Below, one piece after another: positions 1-64,000 of a stretch of 64,000 nucleotides of DNA; position 1 is the first letter of the stretch, and each line of letters starts with the position of its first letter. The position numbers and the translations under genes were made by a program. Source of the stretch: Hymenopellis radicata (Eukaryota > Basidiomycota > Agaricomycetes > Agaricales > Physalacriaceae); the NCBI GenBank assembly GCA_015501595.1, contig JADNRX010000190.1:1-64000 (forward strand), in the 5' to 3' direction. Under the pieces are notes generated by a model. That model worked only from the letters and a program-made list of their open reading frames with translations. It was not told where the DNA came from and searched no databases.

Positions 1-39
1 TCCATGGAAGAGCGACAGGTTCCACCTCCACCATCACCC

Positions 40-525
40 TCCCATCCTGATCTCACAACTTCGCTTCTGCTGCTCAAATTACTTCACCCTGGGCTCGTTT
101 TAACGCCCAAGGAGTCTAGGAAGGTCATCGAAGTGTCAGATAGGCCGGCGCTTAAACAAGTAGCGCTAGGAGACTGACTACTTTCCCTCCCATCATCACC
201 CTCTCATCCTGATGCCATAACTCCGCTTCCTGCTCGTCAAATCGCTCCGTCCTGGGCTCGTTTTGATGCCCAGGAGCCTAGGAAGGTCATTCCAGTGTCG
301 GATGGGCTGACGCTGTTCGCAGAATCCATAGAAGAGCGACAGGTTCTACCTCCACCATAAACCTCCCATCCTTCCCCCATATCTTTGCCTTCTGCTCGTC
401 AAATGGCTTCGTCCTGGGCTCGTTTTAACACCTCAGGAGCCTAGGAAGGTTATGCCAGTGTCGGATGGGCCCGCTGTTTGTAGAATCCACGGGAGACCGG
501 CTACTTCTACCTCCACCACCACTCT
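40..525. repeat. Tandem repeat, about 163-bp period, three copies
   Basis: Three diverged direct copies can be lined up on the shared word GGGCTCGTTTT, at about 91, 254 and 416. Each copy also holds a CTCCCATCCT-like block, an AGCCTAGGAAGGT-like block and a GTGTCGGATGGGC-like block. No open frame runs through the array on either strand. A further partial copy may lie beyond the left edge. Function unknown; a satellite or minisatellite remnant is the simplest reading. Confidence 0.75.
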
Positions 526-1020
526 GCGCGCTATTTCTTTCATTGCCCGAAGGCTACCTGTCTTCAGAGAAATCTGTCATCGTTCTAGTTTAGCAAATGC
601 CGTACGTGTGTCTCCCTAAATCTTGGTATAGCTACTGAGAACCTCTGTAGAGCATCATCTTGTTGAACGAATACGATGAACCTTCTGAAGGAGATACTAC
701 TGACTCCATGCACCGATTCGTCTTGAGCCTCGCCTCTCTAATGTTGCATCCCAACCATGGCAGTAAATGTAGTCTTTGTTGTAGTCTTATCATTCCTGTC
801 GTAGCTTGTGGTATTGGATGATTCGCTTTGTTTACGGCTTGCTAGCAAACTTCCTTGAATGACAGCTCAGTGGTCCTGGATACCATTCTGAACACGGCGA
901 GTATTCTAATTCCCCAAATAATCGAGCAACGCGGAGACACTGACTGGCAGTACGTGAGTGGTCTTTACACACATCACAATCGATCGAACAGACGGCCTGA
1001 CCGCCAACCACCACCACGAC

Positions 1021-1839
1021 ATGCCTCCTATTGTTTTCATGGAGGGCAGACACATACGCAATACCTCCAGCTCACCTGAGCCTGACGAGACTCAGCTTGA
1101 GCTCGAGATGAAGACGTCTGGCGAGCTGACCGGCTTTATCGAGGACTCGGATCAGTCAGAACTTGACAAGATTCGCGAGCTGGTCTTGACACTCGAGGAC
1201 GTGGACGGGGATGATGTGGTCACCATTCAAACATTTTTGGCTTCCCTCTCTGCTCTGTCAGAGCTCGAGTTGGATATAGTTCCAATCTGGGGTTACCCAT
1301 CGCGCGTGAGGTAGGTCCCTGTCTTTCAAAGTCGAAGCTGTTGGCACTAACTCTTCTATAGCTTACCTGCATCTATGCCCTTTCAGAACCTGACGAAACT
1401 GGTACTGACGACGCTTGGTATATACTCGCGGGGTGCTTCTAAGAAGAAGAGAGCCCCGACTTTACCGATTCGTCCTTACCCACCAGGACTCTGGGAGCTC
1501 TATCAGGCCTCCTTCCCATTCACAGAGCATCCCTTTCCACTCGAGGAGTTGACATTCAGAGTCGTTATGATTCCTAACTCGCCTCGAGGACAATTCATTC
1601 CGGAGGACAATATCAATGAATGGGAGGTCATGGCGGATGTTCTCGTCAAGTGCAATACACCTCGCCTCAACCGACTGATATTTGCCGTTGCTGAGGAGGA
1701 GGAAGATCGGGACCGACGGGTTGACCATCCGCGTCGTGCGGTGGCATATCTTGAAAGTCTGGTGACTTACGGTAGCTCATTCTTAGCGCTGGCGCTGAAG
1801 GTTCCTATACTGTTCCAGGTGTACGGTCAGTACCGGTAA
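1021..1839 (+). CDS. LRR/F-box-like protein, N-terminus uncertain
   Basis: Two exons join cleanly: exon 1 to 1310, intron 1311-1361 (GTAGGT donor, CACTAAC branch site, TATAG acceptor), exon 2 1362-1839. The phase is kept across the junction and the stop in the first frame falls inside the intron. The product is rich in leucine-spaced stretches such as LTKLVLTTLGIY and LSELELDIVPIW, as in the C-terminal repeats of basidiomycete F-box proteins, but no F-box is visible. The first ATG in frame is at 1021. The frame is open further upstream to about 958, and a second open stretch at about 850-955 could be an earlier exon ending at a GTGAGT donor, so the true start is unknown. It converges on the minus-strand gene at 1891 with a 51-bp gap. 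Family assignment is by composition only. Confidence 0.55.
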
Positions 1840-1890
1840 TCATGATAGAGTCGTGACTCGTCAATAAAACTGTATTCATCGCAAATAGAT

Positions 1891-3438
1891 CTACAATGAA
1901 GCAGCCTCTAAGCACTGAATCACTCCTTTCCTTCCTGCAAGAGATGGCTCCGTATCCGTAATATATGCGATAACACCCTCATTAGCGCTGTCACCACCCG
2001 GACCATACTTATCAACGAGTTGAATAATACTTCGAGCCTCTCGAAGCCATGTTTCACTGCACTCCAGAGCACCATAGATGTGCTTGTAGTCGATGCGTCG
2101 CTGAGATCCCTACAGTTTGTCAAGCATTATCTCGCCTTACGAGACATATGAACGTACCGTAATAGTCTGCTTGTGGTACGCTCTGCAAAAATCGACCCCA
2201 AAGCGCCAATCGGCGATGAATTGAGCATTGGACAACTTGGAACGCCCGCGATGCTCGCAGAATGTCGCGTAATCAGCGGCCTTGGTCGTAGAGATCAGAT
2301 CCCGCAGGAGTTGGACCAAGGCCAAGTCGTTTGGATCATAGTCATTGGCCTTGCCTGATTGCCGAGATTTCTTGCGACGTTTACGCTCTGGTGGTAGTTG
2401 CATATTCTGAGCACGTATCAGCGGGGCCGTCGAGTCTGCTAGAAATGCAGATTACGATGTGTCGATGGTAGTATGGGTGCCCGTACCTGTTGCATCCGCT
2501 GTTTCCTCATTATCAGAGACCTCAATAATATCTGCTGCCTGATCATCCTGTTTCGAGCCGGAAGCTGAAAGTATCTTGCGCTTGAGGCCCGTAAGATGCG
2601 TATTCAAGCGCCGAACGTCGTCCACTGTCTGTTAGATAGTGAGGACGGTCGTATCAGAAAGTGGTGGTCTGCGTACCAGTGCTTCCTCAACTTTGATCAA
2701 GATGGAGTTGGTGTGAGCGACGCGGAGGAGCTCATGTCGATATACCCGCTCAACCAGGAAGTCCTCAAAGAATTGAGGCTCATCCCTAATGACGGGTGTC
2801 GAGATGCGATACGGTCCATCTGTATTGTGAGGAAGGGTTTCGGTGGAGAGGGCGAACATACCTAAGAGGCGCTGTGCACCCGCCTCCACATTTAAAGTCT
2901 CAATCAAGACTCTCGATTGGACCTTCCACTCCCCCGGTTGACATCCTTCTCGTGTGGGATCTGCTGGAACGGTGATAGTGTAAGCGCGGTGTCGCTCCTG
3001 GGTGAAACGAGCATCGATAATCTTGACAATGAGTGTCTGCAAAGATGTGTGAGAACAAGGAGCAATAAAGGATCATAACCCACCTTCTTTGTGGCGCTCG
3101 GTAATGCATCCTGGATAGTACTGTGAACAGTTGGTTCAACCGTACCACCCGCGAGTCTCGAATCATCGTGCACCGCGTTCGTCGTACTGCCAATCGAAGG
3201 CGTGATGGTGAAGGACTCGTTGGGGTCCAGTAAAAGGCGTCGAAGGTTCACCACTCCAAGACGTCTGTCCAGATTAAAATTGTACGTGTCGGTCTTTTGC
3301 CATTGCGGTCTTTGAGCTTGCGCGATGGCAAGGAGGTCGCCTCGAGAGAGGTTACTGGAGAGAGTTCAGTCAGTAATACGCACAATAAGAATCGAGAACA
3401 TACCGAATATCACTTTCGGTAATAGGTCGCGCTGACAT
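1891..3438 (-). CDS. Unknown protein, 434 aa, six exons, intact
   Basis: Six exons join without a frame break: 3438-3404, 3354-3084, 3036-2677, 2628-2487, 2435-2158 and 2109-1891. All introns are GT..AG, 45-52 nt, and every phase agrees, which is strong evidence for a functional gene. The start is ATG at 3438 and the stop is TAG at 1891-1893. I do not recognise the family. Visible features are a long N-terminal half without low complexity, a hydrophobic-then-acidic stretch DIIEVSDNEE (a SUMO-interaction-like pattern), a strongly basic run PPERKRRKKSR that could be a nuclear localisation signal, and a C-terminal helical region. There is no signal peptide or membrane segment. The basic and acidic motifs suggest a nuclear protein; this is inference. 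Confidence 0.8.
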
Positions 3439-4439
3439 GTGGCGAACGTTTGTGAGATGGTGGAAGCTGGAAGAAGGGAAGACTGGGAGGTCAACAGGAG
3501 GGAGACACCGGATGACAGGGAGCCGGAGTGGCGGCGGCGACGGAAGAGACGGCCGTTCATACGGGAACCATGGTCAAGATTGAGGGTGCCATGAAGGAAG
3601 TGGAGGGCGCGATCGCGGATTCCATATGAGAACCGCGAACAAGGGTATCCAGATCAACGAACGAGGCTGAACAGTCATCGGCAGCAATCGATTGTCCATC
3701 GGGGCATCGTTCGTGGGTTTGAGCTGCACTCAAATCAGCAATCGCGAAAATAAAATGCGCAGGTATTCGCACCGACGACCTGCAGCTACTCCACATATCC
3801 AAAATTCCAGATATCCAGTCCAGGATGGCCGTTGATGCTTCTTATCGTGTTCAGAGATCGGTGCGCCGCCGCGAGTACCGTCAAGAGCGCGAGCGTGCGC
3901 TCCGCTACCCGTGATTGCTGGTATTCCGACTGTTGAGGTTCAGACCGGTTGTCACGCTCAAGAGAGCCGCGTTGTTCACGTTCGGGGGCGCCAAACCATC
4001 GATCAAGGGCGGAGAGGAGCAGCAAAAGGCGCATTCATTCGAAAGGGGCGCGACAGTACATCAAGTATAGTGGTGGTCTAACCGTGAGCGTGATGTGATG
4101 GTGGCGATGCACCCGATTTGGCGGGTAACCGCAATGGGTGTGATGCTAACCGTCACACCCGTGGTCATTAACCGGGTTGTGATACATGTGAATCTGAAAC
4201 ACATTAGCGGCCTCGAGACGTGATTGGTGGAAAGTCAACATAACAAAGGACCCATGACAGGTGGAAGACCGCTAGAGGCATATCGATTGTGCCTCAATAT
4301 CGATAGCAGAAAAACAATGTGCCAAACAGCCGCAACGGGGCCAGCGATCAAATTTGTTGCCTTATTACTATGACCATGATTCCCTTTTGCCCCCCAACTG
4401 CTCTCCTTTCGGCTGCGACGTACACATTTTTTTGCAGTG
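3439..4439. promoter_or_regulatory. Divergent intergenic region with a hairpin
   Basis: This 1-kb stretch separates two divergently read genes (starts at 3438 on minus and 4440 on plus), so both promoters should lie here. The short minus-strand open frames at 3366-4034 lie in different frames and show no coding character. An 8-bp perfect stem, GGGTGTGA/TCACACCC, sits at 4136-4160 in a GGGT/ACCC-rich patch. A pyrimidine-rich run ending in TTTTTTTGCAG directly before 4438 could be a splice acceptor, so a 5' untranslated exon of the homeodomain gene is possible. No specific factor site is claimed. Confidence 0.4.
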
Positions 4440-5570
4440 ATGCATTTTCAACCAGAAGCCTCGTCTTCCTCCGCCAAGCAGTCCAAGCCAATCCTAAACA
4501 AGGCGGGCAGAGCTGTCCTGAAAGGTCTGTATTCCTTCCCAGCTCATAGTGAGATTGTTAGTCTGATTTCTCCTCCAGAGTTCTATGACAACATCTCCTA
4601 CAAGCCCACCCGAGATCAGAAACTAGAGCTACTCCGGAACGTGATAGTGTGTGATCTCGTTCTTGTTTGTAGCCACTGCCTAACTCGTACACAGGTAGCA
4701 GGAAATGGCCACTATGACATGGTGAAATTAAATGCCTGGTTCGCGAATCACAGACAGCAAACACGGAAAGCGGAGTCACGAGATACCGTCCTTCCTGCAA
4801 GCAGCGCCAGGCCTTCGTTCACTGCTCAAACCGAAGCCGAACTGGCAATCTGTTTCAATGAGACTCCGCATCCATCCGATGAACTTGTGGCTATATGGGC
4901 ACGCGGTTTCAATGTATCGCCACCTTTTGTACATGACTGGATTGCAAGGAGAAGAGAGCGAGAGTCACAGATGGGCGCAGGTCGGCTGCCAACACCGAAC
5001 ATGACAAGCCCGGAGCCGGCGTATAGGACGGATGAAATGGAGCAACGGAAGAGCCGACAAATATCACTACCGGCAATTGAAACAGTCAACATCCAGTTTC
5101 CTACACCGACCACGACTCCCATCGTTTCACCAAGGTCTCTGCCATCTTCATCGTCCGTTAGGCATGCGTCTACGGAGCACCTATCAGAGCTCATGGACGG
5201 GGACAAGGTAGATAAGCGGAAGAAGCCGACACATAGTGAACGGCTACTTCGAGCGATCGGTGAAGGCATGGACCGTGCGGATCTGCCACCATTACCATGG
5301 CGTCCATCGGGGGATGCAGCATCTTCGTCCTCCACGGCGGTCAGAGGCGCACTGCACGGCGCTTCGTCGACGGACGCCTCGTCGCCGTTAGCATCCCCGC
5401 TGTTCATTCCCCAACAACAAGCGCCCCGGTTCATATCAGCCAATGATTTTCATGCGAGCTTCGCGCCGTACGAGGCCAGGATGAAAAGCTTCATGGGTAA
5501 GGTGGGACGAGGTGAGTTGGAAGACAAAGGATGGAGGTCGACGGCAGTCCCAGCACACTTCAGAGTTTGA
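4440..5570 (+). CDS. Homeodomain protein with two homeobox-like modules
   Basis: Exons 4440-4640 and 4695-5570 give 358 aa. The 54-nt intron has a GTGATA donor (or GTGTGT six bases later), a CCTAACT branch site and an ACACAG acceptor. It is free of stops and divisible by three, so it also reads through. Module 1 (about residues 20-90) ends in the recognition-helix motif KLNAWFANHRQQTRK, with W48, F49, N51 and R53 of the homeodomain present. Module 2 (about residues 105-150) follows the homeodomain plan, with a TPHPSDE turn and helix 3 WIARRRER, but the invariant Asn51 is Arg. The rest is low-complexity, Ser/Pro-rich and probably disordered. Homeodomain proteins are nuclear DNA-binding regulators. 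The flanking genes are unrelated to mating-type HD1/HD2 pairs, so this is more likely a non-mating-type homeobox gene. The start could be spliced from further upstream. Confidence 0.7.
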   Translation: MHFQPEASSSSAKQSKPILNKAGRAVLKGLYSFPAHSEIVSLISPPEFYDNISYKPTRDQKLELLRNVIVCDLVLVCSHCLTRTQVAGNGHYDMVKLNAWFANHRQQTRKAESRDTVLPASSARPSFTAQTEAELAICFNETPHPSDELVAIWARGFNVSPPFVHDWIARRRERESQMGAGRLPTPNMTSPEPAYRTDEMEQRKSRQISLPAIETVNIQFPTPTTTPIVSPRSLPSSSSVRHASTEHLSELMDGDKVDKRKKPTHSERLLRAIGEGMDRADLPPLPWRPSGDAASSSSTAVRGALHGASSTDASSPLASPLFIPQQQAPRFISANDFHASFAPYEARMKSFMGKVGRGELEDKGWRSTAVPAHFRV

Positions 5571-5700
5571 ACAAGATACCTACTCTATTCTATCCATAAA
5601 TGGTAGAGAAACAATGAAGACATCAACTCAGCCGTTATGAATTCATCCCTGTTATATCTCAACGTTCATTATTATAGACCCTGGATCGAGAGGACGTACC

Positions 5701-6901
5701 TTACAATCCCGAGTCAAAGCGCGGTCGTACTTGGGTGTGATGGCCTTGCGTGATTCGCACCCGGTCAAAAACTTTTTGGAAGGCAGTCGCTCCGCGGTCT
5801 GAAGCACTGATGGTGTTCGCAACCCAGAGCTTCCGTGCGCGATCTTCTCGATACAGTACCTAACATTGTGTCGGATAGGCTCTAGACATTAACATATACC
5901 GTTCCACCTACCCATTTCGCAAACCCGTCAATTGGAAGCTCTTCGAAGATACGCTCAGGTGTCTCGGTGATTGCCAAGACGGCGATATCATCGATTCTCG
6001 AATCGTTGTTGAAATATCGATACGCATAACCAAGGGGGTCCCAAAATTCTTATTCAACACATGGGGTTGAATTCTTCATTAAGCCCTCAGCGGCGGAACC
6101 TACCTACCTTCACGTGACCTTACCTGCCTTATATGGTAATTACCCGGGGTCACTGTGGTGGCTGGTTCAAACCTCGGTCGAGACACTTCCTGAAAATAGA
6201 TTAGTCATCTGCCAGACTTCGGGGCTACTGTAGCATGGGCACTCTATGCACAACTGCAGGACTTAATTCATCCTCTAGAGCATGCTTACATGCTTCAGAA
6301 GTGAGTTAGAGCTATCAATGGTACCCCCAAGGTGAGGTCCAAAAAATTTTTAAGGCCTCCGGCGGGACCCTACCTACCTGCCCGGGGTGCCGGCCCGCAT
6401 TTCCGGTACCCCCTTGCGCATAACCCAAGACAGATGCGGGATCCTGGTTCGCGGACAGCCTAAGTATGTTATTAAGTCATTGCATCAGGAACTCAAAAGA
6501 TTCATGACACACTCCATTTGTATATCAGCCACGACCATGGCCGCCGCAATCTGGTACTTATGAGCAGCGTATGCCACTTGCTTCAGCAGCGAAAAGGGGT
6601 ATCTGCCCTTGCCAAACTGGGCAAGGGTGGCGTCGGATACAAGAACTTGAACAAGACTGCCAGGACTTCGGAAGATTCCCCGAAATCCGCGATATTGGTT
6701 GTCGAGGAGAAGGAGTCGAAGGGAATAGCATTGGTATGGGCCTTGAGGTTATCGCTGTGAAGATTAAATATCACTCGATCCGAGGAACGAATGAAAACAT
6801 CCGCATCGGACGAGCAGTCTATCGAGCAGATTGAACAGAACCATCGTGACAGTGCAAACGGAGTACTTACAGTCTGGATGAGTCTTATCTGCTTGAGCCA
6901 T
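5701..6901 (-). pseudogene. BTB/POZ-domain protein, split by a MITE and a frameshift
   Basis: Start ATG at 6901; exon 1 6901-6871, exon 2 6818-6513, then a third exon from about 6470 down to the MITE at 6416, continuing beyond it to an intron near 5900 and a stop at 5701. Exon 2 encodes a BTB core, starting SDADVFIRSSDRVIF and ending near FKFLYPTPP. The following helix (KYQIAAAMVVADIQM) is typical of basidiomycete BTB proteins but lies in another frame, so a one-base shift is present near 6630-6640. A 386-bp hAT-like MITE cuts the codons for GYAY further downstream; with its 8-bp duplication it adds 394 nt, breaking the frame again. BTB proteins are protein-interaction modules. The product cannot be made as one chain unless the insert is spliced out. 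A related fragment lies at 18.2-18.6 kb. Confidence 0.75.
6031..6416. mobile_element. hAT-type MITE, 386 bp
   Basis: Ends are CAAGGGGGT and ACCCCCTTG, a perfect 9-bp terminal inverted repeat. It is flanked by the perfect 8-bp direct repeat CGCATAAC at 6023-6030 and 6417-6424. An 8-bp target duplication and a CA..TG end match the hAT superfamily. Near each end lies an ACCTACCT-rich block in the same orientation. There is no coding capacity, so it must have been moved by a transposase encoded elsewhere. Confidence 0.88.
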
Positions 6902-7033
6902 GATGGAGGCGGAACAAGTGCGGACCGTGGGTAGACGGAAATCAGTCTCACGGGTTTAAAAGCTCCGCGTGCCCACCGCTCTGAAACTTTATATCGAAGC
7001 GCAAACGAACAAACAAATCTGAAACCTATAGTA

Positions 7034-7286
7034 CTGTATACTTTCGACCGGATGTTCGCCGGTCGTGATGCGTTATGCAACGAACTTATATGAACTAAGT
7101 TCGTTGTCAGGCACGGAGCCCCGACTTACCGCATTTGGACGTCCCGCCGTAGGCGGGAGCAAAATTTTTACCGTTTTGGGCCATCTGACCCTGAAATTGA
7201 GGTCCGTGATGCGTTATGGAAGGGGATAAGTTCAGTTCGAAGGCCCGCGTGATGCGTTATTTGAATATCCGGTCGAAAGTATACAG
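7034..7286. mobile_element. TA-flanked MITE, 253 bp
   Basis: The left end CTGTATACTTTCGACCGGAT is repeated as its exact reverse complement at the right end (20 bp). TA lies on both sides (7032-7033 and 7287-7288), as expected for Tc1/mariner-type insertion. The word GTGATGCGTTAT occurs three times inside (about 7055, 7206 and 7250). A CGAACTTA/TAAGTTCG palindrome follows the left end. It has no coding capacity. Confidence 0.82.
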
Positions 7287-7396
7287 TAGACGGCGGCGAG
7301 TCGAATCTACTGTTCCCTCAACCAAAGTATTCATCACTATGAGGATATTAGCATTGTTGTCGAGAAAAAACTTGAATAACACTTACCTACCATCCC

Positions 7397-7743
7397 TTAT
7401 CGAGCTCGAGACTTGACGGTTTGCATAAGCGCGGTGAGCGCGTCTCGATATCTTTGCCAGTCCGGCTCGTCATCAGCATCTTTGAAATCCTCTAAATACC
7501 ATTCGTCATCCACTAACCCAGCATAACAAAACCTGTGATTACATACGTTTCCATCCTCGTCCTTCGTCGTTGCATACATGTCCAACCGCCTAGAGTCCCA
7601 TGCTGCGCGCATATCCCATACTGGTCGGCCATTCTGCAGGATGGTGGACAGGCCCCGAGTCCATCACGAAATGCATCAAATGCATCCGCCATCTGATACA
7701 GAGAGTTTAAACAAAAGCCTTTGACGGGAAAATGGGGCAGCAT
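7397..7743 (-). pseudogene. Unknown protein fragment with a frame switch
   Basis: A coding-like stretch reads from about 7743 to a TAA at 7397. The last 80 codons have a natural composition (for example RRLDMYATT and DDEWYLEDFKDADD), acidic and without low complexity. The upstream part that looks coding (MADAFDAFRDGL) lies in another frame, so a one-base break near 7660-7670 is likely. I do not recognise the family. No intron that would fix the frame was found. Confidence 0.4.
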
Positions 7744-7854
7744 TCTCGTTCAGTGACGAAGACGGTGGCGTCGTTTTCGCCGCTGGCAGATGTGTATTTG
7801 ATCCGGCGGAGTTCCGTCATCGTTTCGCTTTAGTCTGTTCAGCTAAGAATTATT

Positions 7855-9130
7855 CTATGGGACTCGTGTGGCAGAAAACTCTCGTGTTTCTCCAATAGCG
7901 CAGACGTCAAACAGTCCTGCAGCGATACCCATCTTGTAACACGTCTCTTTCAATCGAGTGGGCGGCTCGCTGAGCTCTTCCATAGTCAGAACCCACGTCC
8001 TGACATAGCATGTCATTACCGCCGCGACTACAAGGAAAGGAGATAACTTACCCCCAGTGCATACCAAGAGCCCTCTTCGCTCTTAGATCTTTGAAGATAC
8101 ACATACTGTCCTGGGGAGCACAATGAACAGTCGACATGAACCACCTCGGCTCGTATGCGCCAATAGGCAGCAGAGCCAGGTCAATTTCCTTGAACCGCTC
8201 TCCGATCTCACGAAACGCCGGACAAGTGGGCATGCTGTCTTCGTCCTCTCCGGGATGGACAGAACGATAAGCCGTATCACCAGCAAAGAAAACGGTGGCT
8301 GAGCTGTCACTGTTTCGTGCAGAAATGACCCAGCTACACCATAGGCTTTTGTACCTGTCAAGGACGGAACGCCCAGACATGTGCTGAGCGGGTGTACAGG
8401 TGAGCTCGAACTCGAAATCATCACCGCGAAGGATGCTATATTGCCACCAGTCGAGGCTCTAGCCTCTCGAAGTGATGACCGTTTCCAAGAGGAGGGAAGA
8501 TATGAGGCCGATGCGAACGATTGTACAGTGCTGCGATCGTTGTCGTGTCGAGACTGCGTAACGATAAGACGTTCACGGTTTTTACTCGCCACCGAAGCGC
8601 TTACTGGTCATAGTGATCATGCTACGTCAGGAATGAGCGTGGCCGTCTTTGTGCGTAGCTGTATACTACATACCGAGATGACAATCGCGTCAACGTCCGG
8701 AATATCATGTACGGAACACGGTGGAGCTGTAAATATTTAGTGGACGGCATGAGCATAAGCTTTACTACACACCGGTGAATCTTTTAGGTCCACACATTGA
8801 CCTCGGGGAACAGCGATCGCTAAAAACAGAATCGAATAATATCCTACCCCCATTGGCGGGAAGTTCAACGAGGAAACAAGCATGGCCAAGCCAAGTTGAC
8901 TTTATGGAGTCCCTGCGAAACTCTACCCCCCATGTCGGTTTGATGACAGGCGGACCGAGCTCTGGTTTGCCTATGGGAGTCTGCGTAGCGAGATCAAGTC
9001 CCTGTACAAGCAGTGAGGAGATATCCGATGCCGGGTCAAGCTTCAGCGTACCATCTTCGCCGTAGTGAAGATGTTGTTTGTACGCCAACTCGGCCAGGGA
9101 TTACGAAAGTTGTTGGGTTTTTCGTTTACC
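7855..9130 (-). pseudogene. NAPE-PLD-like metallo-hydrolase with apparent frame breaks
   Basis: Family: metallo-beta-lactamase-fold phosphodiesterases that cleave N-acyl-phosphatidylethanolamine. Visible landmarks in order are NPWPSWR (about 9100), [25 protein letters not shown], the zinc motif HDHYDH, LDTTTI, AQHMSG, FFAGDTAY, ALLPIGAY, a GMHWGTW C-terminus and a stop at 7855. Exons on minus: to 8773, 8726-8674, a 17-nt micro-exon 8621-8605 carrying most of HDHYDH, 8553 onward, and a last exon after a GTAAGT intron near 8050. Splice phases agree at these junctions. Two one-base shifts are apparent: between NPWPSWR and the main frame (about 9085-9100), and near 8449-8460, just before LDWWQYS. 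Either the gene is decaying or the sequence has indel errors. The membership call is firm; whether it is functional is not. Confidence 0.78.
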
Positions 9131-10524
9131 CAATGTGCGCCACGAGGAGGAAATGGAGACAACGTAACTTGGACGGGCATGGCAGCGAGCAAGGGCTAGG
9201 ACACGAGCTGGCGAATTATATAGCGATGCGTCTCCTTCGACATGCTCCGCCCGATGTATAGGTTTCGCGAAATGAAGGCACGCACAGCCGTAGATCAACG
9301 GTTTTGCTACAGAGCCTCAAACGCCACTAGACTGATGGTCGTATCACTCTGAGATGGAGAATAATTTCAGTCCCGACATCGCTAAGTGTTGAGGGTCTTA
9401 CCACCAGACGGCACCATTCACATTAATTGGAAAAGATACGTCGGAGATGAGAAAGATGCCGAAGAGATCGTCGATGTGTAACGATTGGCGGGGGTAAAGA
9501 AATCAGCGCTGCGACGTGACTACCATGCGTGCTGTAGACAAATGTCACGTCTATACAGCTATAGAATGGATCCTGTCCATTGCACGGCAGCTGTAAATAC
9601 GGTGTCAACACCTGTAATGCGCGCGCTATGCGTACAGCCTTACCAGGCCGCGTCACTAGCAGATATAAGATTGTTTCGGCCGACATGTTCCCGCACTTGG
9701 AGAACGGTGTAGTTCTCCTCAAGATCTTCGAGGTCGAGAATCATAGTAAGGTCCGAGATCCTAATAGTACTGTGATGCTGTCAGTGCACAGCCTTGAAAA
9801 ATAATACCACCTATGGTATAGCTCTAAGAAGCGGCCCAATTCCATGGCTTGGACGAAGCAGCTGGCATGATAATAGTGTCATCGAACAGAAGGCAAATAA
9901 ACCACAACAAGACTGTCGCGGTCGATTTCTCGCACGTGCCCTATTCCACGTCTTCCCGAACACCTTCCAAATCCGATATAACAGCGCATCCTGCGCTGGT
10001 CCATATGCGTGATGCCTAACTTCGCGAGAGGTGCCATATGCTGCATGGCTCATGAGACCAGTCTCGTGCTGGCTGATCGACAGACCACTCATCCGGCATA
10101 CCTCTGGGATGGAGCGCATAGTTAGGCATGTCCACCCCTACAGAACCTGACTGACACCCTCTATGGTCCTTCCTTTAGATATCACGCATATCCGAGTCGA
10201 TGCCTGCCGGCAACATCTTCTCTCCAGCGTTCCCTTTCTAGTGCACTTCCCTGGGTTCACTCAGATGTTCTGCTCAATATGTAACCCGTCCTCTTGAAGC
10301 GCTAGATGAACGATGACAGCTTGCACTACTACCAAAGAACTCATCTTCATTAGGGACTCTCGGTGGTTCGGTTGGCAGGGAATAGGGTGATAGCTCTCAC
10401 CTGACAACATTGCGTGCACCCGTCGCTCCTCAATGGGACCCATGACGGGTCTTCTACCTACCTATCTAACATATATCCGCTCTTTTTATAAGACAGTACA
10501 TTGCGCGAGTGAGCTACTGAAACG
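9131..10524. other. No supported gene
   Basis: Only short, mutually overlapping open frames are present, such as 9423-9722 and 9811-10119 on minus and 10261-10443 on minus. None shows a recognisable motif, splice continuity or a conserved-looking core. No inverted or direct repeat with target duplication was found. It may hold the promoters of the flanking minus-strand NAPE-PLD-like gene and plus-strand GH17-like gene. Confidence 0.4.
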
Positions 10525-12001
10525 ATGTTGTTGCTATCCTTACTGACCGTCGTTTGTAGCTCTGCTCCCATCTCCTCTATGGGCTGCGCCGGCGCAGGTG
10601 ACGCTAGGAGCTGGCGGCTGCTTCCCAGCTCTAGGATTCCAAATGCCTTCCGCGATGCCTTCGAGTCTGGATGGATGGTGGTGTGATATGAGCGACGAGT
10701 ATGCATTCGTCGGTTTCAGCTATGAGGTTACAGCTTGTGAGTACAGTTATTCCGCAGCTCGCGTCCTTTCTAATGTGCTCATTTTCCTTCAGGCCAAAGT
10801 CTGAGACAACTTCGCCGAGAATTCCTGGATATTCGGAATACTTTCGGAGGACGTTACGTCCGCCTGTAACGGCGTATGCGATAATACTGGTTTCTAGTGC
10901 GGCGCTTCTCCTTTTACACAACATTGTTTCTCAATATTCGATAGTGATAATATAGTAACCGCCGCCTGGGAAGCAGGTCTCGGTGTTCATGCACTTATTT
11001 GGGTATACTTCCCCTTTCCAGTTCAAACTAGGCGCTGACTCTGTCTCTTCTGCTTAGTTCGGCTTTGACGGTACGGACGAGTGGATTGGGCGCCGGGACT
11101 CTCTTCTGGCTACGCTTCATTCGAACCCGAGGGCCAAGTTCGTAACGCGTGTGCTCCAGTTTGGAAGCGAGCCGCTATACGATGGGGTCCTGGATCCGGA
11201 TGATCTTGCGCGCAAGTAGTTGCCGCTAAGCGCAACCTGTCAGATTTAGGCATTCCGGTTACTATTTCTGAAATGGCGTGAGCCTTTAATCTAGTAATCG
11301 TTATAGCTCTTGTACTGAATAACCCACGTCAGATACGGATATCAGGTATAGGCCGACCACCCACAAGGTTATGCCGGATCACTCACACATTTGACAGGAA
11401 CGCGGCGGAGCGCAATCTATACTGGATGCAATAGATCTCATCGACGCCCACATGCTGCCTTCTTCTCGCAACAAGCATCTACAGGTACTTTTTCGCGTTG
11501 TCATTCTGTGGATTCTACTAACGGCCCAGCAAACAACTCTTGGCCCGATGTCATGAACGACCTCAATTGGTCCGTCGTCTGTATCCAGTCATAAACTGGT
11601 TTATCTGACATAACGTAGGTTCCTCGACCACGGCGAAGGAAAGAAGATTTATCTAAGCGAGGTAGGACTTTCGTTAATCCTGTGGTATAAAGTTGACGTG
11701 TCCCAGAACGGATGGCCATCTGTAACCTCAGAAGGTGTGCAGCCAAATAGCCCGGACGCAGTAGCGAATGTTCAGAACGAAGCAGTACGCTCTAGTCCTC
11801 TTATTTAGCGAGTTTATGAATCAACACCGCTAGGACTACTACACCCTCCTCGATTCGAAATGCTCCTTCTTCAAGACAGTTCAAGGCGGAGGGGTAGGGT
11901 GGTTTGCCCATATCTATTCTGACTCGCAGGAGCCTGGATATGGGATCTATAACACAAAGGGGTCGCTGAAGTTTAACTTTAGTCCAAGAACTGCTTGCTG
12001 A
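10525..12001 (+). pseudogene. GH17-like secreted glycoside hydrolase with frame breaks
   Basis: The start ATG at 10525 is followed by a hydrophobic signal-like segment (MLLLSLLTVVCSSAPIS). Landmarks then read TLGAGGCFPALGF, SLDGWWCDMS, YAFVGFSYEVTAC, FGFDGTDEWIGRRDSL, FGSEPLYDGVLDPDDLA, VTISEMAYGYQ, DAIDLIDAHMLPFF, and the GH17 signature SENGWPS around 11657-11718. The C-terminus is GGGVGWFAHIYSDSQEPG and the stop is at 11999-12001. Several 45-60-nt introns can be placed, including 11663-11707 directly after the presumed nucleophile Glu codon. One-base breaks are needed after the signal peptide (about 10595), at RLY/NGVCDN (about 10870) and at DLAR/QVVAAK (about 11216). Family GH17 enzymes act on beta-1,3-glucan in the cell wall or outside the cell. 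Like its neighbour it is either decaying or affected by sequence indels. Confidence 0.75.
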
Positions 12002-12059
12002 TCTGCAGGACGAACGCGGTGCAATGTGACGACGAAATGTGAACTTATTTCTTTTCATA

Positions 12060-12309
12060 GGATCAGCTTGGGATATCTATGTACAGACGACAGTGTATGA
12101 TAGTTTGCTATTCATGTATGTGAGACTGCAGCGGCCCTAGTAAAACTCTAAGCAGATTTCACGACGAGCAGAAGGTCGATCCGAACGGGCCGAACGGCTT
12201 CATCGGCGGTGGGATCCCCACCTTCTATTTGATATTATGTTTTGCCGGGGCCATTCAACATACACCCATCGTCTTCTACGACTGCTCTGCCAGAACGCTG
12301 CGATTCTAG
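12060..12309 (+). other. Coding-like fragment, unidentified
   Basis: Two open stretches join over a GTATGT..TAAGCAG intron (about 12116-12156). They give about 65 residues including AWDIYVQTTVYDSLLF and VDPNGPNGFIGGGIPTFY, then a hydrophobic run and a stop near 12309. The composition looks like protein, but the family is not recognised and there is no clear start. It may be a remnant of an older gene lying between the GH17-like gene and the permease. Confidence 0.3.
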
Positions 12310-12528
12310 TTACGACCTATCCACATTCGTCACGAAACACCTCAAGATGCCTTCCTTGCTTCGAACCCCACCAATATCGTTCCTTGGTCCCGTGAACATT
12401 CGTTCCTTAGGCCCAGCCAGCAACTCAAATTCAAACCAGGTATCATTTTGCCGCTTTTTGCCGCCGTATCTTTTAGAAAAGGGAAGCAGAATGCAGAAGC
12501 TGCGATTAGGTTCTGACCACCACCACCC

Positions 12529-14904
12529 ATGATGGCGAGCCAAAACGAGAAGGACGACTCTCTCGACACGAAATCGCAAGTGGACCTTGGGTTCAGTGAG
12601 GCGCAGACCCAGCCACAACATGGCCTGCAGAGGAAGTTGAAGGATAGGCATATCGCCATGATTAGGTGCGTCGTACTATCTCTCTGCAGGACGCGTCTTA
12701 TCGGTTTTCAGTATCGGTGGTGTACGCCGTTTTCCCTTTCTATGTCTACCTCTAATCCGACGCGTTTTTGTGAACAGGTTATCGGTACAGGTCTCTTCGT
12801 GCGTCTACTTCTCCCATAAAAATATCTTCACATTGCTCACGTCGCGCAGGTTGGAACTGCGAATGGTCTCGTTAATGGCGTACGGCTCCATATCCGCCTC
12901 TTGTCCCTCGTTCTGACGCGCTCCAGGGTCCTGTTGGTCTGCTGCTCGCCTACATCGTGACGGGGAGCATGTGCTACTGCATGATGGTTTGTCCTTAGAT
13001 TTTATTGGCTCAGCCATCGACTTATGCTGCCAGGTATCCCTGGGCGAAATGATCGCATACATGCCCGTGGCGGGTGGCCATATTACTTTGGCGGGACGGT
13101 TCGTCGACCCCGCTCTTGCTTTTACGCTGGGATGGATGTATTGGTGCGTTTCGGTCACGTCTATTCGGACTCCTTGTTAAGCGATTACAGGTACAATTGG
13201 ATCCTAGTCTTAGTTTGTCTCGCTAGTTGTCACGTTCGCAGGTGCTAATTTAAATTGCAGCCAGGCGAGATGAGCGCCGTCGGCGTGCTCATGCAATATT
13301 GGGACATTCCCGTCAGTAACGCCGTGTGGAGTATGTCCTAATCCAAGTGTTCTACTTTGTTCTAACGAAGCCCACCAGTCGTCGTGTGCCTCACAGTTAT
13401 CGTGACGATCAACATGTTTGGAGCTGCCGTCTACGGAGAGTGCGAATTCGCGTGCGTTTTGACTCTTCTAAAAAAAACACCCTCCGACGAATTAGATAGA
13501 TTTGCATCAATCAAGGTTGTTGCTATTGTCGGTACGTACGCTTACGGTCCTCGAAATCTTGACCATTCAAGCACCTACAATAGGTCTCATTATCTTGGGG
13601 ATAATTCTCGACTTGGGTGGCGTTACTGGCGACCGTATTGGATTCAGATACTGGATAGACCCTGGACCATTCGTCCAATTCTTTGGTACGCCGTAAAATT
13701 GAGCATCCGTCGCCCGCCTGACCTTTTCTTGTTCAGGTATCTCGGGGGCGTGGGGCCGCTTCCTTGGGTTCTGGCGCAGTCTCATCGTCAGTGCCGGGGC
13801 ATATGTTGGGACGGAGATTGTCGCGGTACGTATGCTTCTTCATATAGCGCGCTGTGCCTCACATCTTTGCAGATTGCTGCTGCCGAAACAAAGAACCCGC
13901 ACCGGAATCTTCCCAAAGCCATCAAGAGGATATACATTCGTATCCTCCTCTTCTATATCGGCAGTGTTATTATCGTGGGGTTACTTGTTCCCTCTAACGA
14001 TCTGAGGGTACAACTGGGCGGGTCGGATGCCTCGGCTTCCCCTTTTGTCATCGCTATCGAACGAGCGGGTATCAAGGCGCTGCCCTCCATCATCAACGCC
14101 GTGCTTGTCAGTGCCGCATGGAGCGCCGGAAGCAGCGATCTGTACACTTCGTCGAGGGCTCTTTGTAAGTTCTCCTCCATTACTGTCCTGAACTATTCCC
14201 AACATGCTCATTAGATGGTCTTGCCATGGCCGGGAATGCTCCTAAGATATTCCTGAGAGTGACCAAAGGCGGTTTGCCCTACGCGTCATTGATCTTCTGC
14301 GCGCTCTTCTCGTCCTTAGCGTTCATGACGCTCTCTAGTGGTGCCGGTCAAGTATTCACCTGGTACGCCTCCCTCGTATTCTTGCCAACTATACCAGCTG
14401 ATCGACTACGCCGACATTAGGTTCCAGAATCTATGCGGTGTCGCTGGAATGATTACCTGGTTGGGGAGCTCGATTACCTACATTCGGTAATGATGGCTAG
14501 CTAGCGTTTTGATTTTGACTGACCTTTTCCATCGCGTTAGATTCTACAATGGCATGAAGAAGCAAGGACGTTCTCGCGCCAAATTGCCGTACCGGTCTCC
14601 CCTCCAGCCCTACGCAGCTTATTACGCCGCATTCATGTCGTTCATCGTCTGCTTATTCAGTGGCTGGACAACGTTCTTGCACGGCCAATGGGCGACGGAT
14701 ACGTTTATTACGAACTACTTCGCGGTGGCGCTCTTCCCGGTGATGTTCATCGCGTGTAAACTGTGGAGGAAGACGAAGTTTGTGCGCCTTGAGGAGATGG
14801 ATTTCGATGAGGGTGTTCATGAGATCGAGGATGAGCCACTGGAACCAGCGAAGAATGTCGTGCATAAGGTGTGGCAATGGCTGGTGAGTCTTTCTAAAAT
14901 GTGA
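12529..14904 (+). CDS. Amino-acid permease (fungal YAT-type, multi-exon)
   Basis: ATG at 12529. The N-terminal cytosolic part ends RKLKDRHIAMI, followed over short introns by SIGGVIGTGLFVGTA, the hallmark of fungal amino-acid permeases. Next come NGLVNGGPVGLLLAYIVTG, SLGEMIAYMPVAGGH, GWMYW, AELSAVGVLMQYW-like helix segments, AAAETKNPHRNLPKAIKR (the conserved loop), LVSAAWSAGSSDLYTSSRAL, and a C-terminal half with PYRSPLQPYAAYYA before the last helices. The stop is at 14904. About ten introns of 45-60 nt are needed, and those checked keep phase (for example GLF/VGTANG and VNG/GPVG). The expected topology is about 12 membrane helices in the plasma membrane, importing amino acids by proton symport; substrate range cannot be read from sequence. 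Of the host genes in the left island this is among the better preserved. Confidence 0.85.
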
Positions 14905-16421
14905 TGTGATTCGGAAGCAGTGTTGACGGGGAACGTGTAGATGTAAATGTACTGCCTAGGAAAATAATTATCGTGCAAGAATGCATGGATTCATACGCCG
15001 TCTTGTCTTTACTTTCGGCTACCCGTGTCCTGCAAATTCACATTCAAATTGAACGCTGCGGTAAAACGTCTCGCCAGACGCGAAGATGAGACTCGTACAT
15101 GCAACTGACAATGGTGTTGTAATCGCGCAAATCATCGGTGTGAACAAAGCCTCATAGTTTGCGGAGCTTTCGCTCAAGCTGGGCAACGAGAAAACTCATT
15201 GATGCATTGAGCTCGACGTACGAGTCGAAGGAACACTCACTGAGAGTCGGATAGGTGTTTGGAATGGATACCATACATCGATATCGTGTATGGCAGCGCA
15301 CGATGTATGAGAGCCGAGGAGAGTTTCATGGTACACCATTCGGTTTGAAGCAAATGTTGAAATATCAACTATGCCGTAGATTACTCCTAGGTCATCATGC
15401 GCTTGATTTTTGAAGACATAATGACATGCTAGTATGAATCGTGTCTTGGAGATAGAGGACGATTGTGCCAAGGAGAGAGCCAAATCGTTCTCGTTCGGAG
15501 CAGCAGTATGTGATGAGTTGGATGAAGTGGGGGCTTCCTGACAGACGGGAGGAGCAAGGGGGAACTAGTTTTGAGGATCGTGGAAGGAAATAGACCTTAA
15601 GTCCGGTAACGCCGACCTCCCTTCCTTGCCATCAACGTCCATCGCCGTCAACCGTGGTTCGTTCATCTCCTTATTCCGGCCACACGAACGACTATCGCCG
15701 AAGTATAACGAAACCATGAGGAATATGTTCGTCGTGGTGACTCCCTGGCGATCCCTAAAACTGTGCAGTGACGTGTTCTGCGCGATTCACGAAAATGATG
15801 TATCTAGGTAAGCTCTTCGCACGTCCTGCATATCTATGCGTCGAAAAACAATGTTTCAGAAGCCGACGAGTCAGATTCCGGTGCCATTTGGAAATTGTCA
15901 ATTGGCGCCAACGAAAGAGAACCTTTTCCGTTCTCCGCATCTCTGGGTATTTTAAGTTTTTGAACGCGTCCGCGAGGAGACTTCCGCATAATTTGAATGA
16001 CGATACTGTGAGTTCTGTAGCTGTTTCAAGGCCCAAGTTTTATCTTGCGCCACACTTATCGTGTCCACGCAGGATACATGAAGGGTCCGAGACACGGGAT
16101 AACTGTCATAAGGTCAAGACCGCGATTAAGCGCTGATGTGTATGTCCACTCTTTGGCCAATTCTTTCGGTCGCGTCCACAATTAATGTTCGACAGCAGAC
16201 CTTCCCTTCTGCGGAGTGGCCACATCGGACGATGTTTTACCCGTAACAAACAATGGGATGCTTCAACCAATTGCCTATTTTGTCCGACCTGTCCACCCGA
16301 CACCAAAACAGCGAACAATGAGCAAAACACATCCACATGTGACCTCCCTACTTAAAGCCTTTGTCGTCCCAGCTCTTGTTTCCGCATTACCATCATCGCC
16401 TCGGAACCTCTGCCATCTGAG
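14905..16421 (-). pseudogene. Mostly no gene; one unknown coding-like stretch at 15152-15500 (-)
   Basis: At 15500-15152 on minus a coding-like stretch reads from NENDLALSLAQSSS through FKNQAHDDLGVIYGIVDIS to AIHDIDVW. It continues in another frame as YPTLSECSFDSYVELN and ends LVAQLERKLRKL with a TGA at 15154-15152. A one-base break near 15265 is implied. The family is unknown. The rest of the interval holds only short overlapping open frames and no repeat with clear ends. The promoter of the F-box gene should lie just before 16422. Confidence 0.35.
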
Positions 16422-18099
16422 ATGAAGTCTGCTAGGAGGACTGTCAAGACGAAGCCTACCCCCGAGCGGGAGAGTGAGTTCCAATCCATTCTTCTCTTCG
16501 CCGACGTTGTCTGATTCTCTCGTAGCGCCAAAGCGGACTCCAATACCTGTGGAGATCTACAGCGAGATCTTTGGGCACTTGAAGCCATCGCAGGACGATG
16601 GATGGTCGAAAAAGGAGCACGTTGAATTCTTCAGATCCCTCGCTAAGGTGACCAAACGCTTTGCCGCATTAGCGCTTCCCGTCATCTGGCGCACCGAGCC
16701 GTTCTGCATCGACGCCATCATGTTCACCGATTTCGCGCGCTCGGTGGCTCATGGGAAGGAGATGGCTGTGTACGAAGCGGGGTTCGTGAAAAAGTGTCGA
16801 ATTGGCGCGCCTTGTTATGTTGGGGACTTTGAGGAGTTTTTGGAGAAGGGTGATGTCGTGAATGTTCTTGTGTCCGCGCTGGCTCGGATGCGGGTGGAGG
16901 AGTTGACGATGATGGGTGTCGTTATCACGAAGAGGGTGCTCAAGTTGGTGAAGGTCGTGGCACCGCGCTTGAAGGTGCTGAAGATTGCTGAAAGCTGCTG
17001 TATGAGTGCCGATGTTTCTGACGCCGAGCTCAAGGCCGTGTTCGGAGCTATGCGAGGTCTGGAGGAGCTGAAGATCACCGGACGGTTATCGCAATGCCGC
17101 CTCCTACAATCGCCATCCATTATACCGCTCTCGAATCTCCGGCGGCTCTATACAGACGCGCTCTTCACCATTGACGCTTGCATTGCTCGAGGCGCCACCC
17201 TTACCCATCTAGAGATCGACGGTATGCATGTGTCGTGGCAGGACACCCGATTCCTGTACACCAGGCTCCAGTCGTTCCCGTCCCTCACGCACATCAGGAT
17301 ACACGACGTGATAAACACGCGCTTCGGGCAAATGCCCATGGAAATTCCAGTCCGAGTCGGCACCGACCTCCCCAACCTTATCTCCTTCAAGGCCCCGCCT
17401 GGGCTTCTTCCCGAATTCTGTGGTCTGGGACCGAAGCTACTAGTCCTCGACTCTACGGGTACGAACAGCGAGGAACCGTATGCGGATTCATCGCATCCAT
17501 TCCTGCGCCCAAGCGGCGATGATTTCACGACCACGAACATACGAGAGTTGGTCGTGTTCGACTGCAACCTCAACTCACCATGGGTCGTTCCGCCTGTGGA
17601 TAAACCTGTGCCGCATCTGAAGGTGATGCGGGTGATTTATACTGGTACTGCTGACGATTCCTCGAACGAGTACACGGTGCCGAAGATGCTTGAGGTGCGT
17701 TTCGTTTTACTTTCCGAATGTAACCTGAGCTTAACACATTTGCAGGAACTGGGTACTATGTGTGAGGCGAGGACGACGCGCTGGCCTGTCGAGGAGCTTG
17801 TTATTTCCTTTGACAAATGCTACTTTACACGCGACGTGGGGCGGTCGTCCCACGATTGTTCGTGGGCGATAGATCTCAAGCAGCAGCTCGAGATGATTAA
17901 GGGATTGGCCGATGGACTACCGCAGCTGAAGAGAGTGTTGTTCCATGGTGGCTTTGTGGCATGGGTGAAGGATGAGGTGGATGGAGGCGAATGGAAGCCT
18001 CGGGTGCTGAACGCGATGAGATTTACGGTGGCGAAGCGGATTATGTCGGAGGTCTCCCCTGTGGATTATCTGGGGTGTTTGGAGCCTTTTTTGAGTTAG
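16422..18099 (+). CDS. F-box/LRR-type protein, 524 aa
   Basis: Exon 1 is 16422-16473 (MKSARRTVKTKP), intron 16474-16525 (GTGAGT..TCGTAG), exon 2 16526-17694, intron 17695-17745 (GTGCGT..TTGCAG), exon 3 17746-18099. All phases agree. Both introns are free of stops in the flanking frames, so a longer unspliced frame also exists, but the splice sites and branch site (CTTAACAC) are typical. After a basic N-terminus the segment IPVEIYSEIFGHLKPS matches the start of basidiomycete F-boxes, followed by FRSLAKVTKRFAALALPVIWRT. The remainder is a series of leucine-rich segments (for example LEELKITGRL, LTHLEIDGMHV, LPQLKRVLFHG). F-box proteins link substrates to SCF ubiquitin ligases through Skp1; substrates are not predictable. 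It is intact, unlike several neighbours. Confidence 0.85.
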
Positions 18100-18189
18100 T
18101 TGGAGAGGCGGTGGATTTAACTTTATGATCTTATGCAGTCCTTATTTACTATGATACATGCCATTCCGATTGATTGATACTACAACATC

Positions 18190-18560
18190 TTATGCAACTT
18201 TCGTGTATTGTAGTAGTGCGACGCCCCGATTCCTCGAGCTCTTCGACAGGGATCGGTTCCAGGACATCACCGGCAGCGTAAATTGTGCGCCCGAGTTCAG
18301 GTCGGACTCGGGATGATTTGTAGTGTACACGGTTCGTATACTATGCGCCACCTGATGGCTGTAACCTTGAAGGCAATATGTTCGCAGCCGCCATCGGTAT
18401 CCAGACGGGAACGGCTTCGCGACGACCATGAAAGCGAGCGGAGGAAGCTTGTTGAAAAGGAGTCAAATGAAAGGGCATTGGTATCGGCCTTGAGATTATC
18501 GCTGTAAGATTGAACGCCAGTAGATCCCAGGAACGAACGAAAACATCCTCGGTGTATTGC
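18190..18560 (-). pseudogene. BTB-protein remnant
   Basis: On minus, a segment around 18530-18460 encodes YSDNLKADTNALSFDSF, nearly matching LHSDNLKAHTNAIPFDSF of the BTB pseudogene at 5.7-6.9 kb, and the nucleotide sequence is similarly close. The lead-in with FIRSSD and the rest of the BTB fold are missing or out of frame. Downstream, an EPIPVEELEESG-like stretch can be read in another frame. It is best explained as an old, truncated duplicate of the same family. Confidence 0.5.
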
Positions 18561-18729
18561 CTCAGACAGAAAAAGTAACTTTATGCGGCCGAGATTACAG
18601 TCTAATCTGGAACTCGAACGCATGCACGGAATCGCATCGGACGATATCACCATTTCAATCCAGCATTTAGAAACAGCGGGTGCGCATCGTATCTACAAAG
18701 CTTCGCTCGAAGCGGGTAAATCGGTATGG

Positions 18730-20566
18730 TTGTCCAGAAATTGGAGTTGGACAAGGAAAGGGCGCGCCATCTAGAATAGGTGCCTAGCATGATGGCGTGG
18801 GCATTCCGTACAGAATGTAAGCAGAGGGTGCGGAGATGATGCAGCGTGTCGGCGAGCGCGCAGAAGATTTCTGGGAGGATCTCGTGTCCATTTCAGATCT
18901 ATAATATACACGGGGATCAGAGCTGGAAATGAAGCAATAACTTCTCGGGAAATGTCGTTGATCAAGAGACGATTTCAATCACGGACGGCTGGGGCCGAAG
19001 TTTTCAATCGGCGATTGAATGTTCGGACACGCCTTGCGGTTTGAATTTCTCCGTGGCCACGCCTTGTCCTTCCTCGCATCCCAGCTCGCTTCTACTAGCA
19101 GTGTACCCACGAAGACCGAATGACCAGGAACTTCTCCGTGCTAATAGCACTCTACTGCTGAGAACGCGCTAGCTCTCACTCTTCGCGACGGTTTCTTGTG
19201 CGTCTCCTCGTCTGTGCGCCATCCATCTCTGCATGCTCATGCGATGAGACTGGATGTCCTCCTTCTTTTATTCTCCATTCTTCCTTCCTAATTGCCTCTT
19301 ACCAAGTCTGTGCCGAAGGCGAATCAGTATACTTACTCGTGTCTTTGGACCGTGGCCTCTTGTCCTAACGGATATGGCGCCTTTATTTGGAAGAACATGT
19401 TTTTACATGGGGAGGTCGAAATCAGGCACGACGACACTGCTTTTTTTACTCTCTCCTTCCTTTTTCCATCTAACATTCTGTTGATAGGCTTTGCGTAAGC
19501 GGTGGTGATCTACGTCTTTCCGTCCTCTGTCTACGCCTAAGACGTCAGACATGCCCAACACCCCTCGTGTCATGTTCTCCGTCCTCTCTCCATCTCCAAG
19601 CTCTTACGCTGTGTAGGTCGTCTTACTTTCCACGGTCACTTATCGTCCTTGAACATCACCTCATAGGTTGTCGTTCACCATTGCTTTCTTTATGGATCAG
19701 AGGACGAAATCGTATTGTGAATCGTAGGTATGTCCATTAGGCGGCTTAGCCTAGCCGGTTAGTTCGACAATGAGTCAATGACTCTTTGAGTTCGACCGAA
19801 TATTTTTGTGGGTGTTTCGTCTCGTCAGATGCGACTGGTGTCGCCGAGGTCATGCTATTGCGTCTTCACTTCATAAAGAAGCGAGGCCACTGGGCGTACC
19901 GTACAGGACCATTAATCTGGGGCGCGTAATCTTTTTCGCTTTCCGTAGCAGAGACTAGCCGTATCTTTGACTGCACTTGGCCTAGCGGCATAGGGTCACT
20001 AGTGAACGATGCTCTTCCACCCGTTCTTTTTGTCAACAAGAGCAGCGACATCGGACCGACGGCATAGCGGAAAGTCAAATCTCCGATTTCATCGGCCAGC
20101 TCTCGCCTTGCACGGTAGAAATTCTCGACGATTCTGTGACCACTTGTCCTACCGGAAAGGTGCCTCAATCAATGTTCAACTGGGAGAGCCTTTTTTTCTT
20201 CCATCGACAGTACTCATTTTGTGCCTTGGTGGTTGTGCATGCTCGGGCGCCTCGATGCGGTGTCCTGGTTCACGCTCCCTCTGGCAGAACGGCCATCTGG
20301 GCACGGCATTCGGGCCGATGCTTGTTGAAGTCAGATTAAGACTGGTTTGGGAATCCCCTCCGAGGCCCCATGGTCTACTGGATATGGTGTCTCAATGGCA
20401 TTCTCGTAGCTTGTTACTGTTTTGCTGCAAAGGTTCAATCATGCTTCAATTTTTCGGGGGCTGTGCTCTTTTCCTTCTTGCCCCGCTTTTCTTTGCACCT
20501 AACGCCGGAAGACGGATCTTCGTATCAGGAATGACTCTTGTTTTGAGTAGGTAGGTAGACGTGTTT
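18730..20566 (+). repeat. Repeat family A, copy A1 (left part)
   Basis: This non-coding stretch is matched block by block by 44690-45055, 54900-57240 and 57240-57715. Shared words include GCATGATGGCRTGGGCATTC, CCATTTCAGATCTATAAT, TAGCAGTGTACCCACGAAG and GGCCTCTTGTCCTAACGG. Copy A1 is broken by the P-like element at 20575, the outer hAT at 26906 and a hAT at 38406; its remaining pieces are 26850-26897 and 38086-38405. There is no open frame of note. The element class is unknown. Confidence 0.8.
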
Positions 20567-20574
20567 ATTATGCA

Positions 20575-20607
20575 AGGCCCTGGGAAGCTCCCCTATACCG
20601 CCGGCGA
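20575..20607 (+). repeat. Left terminal inverted repeat of the P-like element
   Basis: This 33-bp end is identical to the reverse complement of 26809-26841. It is followed at about 20616 by the subterminal word CTCAAAAGTCCAAA, repeated at about 20650. Confidence 0.9.
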
Positions 20608-20833
20608 CCTCAAGGCCCTCAAAAGTCCAAATTTTTTGGCCTTTTCGAGCCTCAAAAGTCCAAAAATCGCCGGGGTCAGTCACATCACGTGCCAAATGTC
20701 ACACAATTTTAAAACCACTTTTATCCGCGCCACACGTCGTTCTATGGCATTCTTATCATCGTGTTACGTCTATCAGTCGTAGATACATCCATAGACACAA
20801 TGAAATAAGCGAATCTTCTATCAGTATACCTAA

Positions 20834-23800
20834 CTACACCTTAGCCTTTTTGGGCCGTGCCGGTATGCGCAACTTTATGCATGGCACAGTCTTCAGTACA
20901 GTCTGAACTCTCGACAACCGAAGGGCTTTCCAATGGCGAAGTGCATATGGTGCTAACCTCCAATGAGATGAAGTCCCCTCCAGCAATGCTAGGGTCCCAA
21001 GATGATACAACATGTTTTCGGCGGGTGCATGAGTGTATAACTGGGTCGGGCCGCGGGGTCTGCAGGTGAAAAGAGGCTCGTCGCCATCGTCATCATCATT
21101 ATCACTGTCGCCGTCGTTGCTATCCTGAAAAGCATCAAAATATTAATAATTGTCAAGGAATTTGCGAGTGAAAACATACCGCGGTCAGGTGAAGATACAC
21201 CCGCAAGGACAAGTACTTGAGTTCGGCAGCGGACGTAGACACAGGGATAGAATCATAACGACCACTATTACCCTTCTTATAAATATCTATCACCTCGCCG
21301 ATGTACATGCGCTTCACAGTCCGCATAATGACGAAGCTCTTCGGTACGAGAGGTACCATCTGAGAGATGTTCTTGGTACTGATACATTCGAGAGCTAAAG
21401 CGTTCGTGAGCAAGACAGTAATGAAAACAAGAAAATAGGAGAACAGACCCTTCGCTGTTATCAGTTTCACAATTTGGGAAGATGCAGCCTGCCAGCGAAG
21501 TTGACGTGCTGATTTCTGTTGGCCCTGCTGTTGGATTCCTTCATCTCGGGCCTGCGCAATTCGTACAAGATGATTGGCCTCCTTAACGGTCAGCTGAACA
21601 CCAGAGCCGGACGGTGTAGGCGAATTGGTTTCCGAATTCGCCTTCAGTTCCGCTAGTTTGGGGAAGAACTTCGGATTGATCTGTACCACGCGCTCTGAGT
21701 GGGTGGATGTGCCGGCCTGGAGACGTTCACGCAAAGCAACCATCTTCCGAATGGAAATTCTCCCATCTGTATCGAGCATGTCGCTAGAAGTGGTCGACGA
21801 TACTGCCGGCTGTACAGCTTCCAGCATGGACGGTTGCTCGTCGGTGGGTACGGAGGTCTGAGATGACTGAAGGCGATCATCCGGCGAAAGCACATCCTCG
21901 TTATTGTTGTCGCAGTCTTCGCAGAGAGCGGCATAGCGAGCTACATCATGGGTTGACGCAGCTGTGCTTTCGGCCAATGTACCAGAGCTCGATTCCGTCG
22001 AATCATCATCATCGGATGCCTCCTGTAGATCCTCATCCTCCACGTCAGTATCCAATTCATCCCCGTCTGCTGCTACTGCCGCCGCCGCCGCCCGCTTTCG
22101 TGATACCTTGAGTGATGCCAGAGGTGCCAAGGGAATAGGTTGGACGGTAGGAGTGCGAATGTGTAGAACATCACGAAAGACCGCGAGGACTTCGGTATGT
22201 GTGATCCTGACCAGTACATCAATATCAGATGATGAGAGGTTTGCTTTGGGGATGTCCTCAGCACGAAGAGGTTTCGCAGTACCAGTATCCATCATATAGC
22301 CTACGGCAGAATTCCGCTCTGACTTCCTAATCTGGAATTTCCCACTCGCCAAGATGTTAAGACGGACCATCACATGTTGCGAGAACTTGAGGAACTCTGC
22401 AAAAGTGAAATTTGGTAACAGCTGACGCGCCTGCCCAAAGAAGTGTTCGACAAACTCGGTACCAAGGAGCCACGGACAGAAGGGTCGGTTGGGATAACGT
22501 TTAGAATATATGAGGACGAGGATGATGAGTGTATCACATAGTCGATTGAAAATGAGGAAACTCGCGGGAGAAATGAATGATCGCGTTGACGAGTATAGAT
22601 CTGGATATTTCTTCGACATCTCGTCAATGTGAGCCTTCCAGTAATGAAGAAAGAATCGCGCCCGAAGCGCACAGGCAACACGATCCTTGGCGTTCATAAA
22701 TGGATTCAGCCAGGCATCGAAAAGAAGGCCTACAATATTCTTAGTATGTATCAAGTACCGCGATATGCGAAATGTTTACCTAGCATGAAGAGGTAGGTGA
22801 ACAATCCTTCCCATCCAGGTTTTATCGATGTCGCGTCTTCTTCCCCGACGGTGGTTGCTCCAAGGGCTACGCCGTGAAAGATACGGCGCGCGGCCCCGTC
22901 GTCCTGCTTGTCGACATTCTGAACGTCGCGGAGTACGAGTCCTGCAGACTTGGTCTCATACAAGTCGAGGAAAGACTTATTGACCAGACAGCTCGAACCG
23001 AGACTCGCCGTGTGTGTTCCATGCTGTGGTTGGTTTCGAGCGGTTTTCCGGGCATGAGGACAGTCTTGAATTGAAACAACGGGGCCCATATCTGGTATTT
23101 CGGGAACGGAGATCTGTATACCGAATTCCGCATATGCGTAACTGAATGAGGACGGGGCTCCAGATGTGGTATCCTGCAGGTGCTGAGCAAGGAGCTCGCT
23201 CGCTGCGCCATCAGATGCCAGAGAAACTATGTGTATTTTTAGGTTGGCAGCCATCTTAAGCAGCTTCTGGTTAAGCTCGAAGATATACTCCCCGGTGTCT
23301 TTACCGTCGGTTGGAATCAACGCAACGACAATTGGAGGCGTCTGTGGCAGCGGAATCTTGTTTCTTGTTAGTTTTAGGTATGCACAAACAGCGCGAACAT
23401 ACCTGCAGTAAGACAGCTCGGACCTGCTTTGCAAGAGCACGTTCTTCTGAAACTCGATCGGTAATGTTTTCAATGTCGCTCGCGTCCTCGACTACACATT
23501 CATCCATGGGAAGCACTGAGCCGATGATATGACTGCCAGTAGCCGTTGAATAACTCAAACGCGCCTTGACCTTGGTGCAATCTCCGGCAGCAGCAATCGG
23601 GCCGTCATATCCAATGCGGTCCATGTACCTGCGCACACGCGCAACATTCTCGTAGATGAGATACGGATTCTGCAGAGCATCGGCAGAGTTGGTAACGAGA
23701 TATCTGACAATTTATGAGATGAGAAACAGACAGTAAACATCGCAGGTACACACCGCAGGTGCCTCAACGTAGGTCCTTCGATATGACTACGCAGAAGTTC

Positions 23801-26488
23801 ATACTGCTTACGCGAGTTTGCACCAAATCCACGCAGTAATACCATGTAATTCAGGTATGATTCGGGATAACGAATTCCGAACTTGAGCTTTCCGTTCGGA
23901 GAGGTACTCCGTTTGAGCTTGTCGACAAAGACTTGGCATATAACACTGAACGTGTCGTGATCGGCAAGGCGACCTTTAGCGGCATGCTGGTAGAGTTCTA
24001 AGAAGAACTTGTACGAGTTGTCTTCCTTTGCAATGCGATGCAGATTGAAGAGGACATCATCTTCGAATATCGAAAGAGCCTTCAGCGAATCAAATCCGGG
24101 GAGAGCGGACTTCCCGGTGAAGCGTGTGCGCTGCGCCAATATTTGACGTTGCTCATCATCAGGTTTTGCCAATTCCTTGTCCTTCTATAAAACACGTCAA
24201 TTCTGGGGTAGTGCAGATGGATTTCAACGTACTCGGTAGACGGCGTTCTTGAACGCCTTGTCTTTCGTGACTAAATGACATTGGTCACAACGACTGTTTT
24301 GATTTGTTGTCACCCCTTCGCATCTTGGAGATTTGATGAACCGGTTTAGAAAATCTACTTCCCACCGCACCCACGGTCGCAGTGCTTGCTCAACCCGCTC
24401 TCTTTCCCACCGAGTCCACTCCTCCGTTTTCACCCTCACGTTTCCGCTTGACGGTACACTCTGAACATCACTCCCAACTCCTCGTAGTCGTCCATCACCA
24501 TTCCCTTTCTTCATATCAGGGAATGGCTTCCACGGCAACAGCCTACGGGCGACTCGAGCTTCAAACTCTTGCGAAATCCCTCCTAAGGATCGCGTCGGTG
24601 TGCGTTCGATGTATGCATCGTATCGCTTCCCATTCAGGTGTGTGCATGGTGTCTTCACTGCTGGTTGGACTTCGTTGGTGATGGAGCCTTTTTCGAATAT
24701 GTTGGCAACCGATGGCGTCTATCATGGCGTTCATTCAGACTCACTCTCGCTTCATGAACGGGGTACTTACTGCTGCGAATTTCTTTAGCATGTAAGTCTT
24801 GGTGCCGATTTCTGGAACCGGCGTAACACTGGGGACGACGTCTGGGCCAGAACCCGCTTTCAACGAGGCCTTGACTGGGAAGAACGAGTGAAGAGCGGAT
24901 ACACCTTTAGGTGCCTAGAGGTGTCAATCAGATGGCATGTGCGTAAACTTACACCTTCGACACGTACCTTCGCAAACTTAGACTTTGCTCCGATAGCGAC
25001 GCGCTTCGTCGACACACCGGTTATCTGGGGACACGACGCAAGGTGGGACTTCCAGTGCTTCATGTCGTACTTCCGCTTATCGTCCAATTTTATTGCCTTA
25101 TTGCAGCCCTTGCACATTACTTTGTCTTCCGTGAAACTCTTTACCCAAGGGTCCTCTTCGAGCCACTTCTTTCGGTCCTCTTCATTCTGGTACCCGGAGC
25201 GGTCACCCTTTACTGCTTTTCGCTTTTTTGGTGGTTGCTCGTCATCCGTAGCGTCGGGGTCTTCATCGTCGGAACGTTTGTGTTTACTGTAAATGGTGAG
25301 TGTAATATTCGATTATCAGGGCTTGGCTTACCTTCTTTTCGAAGGTACATTGTTATGCTCTTTCGGTCCATTGCTTTGTCCCGCCGGGAAGCGGGCATCC
25401 TTGGCTTTCTTAACTGGGCCTGGTGGCAGTTGCTTCTCGACATTTTGTGCTGGGCTCTCGTGCGGGATCGAGCCACGCAGGTCAGATAGGGAATGGATGT
25501 GATCGAGGAGGGCGGGCGTAGGTGGCTCAGTCTCCATACGTGTGGCAGGCGCGACAGATGGTCCATCCACAATTTCGAATCCGTCACTGTCATCTTCATT
25601 GCTTTGGACGGCGTTGCGTGGGCGGATTCGGGCAATTCTGGAGTGTCGGTAAGTTGCGGCAATAACGGTACTGAACAAGCCCTACTTACGGGATACCCAA
25701 GAGAACTTCCAGGATTTTTGACCGCATTTCTTCCTTTCGGTCATCCTCGGCATCTTCAACTGGACGACCCTCTTTGACCATCCACAGACCCATCATGGTG
25801 AAGATGCCGCATGACCATGCATCTACTTGGCGTTGGCTTTCACGCGGTGAGAGCACTTCGAGAGGCTTCCATTCGGACCATTGATGCCTCTGTTTTCCTA
25901 GAATCGCCATGATCGCGTCAATTGCGTCAAGCATCATCTAGACAACACTTCAGTGGTGACCGTGGGCTTTCCTGTATCGACTCACCGGCTCTGCCCAGAA
26001 TGCAGATCCGAGCTCGGGGATGCTGTCGAAAATGTAGGCTTGTTGGTCTATGAAATCAACCCAGCCGAGAACCCAGTGGTATGGTTCATGCTCTGAGTAA
26101 AGTGGGAAGAACCAACGGTTGTAGGTTTCCAATTTTGAAAGGGTATCACCGCTCTCGAAAGAAGGTAAGTCGTGTGTAACACCAGCATCGAATATGGACG
26201 TACTACAGCTCGAATATGATCAAGGATGGTCCCATGATATTTTCCTTCTGTGAGGGTACCCCGTACAAGGGGCGGCAGATAACTAGAGAAAACACACCAG
26301 TCGGAGGTGACTGCAGAATTTTCTTCAGCTAAATTCTGCACGGTGGCAGCAAATGTGTTGATAAGTAGACCAGGGATTCTTTCCCCGCCAACAATGAGAG
26401 GTTCGAAATCCTCGTAGATGAGGTCGAATCCGCGTACATTGCGGATTTCGACTTTTACTGTGTCCGCGAGGGAGAGACGCGCCGTCAT
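20834..26488 (-). CDS. Ulp1-like protease / zinc finger / DDE transposase, one gene
   Basis: ATG at 26488, TAG at 20836-20834. In order: a Ulp1 (C48) domain with HWVLGWVDF (His), YIFDSIPELG (Asp) and QVDAWSCGIFTM (Cys); a charged linker (DDSDGFEIVDG, then PPKKRKAVKGDRS); a zinc finger CKGCNKAIKLD..WKSHLASC; a GVSALHSFFPVKA linker; a long helical part; AAGDCTKVKARLSYST; VALIPTDGKDTGEYI; VSLASDGAASEL; QDCPHARKTARN; and FVEHFFGQARQLLPNFTF. An acidic tail (SDNDDDDGDE) and basic end PARPKKAKV follow. Junctions checked keep phase (IP/IARIRPRN, PSKR/SKHKRS, LLQ/IPLPQ, TA/DSNDGD), so protease and transposase read as one chain. The DDE part matches a large Agaricomycete transposase family with P/THAP9-like order. 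The protease could process the protein or remove SUMO from host targets; that is inference. No frame break was seen. Two separate transcripts remain possible. Confidence 0.82.
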
Positions 26489-26808
26489 TGGTACCGAGAG
26501 ATCGCGTCGTTCGTGTTGGAGAGAAAATGGAAAATTGTTCAGATCGGATCATGCCGAGACGTGCTCGGTGTTATACAGCAACGCCGACAGCTGGATTCGA
26601 ACGTGTACGTGAAAAAAATGCATTCTTTGAAGTACCACGAAGGCATCAAACCCACTGGACTATATACATGCACTTGGAGGGGGTCTCCAAGTACCCAGCT
26701 ACCCTCTGAAAAGTCCAAATTCTCGCCGAACCTCAGCCCAAATTTCGCTCAAAAGTCCAAATTTTCGCCGGGGTTTTGGTCGATTTTGAGCCCTCAAAAG
26801 TCCAAAAA

Positions 26809-26841
26809 TCGCCGGCGGTATAGGGGAGCTTCCCAGGGCCT
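26809..26841 (-). repeat. Right terminal inverted repeat of the P-like element
   Basis: Exact mirror of 20575-20607. Three AAAAGTCCAAA words lie inside it between about 26708 and 26808. Confidence 0.9.
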
Positions 26842-29800
26842 ATTATGCAATTGCGTCAACATTACGAGTACACAGTGACAGGTAAGCCGTGCCGTGTCCC
26901 TCTTGTAGGGCTCTCCACCGTACCGTATACGGTTACAATGTTACAAGATTGATTCCGCCTACGCTAATTAAATAGCTAAGGTACTAGTACCCCGACGGAC
27001 CGTATATAGTGAATAATGACAAGTGAATGGCGACGCAGACCACGGGTGCCTCAAAACCCTGCGGGGAAAACCTCTGTGAGGACAAAACCCACGTCAGGGA
27101 AAGCTACCGGGTTATCGGTGAGAACGGTAAACATGAAAAGTCAGTTGCTTGCACGGAAACGACGTGCGGATATGCCCTTGGATGTGGCAACCCGACGCGT
27201 GTAATCGCCCCAGATGCGTCCGGCAAGTCGAACAAAGGTAATGTGCCAAGAAGAGGAAATATTTCGAAGGACCCTGTCCCGTAGAATGCCACTGGAAAAA
27301 GCATCACGAGGTATGAGCCCATCAAGAGGAGGAACATGGCCTAAATAAAACTGGGTCAATGCAAGAGGCCAGATGACAGGATTGTCAAGGAAGAGGGACT
27401 CAGCCGCATGTTTAAGCAAGGGAAAGTTGGACACTTTGGAGTCCTTGTCGCCGGTCTTGATTGCATTCTCGGTTACCCGCTCAACATCCTTCAGCGCATC
27501 CGCGCGGTATGTCGAGAATTGAGGGCAACACACAAATGTGTGATGCATGTCCTCGATTGCGATGCAACCAAAGCGACACAGATTTGACGCTAGATAGCTA
27601 CGAGAATGCATTGTTTCGGCATTCGGCAGTTGACCCGATCTTGCGTACAGCTGTACCGCCGCCGAGTATGCTGAAACTGCGTGAGTGTATGGAAAGGAAG
27701 GAGGAGGACGCTTATCGTATAGCCAAGTGGCCATCCGATGCTTGTGTCCATATCCGAACTCGCGGGACGTTCGACGAGCGAAGATGGAGGTGAGATAAGT
27801 TTTGATGTCAGACTCGATCCAGCCATGATCATCAGAGAAGAACGTGTAGTCGTTCATGAAGAAGGTTGGTTCGGGAGCGATAGGGAGCCGAGTCGAAACA
27901 GCATGAGAGCCAGATGCGTAGTGATCAGCCTCATTGTTGAGGCGCGACTCTATAGAATCTCCACCAGTATGAGCTTTAGTATACTCAAGATGCATATGCC
28001 GGTTTCGTTGCAGAATAGACAATAGCCACCGATAGTATGAGCGCCCAGGTAAGTTTCGGAGACGCGGTTGTATATCTACAACCGTCTGAGAGTCGTCAAC
28101 AAGTCGAACCGAGTTCATGTGATCTGTAAGTAGTCGATGACGGCCCATGTTGTCTATGTCGGTAGCCATCAGCGAGTCCATGATCTGAGCGAATACCTCT
28201 GCATGCAGGATTGACTTAGCGGTACCAGCGACGCGCATGACAAGAGTCCGAGGTCCTGTAACCGCCGCAATGAGAGTTTTTGGGTCAAGAAGTCCCGCTG
28301 ATGCCGGACTTGCTGATCCGTCAGATGCCCACATCGTGACATCACTCTCTTGAGACTTGACCTTCGACGCCGACATCTGCGAAGTCGCCGCGAGCCAGCG
28401 GATCCAGCTTTCAGCCGCTACACGACGTTCCTCCCGAGGCCTCACCAAATCCTCTGATCCGATATAGAACCATGACAGCGGGACATTTTCGAAGATGTCG
28501 ACCATCCTCTGCCAGGCCACGGATGCACCAAGATCAGTCGCACGATGAGTAGGGAACGGTGGGTCTGTGCGTGGAGAGAAGGTGCGAGCATTCCATTCAC
28601 CAGCATGACGGAGTAAACTCACCCCCTTTTTTCGCAGAGACAACCAAACACGTCCGTGCGGTACGTCCTTCCCGTGTGCACGACATACTGCCGACACATG
28701 CGTCAAACTCATATCTCCACGCAGGACATGACTCTGGTCCGTCGACCGCAGGCCCAACTTCACGCCGGAACTTCCCATCGCCTGTTGGGCTGAGATCCAG
28801 GCCATTGGAAGACGCCCACGATAACGCGAGAACCCACGACTAAGCCCGGCACCGTCAAGTGGACTGGCGCAGCCGTTAATCGAGCACTGCCAGTCAGCAA
28901 GGGTTATTGGTGTACGCAGAGCGAATTTAGGCATCTTAAACTCGTCAATAAAGCATTTCAGTTCGTTAAAGCGTGCAGTGGGATCGTCAACCTTAGCGCG
29001 CAGAAATTCGAGCTCATCCTTGACCACCGGCACAGCGTGAAGAGTTATCGTCATCGGGCTAACACTGGCTCGGTTCGTGATGGAGGGCATATAAATTGTG
29101 TCGGGTATCTCGCGTCGTAGTCCCAGTGCGTAAGCTTCAGTTTTCTTCCATTGAGTAAGCCATCCGTATGCGAACTGAAAGCGCTCCATAGCCAGGGTGA
29201 AGTACATGAGGCCAGCTTCGTCGCGTGCAAAGAGGTAGGAGTTGTCCATCGCTTCAGCCATCGATATTCTGAGCTCAGTTTCATCATTAGGAAGATGCAA
29301 ATCACCGCGTTCTGCATTCGAAGATCGTAGAAGGAGACTGCCCTCACTGTCAGTAGCCAAATCAGAGAGCCAGCGATGTCCAAGACTAGTCGTCAGCGTC
29401 GACTTGAGCGGAGAAAGAGGACCACCCTGTTTAGTTACCCCAGAGATGAATATTGGGTCAGTCATGCCGTGTGCCGTCCGTATCGAGCATTTAACATTGT
29501 CCTGAGCAGCACGGTCGAGTTCGATAATCGAGGCGGGCAATCCGTAGGCAGTGATAGCATCGTGGAATCCCTGAGGCGCGAGGTAGTCAAAGCCCTTCAT
29601 CTGGTCGCGCTTGAGACACCAGACTTCGGTTTTGTGACGTTGAGCCCAAGTCTTAATGCCCGAGAGGAAGCTAATGAGATCTCTTGCCTGTACACCCTGC
29701 TGTGTCGCGACTTGCGTCTCCGGGATGATACTGAGTCGAGCAACATAGGGAGTTAGGCAGTAGTTTAGCCAGGTCATCGGTGAGTTCGCGAGAAAATTTG

Positions 29801-29912
29801 ATATCTGCAACCCACGATAATTGGACAGGTCGGTGCGAAGGCCTCGCTTGTACAGCGCTGTTGCCCACACGTCCTTGATATTACCGGGAAAACGCGCCGT
29901 TTCAACGATGTA

Positions 29913-31419
29913 CACCGCCAAGTTGGGATGACCTTTGGTAGACGTTTTGGGAAAGATGTTGTGCCATCATTTCGGCAATGTTGTCAGATCTCGACTAAAT
30001 GTTGTCAGACCTCAACTAATCGAATCAATTAACCTCAATTGAGTGTGAGGTTGCGGCAACGTTTCCTACAACATCTGGCTAATGCTCCTTTCAATCATGT
30101 CAGGAGCTTCTCTAGCAGATTCTTCATTTTTGTCATACAGGTGGTTTGGATTGAAAAAAGCTGGCATTGTCATTCCACTAAATAGAGGGTACATGTACTA
30201 TAATACTGCAAATGCGGGAGATACGGGTCGTCGCCGCCGCCGTTGCTGTCGTGAAAATCAGAATCGTGGTCGTCGCGGTCGAGGTGCTCATCACGGCCGC
30301 GGTCCTCGTCAATGTCGCGGCTTGTCGACATCCTCCTCCATGTCGCTATCCTCATCCTCGTCCTCAACCTCATTGATTGCCATCCTTGCCCATGTTCTGA
30401 CCTCGTCCATGGTCTCCTCCTTGTCAACGTCGTCGTTATTGTGGTCCTCGCCAATAAGTCCCATTTGCTTGTGGTCCGGTGTGCAGTCGCGGTCCTCGTC
30501 CCCAATCGCGGTCCTCGTCCAACAGTCGCAGTCCTCGTCCAACAGTCGCAGTCCTCGTCCAACAGTTGCAGTCTTCGTCCAACAGTCGCGGTCCTCGTCC
30601 ACGTCCAACAGTCGCGGTCCTCGTCCACGTCCAACAGTCGCGGTCCTCGTCCACGTCCAACAGTCGCAGTCCTCGTCTTGATTGGGTTCTCATCGGGTCG
30701 TTATGCTCGTCCTGTGCTCCTCATCCACAGTCGCGGTCCTCGTCCACAGTCATGGTCCTCGTCCACAGTCGCGGTCCTCGTCCACAGTCGCGGTCCTCGT
30801 CCTGATTGGGTCCTGATTGGGTCGTTACGCTCGTCCTGTGCTGGTTGTTCATTCGCGTGCAGTCATCGTCCCTCGTGGATAAGAGCCGTTGTAAAGGGCT
30901 CCGAGTCGTCCTGACGTGTGGCTCTTCTAATGCCTTGCGGGCGACCATCGAGAGGACTTGCGGTTGGGCCAGTGGAAGTTGGCCAGCTGGTGCAGGTGGA
31001 AGGGAAGGAGGAAGGGACATTGCCCGATCGGGACTTTTGGTTCGGTTTCGAAATTGATGCGGAGTTTGAATGGACTTGGGTGATTTCTTATACTGTAACT
31101 TCGGCTCATGGAAATTCGTTTGCCTGGTAGCTTCCTGCAATTGCCGGGCGACTAAACATGGATGAGATAGCATTTGGAAGAATAACTTTGTAATAAATAC
31201 TATATTATAATGCAAAATAGCACAAATATGCACAACAGTCTATGAGGTTACCCACCACGTATTTCCCAATCTCCCACCAGATGTTTTGAAAAGGTTGACT
31301 TGGAACATTGGGCGGCAACATTGCCGCAACATCCGGCGCACTGTTTCCGTGCGATCAACTTTGATCTCAATCAACTTCAGCGATCAATCTCACGGCAAGG
31401 TCAGGACAGTTTGGTGGTG
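29913..31419. mobile_element. TA-flanked non-autonomous DNA element, 1507 bp, inside the LINE
   Basis: The insertion point is set by the LINE frame: codons for LHDY and IVETARF join when 29913-31419 and one TA are removed. The ends are imperfect inverted repeats, CACCGCCAA..TGACCTT on the left and its mirror of CACCACCAA..TGACCTT on the right. TA lies on both sides (29911-29912, 31420-31421). Subterminal words GCAACAT/ATGTTGC recur at both ends. The centre is a GC-rich minisatellite with no real gene. Tc1/mariner is the simplest class; a CACTA-type element with a 2-bp duplication is possible. Confidence 0.8.
30478..30830. repeat. Minisatellite, about 20-bp unit
   Basis: Units close to GTCGCGGTCCTCGTCCAACA follow one another, with variants CGTCCACAGTC and CGTCCACGTCC. 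Because the unit length and the lack of stops keep several frames open, long open frames exist on both strands here, but they encode only repeated GPRP/DEDRD-type peptides and are not called as genes. Confidence 0.85.
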
Positions 31420-31578
31420 TAGTCGTGGAGAGTAATGATTAGTGCTAGAGTTCGGTCATTCAGCGCTTTCACACACCATTTTTCCCAACCGTCTGGACCA
31501 GGGGAGGGCCGAGCGTTTCCTTTACGAAGCATTGCGCGATATTCCAGGATGGACACGCGACGGGGCCATTGGAACGGA

Positions 31579-32722
31579 TAGTGAGTAGCGCGGGTGTCCC
31601 GAGGGTATTTCGGTTGGAACCCCTACCCGTACCCTCGACTTACCCGGTCCCGCAGTGCGGGTGCGGGTTACCCGCCAGAATCGTTTCGGGTCGAGCTCAG
31701 AATGTCTCTTCGTGCCCGCCGCCGACCCCCGAGCAATTGCGCAGGGGGTAGCGACGTGCACGACGCACATAACGCACACAGTTGATGCCCACCCTGTTGT
31801 ACAGCAACAGGGAAGGGACACAACATGTAGGGGGAGAAAAGGGAGAATGGCGCGAGAAGATGGTACAAGTTGGAGGAGAGCGCGGCGACGCAGGACAGGA
31901 GTAGTGAACATATCTAAATGAACATTAGAATATAACAGACAGATAAATGTGCACCGTTTTTTGGGCTGGATGCGTCCACGACGCCGTCCAGCCCGCAGAT
32001 CCATCGCATCGCCGTGGCGCTCGCTGTCCAGCGATAAGGCGGCCCCGTGCTGAGGGCTTGGGCGCCGTGTGTGCTTGTTAAAACGGCGCCGTCGTGTAGA
32101 CGAGTGCCGTGAGAGTGGCACCGTCGTGTAGACGAGTACCGCTATGAGCTCGCGCTCGCTGTCCAATAGTATGGTGGCCTCGTCCCGAGGGCTTACACGT
32201 CGCGGAGGGTCGTCGGATTGGTGTCGTCACGAAGACGAACACCAGAATGCGCCCGGAACGTGTCCAAGGGCATAGCGGCCGGCGCAAAGCCAAACCGCGC
32301 CCGGGGAGCGAAGGAGCACAGAGAAAACAAGTCAGAGAAGCCCCAGAAAATTTTCTGGGGCCGACGAGCACGACACAAAGGTCGTGCTGTGGTGGTAAGA
32401 GGGAAAGAATTGAGAACGGATGAGATCGATCGTTATCCGGCAACTGCCGGGACGTTCGGCGATCTCGGCGATCACAGAAATTCTTTCACCACGTCGTTTC
32501 TCGACGACTTCGGGCTCATTTGAGCCTAAATAAAATTCGATAATTTACATAGAAATATATATACTTTAATTGTATTATGACATGTGGTCTAAGTGGACCA
32601 CGGCACGGGTAACAAAGGGTTATGCGGGTTAGAGCGGGTGCTCGGACCGAGACCCCTACCCGGACCCTGACACACCCGCATCCGTGACCCGGACCGGGTG
32701 CTCCGACCCGGGCTATTCACTA
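31579..32722. mobile_element. Non-autonomous hAT NA1, 1144 bp, inside the LINE
   Basis: Ends are TAGTGAGTAGCGCGGG and the mirror of TAGTGAATAGCCCGGG. The 8-bp direct repeat GGAACGGA flanks it (31571-31578, 32723-32730). The LINE reading frame continues exactly across the site (GDPF/QWPRR). It contains segments also found in NA2 and, near 32338-32525, a chain of short hairpins that starts with a 22-bp palindrome. No coding capacity. Confidence 0.9.
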
Positions 32723-35700
32723 GGAACGGATCCCCGTCAACTCGGTCGCGAATAGCGCGTACAGAATCACACGTCAGCCACGGTTTGGGAATAATAGGTG
32801 GTGCAGGTCGGTCGTAGAGCGATTGGAAATAGGCCCGAGTCTCTTCCTTAACATCTTGGGGCCGCGATAACAAGTCATTGGAACCCAGCCTGTTGACAAT
32901 AAGCGGGAGCCCAGCATACTCTCCAGAGACGTTAATCAGCTTCTTAGTAGAGCCTCCAAGGAGCGCCGCCTTGATCTTCGCTCGGTCCGACTCATAAGAG
33001 CGTCGATAGGCTTCGTCAGCTCGTGCAGCATAGATCTCCTTAGCAAGGCGTTTCCGGCGAGCCGTCAGAGCATCCCTAGTCAGGGCATCAGAGGCGAGTC
33101 CTAACCAGCCATTAGTGAGTGTCAGTCGTCGTCTGAAGGTGCGCAGATAAGCAGTAGTCGATGTAGAGACTCTAGCAGTGTTGGGAAAGCGAAGAAGCAG
33201 AAGGGAACCACCAATCAAACGGTTTTCACTGATGAGAGCCTGGATGCGAGGAGACGTGAGAGTGCGGGTACCCGATCTCCGCTTGAATGAACGACGACCA
33301 AAGACGGCCTCAGCCGTGTTAGTCATAATGTCCGTGAGGCCATCGTACAGGCGAGTCCATGAGGCATCGTCGTTAACATTTATGTCAAACAGAGAAAGGT
33401 CTAATGCACGCTTTTCAGCCTTCTCCTCAAAAACCTCAAACAGTTTCTGTTCAGACCGTTTGGGAAAGCACAGCCGCGGACGAGACACATTGGGTACCAG
33501 ATCGTTGTACTGCAGACTTCCGCGGCTTGAACGAGGCACGACATAGCCAAGTATAGCTCGATGATCTGTAACGGGCACAAATTCCTGGGGCTTATCAGCG
33601 ACAAATACACAAGCTTCAATAGTGGAGATGCGGGAGACAACTAGCCGGTCAATGATATTTCCCTCTCTCGCATCCCTCTTGCCATCCTTCTTTGGGCAGC
33701 AGGTCCAGTCATGATCACGCGTTCGAGCCGTGTTCAAACTCCAGACATCAATCGCATTGCAACCCTCAAGAAACGAGAGGAAAGGCTGCCGATCCTCAGC
33801 CTTCACCCGTTCCACAGCAGACACCGTCGCATTCAGATTGCCGGAGAGAGACCAGCCATGAGGCGTTGACCGAACTAGCATTGTAAGCGCAGCCCAAAAC
33901 CTAGGTTTCTCACCAGGGTCCCACGGTGCGTATACCCCAAAGACACGATGTCGAAATGCGCCGCCGGTGTCATCTGGGAGAGCTATGTCAATGGCAACCA
34001 CCCTACCCTTAAGAACAGCATCAGTAATTTGAACACGATTAATTATCTGAATATCCTTGCGAACGCCCACAACAACACCCCACTTCCACGTACCAGCGGT
34101 CGGCTGAGAGCATTCCTCAAAGATATTATAATCAGACATCGGCAGCTTCCCAGAAACCGGTGTTGTCGACTTCAGCTCAGAGATAACGAAAACGGCAGGT
34201 GAGCGAAACCGAATTGCAGTGTTGACAGCGTGAACTTTCAGCGAGTGACCCAGACCATTAGCGTTTAGCGCGTAAATTGAGAGAGACGAAGCTGGAAGAG
34301 TAGCCGACACAGGTGAGATTAGAACCGAGACCAGTAGTAAGTAAAACAGAGAACGAAAGCGAAACGAACGTGGTATAAGTAGCGGAGAGCGGAGCAATAA
34401 TGTATAACGTAAAGTACGGGTAGTCCAAAATATGAGAGCGAGCAGCAGCATGAGAAATGTATATACGCCAAGAGCTGAGACCATATGAATCATTTTTAAG
34501 ACTGAGAACACGCCGTCAGAGACTGAGACAAGACCAGAGAGAGGCAGACATACAGCATTAGTCATTTCAGTATCCTCAGGAAGAACGCTGTGGACGATCG
34601 TCGCCTCTTCCTCATCCTCGGTCACCATCTCTTCCCGCGTCGTCGCTGAGAAGCCATCAGCCGAAGCCGGCTGATGCCGCTTGCGCTTAGGAGTCGGTGT
34701 CACAGGTGGCGAAGTAGCAGAGAGAGCGGGAGTAGGAGGAGGACGCCAGGGCTGGGGAGAAGAGATGGAAGCTGGAGCCATACTGCTTGTGATCGCCCTG
34801 TCTGCATGGTCCAACTTGTCATTAACAGCTTGGATTTCGGTGTGGAGGGACTTCAGCTCTGCGTTCAAGTCATTCAACACGGCGTCATCAGTCGTACACA
34901 ACCGTGCCGAGATAACATGATCGAGCTGACGCAAGAGTCTGGTGCGTTCATCAGCGAGCTGACCACGTATGTGAAGACCAAAGATAGAATGTTGGGCTTT
35001 CACCGTCATGTCTGTCAAGGCGACCATATTCTTCGCTAAACCCTCGAAAGCCTGTTCCACTGATCCAACCCGTCTGTCAAGCGCTGCAAAACCTGCCATC
35101 TGATCCTTCCGTAGAGAGTTCACCGCTGCGTGGATGTCATCCAGGGCAGTCTGCATATGACCGCCTGCCTCCCGGATAGCAGACGTGGGGGTACGCTGAA
35201 CCCATGAGTTCTCGGAGTTGATATCGTAGACTAGGCGGGGATAGACGGCGTTGGGGACTGACGGCTTGACGTGCTCGTCAAAGAACTGGGTGCTGTTCAA
35301 GACGTACTGCGAACCCTCCCAGTTGCGCATGCGAAAAATGTAGGCGTCGCCGTCAATGCGACTGTCAGAGAATCGAGTTGATCCTTTGTCGTCATGAAAT
35401 TTTTTGAAGAAGCGATCCAGTGTATGTTTCACCGTGTAGTCGTACTGCGAGATCCCTCTAACCGCCATTTTGAACGGGCCCTTAGGTTGTACCTGGACAA
35501 AGGGCTGGGTGAAGATGAGGCGTGAGGGAGAGGGACGAGAGTCGGCAGGGGTTGGTAAGACGACGTCGAGGAAGAATTGTTGGAGGAGGCGGGAGACATC
35601 AGCCGTATAGCAAAGGATGAGTGTGCCATCACGGCCGCTGTCCATAGACCAGTACGAAGCGACCTTGATCCTCATCGCGTCAAGCTGCTTGGTGACGAGG

Positions 35701-35751
35701 GCGAGTTCGGCCTTGCCAGCATCCTTTCCGTTACCGGATAGTCCGCTGACC

Positions 35752-36240
35752 TTAAGCCACATGCTTTTTGTCGCGCCCATCGCGAGCGGGCGACCAAGCC
35801 GGCTTCCATTCCGCGTTCAAGGCACGGAGAGGGGCGAACCAGTCTTCGAGAAGATCTGGGCGTGGCTGTGTGTCAAGCGCGGACACGTGTTGGGACACGC
35901 GGGCATAGCAATACGTGTCGGTGGGTGCTCGGGTGGGAAGGAGGGTGATATGCCAGAGAGGGCAGTCTGGCTGGGAGGGCAGGGTGTAGGTGTACTGGGT
36001 CGAAGCATCCGGCTTGTTCAGAGCAGCCGCCTTGATTGCTGCGTCAACGGTCTGCGCCGCGGACAGGCCGGATGTGGGCGTTACGTCGCGGATAATGAGC
36101 TCGCATCCGTAGGCTGCGGGCGCAGTGTCATTGGGAAGGCCGTTCTGCTGAGATGGAGAGGGCGGACGCTCTGTGAATGCGGGCGGGGATCGGTACGGGG
36201 GCAGTTTCGGGATGGTCGCACTCGTTGTGGGGGTTTCCAT
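35752..36240 (-). CDS. LINE ORF1-like N-terminal part
   Basis: ATG at 36240, stop TAA at 35752, 162 aa. A proline-rich start is followed by GCELIIRDVTPTSGL and PLWHITLLPTRAPTDTY, in a fold-like pattern of alternating strands and helices. The last 29 nt overlap the start of the long LINE frame (ATG at 35780), which lies in +1 relative to this one. The downstream frame begins with similar material (KSMWLKVSGLSGNGK), so the two may once have been one protein split by a frameshift, or may be linked by frameshifting or reinitiation. Function by family: RNA binding in the LINE particle. Confidence 0.6.
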   Translation of the reverse strand: METPTTSATIPKLPPYRSPPAFTERPPSPSQQNGLPNDTAPAAYGCELIIRDVTPTSGLSAAQTVDAAIKAAALNKPDASTQYTYTLPSQPDCPLWHITLLPTRAPTDTYCYARVSQHVSALDTQPRPDLLEDWFAPLRALNAEWKPAWSPARDGRDKKHVA

Positions 36241-36366
36241 TGGCGAAAATTTTTCCGGAAAAGACGAGAGCGTGTTAATTAGCGTAAAAGTAAAGAATGG
36301 AGAGTTTCAAGGCGAACGAGCCATAAATGAGCGAGGCCGGGATCCGGGGCGGTGGCGGTGATGGTG

Positions 36367-36390
36367 GTTGTTGTTGTTGTTGTTGTTGTT
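36367..36390. repeat. (TTG)8 microsatellite
   Basis: An uninterrupted trinucleotide run of about 24 bp lies at the 5' edge of the LINE. It could mark the border between the LINE and the outer hAT. Confidence 0.85.
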
Positions 36391-36551
36391 ACGGCCCGTA
36401 CAAGTACGGCACGATACGGGTCCCAATTTCGAGCGATACGGGTCGGTTACGGGACGGCTTCGGTTACCGTATGAAACCGTATACGGGTCGGTGGAGCGAC
36501 ATCGATGAGGATCAGATTGGTCAAGTGATGGCATGGAAGGGCACTCTGAGG

Positions 36552-37890
36552 TAGTGAGTAGCGCGGGTTGCCCGCGGGTATTTCGTTCTGGACCCCTACC
36601 CGTACCCTCGACTTACCCTGTTCCGTGGCGCGGGTGCGGGTTACCCGCCGAAACCATCTCGGGTCGGACTCAAATCGCCCGCCAGCACTACCCGTATACC
36701 ATTACCTCCCATAGTTCATGCTCAGTGAGCATCCCTGGGCAATGGCACAGGGACAGTCAGCTGGGCATGATGATGGGTGGAGGTGTGGGAGCAAGAAGAC
36801 AGCGGGTGGGAGCAAGACGGTGAATGGGAGCGAGACGATGATGGTCGGGAGTGACAAGACTAAAATGCAGTTAGAAGAGATAAAAAGAAGGGAAAAGAAT
36901 CAAAAGATACACACTTTCCAGGGCTGGATGCGTCCGCGATGCCTTCCAGCCCAGAAGTCCCGCTCCTCGCTTGTTGCTGAGGAAGAATATGATGCGCGGG
37001 GGCTAATCCAGCATCAAGTTCAGATCGTCGCCATTGTTCAGGAGGCCTGCAGCTCCGCTGGGGGAGGCTTACGCGTGCGCGTTGCTCATCGAGAGAGCCA
37101 AACGCGAAAAAAAGTGCATGCGGCCTCGTGGAGAGGGCTTACACGTCTCGGATCGCACTACCAAAAGGAAAGAAACAGAGATCATAATCCAGTATAAGTG
37201 CTGCCTCGCTTGTGAGGGCTTACGCGTTGCGCGTCCTCGTCAATTCGGTGTCGTCGTGAAGACGAACACCAGAATACGCCCCGGAGTGTATCCGAGGGCG
37301 AAGCGGCGGGCGCCGAGCCAAGTCAAGTCGGCGCTCGATGTCCAAGAGCAAGGCGGCCTCGTCCTGAGGGCTTACGCAGTCCAAAAGGGCGCCGTCGCGA
37401 AGACAAGCGCAAGATATCACCCCGGAACATATCCAAGGGCGTAGCAGCTGGCGCAAAGCCAAGCCGCGCCAGGAGAGCGAAGCAGAAGTAAGAAAACAAA
37501 TCAGAGAAGCCCCAGAAAACTTTCTGGGGCCGACGAGCACGACACGAAGGTCGTGCTGTGGTGGTAAGAGAGAGAGCACCGAAATCTGAGTGGATCGATC
37601 GTTATCCGGCAACTGCCGGCACGATCGGCCAGCTCGGCGATCACAGAAATTCTTCCGCCACGTCGTTTCTCGACGACTTTGGGCTCGTTTGAGCCCAAAT
37701 AAATTTGATAAATTTGATAAAAATATATGTACTCTAATTGCATTATGACATGTGGTCCAACTGGACCACGGCACGGGTAAGAAAGGGTGACGCGGGTCAC
37801 CGCGGGTTCTCAGACCGAGACCCCTACCCGGACCCTGACACACCCGCATCCGTGACCCGGACCGGGTGCTCCGACCCGGGCTATTCACTA
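36552..37890. mobile_element. Non-autonomous hAT NA2, 1339 bp
   Basis: It has the same ends as NA1 (TAGTGAGTAGCGCGGG and the mirror of TAGTGAATAGCCCGGG). The 8-bp direct repeat CTCTGAGG flanks it (36544-36551, 37891-37898). It lies in the outer hAT next to the LINE. Internal blocks shared with NA1 include CTGAGGGCTTACGC-type units and the hairpin chain at 37505-37700. No coding capacity. Confidence 0.9.
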
Positions 37891-38085
37891 CTCTGAGGTA
37901 GGTTATGTCGTTCGGTGTCCACTGATGATGCTCATGGTCCCTCCTCGCCTCTCTAGCATCATGCCGTACCGTACTCGTAACCGTAAGGAGCGCGTCAAGG
38001 CGCCTTACGGTACGGTACGGATATACCGTATGAACCGAGCCGTAAACCGTATCGTACGGTTACGGTGGAGAGCCCTACCCTCTTG

Positions 38086-38405
38086 TGTCCCCTCTGAAAG
38101 CATTCATCAAGCTTCCTCTACTTTCCTTATCTTCTTCGCTGAGGCCACTTGTCCTATCGGAAAGGGGGCTCATGCATTGATCACATCACTTGAGTTTTTG
38201 CACAGACCAGGTCGGTTATTAAATGCTCAGTCGACTGTTTACATGCGGAGTCAGCTGTAGTGGAGAGGCGACTTGTCCTATCGGATCAGCGCCTCAGTGG
38301 GGCACGGGTATTCCTCTGCAGAATTGCTTTTACTTTGCGTACATGGCTCATGCGTAGGGCAGTACTTACACCTGCCGGCGTGCCTTGTCCTCAGCGCAAT
38401 TTCCT
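38086..38405 (+). repeat. Repeat family A, copy A1 (right part)
   Basis: It matches 57075-57255 (TGTCCCCTCTGAAAGCATTC, AGACCAGGTCGGTT) with an extra block of about 200 bp. It holds two copies of the family box in reverse, GAGGCCACTTGTCCTATCGG at 38141-38160 and a near copy at 38265-38284. It ends at CGCAATTTCC where the hAT element starts; the homologous site near 57245 runs on uninterrupted. Confidence 0.75.
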
Positions 38406-38595
38406 TAAGGAATAGCCCGGGTAATACCGCGGGTAACGGCCTTACTCCGTCTACCCGACCCGCCAATACCGCATACCGACCCGATGGTATGCGGGTGCGG
38501 GTCGGTATACGGTATACCGTCACATACCGTAACCCGCCCAGTAAACCTTACTCCACCATAGCACAGATGTATAAACCACTTGATATTTGACTACT

Positions 38596-41500
38596 CTACT
38601 CATCGTCGCTGTCTGTAAGTACTATTGTATCGTATCCGGGCTCAAAATCAATATCATCCTTGTCCATGTCTTCCTTTGAGACACGGACAGCACCGCCCTT
38701 CGTAATATCTAACAGAACATCATTACTTACATACCCGAGAATACTCCAAGCTCCAAGGCACATCAGCGCACGGATACTCTGAGAACTGAGTCGGTTCCGT
38801 TCCCATGTAATAAGTCGACGCGCACGACTGAATACGCGCTCCACGTTGACTGATGTTGCTGCGAAGATGATCAAATATTAGTGCAAGCGAAGACATGGAA
38901 CAACACCGACTCACCTGGGATTGTATGATAATCGAGAGCCATCCTTGATAACCGAGGGAACTCAAGCCGGTGCTTCATCCACCAATCAATGACATTGTCG
39001 CAACGGACCGTCTTCATAGTGAGGTACCGCTCCAATTCATCGTCATCGTCGTCGTCGGATGCTTCAGCACGGCGGCGCAGTGAAAACATACTCAACTGGC
39101 TCTGTAAGGGCACATTAAGTCAAGTCAGCATCTAATAAACCAAAGCGTACCGTATCAGATTCGTCCGCGGGTTTTTGAGCCGTCTTGGGTAAGAGATCGA
39201 CTCGGTTGGCATAACGCGCATCGTATCGAGCGCGTGTGATGGTCCGGGCCTCGTCGATCCAAGACTCTTCCCAGTTGTGGTCTCGGAAGTACTTAAGCTT
39301 GTACTCCGGATGCAGCACTATATAGAAATCAGTCCGTTAATATATGAGTTGAAGGTCACACACGTACCCATGGCGATACGATACACATCTGAGTCGTCGG
39401 TAGACCGGTAATACTTGTTGAGAGTACGGCGTCCGAGGGCCATGCTTGCCTGAATCGAAGTCGAGAGAGTTTTCTCTATCGTGCGCGTAGCGTCCTTGGG
39501 GTCCGGCTTCTCAACGCGCATTGTCGAGAAGACATCGTCGACAACGTCCATCACGGGAATAACATCGGCAAGACGAGGCTCGTTCTTGGAGAAGAGCAGA
39601 GTACCCTCCTTCAGAACCTAAGAAAAATAAAGTCTGAGAGTTCGGCGACAACTGGGATGAAAACACACCTCTAGAACATCACAAATCGACTCTACAATCT
39701 CCCACTCGTCCTCAATCAACTCGAATTTGCGTAGGCCATTTGCGGCAACTGCGGTGAAGTCGTCGATGAGGCGAGGACGAAGCGCAGCATGTCGTACGTA
39801 GAATTCCATCACGTACGAACGTCTCGTGGAATCATGAGAACCTTCTCGCCGCGAGCCACAAGAAAGGCCTTCCAAGCTGGAAGCAGTCGTGTCGACGAGT
39901 TAATGATCTTGAAAGCGAGGGCACGAATCTGAGACCAATGGTAAGATAATCATCAAATACCGCCGCAAACACAAGCAAGACAATATTCCGTCGCAAAGAC
40001 AGCAGGCCATCACAAAGATAACCAAGAAAACATGCTATCGCGAAGACAGCACACAGAGAAGCTGCATGCAGACAAGCACTGAGGATACACGCCGTCACGA
40101 AGACAAGCGAGCACTGAGGATACGCGCCGTCACGAAGACAAGCGAGCACTGCGGATAGACGCCGTCATGAAGACAAGACGCCAAGAGACACGGACTCGTA
40201 GATGACCGATGTCCGTGGAGATAATAGAAAAGAAGAAGATACAACGGGGATAATACGGGAAAGAAGAAGATACAACGGGGATAACGTGTGTAAGAACACG
40301 TTCAAGTGGGGATAGCGTGGGAAAGCGAATAAGAATGAATGGCTCACCTTGATCAGTGCCCGTCGAATGGGCTTCAGTTCTTCCTCTAACGCCGCTCGTG
40401 CCTCGGGTGTGAGCTTGGGCGTCAAGTCAATCAAACCTTCGACGTCGTCTTTCTCAGCCGTATCCTCCTCCTCCAACTCCGTCATGAGCTGGTCTAGCTC
40501 TCGAGCCGCTCGGGCTAAGTCATCTTCTTGGTCATCCTCATCCTCCACACCGTCATCGTCTGCATTATCGTCACCCTCGCCGTTATTATCAGCGCGCTTT
40601 TTCGACTTCTTGGCCTTCTTTTTCTTTGGCTTTGGCGGCTCGAACAGGCGCAAGAATGCTTTCGCCACAAGGTTCAGCGTATGCGCAAAGCATCGCGTAC
40701 GCTGAGAGTCGCCGCCGAAGGTCGTGATGAGTTCGCCGAGCTTTGTCGTCAACGTGTCGTTGTTGTACGCGTTGTCCATGGTGATGGACAGCATCTGTAT
40801 AGCTAAGGGTGAGTTTTCGTTGTTCTTTGATTGAAATTGAGGTATAAACTGACCTTATCCTCAAGCCCAAACTCAAGACGGCGGCAATCTCTTCAGCAAG
40901 CTCTTCGCCCGTATGGCGCTGACGGGATTATCAGATATGAAAGGTGAGCTGCTGTAGAACATACCTTGGCGATCTCAATGAAATCAATCAGTATAGTTTG
41001 TACCTTGCCGTCGACGATAATATCTGCGCACAGAGCTCCGTACGCGCCATGATTTTCCGACGTCCACCCATCAAACTCGAAACTGATATCACCATCGTAA
41101 TCCTGGTACGTCAAGTGTTATTCAAGTTGTTGTGGCCACTAATATAACTTACCTTTAGCAGGTGTGCAATCTCTGTTCTTGTTCGTGCGAAAGCTGTCTT
41201 GACGTCGCGCGAGACCGTTGTCGGATGAGGGATGTAGTATTCGGGCCGCCCGGTCTTCTGCATGTCTACGTACATCCTGTCCTTGACGATGTTGAACGGC
41301 CACCCGTCTTCAGCACACCATCATGCTGTCTTGGCTCTGGATGACTAGGTAAGCGAAGATTGATACGAAGAAGGCGGATATTACTGACCGTGCCTCTGCA
41401 GGCGTATCTGGACGGGTGGAAAATGTTTTGATGCCCTTCCGCCTGGCCTGCTCGCTGAAGAACGACTTGATATCCTTGTCCGGATGCTTGTCGTGTTTCT

Positions 41501-42022
41501 TGAGGGCCTTTTCTGCGCCTTCACGATTCGTCCCGTCGGCCTCCTTGACAATCGACTCACCTCAGCACGACTTCGAGTGCGTACGCAAATTACTCGGTGA
41601 GTTGCGATCCTTCGGCTTTACATCTTGATAACGCGGTACGGAGTAGGTGCAGCCCCGCGCCCGACACTTGAACATGTGGGCCTTGCGACCATTGTGGATG
41701 GCGACGACCGGCTCCTCGTAGAAGACATAAATCGAGGAGGTCCACTTTTTTCGGGCGGCATCTGGATACTTGATCAGTAAGTTGTTTTCTGATACTATCG
41801 AGACATACCGAGCTGATCACGGTCGGCTTGGGTGACCTCGAGCACAGTCGGCGTGTCGCTTTCATCAGCTGCCGACTGCTCGCTGGTCACTGTCGCCCTC
41901 TTAGCCCTCTTGGACTTGGACTTGGCCTTTCCTTTGCCTTTGGTGCGGGCCGTGCCGTCCTCCATGGAGACATCACCGCCACTTGGACTGTTGTCTTCAT
42001 CACCAGAAGGATCCAGATCCAT
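38596..42022 (-). CDS. hAT transposase, multi-exon
   Basis: ATG at 42022, stop TAG at 38598-38596. The N-terminus is acidic then lysine-rich (MDLDPSGDEDNSP, KGKGKAKSKSKRAKR). A BED-type zinc finger follows: CRARGCTYSVPRYQ..NLRTHSKSCWGE. The catalytic part has FEFDGWTSENHGAYGAL (first Asp), ITMDNAYNNDTL and RTRCFAHTLNLVAKAF (second Asp block), an acidic insert (EEEDTAEKDDVEGL), WEIVESICDVLE, and the C-terminal dimerisation motif WWMKHRLEFPRLSRMALDY..IP/ATSVNVERVFSRARRLITWERNRLS. At least eight introns are needed. One near 40 kb is about 400 nt and holds a minisatellite, unusually long here. It cuts and joins element ends in the nucleus. All motifs look intact but every junction could not be verified. 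Confidence 0.82.
40077..40175. repeat. 35-bp minisatellite in a transposase intron
   Basis: Nearly three copies of a unit starting CACTGAGGATACACGCCGTC. The core GCCGTC..GAAGACAAGCG also occurs in NA2 (about 37390) and, diverged, in NA1, linking those elements to this one. A second direct repeat with GAAGATACAACGGGGATAA follows at about 40233-40290. Confidence 0.7.
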
Positions 42023-42072
42023 GACCTCCGGACTCTTGGACTGAGATCGACGACAACATTGTAACATTGTAA

Positions 42073-43110
42073 CAACGATCTCATCCTCTTCCCCTGCTCG
42101 CGCTTCTCCTACGGATACGATACCTGAGTTTCAAGCACCGGATCATCTCTTCCTCTGACACCATGTGCCCTGTTAGACGACGCGGATGCGGCATGTGTTT
42201 AAATCGTACATGGGCATTATGAGCGTGACGCCCCACTAGCAAAACAGTGCGCCGACCTATGCATGATTATTTATAGCAGTCTCAAGAAGTATAACTAACC
42301 GCGTCTTCCGTCTGTGGGAAGCGGCAGCGTGTCTCTAGGTAATCCCCGGGACGCTCGCGGCGGGGGAGTAGATGCGGTGGCGACGATGGGCGTGAACGTA
42401 GGAGAGACGAAGAGCCTTCTTCGCGGAGCATCTAGCGGCGAGGACGAGAAGAAGGAGACGACTCGGTGTAAGCGGAAGACGTACTCTTCTCTGGGGGCAT
42501 ACTCCCCGCCAAGGCCAGTCTCCACACTTGATGCCGTCGAACAAGCCGCGCACACCCGCCGTGGCCACCGTCTTCCTCAGACTCTCGCTCATGCGCTTGT
42601 CGCCCTACGCTTGGAGGTGGAATCTAGATGGATGAGTAGGGAAGACGTACTGGGTTATGCTAGCAGCGATGGTAGCCCAGCCAGAATGGGTACAGCCGAC
42701 TCTTCTATGGTGACGCTATGGTCGTAGTAGCGGTACCAAGCGAGCATTTACACCTGCATCGAGCAGTAGTCCAAGTCGCCTGCCTTTGCCTCTACCCGGC
42801 CGGGTGATGCGACGGTTATAGAAAAGAAGATGGCAAAACGAAGCGGGGCATTCGGGATTCGGATTGGTCCATGACATGCCAGTCCTGACTCTCGCGCGCC
42901 TTGGAGGTATGAGGTAAATCAATGCAGCGCGTCATCGATATCCAGTTTGGGGTCGCGCTGATTGTATGGGCCCGCATTCCCTAGCTTCACCTCAGACTAT
43001 CTGTCTCTGTATTACGCGTAGTGATTGTGTTTACCCCTCCTCAATATTCCTAGGGGCGTTGACCTCGGTTGTGATATGGCCCGTGCGCGGCCGTGTAATG
43101 TCGCCATCGA
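42073..43110 (+). repeat. Repeat family B, copy B1
   Basis: It is colinear with 47387-48300. Shared words include AACAACGATCTCAT, CGGATCATCTCTTCCTCTGA, CAGCGTGTCTCTAGGTA, GACGCTCGCGGCGGGGGAG and GGGTCGCGCTGATTGTAT. The open frames inside are not conserved between copies. The class is unknown. Confidence 0.75.
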
Positions 43111-43159
43111 AAGCAAAAGAAGCCATCTGCCGTGCTACACACCAAAAGTGAAAACAATC

Positions 43160-45055
43160 TCATCAATATAGAGACGCCATATCCGGTAGGACACGGTGCC
43201 TTCTCTTCAACCAAAGTTCAAACAGTGGTCTACTATCAGAATCAAGGCATCTCTGTTCGTTGATTACCATGAGCGATATAAAACCAATTGACAAACCAAT
43301 CCAGCCTACCCTGCAGATCTTGCTGCAGATGAAGACGAACACTCAGCTAGTGCCGCAGAAGGAACTCTGTCCTCGTTAAAGGCTCCATCAAAAAATGATG
43401 TTGTCAGTGTTATGGATCAGGCGCCATTCCGATAGGACAAGTCGCCTCGTATCTGCTTCGCATTTGGCTAGTAGGTAGAATAAGCAACAGGGAATTGCAC
43501 AAGGCACGCCACGATGAAGTGACTTGGTACTCACGAACGTCGTCAGGGTTGTACACATGGGAACCCAATGAGGCACCCGTTCCGCTAAGCCAAGTCGCCT
43601 CGAGTCAAGGAGGGATCTCAATGCAATAGACAACTTCTTCCCACTCACATCATGAGAACCCGTCCGCATAAACGCACATCAGTAAAACGTTGTAGTGGCA
43701 TAGAAAGACTCTTTTTCATTTTAGTTTCCGGCTGGGTATACCAGGCTCTTCTTGCTGTCTTGCTGCACAATTTGTAATTGAACTCTGTGTCTCGAGGAAG
43801 CAAGGTGCGATTCGTCGTCTCTTTCATGCCACTGACTTGGGGGGAGAGTCCTTGAAGCACTGCGAACGAAGCCATCGTTCCGGTAGGACATACGGCCTCT
43901 GTCACCTGCAATGAGAATGCGAGAACACGACGCATCTTCAGTGTGATTTCCACAAAAAAACCACCGGCTCATGCATGAGGCGCAGTTCCGATAGGACAAG
44001 TGGCCTCGTGGGTACTAGGTAGAATAAGCACCAGGGAATTGCACAAAGCACGCCACGACGGAGCGGCTTTGTACTCACTAACCTCGTCAGAGTTGTACAC
44101 ATTGAAACCCAAAAATACATCAATCACACGCTGGTACTATGAGGCGCCCGTTCCGATAAGCCAAGGCGCCACAAGCCAAGGAGAGGTCTCAATGAAATAG
44201 ACTTGAACTTCCTCCCACTCACGTCATGAGAACCCGTCCGCATAAACGCCAATGGTCCATTCGCGCCGTTGCCAATCCAACAAGTCTTACCTAAGTCCGC
44301 AGTCGCACCTCCCATGGAAGAGAGCACGAATCGCACCTTGCTTCCTCGAGACACAGAGTGCGACAGGTAAAAGAATTACACATGGTGCAGGATGACAGCA
44401 AGAAGAGCCTGGTATACCGAGTCATCCGAGCAGAAACCAAAATGAAAATAAAAAGTTTTCGCACACTGACTCCCCTCTACGAAGCAATCGTTCCAGTAGG
44501 ACATACGGCCTCCATCACCTGCAATGAGAATTCGAGAACGCGACGCATCTTCGATCTGATGTCCACAAAAAAACCACCTGCTCATGCATGAGGCGCAGTT
44601 CCGATAGGACAAGTGGCCTCGGAGAAGACACAGAACTAGGAACAATTTCGTGGTGGGTGCATTGAGGAAGGCCCGACGGGTAACCGGTGTGGCTGTCCAG
44701 AGATGGGAGTTGGGCAAGGAAAGGGGGCGCCGGTGCCCAGCATGATGGCATGGGCATTCCGTACTGTGTTCCGAGAAAGAGCGTGCGACCAAGAGGATTT
44801 CGTTCGGTATGGCGTCCATTTCAGATCTATAATTTACACAGTGTTAAGATTTTGTAGGAGCTATAAATGAAGGAATAACTTTTCGAATGTTATGCAACGA
44901 CGAGTCGAGGTTGTTGAACGGAAATATACCTGGGGCTGCAACCTCAAACATTTTCATTCGGAGATTAAATATTCCCACACGTGCGGCTTCTCTTCCTTGT
45001 CCGCCTTGTCGTTCGTCGGATTCTAGCTTGCTTCAGCCAGCACTGTAGAGTATAT
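43160..45055 (+). repeat. Repeat family A, copy A2
   Basis: It contains several copies of the box CCGATAGGACAAGTGGCCTC or close variants (43429, 43880, 43988, 44493, 44601) set between direct repeats of about 550-600 bp (TCATGAGAACCCGTCCGCAT at about 43649 and 44225; GGAATTGCACAA at 43492 and 44035). The right part, 44690-45055, matches A1 at 18740-19050. No gene is visible. It may be an internally rearranged copy. Confidence 0.75.
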
Positions 45056-45585
45056 ACAACTATCGTAAGATTAGTTATAGTTGCAATAACTAAAGTTGGC
45101 ACTGATGGGCGCAATAACTGAAATCAGCAAGACCAGCCCGCCCTACCACTACTCCGCGCGCGCATTTCTAAAGCTGGACATCTCCCGCCGCTTCTGTTGA
45201 TTGTGCGATCCAACACACCACGCAGGGTCCCTTGTTAACGGATGACTCCGCGGTGAATGTAAACACCCTACTTACATGCATTTTCCTGCCACAGGCTTGC
45301 ACTCCTCCCGGTCAGCAAACCTCCTCCTCAACGAGTGATAGACTAAACCTTCGCACGCAGCAGCCGGCGCTAAGTCGAAGAGGCGGGTTGATGCGCCATG
45401 ATAGAGCGCACTCCGGCGGCCGCGTTCCTGGAGCAGGCGTGGCACGGTGCTGCCCATTTCAGTTATTGAACTTGAACTTTGCCAACTATAGTTTTTGATG
45501 AACCTATTTCGTCAAGTTTCACGCCGATTTTAGTTATTGGGACCAATTTCAGTTATTCTACAATAACTAATCATACGAGAGTTGT
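45056..45585. mobile_element. Inverted-repeat element (MITE-like), 530 bp
   Basis: The left end ACAACTATCGTAAGATTAG matches the mirror of the right end (ACAACTCTCGTATGATTAG) at most positions. The match continues as GTTAT..AATAACT-rich sequence for about 50 bp. No clear target duplication was found, so the borders are approximate. The A2 repeat ends exactly at the left border. Confidence 0.6.
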
Positions 45586-46739
45586 CGTGCCTCATTTCCC
45601 ATTTATGATGGATCAACCGGTGTGTCAAGTTCGACTTCAACTACATTTCCTAACCCACATTAAGTTGTGTTATCGCCTATACACCTGGTCTCGCACACGC
45701 TTCTAGCTCTGAAACATTGTTTACTATGCCCTCTATAATCCCAGATCATTCTTCCGCTCCCTCGGCTCCCCGTAATTCTACGAGACGACCACAATCTCCT
45801 CCTGATACTCGTTCCGGTTCCTCCTCGCCCGTATTCAAGCTGCGCAATGGTGTTTATGTACCAGTAAAGAAGGCGCGAAAACCTGGTGTAAAACGGATAA
45901 AGCACGCATTACCTGAGAGCGATTCAGAGTCCGACACGGAACATCACTCTCGACGTTTGAAGAAGTCATGTCCTGTGTCTCCAGTACCAACGAGGGCTCC
46001 TGATCACAATATTCACCTGAATTTTCGATCCCAGCACCCGAAACCGGCCTCGTCGACCCGCGTACCAGGTACCTCACGCTAGTAAGAGTGTTCACCTCAT
46101 CTTTGCATCCAAAACCCCGGATGCACGCCTACCCACCGTCAAAACCCCGGAGGGCGAGGAACCTGTCAACTCTGCTCGTCTCTACATGAAAAGCGAGAAT
46201 CTGGGGGAGATGTAGGACGGATATTCAGATGGAAACTTTTCGCTCAATATCTCACATGAGGTGTTTGCAAAGACGAAGAACCTGGCTGACGGTTGTTGGG
46301 GGCAGTGATCGAGCGCACGAGAAGACAGCGGCGACTTGACAGGAAGGAAAGACAGCTACACGGAAGTGTCTGGGTACATCCAGTTCACGAAATAGAACTG
46401 CAAAGTCCTTATTCGCCCTCAGACAAAGACAAAGTTTCGCGAGAAGTAGTTATCCAATCGCTGCATCTGCGGCTCAGTTCTACGGCACCTGGCATGCTGT
46501 GGTCGCACTTGATGCAAGATGACGAGGTCACCGCCAGTAGATTTCTGTACACATAGTCGAAAGGTGGAAGCTGAATTTTTGTTAGGAGATTTAGAGTACC
46601 AGACAATGGTAGACATACCTCTAAGCACATATTCACCGATGTAGTACCAATCCCTAATCGGCGAGTAGATCGAGAAGGATACGGGAGTCAGAGTCCAGAC
46701 GGTAACGCAAACGTAACGCCAATGTAACACGTTATCACG
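45586..46739 (+). other. Gap region with one small ORF, 45726-46082 (+)
   Basis: ATG at 45726 opens a 118-aa frame, Ser/Pro/Arg-rich (SGSSSPVFKLRNGVYVPVKK, then PESDSESDTEHH), stopping at 46082. Its middle looks like a short charged motif of a nuclear or transposon protein, but no family is recognised. A frame at 46293-46556 starts with RTRRQRRLDRKERQ and WVHPVHE, faintly like the lead-in of Harbinger transposases, but does not continue. Nothing else is supported here. Confidence 0.3.
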
Positions 46740-47160
46740 CACCTGTCACGCTACCGTGTCAGTGCCGTGAAAGCCAAGAGTGCCGTGCAACCGTGCCCAA
46801 GCCACAGCCGCTACCGTGGTGACCGTGACTGTGCCGTGGCCGCTACCGTGGTGACAACCGTGGCCGCTACCGTGAGTACCGTGCTACCGTGGCGGCTGCA
46901 GGGTCTACCGTGCGCACGGCACTCTTGGCTAGGAGGACTTCGACGGTATTTGGTGATTTTTGGGCTTCATCAGGGTTCTTTTCATTGATTACAGGTACAT
47001 TCACTCAAGCTATTTACAGGACATGACTTGTCCGCCTAGAAAGTAGACGCTCTAGGCGACTGGGAGGAGAGATCAAGTTGGGCTGTGGCTGTGCTACCGT
47101 GCAGCCGTGAGCCTGCACGGTCGCGGCCACGGTAAAATCGCGGGGCCCCGCTCGTAGCCT
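46740..47160. repeat. ACCGTG-rich array with an inverted repeat
   Basis: The hexamer ACCGTG or GCCGTG occurs more than fifteen times. A 16-bp perfect inverted repeat, AGCCAAGAGTGCCGTG at 46772-46787 and its mirror at 46915-46930, encloses the densest part. No target duplication is evident. The motif recalls the CCGTA-rich ends of the outer hAT but is not the same. Confidence 0.6.
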
Positions 47161-47386
47161 TATGATGGCCGTAGCGTTAGGCGGACGGCTCTCATAGCGT
47201 GAATTGGAGGAGGTTGTCTATTGAGCGGGAACTCCCTCGACTCGAGGCTTCCTGGCTTATCGGCGCCTCATGCAAAGCGCGGAGCCTAGTGATCTCTTGA
47301 AGACAGATAGCACCATTTTTGGTTTGCATTTAACCAGGAAAGGATATTCTGCGGCGAACTTCTCTGGTCAGTGCTTGAGGAACAAC

Positions 47387-48300
47387 GATCTCATTCCTCT
47401 TCCTACGATACCTGAGTATCAAGCGCCGGATCATCTCTTCCTCTGACGAAACATTCCCTTAGATGACGCGGTTGCGGTAGGTGTTCCCGCTAGCAAAATA
47501 GTGCGTCGACCAACGAATCTCTCTATCAATTCCTGATTGTAACGGACACGGTCTCAACAAGTATAACTAAACATGTCTTCCAGCAGTGTGTAGTGGCAGC
47601 GTGTCTCTAGGTACTCCCGTGACGCTCGCGGCGGGGGAGCAGATGGTGGTGGCGAAGGTGGGCGTGACTCCACGTAGGAGAGACAAAGAGCCTTCTTCGC
47701 GGACCATCTAGCGGCGAGGATGAGGAGAAGGAGACGACTCGGTGGAAGCGGAGGACGTCCTCTTGAGCCTCTTCTCTGGGGAGCATACTCCCCGGCAAGG
47801 CCAGTCTCCACGCTTCCCCGCGCAACCGCGCACACCCGCCGTGGGCACCGTCTTCCTCACACTCTCGATCATGTGCTTGTCGCCCGACGCGTGGAGGAGG
47901 AATGTAGAGGTCTGGATAGTACGCGAGTGAGACGACGCGATGGATGAGTAGGGAAGACGGACTGGGTTATGCTAGCAGCGATCATAGGCCGCTTCTTTGG
48001 TGATGGTAGCGGTACCAAGCGGTATACCTGCTCCACAAAGTCCAAGTCGCCTGCATTTTCCTCTACCCGGCCAGATGATGGACGCGACGGTGATAGAGCA
48101 AAAGATGGATTCAGATTGCCCCATGACATGGTCCTGCCTCTCGCGCGCCATAAAGGTATGAGATAAGTCAACCCAGAGCGTCATCGATGCCCATTTGGGG
48201 TCGCGCTGATTGTATCCTTAGATGCGTAGCTATTGCGTTTACCCTTCCTAAGCGCGAATAAACACTGGGGGTACGTTGCGATAGGTCCGTGCGGCGTTTA
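47387..48300 (+). repeat. Repeat family B, copy B2
   Basis: Second copy of the sequence at 42073-43110, in the same orientation, with small insertions and deletions. It ends near GGGTCGCGCTGATTGTAT and the following 80 bp. Confidence 0.75.
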
Positions 48301-48485
48301 TGGTTGTCTGAATAGTGCGGGGAGTATAGACGGCACGCCTGTGGAAATGTGGTGCCGTGCACTGAGAGCGTCTCGCAACCTGTTACTTGGAAACTTCGGA
48401 GATCAGCTCCCTCTGTTCACGCATAGTCCATCCGATACTTTTTATATCGTTCCGGAGTCGACATAATCGACGGGGGCTGAACCGC

Positions 48486-49145
48486 TCATGTATCTTCCTT
48501 ACACGAAAGAGAAGAGAAGTAGTGTGGGGGGTCGGGACGGCGATTTTGATATGATTGAGACTGATGGTGTCGGTAAATCATATCGACGATACGATGAGGG
48601 TGATTGTCGGTGTTGTTTTCAGAAGACTGTACAAAGGAAGCGACGGTCTGAACCACTTCCTGATGTACACTGAACTTCTCACCAACAACGCAGGATATGA
48701 AGGCGCCGATAGTGGGGAAACCGAGCATCTCTAGAGCGCGGAACGCAACGAGTAGGCGTTCTTCAGTCGTAACTTGGCGCCGCGGCCACTTGAATTTAGC
48801 GCGACTACGCCGTCCAGGAGGCGCAGGCGTAAAAAGGCCGTCAAACAGATTCCCCGCGAACGCGATAGCGAGGTCGTCCCGGGATGGAGAAGGTTTGTTG
48901 GAAGCCGCTCTGATGACCGACATGGAACCACTAGAGATCAAAGGGGATGGGGGTATGGGAGGGTAATATGGGTAATAGGAATAGTATGATGCCCCAGGAG
49001 TAGGATATCCTGTCCAAGCAGTAGCTGGTGACGCGAGGGGAGTCCAGGTCATCCCCAGTGGCAGTGGGGCTGGAGTAGCAGGCAATACGCGGTCCTGAGG
49101 GTCGTGCGAGGTCTGTGATGATCCATCTTCATCATCGGACCGCAT
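48486..49145 (-). CDS. Protein resembling the N-terminus of DUF6589-type proteins, probably partial
   Basis: ATG at 49145, stop at 48486, 219 aa. The first 60 residues are Pro/Tyr/Ser-rich (YYSYYPYYPPIPPSP). From about residue 115 the chain reads ERLLVAFRALEMLGFPTIG, EVVQTVASFVQSSE and IVDMIYRHHQSQ. This is the kind of lead-in I associate with long Agaricomycete proteins of the DUF6589 type, linked to transposons. The long downstream part of such proteins is absent; family B lies beyond the stop. I infer a truncated element gene. The family call is from memory of the pattern and is weak. Confidence 0.4.
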   Translation of the reverse strand: MRSDDEDGSSQTSHDPQDRVLPATPAPLPLGMTWTPLASPATAWTGYPTPGASYYSYYPYYPPIPPSPLISSGSMSVIRAASNKPSPSRDDLAIAFAGNLFDGLFTPAPPGRRSRAKFKWPRRQVTTEERLLVAFRALEMLGFPTIGAFISCVVGEKFSVHQEVVQTVASFVQSSENNTDNHPHRIVDMIYRHHQSQSYQNRRPDPPHYFSSLSCKEDT

Positions 49146-49599
49146 CGCGACAAAAATAAACGCGTCCGTGAAGATATTGAGACGTGTACTTGTACGAGTG
49201 TGAAAGACAGATTAGATAGCACAGCCACACGACTCTTGAAAGCTCAATGCCGAGCGCGCCGATATGCCGGGAAAAATGATGGGGCAGCTCCTACTAGGGT
49301 CCCCCATCAAACTCCAGACTTAGTAGTGGTAGGAACGACTGTCTTCATACACCTCACTCAGTCGGGTTTCGAGACTAGTCCCACCCGATTCGAGGAGCAG
49401 GATTGATGGTGCAGGAAGTGTCCTCCAGAGCGCGTTCCGCTGTCAATTGGGAACCCTTCTCTAGTGTGTGAGGGTCTTCTTCGCGTGCGTGTGCTGGACA
49501 TGGCTGATGGGAGACGACTTGGTCTGTCATCTACGTTGAAACTCCTGGTGTCAAACGAAGGTATCGGGCATCACGGACAATCCAAGTTGAGAAATTGAT
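49146..49599. other. No gene seen
   Basis: Short open frames only and no repeat with clear ends. It may contain the promoter of the minus-strand gene ending its 5' side at 49145. Confidence 0.35.
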
Positions 49600-50400
49600 A
49601 ACGCACCATGCAGGTCACCGTCGCGCGTGAACAGAATGGAGGCGCCAATTCAAGGAGAGGTGACCGAGAGGGACACATCTTCATAAGTCGAACCACCGGC
49701 AACATGGAAACCACTGCTCGCGCGACTCGGCTGCGGGGGATGTGCGATGAATCTGATGTCCCACTTCCAATGCGATTTCGACGGAGACCAGTCTACGGAA
49801 TCCGTTCCATTGCACAAGAAAGCAGTCTGACGGTCCCCAAGCACCAGAGATAAAAGACACTGCCATTGCCCTGAGGACAACTTGCCACTCCGACCTACGC
49901 CCGAGCCATGTGCGCAAAGCTAAAAACAACTCACGCAGAGATTCCATTGTCATTCATTGAGGCACTGATCCGATAGGACAAGTCGCCTCTCCACTACAGC
50001 CTACTCCGCATGCAAATAGTTCGACTGAGGATTTAATAATCGACCTGGTCTGCAAAAAACTGTTTCTGCGCGTTTGTGGATGAGGCGCCCTCCGCTAGGA
50101 CAAGTGGCCCTGGAGTGGCGATGGTAAATCTGAGTCACGGCCCCGTCGTAGGTCCTAAAGATTTCATAAGACCGACAACCAAGTTCAAAGTAAAATCACA
50201 GACGAAGCTAATTCGCCTTCATGATGGACAATTCGAGTCAACTAAAAAGCTGCTGGTTCCCGTTTCGATGAGGTGCCAGTCCTATTGAGAGACTGTAGGA
50301 TAGGTCAGTACAGTGGCTTGAGAACCGTTTTGAGATGCATAAGGTCCATATCCAGTAGACCATGGGGACTTCGTGGCCGTGAGCGAAACGTAGGGTTAGG
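49600..50400 (-). repeat. Repeat family A, inverted copy A5
   Basis: Reverse complements of this stretch match family A: 49780-49835 pairs with 57305-57350 (GGAACGGATTYCGTAGACTGG) and 49970-50075 pairs with 38190-38290 (ACCAGGTCGGTTATTAAATG-like, GGAGAGGCGACTTGTCCTAT). Boxes lie at 49970-49989 and 50092-50111. Confidence 0.7.
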
Positions 50401-50505
50401 GATGCCGGCGGCATATATATTCCCACGCTTATAGTAATTCCTTTGGGGCGATCGGCGGCTGTCTCTTTCTTTTTGCTTCCTTCTTTACACGATCTCGAGT
50501 CTCGG

Positions 50506-52003
50506 ATGTCCCAGTTTCTCTACCAACAGGCCTCTACGCAAAACACGCACCGAGGAGATGGTAGCGGAGGACTCAAAGTCCCAAAAGAAATGCAAAAGCT
50601 CATCGACCAGCCCGCGAAATTCCTTACTCTTGGCATGCAAGGCCAACGCCTCCGACACCTCTACGTAGACAATTCCAGGACATTCAACGCGTCGATGCTC
50701 ACGTGGTTTGGATACTGCTGCTACTGGGGGAGGGCGGAGGATGTTATAAAGGTGTGTGAATACGTTTGCTTATGGTTTGTCTCATCAAACACCCTACATA
50801 GGCAGTCGAAGCTGGCACGGCCCCAGATCTCGAAGGAACAGAGACGCCCTACAAGTTCGGCTACATATCACTCGTGATGGCTGGCGCGCAGCGTATCCGT
50901 CCGCTCCACGGCGGCGACTCGTCTAACCTTCCCCACTTTGAAGCCCTCAAATATCTCGTCAAATGCGGGGCATCTGTAGACCTGCCGGATATCGTTGGAT
51001 ATACTGCTCTGAGCCATGGGACCATGCAGCTTCCCCCTATCGAGCTATGTCGCTTCCTCCTCCAGTCCGGCGCGAATCCGAATCACCAAGATCGCTTCGG
51101 GTCGGTACCCCTGCTAAACGCGTTCATGAAAAACTCCATCCCGGCCATCGACCTTCTCATGGAGTTCGGCGCCGACGTGGAGATCTCTGATGCGGACGGC
51201 AAGCAACTTCCAGCTCAAATGTGGTCCAGAAGTCACCGCAACGGTGCAGCGATGGATGCGGAAACGGACTGGGAACGCGAAGCCAATGGATACTGACGCC
51301 TGCGATCATTGCTCCAAGCGGGATACGTCTCTCAAGATATGCAGTCAATGCCACACCGTCCGCTATTGCTCTACGACTTGTCAGCGTACGTACTCGCTTC
51401 GTTCTATTCCATTCACGTTAATATATGTATGATTCAGGCTCTCATTGGCCTGCACACAAGCCGAACTGCCATAAAGGCAGCACGGTGACGCTCAAGCCAT
51501 TCTACGATGCGCGCCACAAGCTGTTTCCGACTGCCAAGTTCGCTCGCGACGCCATGGATATTCCCGCCCCCGAAACGCCCGCAGCGCATCATCGTGGTGC
51601 TCGCACGCCGCGTAACCTACTGAAGGGCCTTATCATCAAGGTGCAGGTACCGTATGCTGTGTTCGCAGATTTGCCGACGGCTGCAGAAAATTCACAAGGC
51701 GATCTCATGGTGTATACGGAAAAGAGGAATTTCGTCTGTAGGGTGAGGCGGTGCGATGGGCCTGCGGCCTATGATAGGATATCGATGGTGGTGAGGACGA
51801 GGGGTGTAGGCGGTGCGAAGGCGTACTTTGCGGCCGAGTTGAAGACGAAGAATGAATTGGTCGTGGATGTCGCTTCGATTTGGGATTGTTGCTTATATGT
51901 GTGTCATCGCAGTCTGTCTGTTATTCGCAGGTGTTTAGCTCTTTCTTTTGACAGTATTAAGCCGTTCTTGTTTTCGCTATCAATCTTACTTCGTGTGTTG
52001 TAA
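50506..52003 (+). CDS. Ankyrin-repeat and MYND zinc-finger protein, one apparent frameshift
   Basis: ATG at 50506. Intron 1 is 50752-50801 (joining VIK/AVEAG). Ankyrin-like repeats follow: ALKYLVKCGASVDLPD, CRFLLQSGANPNHQD and AIDLLMEFGADVEISD. The chain then shifts by one base near 51218-51220 (LPAQ to CGPEVTATVQRWMRKR). A MYND finger reads CDHCSKRD, LKICSQCHTVRYCSTTCQ, and over a second intron (about 51387-51437) SHWPAHKPNC. The zinc ligands are complete. The C-terminal part (KGLIIKVQVPYAVFADL) continues to a late stop at 52003; the true end may be earlier after an unrecognised intron. Such proteins are common in Agaricomycetes; MYND fingers bind proline-rich peptides. The frame shift suggests either pseudogenisation or a sequence error. 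Confidence 0.72.
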
Positions 52004-52152
52004 ACGATATCTCATTATCATGAGTAACAGTACAGCGAACAACATCGAGGGAGAGACTTTGGTAAGAATGAGAAGAATGAGAATGGAATGAGTGGGCTGT
52101 GATGGTTAGAGAAAATGTACATAAAAGAGAAAAGGGTCGTAAGCTCCAGAGT

Positions 52153-53300
52153 CTACTGTCGAGAGGAGGCTGCACCACTTCGCGAGGATCTAGCGCGCTT
52201 AGCATCTGGTGGAGCAACGGCGGACGTCTCTTTCGCAGTCGACGCCGTGCGCACGCGCTTTGAGCGTCGCAGTTCTTCTGGAGGTGGATCGGCGCGCCAA
52301 GCAAGGAAGAGCTTTCTAACACGGAACAAGTCGTCGATGATGCGGGGAGGCACATCGAGAGATCTCGGGTCGAGGGATACGAGCTTACGACCAAGATTCC
52401 AGATCAGGTAGAATGGATTGACGTGTAGCTCGATGTGCGTGAGTAGCCTCTGGTTGAAAGGAGGGTAGAGCGCCTTGATCTTGACCTTGTCGTTCTTGCC
52501 GACGACATAAACTGGCAGGGGATAGTTCTCTGGCCAATCAAGGCAAATGAGGCGGTGCTTGATAGGATTGTCTTGGTCGAACTCGAATAGCTGACTATAT
52601 TGAGCAGAATGTTAACAGGTGTATAAGAGCGAACCTCGTTTGCTGGCTTCTGTGCACGCTTCTTGAGGGTCAACTTCGTGAAGTCTTCGATGGTGTCAAT
52701 CGTGGGCGTTGGGGAAGGACTCCAAAAACACCGCTATCGAGGTCCGCATGGCAATTGGGGCGAACTAGGGCGATATTTAATCAAAGTTTTGTGTCGCCAG
52801 GATGAGAGCTTACGGATGAACATGTTGGAACGGGAGTGAAGGAAAAATGTCTCTTTCTCTAGACCCCAATTCCGCTCCAATCTTTCTATCTGTAGGCGTG
52901 TCAGTAAGGCCGGGAAAGCCGTGGAAAACGTTGGCGCTTGCCGTCTCTTTCTCCTTACCAAGAGACCGATCGAGAAGATGTGCCAGCGTATGAGTTCCGC
53001 CGTGGTTATATTTGCCGCATATCGCACAGCAGTCTCCATGAACTGACCCCTCGAGAACGGCATCCCGGGCTTCCTGTTGAACCCGCTCGCGCCACTTTAT
53101 GTTCCGGTTTGGGCTCTTATACACGTCGTCAAGACTCTCTGGGTCATCATCCTTTTCGTGAATTGGATCGTAATCATCATCGGGACTCTTTGCTCGCCGG
53201 GACGAAAGGCCACCGCGGGGGTATCGGGGGTGGGGATTCGTAGAGGCTTTTAGTAGATCCGGTGGGTGGTTGAGATCGTAGAGTCTTCTTCTTGGCCATC
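52153..53300 (-). pseudogene. HNH-like protein with apparent frame breaks
   Basis: It reads from an uncertain start near 53300 (a frame with KSPDDDYDPIHEKDDD) through WRERVQQEARDAVLEGSV and CAICGKYN..GTHTLAHLLDRS, an HNH-like zinc and histidine lead. Over an intron it continues as ERLERNWGLEKETFFLHSR, SNMF, HADLDSGVFGVLP, TIDTIEDFTKLTLKKR, FEFDQDNPIKHRLICLDW, RKLVSLDPRSLDVPP, and a basic C-terminus ending at TAG 52153. Breaks: a one-base shift between VLP and TPTIDTIEDF (about 52700), and a frame change between the first ATG-bearing frame (MAKKKTLRSQPP) and the acidic segment. HNH proteins of this shape are frequent in Agaricomycetes, with function largely unknown; nuclease activity is inference. 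Confidence 0.55.
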
Positions 53301-53713
53301 ACCGGGAGAGGTTGGCGCCTGCGCCACGCACAGAGAGAAGTGGGGGAAAATGAAAGAGAAATGTCCCTTGTTCAAAGCTTTTGTACTGCGCCAAGATAGA
53401 GCCATCACATGCAGCACTACGGCGAGGCAGACAATGGCAGCACGCCGAAATACCAATTTTGGATGAATCAATGGATTGGCTCGCTCATGGCGCCATAAGA
53501 TTATCGTCAGGCGGTCAATGGAACAAATACGAACAATGGCCAGTGAATGGCATTTTCCGAATGGAGGAGACAATGGAGTTAACCCTGACAGTCGCAGAAC
53601 AGGCAATGTACGGCCAAATTGAACCAAACATCACGTGATGCGCCTTTGTTTAATAAGTCGCACTGGCTCGTCTGCCTTCTACCATCATCTTTGACCTGCC
53701 GCAAGCATTCACA

Positions 53714-54763
53714 ATGTCTATCCCTCTCGAAAACGTCAATATCTGCCGCACCTTTACGGATCCCATCGACGTTCCCATTATGCATTCAAGGAACTTAATG
53801 GTATGTTCAGATTCTGCCCCCAGCTTGTAAATGCCGACTCAATTATACAGATCGACTCTTTCGAATTCTTATGGGGTCTGAACCGGGGTGAAATGATTTC
53901 ATACTTCAACCTAGATGGTAATTTCCTTCGAGGTACGCGGCAGGACTCCCAGAACAAAACAGCACCTTACATTTTATTCCAGTTCAACCTGAGCTAAACG
54001 AAGCTCTTACGACGCGGAAGGTAGCATTGCTCCCTCCGAATCACGTCGTCAAGGAACTCCTCGCGTTCCAAGAGCGCAACGAAAAACTTCCCATTGCGCA
54101 AAGACGAATCTTCACCGAGGTATGTATCCACTTCGGCGCACGAGCGACTCTGTTTCTGATGTCTCGAAGATCATGGCTTTCGAACCATGCGAATGCCGTA
54201 TCATACCCCTCAAGCCAGGTGTTTCCCTCTTCGCCCGTGATGCATGTACGGGTCGGGTCTCTCCTTTGAAAGTTCCGCGCGCTGCTTTCCCTACTGTCAC
54301 CTGCGACGCACACCCCTTCTTTGTCCTCACGTACGCATGCGATGGTCTCGTCAATCCTCCCAAGAATGTCCCGCGTAAGCTTGCTCTCGAGGATAACATT
54401 AGACGGTGCTTCAGTCCTTGGTACATGGACCCGCCGCTTGACTTCTTCGAAGTCTGTTATGACGGTCAATTTGGTCGGCCTGTACCATACCAATTCCGCC
54501 ACCTCTTTCCGAAGTCTGCTCCGGTTCCAGAGCTCGCTTATTCGTCCTCGTCCTCTACAGACTCCGGGCGTTCCGCCAAACGTTCTAGATTATCTACACC
54601 GCAGGAGTCGGAGTCGGGAAAAAGTGTAGATATTGCCAAGTGGCTGTCGGACTGTGCGAGGGCAGACTTGGCCTGCGATGCGAACGGCTATCCTTTGGAC
54701 GTCGTCGTTCCATCCAAGCCTCAGATGGTGCAGGCCCAAAACCCAAAGCGAAAAAGGGTGTAG
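53714..54763 (+). CDS. Unknown protein, 299 aa, four exons, intact
   Basis: Exons 53714-53800, 53851-53932, 53983-54119 and 54170-54763 add to 900 nt with every phase agreeing (GT..AG, 50-nt introns). ATG at 53714 gives MSIPLENVNICRTF. Landmarks are IDSFEFLWGLNRGEMISYFN, LLPPNHVVKELLAFQERN, FEPCECRIIPLKPGVSLFAR and PHPFF-like AHPFFVLTYACDGL. The tail is Ser-rich with a final basic run NPKRKRV that could be a nuclear signal. The family is not recognised with certainty; the pattern of a DLD/NLDG strand followed by LLP resembles the C-terminal half of the neighbouring HNH-like protein, so the two may be distant relatives. It is read divergently from that gene. Confidence 0.75.
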
Positions 54764-55428
54764 CTTTACATGGTTTTTCCTAGTCTGTTTACATACGTCG
54801 TTACCGATTTATTCGTATATATTTTATCATTTGCACGCCTTCTGCGCACATCGACACAATTGCGTGCATTCGCCGCGAGTTTTTAGAGAACGTAACGTCT
54901 CGCGCACCTTTGCTGAGCCGCCCGACGTAGCGCATTGTGTTTCAGTCGGAGATTGAATATGCCGTGTTCTCCGTGTTTCGGCTTTTCTTCCGCGTTCACG
55001 CCTTGTCCTTCGTCGCATCCCAGCTCGCTTTTACTAGCAGTGTACCCACGAAGGCCGAATGACACGAAACTTCTCCGTGCTAATAGCACTCTACTGCTGA
55101 GAACGCGCTGGCTCTCACTTTTTGCAACGGTTTCTTGTGCGTCTCCACGTCTGTGCTCCATTCATCTCTGCGTGCTCATGCGATGAGACTGGATGTCCTC
55201 CTTCTTTTATTCTCCAATCTCCCATTTCCTTGCTAATTCCCTCTATGCCGAAGCCGACTAGTTATACTTACTCGCAGTGTCTTCCGACCGTGGCCCCTTG
55301 TCCTAACGGATATGGCGCCTTCATTTCGAGATTGACCACATTTTTACATGGGAGGTTGAAATCAGGCACGACGACACTGCTTTTTTTACTCTCTCCTTCC
55401 TTTTTGCGCCTAACACTGTGTTGATAGG

Positions 55429-56235
55429 TGTAGGGCTCGATTATGTTATACGGACACAGGTAGCACGGATGTTATAACGTACACAGGCTCCGAATGTACA
55501 CCTCGTCTAAAGACCACCATCATCCGAGTGTCTGTGTGACTAGCCGAGTCCCAGTACCTACATCTGGTGACCACCGCACTTCGAACCACCAGCAGCCTCC
55601 AGATTCCAGAGTCTGATCGCTACCGATTGCGTCGACAAGCCCACATTGTCCGTTATCACTCGCCATCACCGTCACCGTATTCCACGCATTGCGCATCATT
55701 TGAACGGCCGTACATCAGAGGATTTGACATTGGGATGAGAAGAGAAGTGTTGTCGAACGTTCTGGTCGTGATAGAGGGGATTGTAACAGGCCAGGCAGAG
55801 TTGGACGGTCAACGGACCGAGTATCCGCTTTGAGAGCGCTGGGAGCCCAGCATTCCGAGACGGCATAGATCATAACAGGCCAGGGAGGTTACGAAGAGCA
55901 CCGAATGCTCACCTCTACGTACTGGGAGCCCAATGATTGCCACTCATTCCTCACTCGACATATGTTTCCACTGCCACCGCCAATCACATTCATTCCATCC
56001 GACGCCCGCCGCTGTCATTGATCGCTATTGCATTCTGCTTTGTGTTTGTGTAGGCATTCAGCAGATCAACCCGAAGGTTGATATTTCAAGTTTGTATGGG
56101 ATGTAGGGCTCGATTATGTTATACGGACACAGGTAGCACGGATCTTATAACGTACACAGGCTCCGAATGTACACCTCGTCTAAAGACCACCATCATCCGA
56201 GTGTCTGTGTGACTAGCCGAGTCCCAGTACCTACA
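55429..56235. mobile_element. TRIM (miniature LTR element), 807 bp
   Basis: Two 134-bp direct repeats, 55429-55562 and 56102-56235, begin TGTAGGGCTCG and end CCTACA, with one mismatch seen (position 20 of the word CACGGATGTTATAACG versus CACGGATCTTATAACG). TAGG flanks both sides; the empty site TTGATAGGCTTTGCG is present at 19483. The interior of 539 bp starts TCTGGTGACC (primer-site position) and ends GTATGGGA (purine tract) and has no coding capacity. Confidence 0.88.
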
Positions 56236-56525
56236 TAGGCCTTGCGTAAGCGGTGGTGATCTACGTCTTTCCGTCCTCTATCTACGCCTAAGACGTCAGA
56301 CACCTCGTGCCATGTTCCCCGTCCTCTCTCCATCTCCAAGCTCTTACGCTGAGTAGGTCGGGTTACTTTTCCACGGCCACTTATGGTCCTCGAACGTCAG
56401 CGCGTACGTTGTCCTTCACCATCGTTTTCATTTATTGATGCACGAGGACGAAATAGCGGAAAGTCAAATCTCCGATGGGCCAGCTCTTGCACAAGTAAGG
56501 ACGGTAGAAATTCTCGACGATTCTG

Positions 56526-56529
<4 letters not shown>

Positions 56530-56573
<44 letters not shown>
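56530..56573 (+). repeat. Homopolymer run of 44 C
   Basis: An uninterrupted C tract lies between ATTCTGTTAA and AACCCGGTCACTTG. The equivalent place in copy A1 (about 20118) reads ATTCTGTGACCACTTG without a run. The tract could be a real expansion or an assembly artefact. Confidence 0.85.
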
Positions 56574-56575
<2 letters not shown>

Positions 56576-57240
56576 CCCGGTCACTTGTCCTACTGGAAAG
56601 GTGCCTCACTTCCCCAAGTCTGCGCGTGCCGATAACGCCTTTTTCTTCCATCGACGGTACTCATTTTGTGCCTTGGTGGTTGTGCGGGCGCCTCGATGCG
56701 GTGTCCTGGTCCACGCTCCCTCTGGCGGGGGCAGGGCGTTCGAGCCGATGCTTGTTGAAGTCAGATTAAGACTGGTTTGGGAATCCCCTCCGAGGCCCCA
56801 TGGTCTACTGGATATGGTGTCTCAATAACATTCTCGTAGTTCCGAGTCGTTACTGTTTTGCTGTAAAGGTTCAATCATGCTCCAATTTTTCGGGGGCTTG
56901 CTCTTTTCCTTCTTGCCTCGCATTTCTTTGCGCCTAACACTGGAAGACGCATCTTCGTGCAAGGAATGACTCTTGTTTTGAGTACTAGGTAGGTAGATGT
57001 GTTTATTGTGCTGGCTCCCGATTGCGTCGAGGTTACGAGTACGCAGCGACACCTTTATTGGTAAGTCGTGCCGTGTCCCCTCTGAAAGCATTCATCAAGC
57101 TTCTTCTATTTTCCTTATCCGCCGAGGCCACTTATCCTATCGGAAAGGGGGCTTGTGAATTGAATACGATAAAGGAGTTTTTGCAGACCAGGTCGGTTTT
57201 TAAGTTGCGTACATGGCCAGTACATCTGCCGGAGTGACTC

Positions 57241-57715
57241 GTCCTCATCGCAATTTCTTCTATTTCTATTGCTCGGGGACCCGTCATACCTCTTCGAGTA
57301 TCGCTTTCTTGTGCCACGGAACGGATTTCGTAGACTGGTATCTATTGACCCATTGCACTTCGGGGACTGTCGCCATCCCCGCAGCAGCCGCGGAAGGGCT
57401 TGTAGGAGAATCTTCTTCAACGAGGTTGTTGAACGAGGAAATGCAACGTTGAACCTGGGGCCGCAGCCATGGACATTTTCAGTCGGAGATTGGATATACC
57501 CTCGTTCCGCTTCTCTTCCTTGTCCGCGCCTTTCTGGCTTGCTTGACGGAATGACACCAGACCTTTACGTTACTACTGCTGAGAACGCGCTGGCACCCAC
57601 TCTTCGCGATGGTTCCTTCTTCTCTGTCAGACGTCTGTGCTGTGCGTGCTCACTCACCAGTCGATGATTCTCCAACCTCTCGTATCCTTGCTAGTTCCCT
57701 CTTACCATGTCTGTG
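57241..57715 (+). repeat. Repeat family A, copy A4 (continues at 63757-64000)
   Basis: A4 follows A3 head to tail: CAGTCGGAGATTG occurs at 54939 and again at 57480. Without the TRIM the distance is about 1.73 kb, the likely unit length. It is cut by the copia element at 57716; the sequence resumes at 63752 with CTGTGCCGAAGGCGACTA, matching A1 at 19308 onward. Confidence 0.8.
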
Positions 57716-58002
57716 TGTCACTCTGGGAAACCTAGACAGACGACGTACACGCGTAAGCTCCTCAGTCAAGCCGTGATGGTGGTCAAAGACTGTATTACCT
57801 AGACAGACGACGTACACGCGTAAGCTAGTATGGTAGATAAGTACTAGGTAATATGATGAATGGAATGCACATACCTCCTCAGTCAAGCCGTGATGGTGGT
57901 CAAAGACTGAGGAGGGAAAACGCCCACGCCGAAGCCATATCGCCACGCCCACGTGCTCCGATCATCCAGCTGGAAGATAACCAAGAGGCTACAACGCCGA
58001 CA
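57716..58002 (-). repeat. 3' LTR of the copia element
   Basis: 287 bp, identical on reading to 63465-63751. The gag-pol stop codon lies 11-14 nt inside it. Confidence 0.93.
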
Positions 58003-61000
58003 CACCCCCATCTTCCGAGCTGGAAGATCTGTCCACTAAACCGAGATAGAGGCAATGTTTCTTGTGGAGAACAGGGTCCAATGCCTTCGTAAAGATATCC
58101 GCCGTCATGTCACTGGTACTGATCCACGAGCTGCGAAATGCACCGGAAGAGAGGTGTTCACGTATGAAGTGATAACGGATGTCGATGTGCTTCATGCGCG
58201 CGGTGTTGGATGGCTTCGAGGCAGTATCAAGGGACCCTTGATTGTCGGCTAACATTGGGAAGGGTTTAGGGAGTGGCATCTGGTACGTCGTCGCGAAGAG
58301 GCGCAACCAGATAGACTCCTTCATTCCATGCGTCATGGCCATGTACTCCGACTCTGTGGATGATAGAGCGATAGTGCGCTGTTTAACGGAGGACCAGGAT
58401 ATAAGAGCGTCGTGGAGGAAGACGGCATAGCCGGATATACTTTTTCGGTCACTCTCGTCAGTGGCCCAATCAGCGTCTGTGAAGGTAGCGTCACCGCGGG
58501 GTAAAGCGTCGGGTCCAACACGTTCCTTGATATAGGCGGAGCCATACTCAAGGGCATATGAGCGCGTGCCGGAGAGATAGCGGAGGACACCTTTGGCGGC
58601 GAGGACATGGACGCGACGGGGGTTGGAGTTGAATTGTCCAAGCGCCATGGCGGCATACGCGATATCAGGACGAGTGGTGAGAGCGAGGTAAAGGATGGAA
58701 CCGACAAGGGCTTGATAGTAGGCCGTGAGTTTGTCGTCGGGTATGTCAGGCAGGGCGTTCGGCGGGGACTCTGGGAGGAGGTGCAGGCGAGTGCGGAGGG
58801 GGACAGGAGATGTAGTACAAGTAAGCATATTGTAAGTAGTAAGTAAGTCTATCGTAAAGTGTTCTTGAGAGATAAAGATTTTTCTTGCAGGGCGGTCGCG
58901 AGTAATGGTGATACCTAGATAGCGGGTTGCTGGTCCAAGATCCTTGACTTCGTATTTCAAGCGGATTTGCGCGATAAGCCAGGCATAAAGGGCGGGACTG
59001 TTGGTGACAACGAGACCATCATCGACATGGACAGGGATCGTAATGAAGACTCGGTCCTGGCCTGGTAGAAGGACGATTGACGAGTCCGGAGGAGAAGTCC
59101 ACGAAGCATGAAATACGGCGTTGTCCACGGGAGAAGGATGGAGTCCGATACTGCGGAGAGTAGACGCGAGTTCGTTGAACCATTCATAGCCAGCTTGTTT
59201 TAAGCCGTATATCGCACGACGGCATCTGAGGACGGTGGAAGGATCTGAAAGAGGGAAGCCAGGGATCTGCTTCATGTAGATCTCATCAGTGAGGGACGCG
59301 TTGAGAAATGCAGTCTTGATATCGAACGTGTATAGCTCCAAATCATACTTCGCGGCATATGCGATGCACCCACGGATGCTTGCCATCTTCGCCACCGGTG
59401 CATAAGAGTTCTTGTAGTCCTCGGGACCTTGCCGGTGACCATGCGCGACAAGCCTTGCTTTATAGCGTTCGATTTCGTTCGTGACCTCGTGCCTTTTGTA
59501 ATCGAATACCCACTTCAAACCTATGGGGTGCCGGCCCTTCGGTAGAGTGGTCTCCTCGAAAACTTCGTTCTTTCCCATCGCTTCAAGCTCTTCCTTCATC
59601 GCTTGCCTCCAGGTTCCAGCATCGGGCCGTGCCAGGGCCTCCTGAGGAGTAGCTGGAGGACGCGAGAGGTCCCACGTTCTAGGTGTCGTGGAAGCGTGGG
59701 ATAGGAAGACAGTAGGAAATGCGGTTATATATTCGGCCTCTAGAGCGTCAAAGGCGTCATCTTGGGATGGAAGGATCTCCTCAAGACAGAAGAGGGAGGA
59801 AAAATCGGCGATTACTTCGGGAGAAGGAAGCGGAAGGCCAGCGTAAGCAAATCGCGTCGCTTGAATCATATCCAGAGTCTCCTGATAACCAGTGTGTAGT
59901 GCCGCAAGACCAGATGGGGATATATCGTTCTTCAGTGAGCGTTTGGGCTTGCGAAGGGCGATAGGAAGATCACCGTTCTCATCAGGAGTCTGAAAAGGGA
60001 CGTCTAGAAAGGTCGCTTTGGAGCTCAGCTTGCCAGGGCTGGACTCGTTGAAGACCGCATGGTTGACAGTGTGATAGGTCCCCTTCAAGTCACGAACAAT
60101 CCACCCAACAGAGTTTTCAGGGTAACCGACAAAGATCGCCTCGTATGCTTTGGGACCACCCTTCTTCCTTTCCTCCTTCTTCAGATGAACGAATACCTGA
60201 CACCCCCATACTCGAAGATTCGAGAGGTCAGGCTTTCGTCCCTTGCGCAGTTCATACGCAGTGACATTCTTCGGGAGGGCAGAGGAAGGTAGACGAACGA
60301 AGAGGTAGGCGGCGGTGGAGACGGCGTCGGCCCAAAAACTTGCGGGTAAACCTGCATGAACCATGAGAGTCTGGGCGTGGACCTCGATTGTCTGGATGAA
60401 TCGCTCAATCTTCCCATTCTGTTGATGCGCATAGGGAACAGTGATCTGATGCTGAATCCCACGAGCTCGGAGGTGCGCGCCAAGGTCACCATGTGTAAAC
60501 TCTTTCGCGCCATCAGAACGGACCATTTTTATAGGGCGACCCATCTCGAGTTCGATAGACGCCTCAAAGTCGAGGTACACGGGAAATACATCCGACTTGT
60601 GTCGAACTGGTGAGGCTTCACCCCAGTTGGTCTTATCGTCCAAGAGAGCGATGAAGTATCGTTCCTTGCGGGGAGAGACAACCGGATACGGACCACAGGT
60701 ATCGAGGTGGATGAGGTCGCAAGGATTTTCTGCGCGCTTCGCGTTATTCTCATAGGGAAATGCAGGAAGGCGACCCATGATACAAGACGGGCATTCGCAA
60801 TTCATGATTTTTCCGTCCCATTTGATTCCTGTAGCGTAGGACCCAGTGAGCATGTCAGTGGTGGCTTGCTTTCCGGAATGATAGAGACGACAGTGCCATG
60901 TGTACCAGTCGTCTTTTGGTTTCACGAAAGGGACGGGCATGCCAGCAAATACGACATCATCAGGGAAATTGTCGATGGAATCAGATGGTGGGGAGAGCGT

Positions 61001-63211
61001 TGCAGCATGCAGGAAAGTCAACCGCTTCACGACCCTTGCAGCGAATACAACACGGCCAAGAGTTTCGTGTGCACGGGGGAAATAGAAGCGAGTGAATTGC
61101 CGCCCAAAGAGCAAAGACATTCCACGCTCCGTAAGTGCGCCGACTGAGAGAAGGTTGATGGGAACATCAGGCGCGTGGACACAGTCGTGTAAGATGAGGA
61201 TGACGTGACGACCATCGACAGTTCGGACGCGAAGACGAACCTCGCCGCGCCCAGTCGTGGTCAGGATACCGCAATTCGCTGTCTTGATGCGAACAGAATC
61301 GTCAAGTTCATACGTCCAGAACGCAGATCGGTCGCGAAAAATGTGGATGGTGCAGCCCGAATCAGCAAGACAGGAACAGCGAGCGGCAATCTCTTGGACT
61401 TCTGGTGTGTGCATAGCGTCGAGGAATTTGGTACCAGGAGGAGAGGGTTCAGCTGCCGCGGCAACAAACGACACATACGAGAAAATCATGTCGTCATTTG
61501 AGGCGAAGGCTGCAACAGGTTCATCTATATCTGGTACGTCTGCGTCAGGATCCAAATCATCTAGCGGATCCACCTCATCCGCCACATAAGCACGTCCACC
61601 CCCAGGCTTCGGCACCGGTGCACGATTCCTATCATCGCGAGTGCGCGTATCCCTTTGATCCTGCACCTGAGAGGCAGATGGTCCGTTGGCAGCGGAGTCT
61701 GACTGGGCAGGGCGAGTATTCTGATGTGATTGGGATCGCGGAGTGATGGGATTCGACGCTGAGGCGTTAGGTTTCGAGTAGTGGAGTACGGCGACATTAT
61801 GAAGATCCTGGCACGCCTGGGTGAAATATGCTTGGTTGACAATCCACGGAGTTCTTGTACACGCATTGGTGATGTCGCCTTTGATACCAGAGAATCCATA
61901 CGAAGGATAGAGATTTTTGGCAAAGTTGATAAGGATCTCGGTCCAGACGATAGGATATCCCGCGGAGACAAGCGCAGACACAGTACTCCTCCATTTCTCG
62001 ATGAATCTGTCTGTGGCTTCCAGTCCAACGAGACACTGAAAGGAGCGGAGGGACTCGCGTAGGTCGTAGCCGGTGATAACGTCAGAGATGCCGTACGTTG
62101 TGCGAAGATACTGGTAGAGAGTGCGCGCATTCAGGTCTGGAGTGTCCTCAACCGATGGCAGCGAGAGGTAGAGGTTGGGAGACAACGCGGCAGTGAGAAT
62201 CTGCTGGGCAGTCGCGTCTTTCTTAGCCCATGCATTGAACGCGGCGAGCTCAGCATCCGAGAAGTTTTCCGGTAACATCGGCGGGTAGACAGGTCGACGT
62301 TGGGGCGGAACTGTCCCGGCACGCAGTTCATCCGGCGTAGGCTCGTCGCATACAAGATTCAGAACCGAGTACTGAAGAAGCAGTTGAATCGTCGGGCGAT
62401 GCCACGCAATCCAGTTTTTCCGTCCCACCAGTTTCGTGATGTGCCCCGCGGAAGAAGTTGAAAAAGAAGGAGAGGAATCAAAACGTAGCGAAGCGGGATC
62501 TATATGTATAACCGGAGGAGCCGGCTGTATATACTGTTGATTTACATACGGGACTTGTGCAGGAGCGGGAGCAGGAGGAGCGGGACGAGTATGATGGGGA
62601 ACAGGAGGAGGCGGAGGAGGATTATTAGCCGGCTGCGCCGGTTGTGGATGAGGAATTGGATTCGGCTGAGCCGGTTGAGGAGGAGCGTGAAACTGCGGAG
62701 CTGGTTGGGAAGGAGGAACATAAATCGGCTGGGCCGGGTGAGGATAGTAAAAGGAATACGGAGGTTGTTGATAAGCTACAGAGGGATCATTCTGGTAAAA
62801 CATGGGGACGGTGCCCTGAGGTACGTAATAAGGAGGCGACGCCTGCTGGCCCTGACGCGTGTAGAAATGAGGACGCGGGGCCTGGAAGCCCTGGTACCCA
62901 TTTCGCTGCGCGAATGTTATAGGATCAGGGTGCTGGGCAGAGATGCCGGCGGGAGTGGTATAAATAGGAAATTGTTGTGAAACGGAAGTAGCGTAAAAAG
63001 GGTCCGCGGGGACAGGCACGGCACCGATAGGAGTCGTCTGGAAAGTGGCAAAGCCGTGCGATTGCTGATTGTTCTGGTCTGGTTGGTTTGTCTTGGAGCG
63101 ACGAGCACGCGGATGTTGTGCGACCGAGCCAGTGGCCGAAACGTTCGCCGGGTTACCTTGGGTGTTACCATCGACCGACGGATGCGTATGCTGGTCCGGA
63201 GTCCGATACAT
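57989..63211 (-). CDS. Copia Gag-Pol polyprotein, about 1740 aa
   Basis: ATG at 63211 (the frame is open a little further). Order: a Pro/Gln-rich N-terminus (about residues 80-240); a Gag core with ITKLVGRKNWIAWHRPTI and YLRTTYGI but no CCHC knuckle; protease CLADSGCTIH; integrase with WHCRLYHSG, CECPSC, LDTCGPY, RSDGAKEF and HQQNGKIERFIQT; RT with GLKWVFDYKR, YKARLVAHG, TFDIKTAFLNA, IYGLKQAGYEW and HVDDGLVV (catalytic DD); RNase H with TDADWATD, STESEYMA, LADNQGS, HIDIRYHFIRE and DMTADIFTK. All catalytic residues appear present and there is no internal stop. The frame ends inside the 3' LTR, so the purine tract is translated. It copies element RNA in a cytoplasmic particle and inserts DNA in the nucleus. 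Domain order PR-IN-RT-RH is diagnostic of copia. Confidence 0.95.
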   Translation of the reverse strand: MYRTPDQHTHPSVDGNTQGNPANVSATGSVAQHPRARRSKTNQPDQNNQQSHGFATFQTTPIGAVPVPADPFYATSVSQQFPIYTTPAGISAQHPDPITFAQRNGYQGFQAPRPHFYTRQGQQASPPYYVPQGTVPMFYQNDPSVAYQQPPYSFYYPHPAQPIYVPPSQPAPQFHAPPQPAQPNPIPHPQPAQPANNPPPPPPVPHHTRPAPPAPAPAQVPYVNQQYIQPAPPVIHIDPASLRFDSSPSFSTSSAGHITKLVGRKNWIAWHRPTIQLLLQYSVLNLVCDEPTPDELRAGTVPPQRRPVYPPMLPENFSDAELAAFNAWAKKDATAQQILTAALSPNLYLSLPSVEDTPDLNARTLYQYLRTTYGISDVITGYDLRESLRSFQCLVGLEATDRFIEKWRSTVSALVSAGYPIVWTEILINFAKNLYPSYGFSGIKGDITNACTRTPWIVNQAYFTQACQDLHNVAVLHYSKPNASASNPITPRSQSHQNTRPAQSDSAANGPSASQVQDQRDTRTRDDRNRAPVPKPGGGRAYVADEVDPLDDLDPDADVPDIDEPVAAFASNDDMIFSYVSFVAAAAEPSPPGTKFLDAMHTPEVQEIAARCSCLADSGCTIHIFRDRSAFWTYELDDSVRIKTANCGILTTTGRGEVRLRVRTVDGRHVILILHDCVHAPDVPINLLSVGALTERGMSLLFGRQFTRFYFPRAHETLGRVVFAARVVKRLTFLHAATLSPPSDSIDNFPDDVVFAGMPVPFVKPKDDWYTWHCRLYHSGKQATTDMLTGSYATGIKWDGKIMNCECPSCIMGRLPAFPYENNAKRAENPCDLIHLDTCGPYPVVSPRKERYFIALLDDKTNWGEASPVRHKSDVFPVYLDFEASIELEMGRPIKMVRSDGAKEFTHGDLGAHLRARGIQHQITVPYAHQQNGKIERFIQTIEVHAQTLMVHAGLPASFWADAVSTAAYLFVRLPSSALPKNVTAYELRKGRKPDLSNLRVWGCQVFVHLKKEERKKGGPKAYEAIFVGYPENSVGWIVRDLKGTYHTVNHAVFNESSPGKLSSKATFLDVPFQTPDENGDLPIALRKPKRSLKNDISPSGLAALHTGYQETLDMIQATRFAYAGLPLPSPEVIADFSSLFCLEEILPSQDDAFDALEAEYITAFPTVFLSHASTTPRTWDLSRPPATPQEALARPDAGTWRQAMKEELEAMGKNEVFEETTLPKGRHPIGLKWVFDYKRHEVTNEIERYKARLVAHGHRQGPEDYKNSYAPVAKMASIRGCIAYAAKYDLELYTFDIKTAFLNASLTDEIYMKQIPGFPLSDPSTVLRCRRAIYGLKQAGYEWFNELASTLRSIGLHPSPVDNAVFHASWTSPPDSSIVLLPGQDRVFITIPVHVDDGLVVTNSPALYAWLIAQIRLKYEVKDLGPATRYLGITITRDRPARKIFISQEHFTIDLLTTYNMLTCTTSPVPLRTRLHLLPESPPNALPDIPDDKLTAYYQALVGSILYLALTTRPDIAYAAMALGQFNSNPRRVHVLAAKGVLRYLSGTRSYALEYGSAYIKERVGPDALPRGDATFTDADWATDESDRKSISGYAVFLHDALISWSSVKQRTIALSSTESEYMAMTHGMKESIWLRLFATTYQMPLPKPFPMLADNQGSLDTASKPSNTARMKHIDIRYHFIREHLSSGAFRSSWISTSDMTADIFTKALDPVLHKKHCLYLGLVDRSSSSEDGGVSAL
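58003..58016 (-). other. Polypurine tract
   Basis: On minus GGAAGATGGGGGTG directly precedes the 3' LTR start. It starts plus-strand DNA synthesis and here is also the coding sequence for the Pol C-terminus. Confidence 0.8.
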
Positions 63212-63453
63212 GATGACGTGGAGGAAAAAGGCGAATATATGCGTGTCGTTCCGCTGCTGCACGGGAAAGGCGTCCGTGAGATGGCAGATGAAGGCAGGAA
63301 AGGACGTCTGCCGTACCTAGAAGCGCGCGAAAAATGGCAGGAATGATACGGTGGCAATAATGCGGGAAATCAGGGTCCAGGCGAGTCCGAGGCGGATGGC
63401 GATACTACGAGGGCAGTACGCGTCGTAAAGTCCAAGGATTCAGAGCAGGGAAA

Positions 63454-63464
63454 GGCCCATAACC
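63454..63464 (-). other. Primer binding site (half-tRNA type)
   Basis: Directly next to the 5' LTR, on minus, reads GGTTATGGGCC. Its complement GGCCCATAACC has a CAT anticodon in an anticodon-stem context like that of initiator tRNA-Met. Copia of Drosophila and Ty5 prime from an internally cut initiator tRNA-Met; the same is inferred here. Confidence 0.6.
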
Positions 63465-63751
63465 TGTCACTCTGGGAAACCTAGACAGACGACGTACACG
63501 CGTAAGCTCCTCAGTCAAGCCGTGATGGTGGTCAAAGACTGTATTACCTAGACAGACGACGTACACGCGTAAGCTAGTATGGTAGATAAGTACTAGGTAA
63601 TATGATGAATGGAATGCACATACCTCCTCAGTCAAGCCGTGATGGTGGTCAAAGACTGAGGAGGGAAAACGCCCACGCCGAAGCCATATCGCCACGCCCA
63701 CGTGCTCCGATCATCCAGCTGGAAGATAACCAAGAGGCTACAACGCCGACA
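63465..63751 (-). repeat. 5' LTR of the copia element
   Basis: 287 bp; upstream LTR with respect to the minus-strand gag-pol gene, so it should carry the promoter. Confidence 0.93.
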
Positions 63752-64000
63752 CTGTGCCGAAGGCGACTAATTATACCTACTCGTGTCTTCGGACCGTGGC
63801 CTCTTGTCCTAACGGATATGGCACCTCTACGTGCGCAAGCTTGTTTTTACATGGGGGAGGCTCAGATCTGACAAGAGCACCATGTCCATGTGGCGGACGC
63901 GACTAGACGTGACGCGGTACTCCTCCTACTCTCAGTAGCAGCGTTTAATCCCCCCACTGATGATGCTTCGCCTATGTGGGTGTATGGTAACTGCATTCGT

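What the first reader, a model, noticed from the sequence alone, without database searches (positions are those of the whole stretch)
20575..26841. A P-like transposon whose single gene joins a Ulp1 protease to a DDE transposase
Seen: perfect 33-bp inverted ends, an 8-bp duplication, subterminal repeats and one continuous minus-strand gene from 26488 to 20834. The Ulp1 triad (HWVLGW, FDS, WSCG) is followed in phase over short introns by a zinc finger and then the transposase core. Known: Ulp1 proteases are found near or inside several eukaryotic DNA transposons, but a direct fusion to a P/THAP9-like core inside clean element ends is not something I know to be described. Inference: the protease may cleave the fusion or strip SUMO from host proteins to aid transposition.
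Basis: partly seen in the sequence, partly recalled or inferred. Interest (0 to 1): 0.8.

Follow-up and report, generated by a model that had tools for sequence, protein, structure and literature searches.

The report
Mushroom P-type transposon with built-in SUMO protease
A recently inserted jumping gene in a mushroom genome encodes one predicted protein that joins a SUMO-cutting-type protease to a P-element-type transposase, and the same joined layout recurs in many mushroom genomes, so it looks like a lasting design rather than an accident.

The parts
20567..20574 (.). target site duplication, left copy (ATTATGCA)
   Evidence: 24 of 26 checked copies with both ends have a perfect 8-bp duplication
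26842..26849 (.). target site duplication, right copy (ATTATGCA)
20575..20607 (+). terminal inverted repeat, 33 bp, gene 3' side
   Evidence: 100% complementary to 26809-26841
26809..26841 (-). terminal inverted repeat, 33 bp, gene 5' side
20617..20673 (+). two subterminal direct repeats (CTCAAAAGTCCAAA...), candidate transposase binding sites
   Evidence: families D1/D2; positions +47 and +80
26706..26815 (+). three subterminal repeats in the same (direct) orientation as the left pair
   Evidence: D1/D2; positions -132, -90, -45
20834..26488 (-). single predicted gene, 12 exons, 1701 aa: Ulp1 - basic linker - zinc-finger-like motif - P-type transposase - acidic region - C-terminal domain
   Evidence: public model P0001
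25690..26488 (-). Ulp1/SENP (Peptidase C48) domain, exons 1-3; H121 at 26078-26076, D138 at 26027-26025, Q188 at 25829-25827, C194 at 25811-25809
   Evidence: PF02902 E 1.9e-7; SENP2 profile match E 5.1e-13; coordinates
25031..25114 (-). zinc-finger-like motif C-x2-C-x18-H-x5-C (not THAP order)
   Evidence: a similar motif between Ulp1 and core in 81 of 97 Ulp1 homologues, shuffled control 45 of 1940
22446..24718 (-). P-type transposase core (approximate limits); D1 D837 (23582-23580), D2 D945 (23212-23210), E E1183 (22448-22446); helical insertion between D2 and E
   Evidence: fold transferred from a homologue model by alignment
22883..23065 (-). the two most conserved motifs of the family, D-x2-H-x2-KT-x2-N and DKQDDGAARR, between D2 and E
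   Evidence: invariant or nearly invariant columns; coordinates
20834..21400 (-). C-terminal beta-rich domain of unknown fold, shared with models that lack Ulp1 (approximate limits)
   Evidence: in 83 of 86 homologues with 400 or more aa after the core; model of homologue P0135

Best explanation
It is a recently inserted cut-and-paste DNA transposon of the P superfamily (fungal branch) whose transposase carries a built-in Ulp1/SENP-type SUMO protease at its N terminus, where animal P elements have a THAP domain, followed by a zinc-finger-like motif. Shown by sequence or model: ends, duplication, one open gene, P-type fold, conserved protease tetrad, conserved fusion. Inferred: the protein enters the nucleus (basic linker), binds the direct subterminal repeats, excises and reinserts the element by a P-type DDE reaction, and the tethered protease removes SUMO from proteins at the element's ends or target (silencing factors, repair factors or the transposase itself), so that transposition is less blocked.
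Against: No transcript, protein or activity data. Substrate and SUMO specificity are untested; Ulp1-like folds can also cut ubiquitin, NEDD8 or peptides (recalled; the profile also reaches OtDUB and ChlaDub2 weakly). Rust and Glomeromycota relatives show no Ulp1, so it may not be needed for P-type transposition as such. Sister element L043 in the same genome has a broken Ulp1. The window family has only one full-length copy among the matches listed. Foldseek alone gave the second model (P0135) no match at E <= 0.001.
Confidence: 0.55

Rival explanations
1. The Ulp1 domain is a processing protease that cuts the fusion itself, releasing mature transposase, as in a polyprotein.
For: Protease and transposase lie on one chain, joined by a long stretch (median Ulp1-to-core distance 273 aa over 97 proteins).
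Against: The family matches SENP/Ulp1 enzymes, which cut after di-glycine (recalled); only 27 of 81 linkers up to the zinc finger contain GG, and P0001's has none. A GG after the zinc finger is common, but also in models without Ulp1, such as P0082, P0124 and P0126.
Confidence: 0.12
2. The protease is a captured passenger with no role in transposition.
For: Captured gene pieces are common in plant transposons, and Ulp1 pieces occur in MULE and CACTA elements (passages of PMC2528002 and PMC8978399). One copy, L043, has a broken Ulp1.
Against: Tetrad intact in 87 of 89; presence in deep clades; always N-terminal to the core; co-divergence with the core.
Confidence: 0.13
3. Two neighbouring genes inside one transposon, wrongly merged by gene callers.
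For: No cDNA was available; the public model and mine differ in the linker introns.
Against: No stop between the domains after splicing of short GT-AG introns; 97 deposited homologues, from many annotated genomes but several from the same species, show the same merged order.
Confidence: 0.04
4. The transposase belongs to another 8-bp-duplication superfamily (hAT, Zisupton/KDZ).
For: hAT usually and Zisupton also make 8-bp duplications (PMC12730594).
Confidence: 0.03

Closest known systems
P elements of rust fungi (Repbase P-1_PSt, P-1_MLP, P-2_MLP)
   Same: Fungal P-superfamily DNA transposons with 8-bp duplications (PMC3164196 section 8). Two Melampsora larici-populina proteins, P0087 and P0138, are homologues of the window core and may be these elements (identity with the Repbase entries not tested).
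   Different: P0087 and P0138 show no Ulp1 in the profile search, though they have only 185 and 338 aa upstream; the paper section mentions no protease.
Drosophila P element and animal THAP9
   Same: P-type transposase fold, 8-bp duplication, 31-bp (here 33-bp) perfect inverted repeats, internal sites near the ends (P facts from passages of PMC7776569); D2-E spacing 238 aa here, 228 from the published residue numbers.
   Different: No THAP domain detected; Ulp1 and a different zinc-finger-like motif instead; a beta-rich C-terminal domain; about 6.3 kb instead of 2.9 kb; GTP use unknown; D1-D2 spacing 108 against 73.
Ginger1 transposons
   Same: Transposase and Ulp1 (or OTU) in one protein (passages of PMC2836005).
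   Different: Gypsy-integrase-type core, protease at the C terminus; the table seen lists animals.
CACTA-ULP and Kaonashi MULE elements of plants
   Same: Ulp1 domain inside a cut-and-paste element; rice proteins with Tnp2 plus ULP1 domains (passages of PMC2528002).
   Different: CACTA or Mutator transposase; in KI-MULEs the ULP domain is in reverse orientation.
Crypton elements with C48 peptidase
   Same: Ulp1-family peptidase encoded by oomycete CryptonF and some CryptonS elements (passages of PMC3212892).
   Different: Tyrosine recombinase, not DDE.

Membership tests
P superfamily of DNA transposons | P-type transposase: RNase H-like DDE core with helical insertion domain | tested here: met
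P superfamily of DNA transposons | 8-bp target site duplication | tested here: met
   Window ATTATGCA on both sides; 24 of 26 checked copies perfect, the others 5/8 and 6/8
P superfamily of DNA transposons | terminal inverted repeats with subterminal sites | tested here: met
   33-bp repeats; 2+3 subterminal direct repeats. Binding by the transposase not tested.
P superfamily of DNA transposons | P-element-type HTH (PF12017) | tested here: inconclusive
   Homologue P0126 passes the cut-off; no hit in the window protein
P superfamily of DNA transposons | GTP-binding insertion domain | tested here: inconclusive
   The insertion lies inside the aligned range; GTP-contact residues could not be matched residue by residue
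Animal P element / THAP9 subfamily | N-terminal THAP zinc finger | tested here: not met
   No THAP family among Pfam hits at E up to 5; the finger-like motif has C-x2-C-x18-H-x5-C order (the THAP order is recalled). So it is filed in the superfamily, not in this subfamily.
Peptidase C48 (Ulp1/SENP) | PF02902 above curated cut-off | tested here: met
   31.6 bits against cut-off 20.7
Peptidase C48 (Ulp1/SENP) | catalytic His-Asp-Cys with oxyanion Gln | tested here: met
   H121, D138, Q188, C194; intact (D or N) in 87 of 89 homologues with all four columns
Peptidase C48 (Ulp1/SENP) | SUMO isopeptidase activity | not testable with these tools
   needs an enzyme assay
Kyakuja (KDZ) | 7-bp duplication, no TIRs | tested here: not met
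   8-bp duplication and 33-bp TIRs here; Kyakuja features from PMC12730594
Ginger1 | Gypsy-integrase-like transposase with C-terminal Ulp1/OTU | tested here: not met
   P-type core, Ulp1 N-terminal

The most novel reading that the evidence does not exclude
Mushroom P-superfamily elements made their transposase a tethered SUMO protease: the element carries its own deSUMOylase to its ends and targets, stripping SUMO from silencing or repair proteins in cis, and this counter-defence has been kept over deep divergence within Agaricomycetes.
Probability: 0.35. Interest if true: 0.7.

Novelty: new variant of a known kind. Interest (0 to 1): 0.5.

Why it matters
Ulp1-type proteases turn up in several unrelated transposons (Ginger1, CACTA, MULE, Crypton), and as far as I know their role there is unproven. 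Here the protease is fused in phase to a transposase of the P superfamily, a biochemically and structurally well-studied type, in elements that moved recently (identical ends; a 99.9% identical sister pair at different sites) and with a conserved catalytic tetrad. One point change of the cysteine would test directly whether a transposon-borne SUMO protease helps transposition. It also extends the fungal P elements reported from rusts to a large, widely distributed family in mushrooms.

Tried and rejected
Rejected: hAT or KDZ assignment (gap in Z; no such Pfam family, although an absent hit is weak evidence). A conserved self-cleavage di-glycine between Ulp1 and finger (27 of 81; an earlier count of 65 of 97 took the whole stretch up to the core and could include the GG that follows the finger). 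Profile search of PDB sequences: the 16 hits at E <= 0.001 are all Ulp1-like proteases; nothing for the transposase. Pfam on single exons named no transposase, nor did Pfam on seven distant relatives. A look at an active-transposon paper of another mushroom (PMC9674265, passages) gave hAT, Mariner and LINE families in the passages shown and nothing on this family.

Left open: whether Ulp1 was gained once or more often. The quick tree (81 of 146 rows) puts Glomeromycota without Ulp1 beside the window's clade and flags long branches; Ulp1 of the two clades is only 15% identical on average (profile comparison probability 92.8%, E 3.9e-7). The C-terminal domain has no fold assigned (it was barely tested there). 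Clade B Ulp1 was not searched against PDB separately.

Not achieved: an empty-site search with the window's left flank and a count of all Ulp1 genes of the genome, because the whole-genome tool was busy. I had no nucleotide data of other mushrooms, so no dN/dS.

Full report
Observation. Window 20575-26841 (6267 bp) is bounded by perfect 33-bp inverted repeats and flanked on both sides by ATTATGCA. The ends carry five forward copies of a repeat with core AAAAGTCCAAA, two at one end (+47, +80) and three at the other (-132, -90, -45), all in the same direction; with one mismatch allowed the core occurs nowhere in the other 57,733 bp of the window. Two reverse matches (+61, -395) also exist inside the element.

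Gene. On the minus strand the reading frame from ATG 26488 to stop 20834 is open through 11 introns (45-55 nt in the model used), giving 1701 aa. The donors were picked by eye and 64 acceptor combinations remain open, so exact junctions are uncertain, above all in the linker. The deposited protein BDZ89DRAFT_1203567 (P0001, 1599 aa, contig of 106,054 bases, equal to the window's contig) is also a single protein with PF02902; compared with mine it splices the linker differently, skips exon 6 and has one more intron in the long C-terminal exon. The genome is therefore most likely Hymenopellis radicata (Agaricales, Physalacriaceae).

Protease. Pfam PF02902 scores 31.6 bits against a cut-off of 20.7. 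A profile of 39 homologues finds SENP2 at E 5.1e-13, SENP1 and yeast Ulp1 (1euv, E 3.1e-10) in PDB. Residues H121, D138, Q188 and C194 form the tetrad. In 97 homologues with the domain, 89 have all four columns and 87 of these keep H, D or N, Q and C (exceptions P0055 and P0053).

The fusion is general. Three searches, each scoring only about 7,990 candidates that share most words, gave 146 homologues, by the names shown fungal and mostly Agaricomycetes (P0077 has no name; I did not look up each species). 97 of 146 carry Ulp1 by iterated profile search, always before the core (97 of 97). Of 97 with at least 350 residues upstream of the core 95 have it (exceptions P0099, P0146); of 49 with less, 2 do. 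So most absences can be short or cut gene models; I could not see their DNA. Relatives from Rhizophagus (such as P0128, 220 residues upstream) and Melampsora (P0087, 185; P0138, 338) show none, with the same caveat. Ulp1 and core distances correlate across 76 proteins (rho 0.853), within the window's clade (49; 0.685) and within clade B (25; 0.885), each p 0.001 by 999 permutations.

Copies in the genome. The whole-genome search lists 114 DNA matches, with only the window copy full length (lower bound). From that list I fetched 36 places and used one more (L049). Of 38 sequences scanned, window included, 26 have both ends at the threshold used: 24 with a perfect 8-bp duplication, L054 5/8, L061 6/8 (the script printed 23 because it took a wrong left end for L070). 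L068 and L069 read the same duplication on opposite strands and may be one site on two contigs. Of the other 25 copies with both ends, 13 show the subterminal repeats at matching places and 12 show none. Some copies keep a piece of the first Ulp1 exon (C907, C558, C696), others the 3' end of the gene (C84, C522), which places Ulp1 at the 5' end of the mobile unit.

Sister family. I fetched nine further loci with distant core matches (L038-L046; L039 and L046 overlap). Ulp1 was matched in seven (L038-L043, L046), only its C-terminal part in L038 and L040, and not in L044 and L045, where only parts of the core matched. Four are complete elements with ends AGGACCC...GGGTCCT, 6.5-6.9 kb and a perfect 8-bp duplication: L042, L043, L039, L046; their core is 25-33% identical to P0001 in translated matches. 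For L038, L040, L041, L044 and L045 I recognised no such ends. L039 and L046 are 99.9% identical over about 6.55 kb, lie 64 bp apart on C524, and have different duplications (AGTTCGGT, AGTATTGG), which indicates a recent, perhaps local, jump; their Ulp1 residues are intact by eye, while L043's Ulp1 is broken.

Layout. Between Ulp1 and core, 81 of 97 proteins have a finger-like motif C-x(1,4)-C...H...C/H (shuffled control 45 of 1940) and 67 of those 81 linkers have a basic, NLS-like stretch. This is not the THAP order (recalled), and no THAP family was among the Pfam hits. A C-terminal beta-rich domain occurs in 83 of 86 homologues with 400 or more residues after the core, with or without Ulp1.

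Mechanism. Shown by sequence or model: mobility, P-type fold, conserved protease. Inferred: P-type excision and integration; protease tethered to the transposase acting on SUMO-conjugates near the element. A link of Ulp1 and OTU domains to transposition or repair was already proposed in the Ginger paper (passage). I put 0.93 on the anatomy and superfamily, about 0.55 on the anatomy together with a deSUMOylation role. Self-processing is less likely, for want of a conserved di-glycine (27 of 81; none in P0001's linker).

Literature. P elements in Dikarya were reported from rusts in 2011 with 8-bp duplications (PMC3164196, section 8 read). Ulp1 with transposase or recombinase: Ginger1 (PMC2836005, passages), CACTA (PMC2528002, passages; PMC8978399, passages), Crypton (PMC3212892, passages). 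PMC12730594 (abstract, passages and the first of three parts of the Results) treats another accessory enzyme in fungal transposons and does not use the word protease. P element facts are from passages of PMC7776569. Ten library searches listed no paper that I recognised as describing Ulp1 on a P-superfamily transposase; their lists were capped and I opened only eight papers, those named and PMC9674265. Repbase and most subscription journals were not searchable, so priority is not established. Verdict: new variant of a known kind.

Noticed in passing
L039 495-7042 and L046 607-7152 (C524): Two 99.9% identical sister elements 64 bp apart with different 8-bp duplications: a likely recent local transposition.
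   Followed up: partly
L071 101-3947 (C519): A 3.85-kb copy with the family's ends and a perfect 8-bp duplication; in the search only its ends matched the window element, so the interior may be captured or nested DNA.
   Followed up: no
L058-L067, L070, L049: Copies with the same ends (8-bp duplications perfect in 11 of these 12, 6/8 in L061) but without the AAAAGTCCAAA repeats: a second subterminal type that may use the same or another transposase.
   Followed up: no
homologues P0035, P0083, P0086, P0146: Gene models that carry acetyltransferase, CHAT, Pre-SET or tigger-type domains (by precomputed Pfam accessions and names, partly recalled) beside this transposase; real fusions or merged models is not known.
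   Followed up: no
L033-L037 (C1184, C963, C1266, C607): Weak 30-38% matches to the zinc-finger region alone, suggesting that the finger is shared with other gene families of this genome.
   Followed up: no
window 56530-56573: Run of 44 C.
   Followed up: no
window 30484-30802: Imperfect 19-26-bp tandem repeat array.
   Followed up: no
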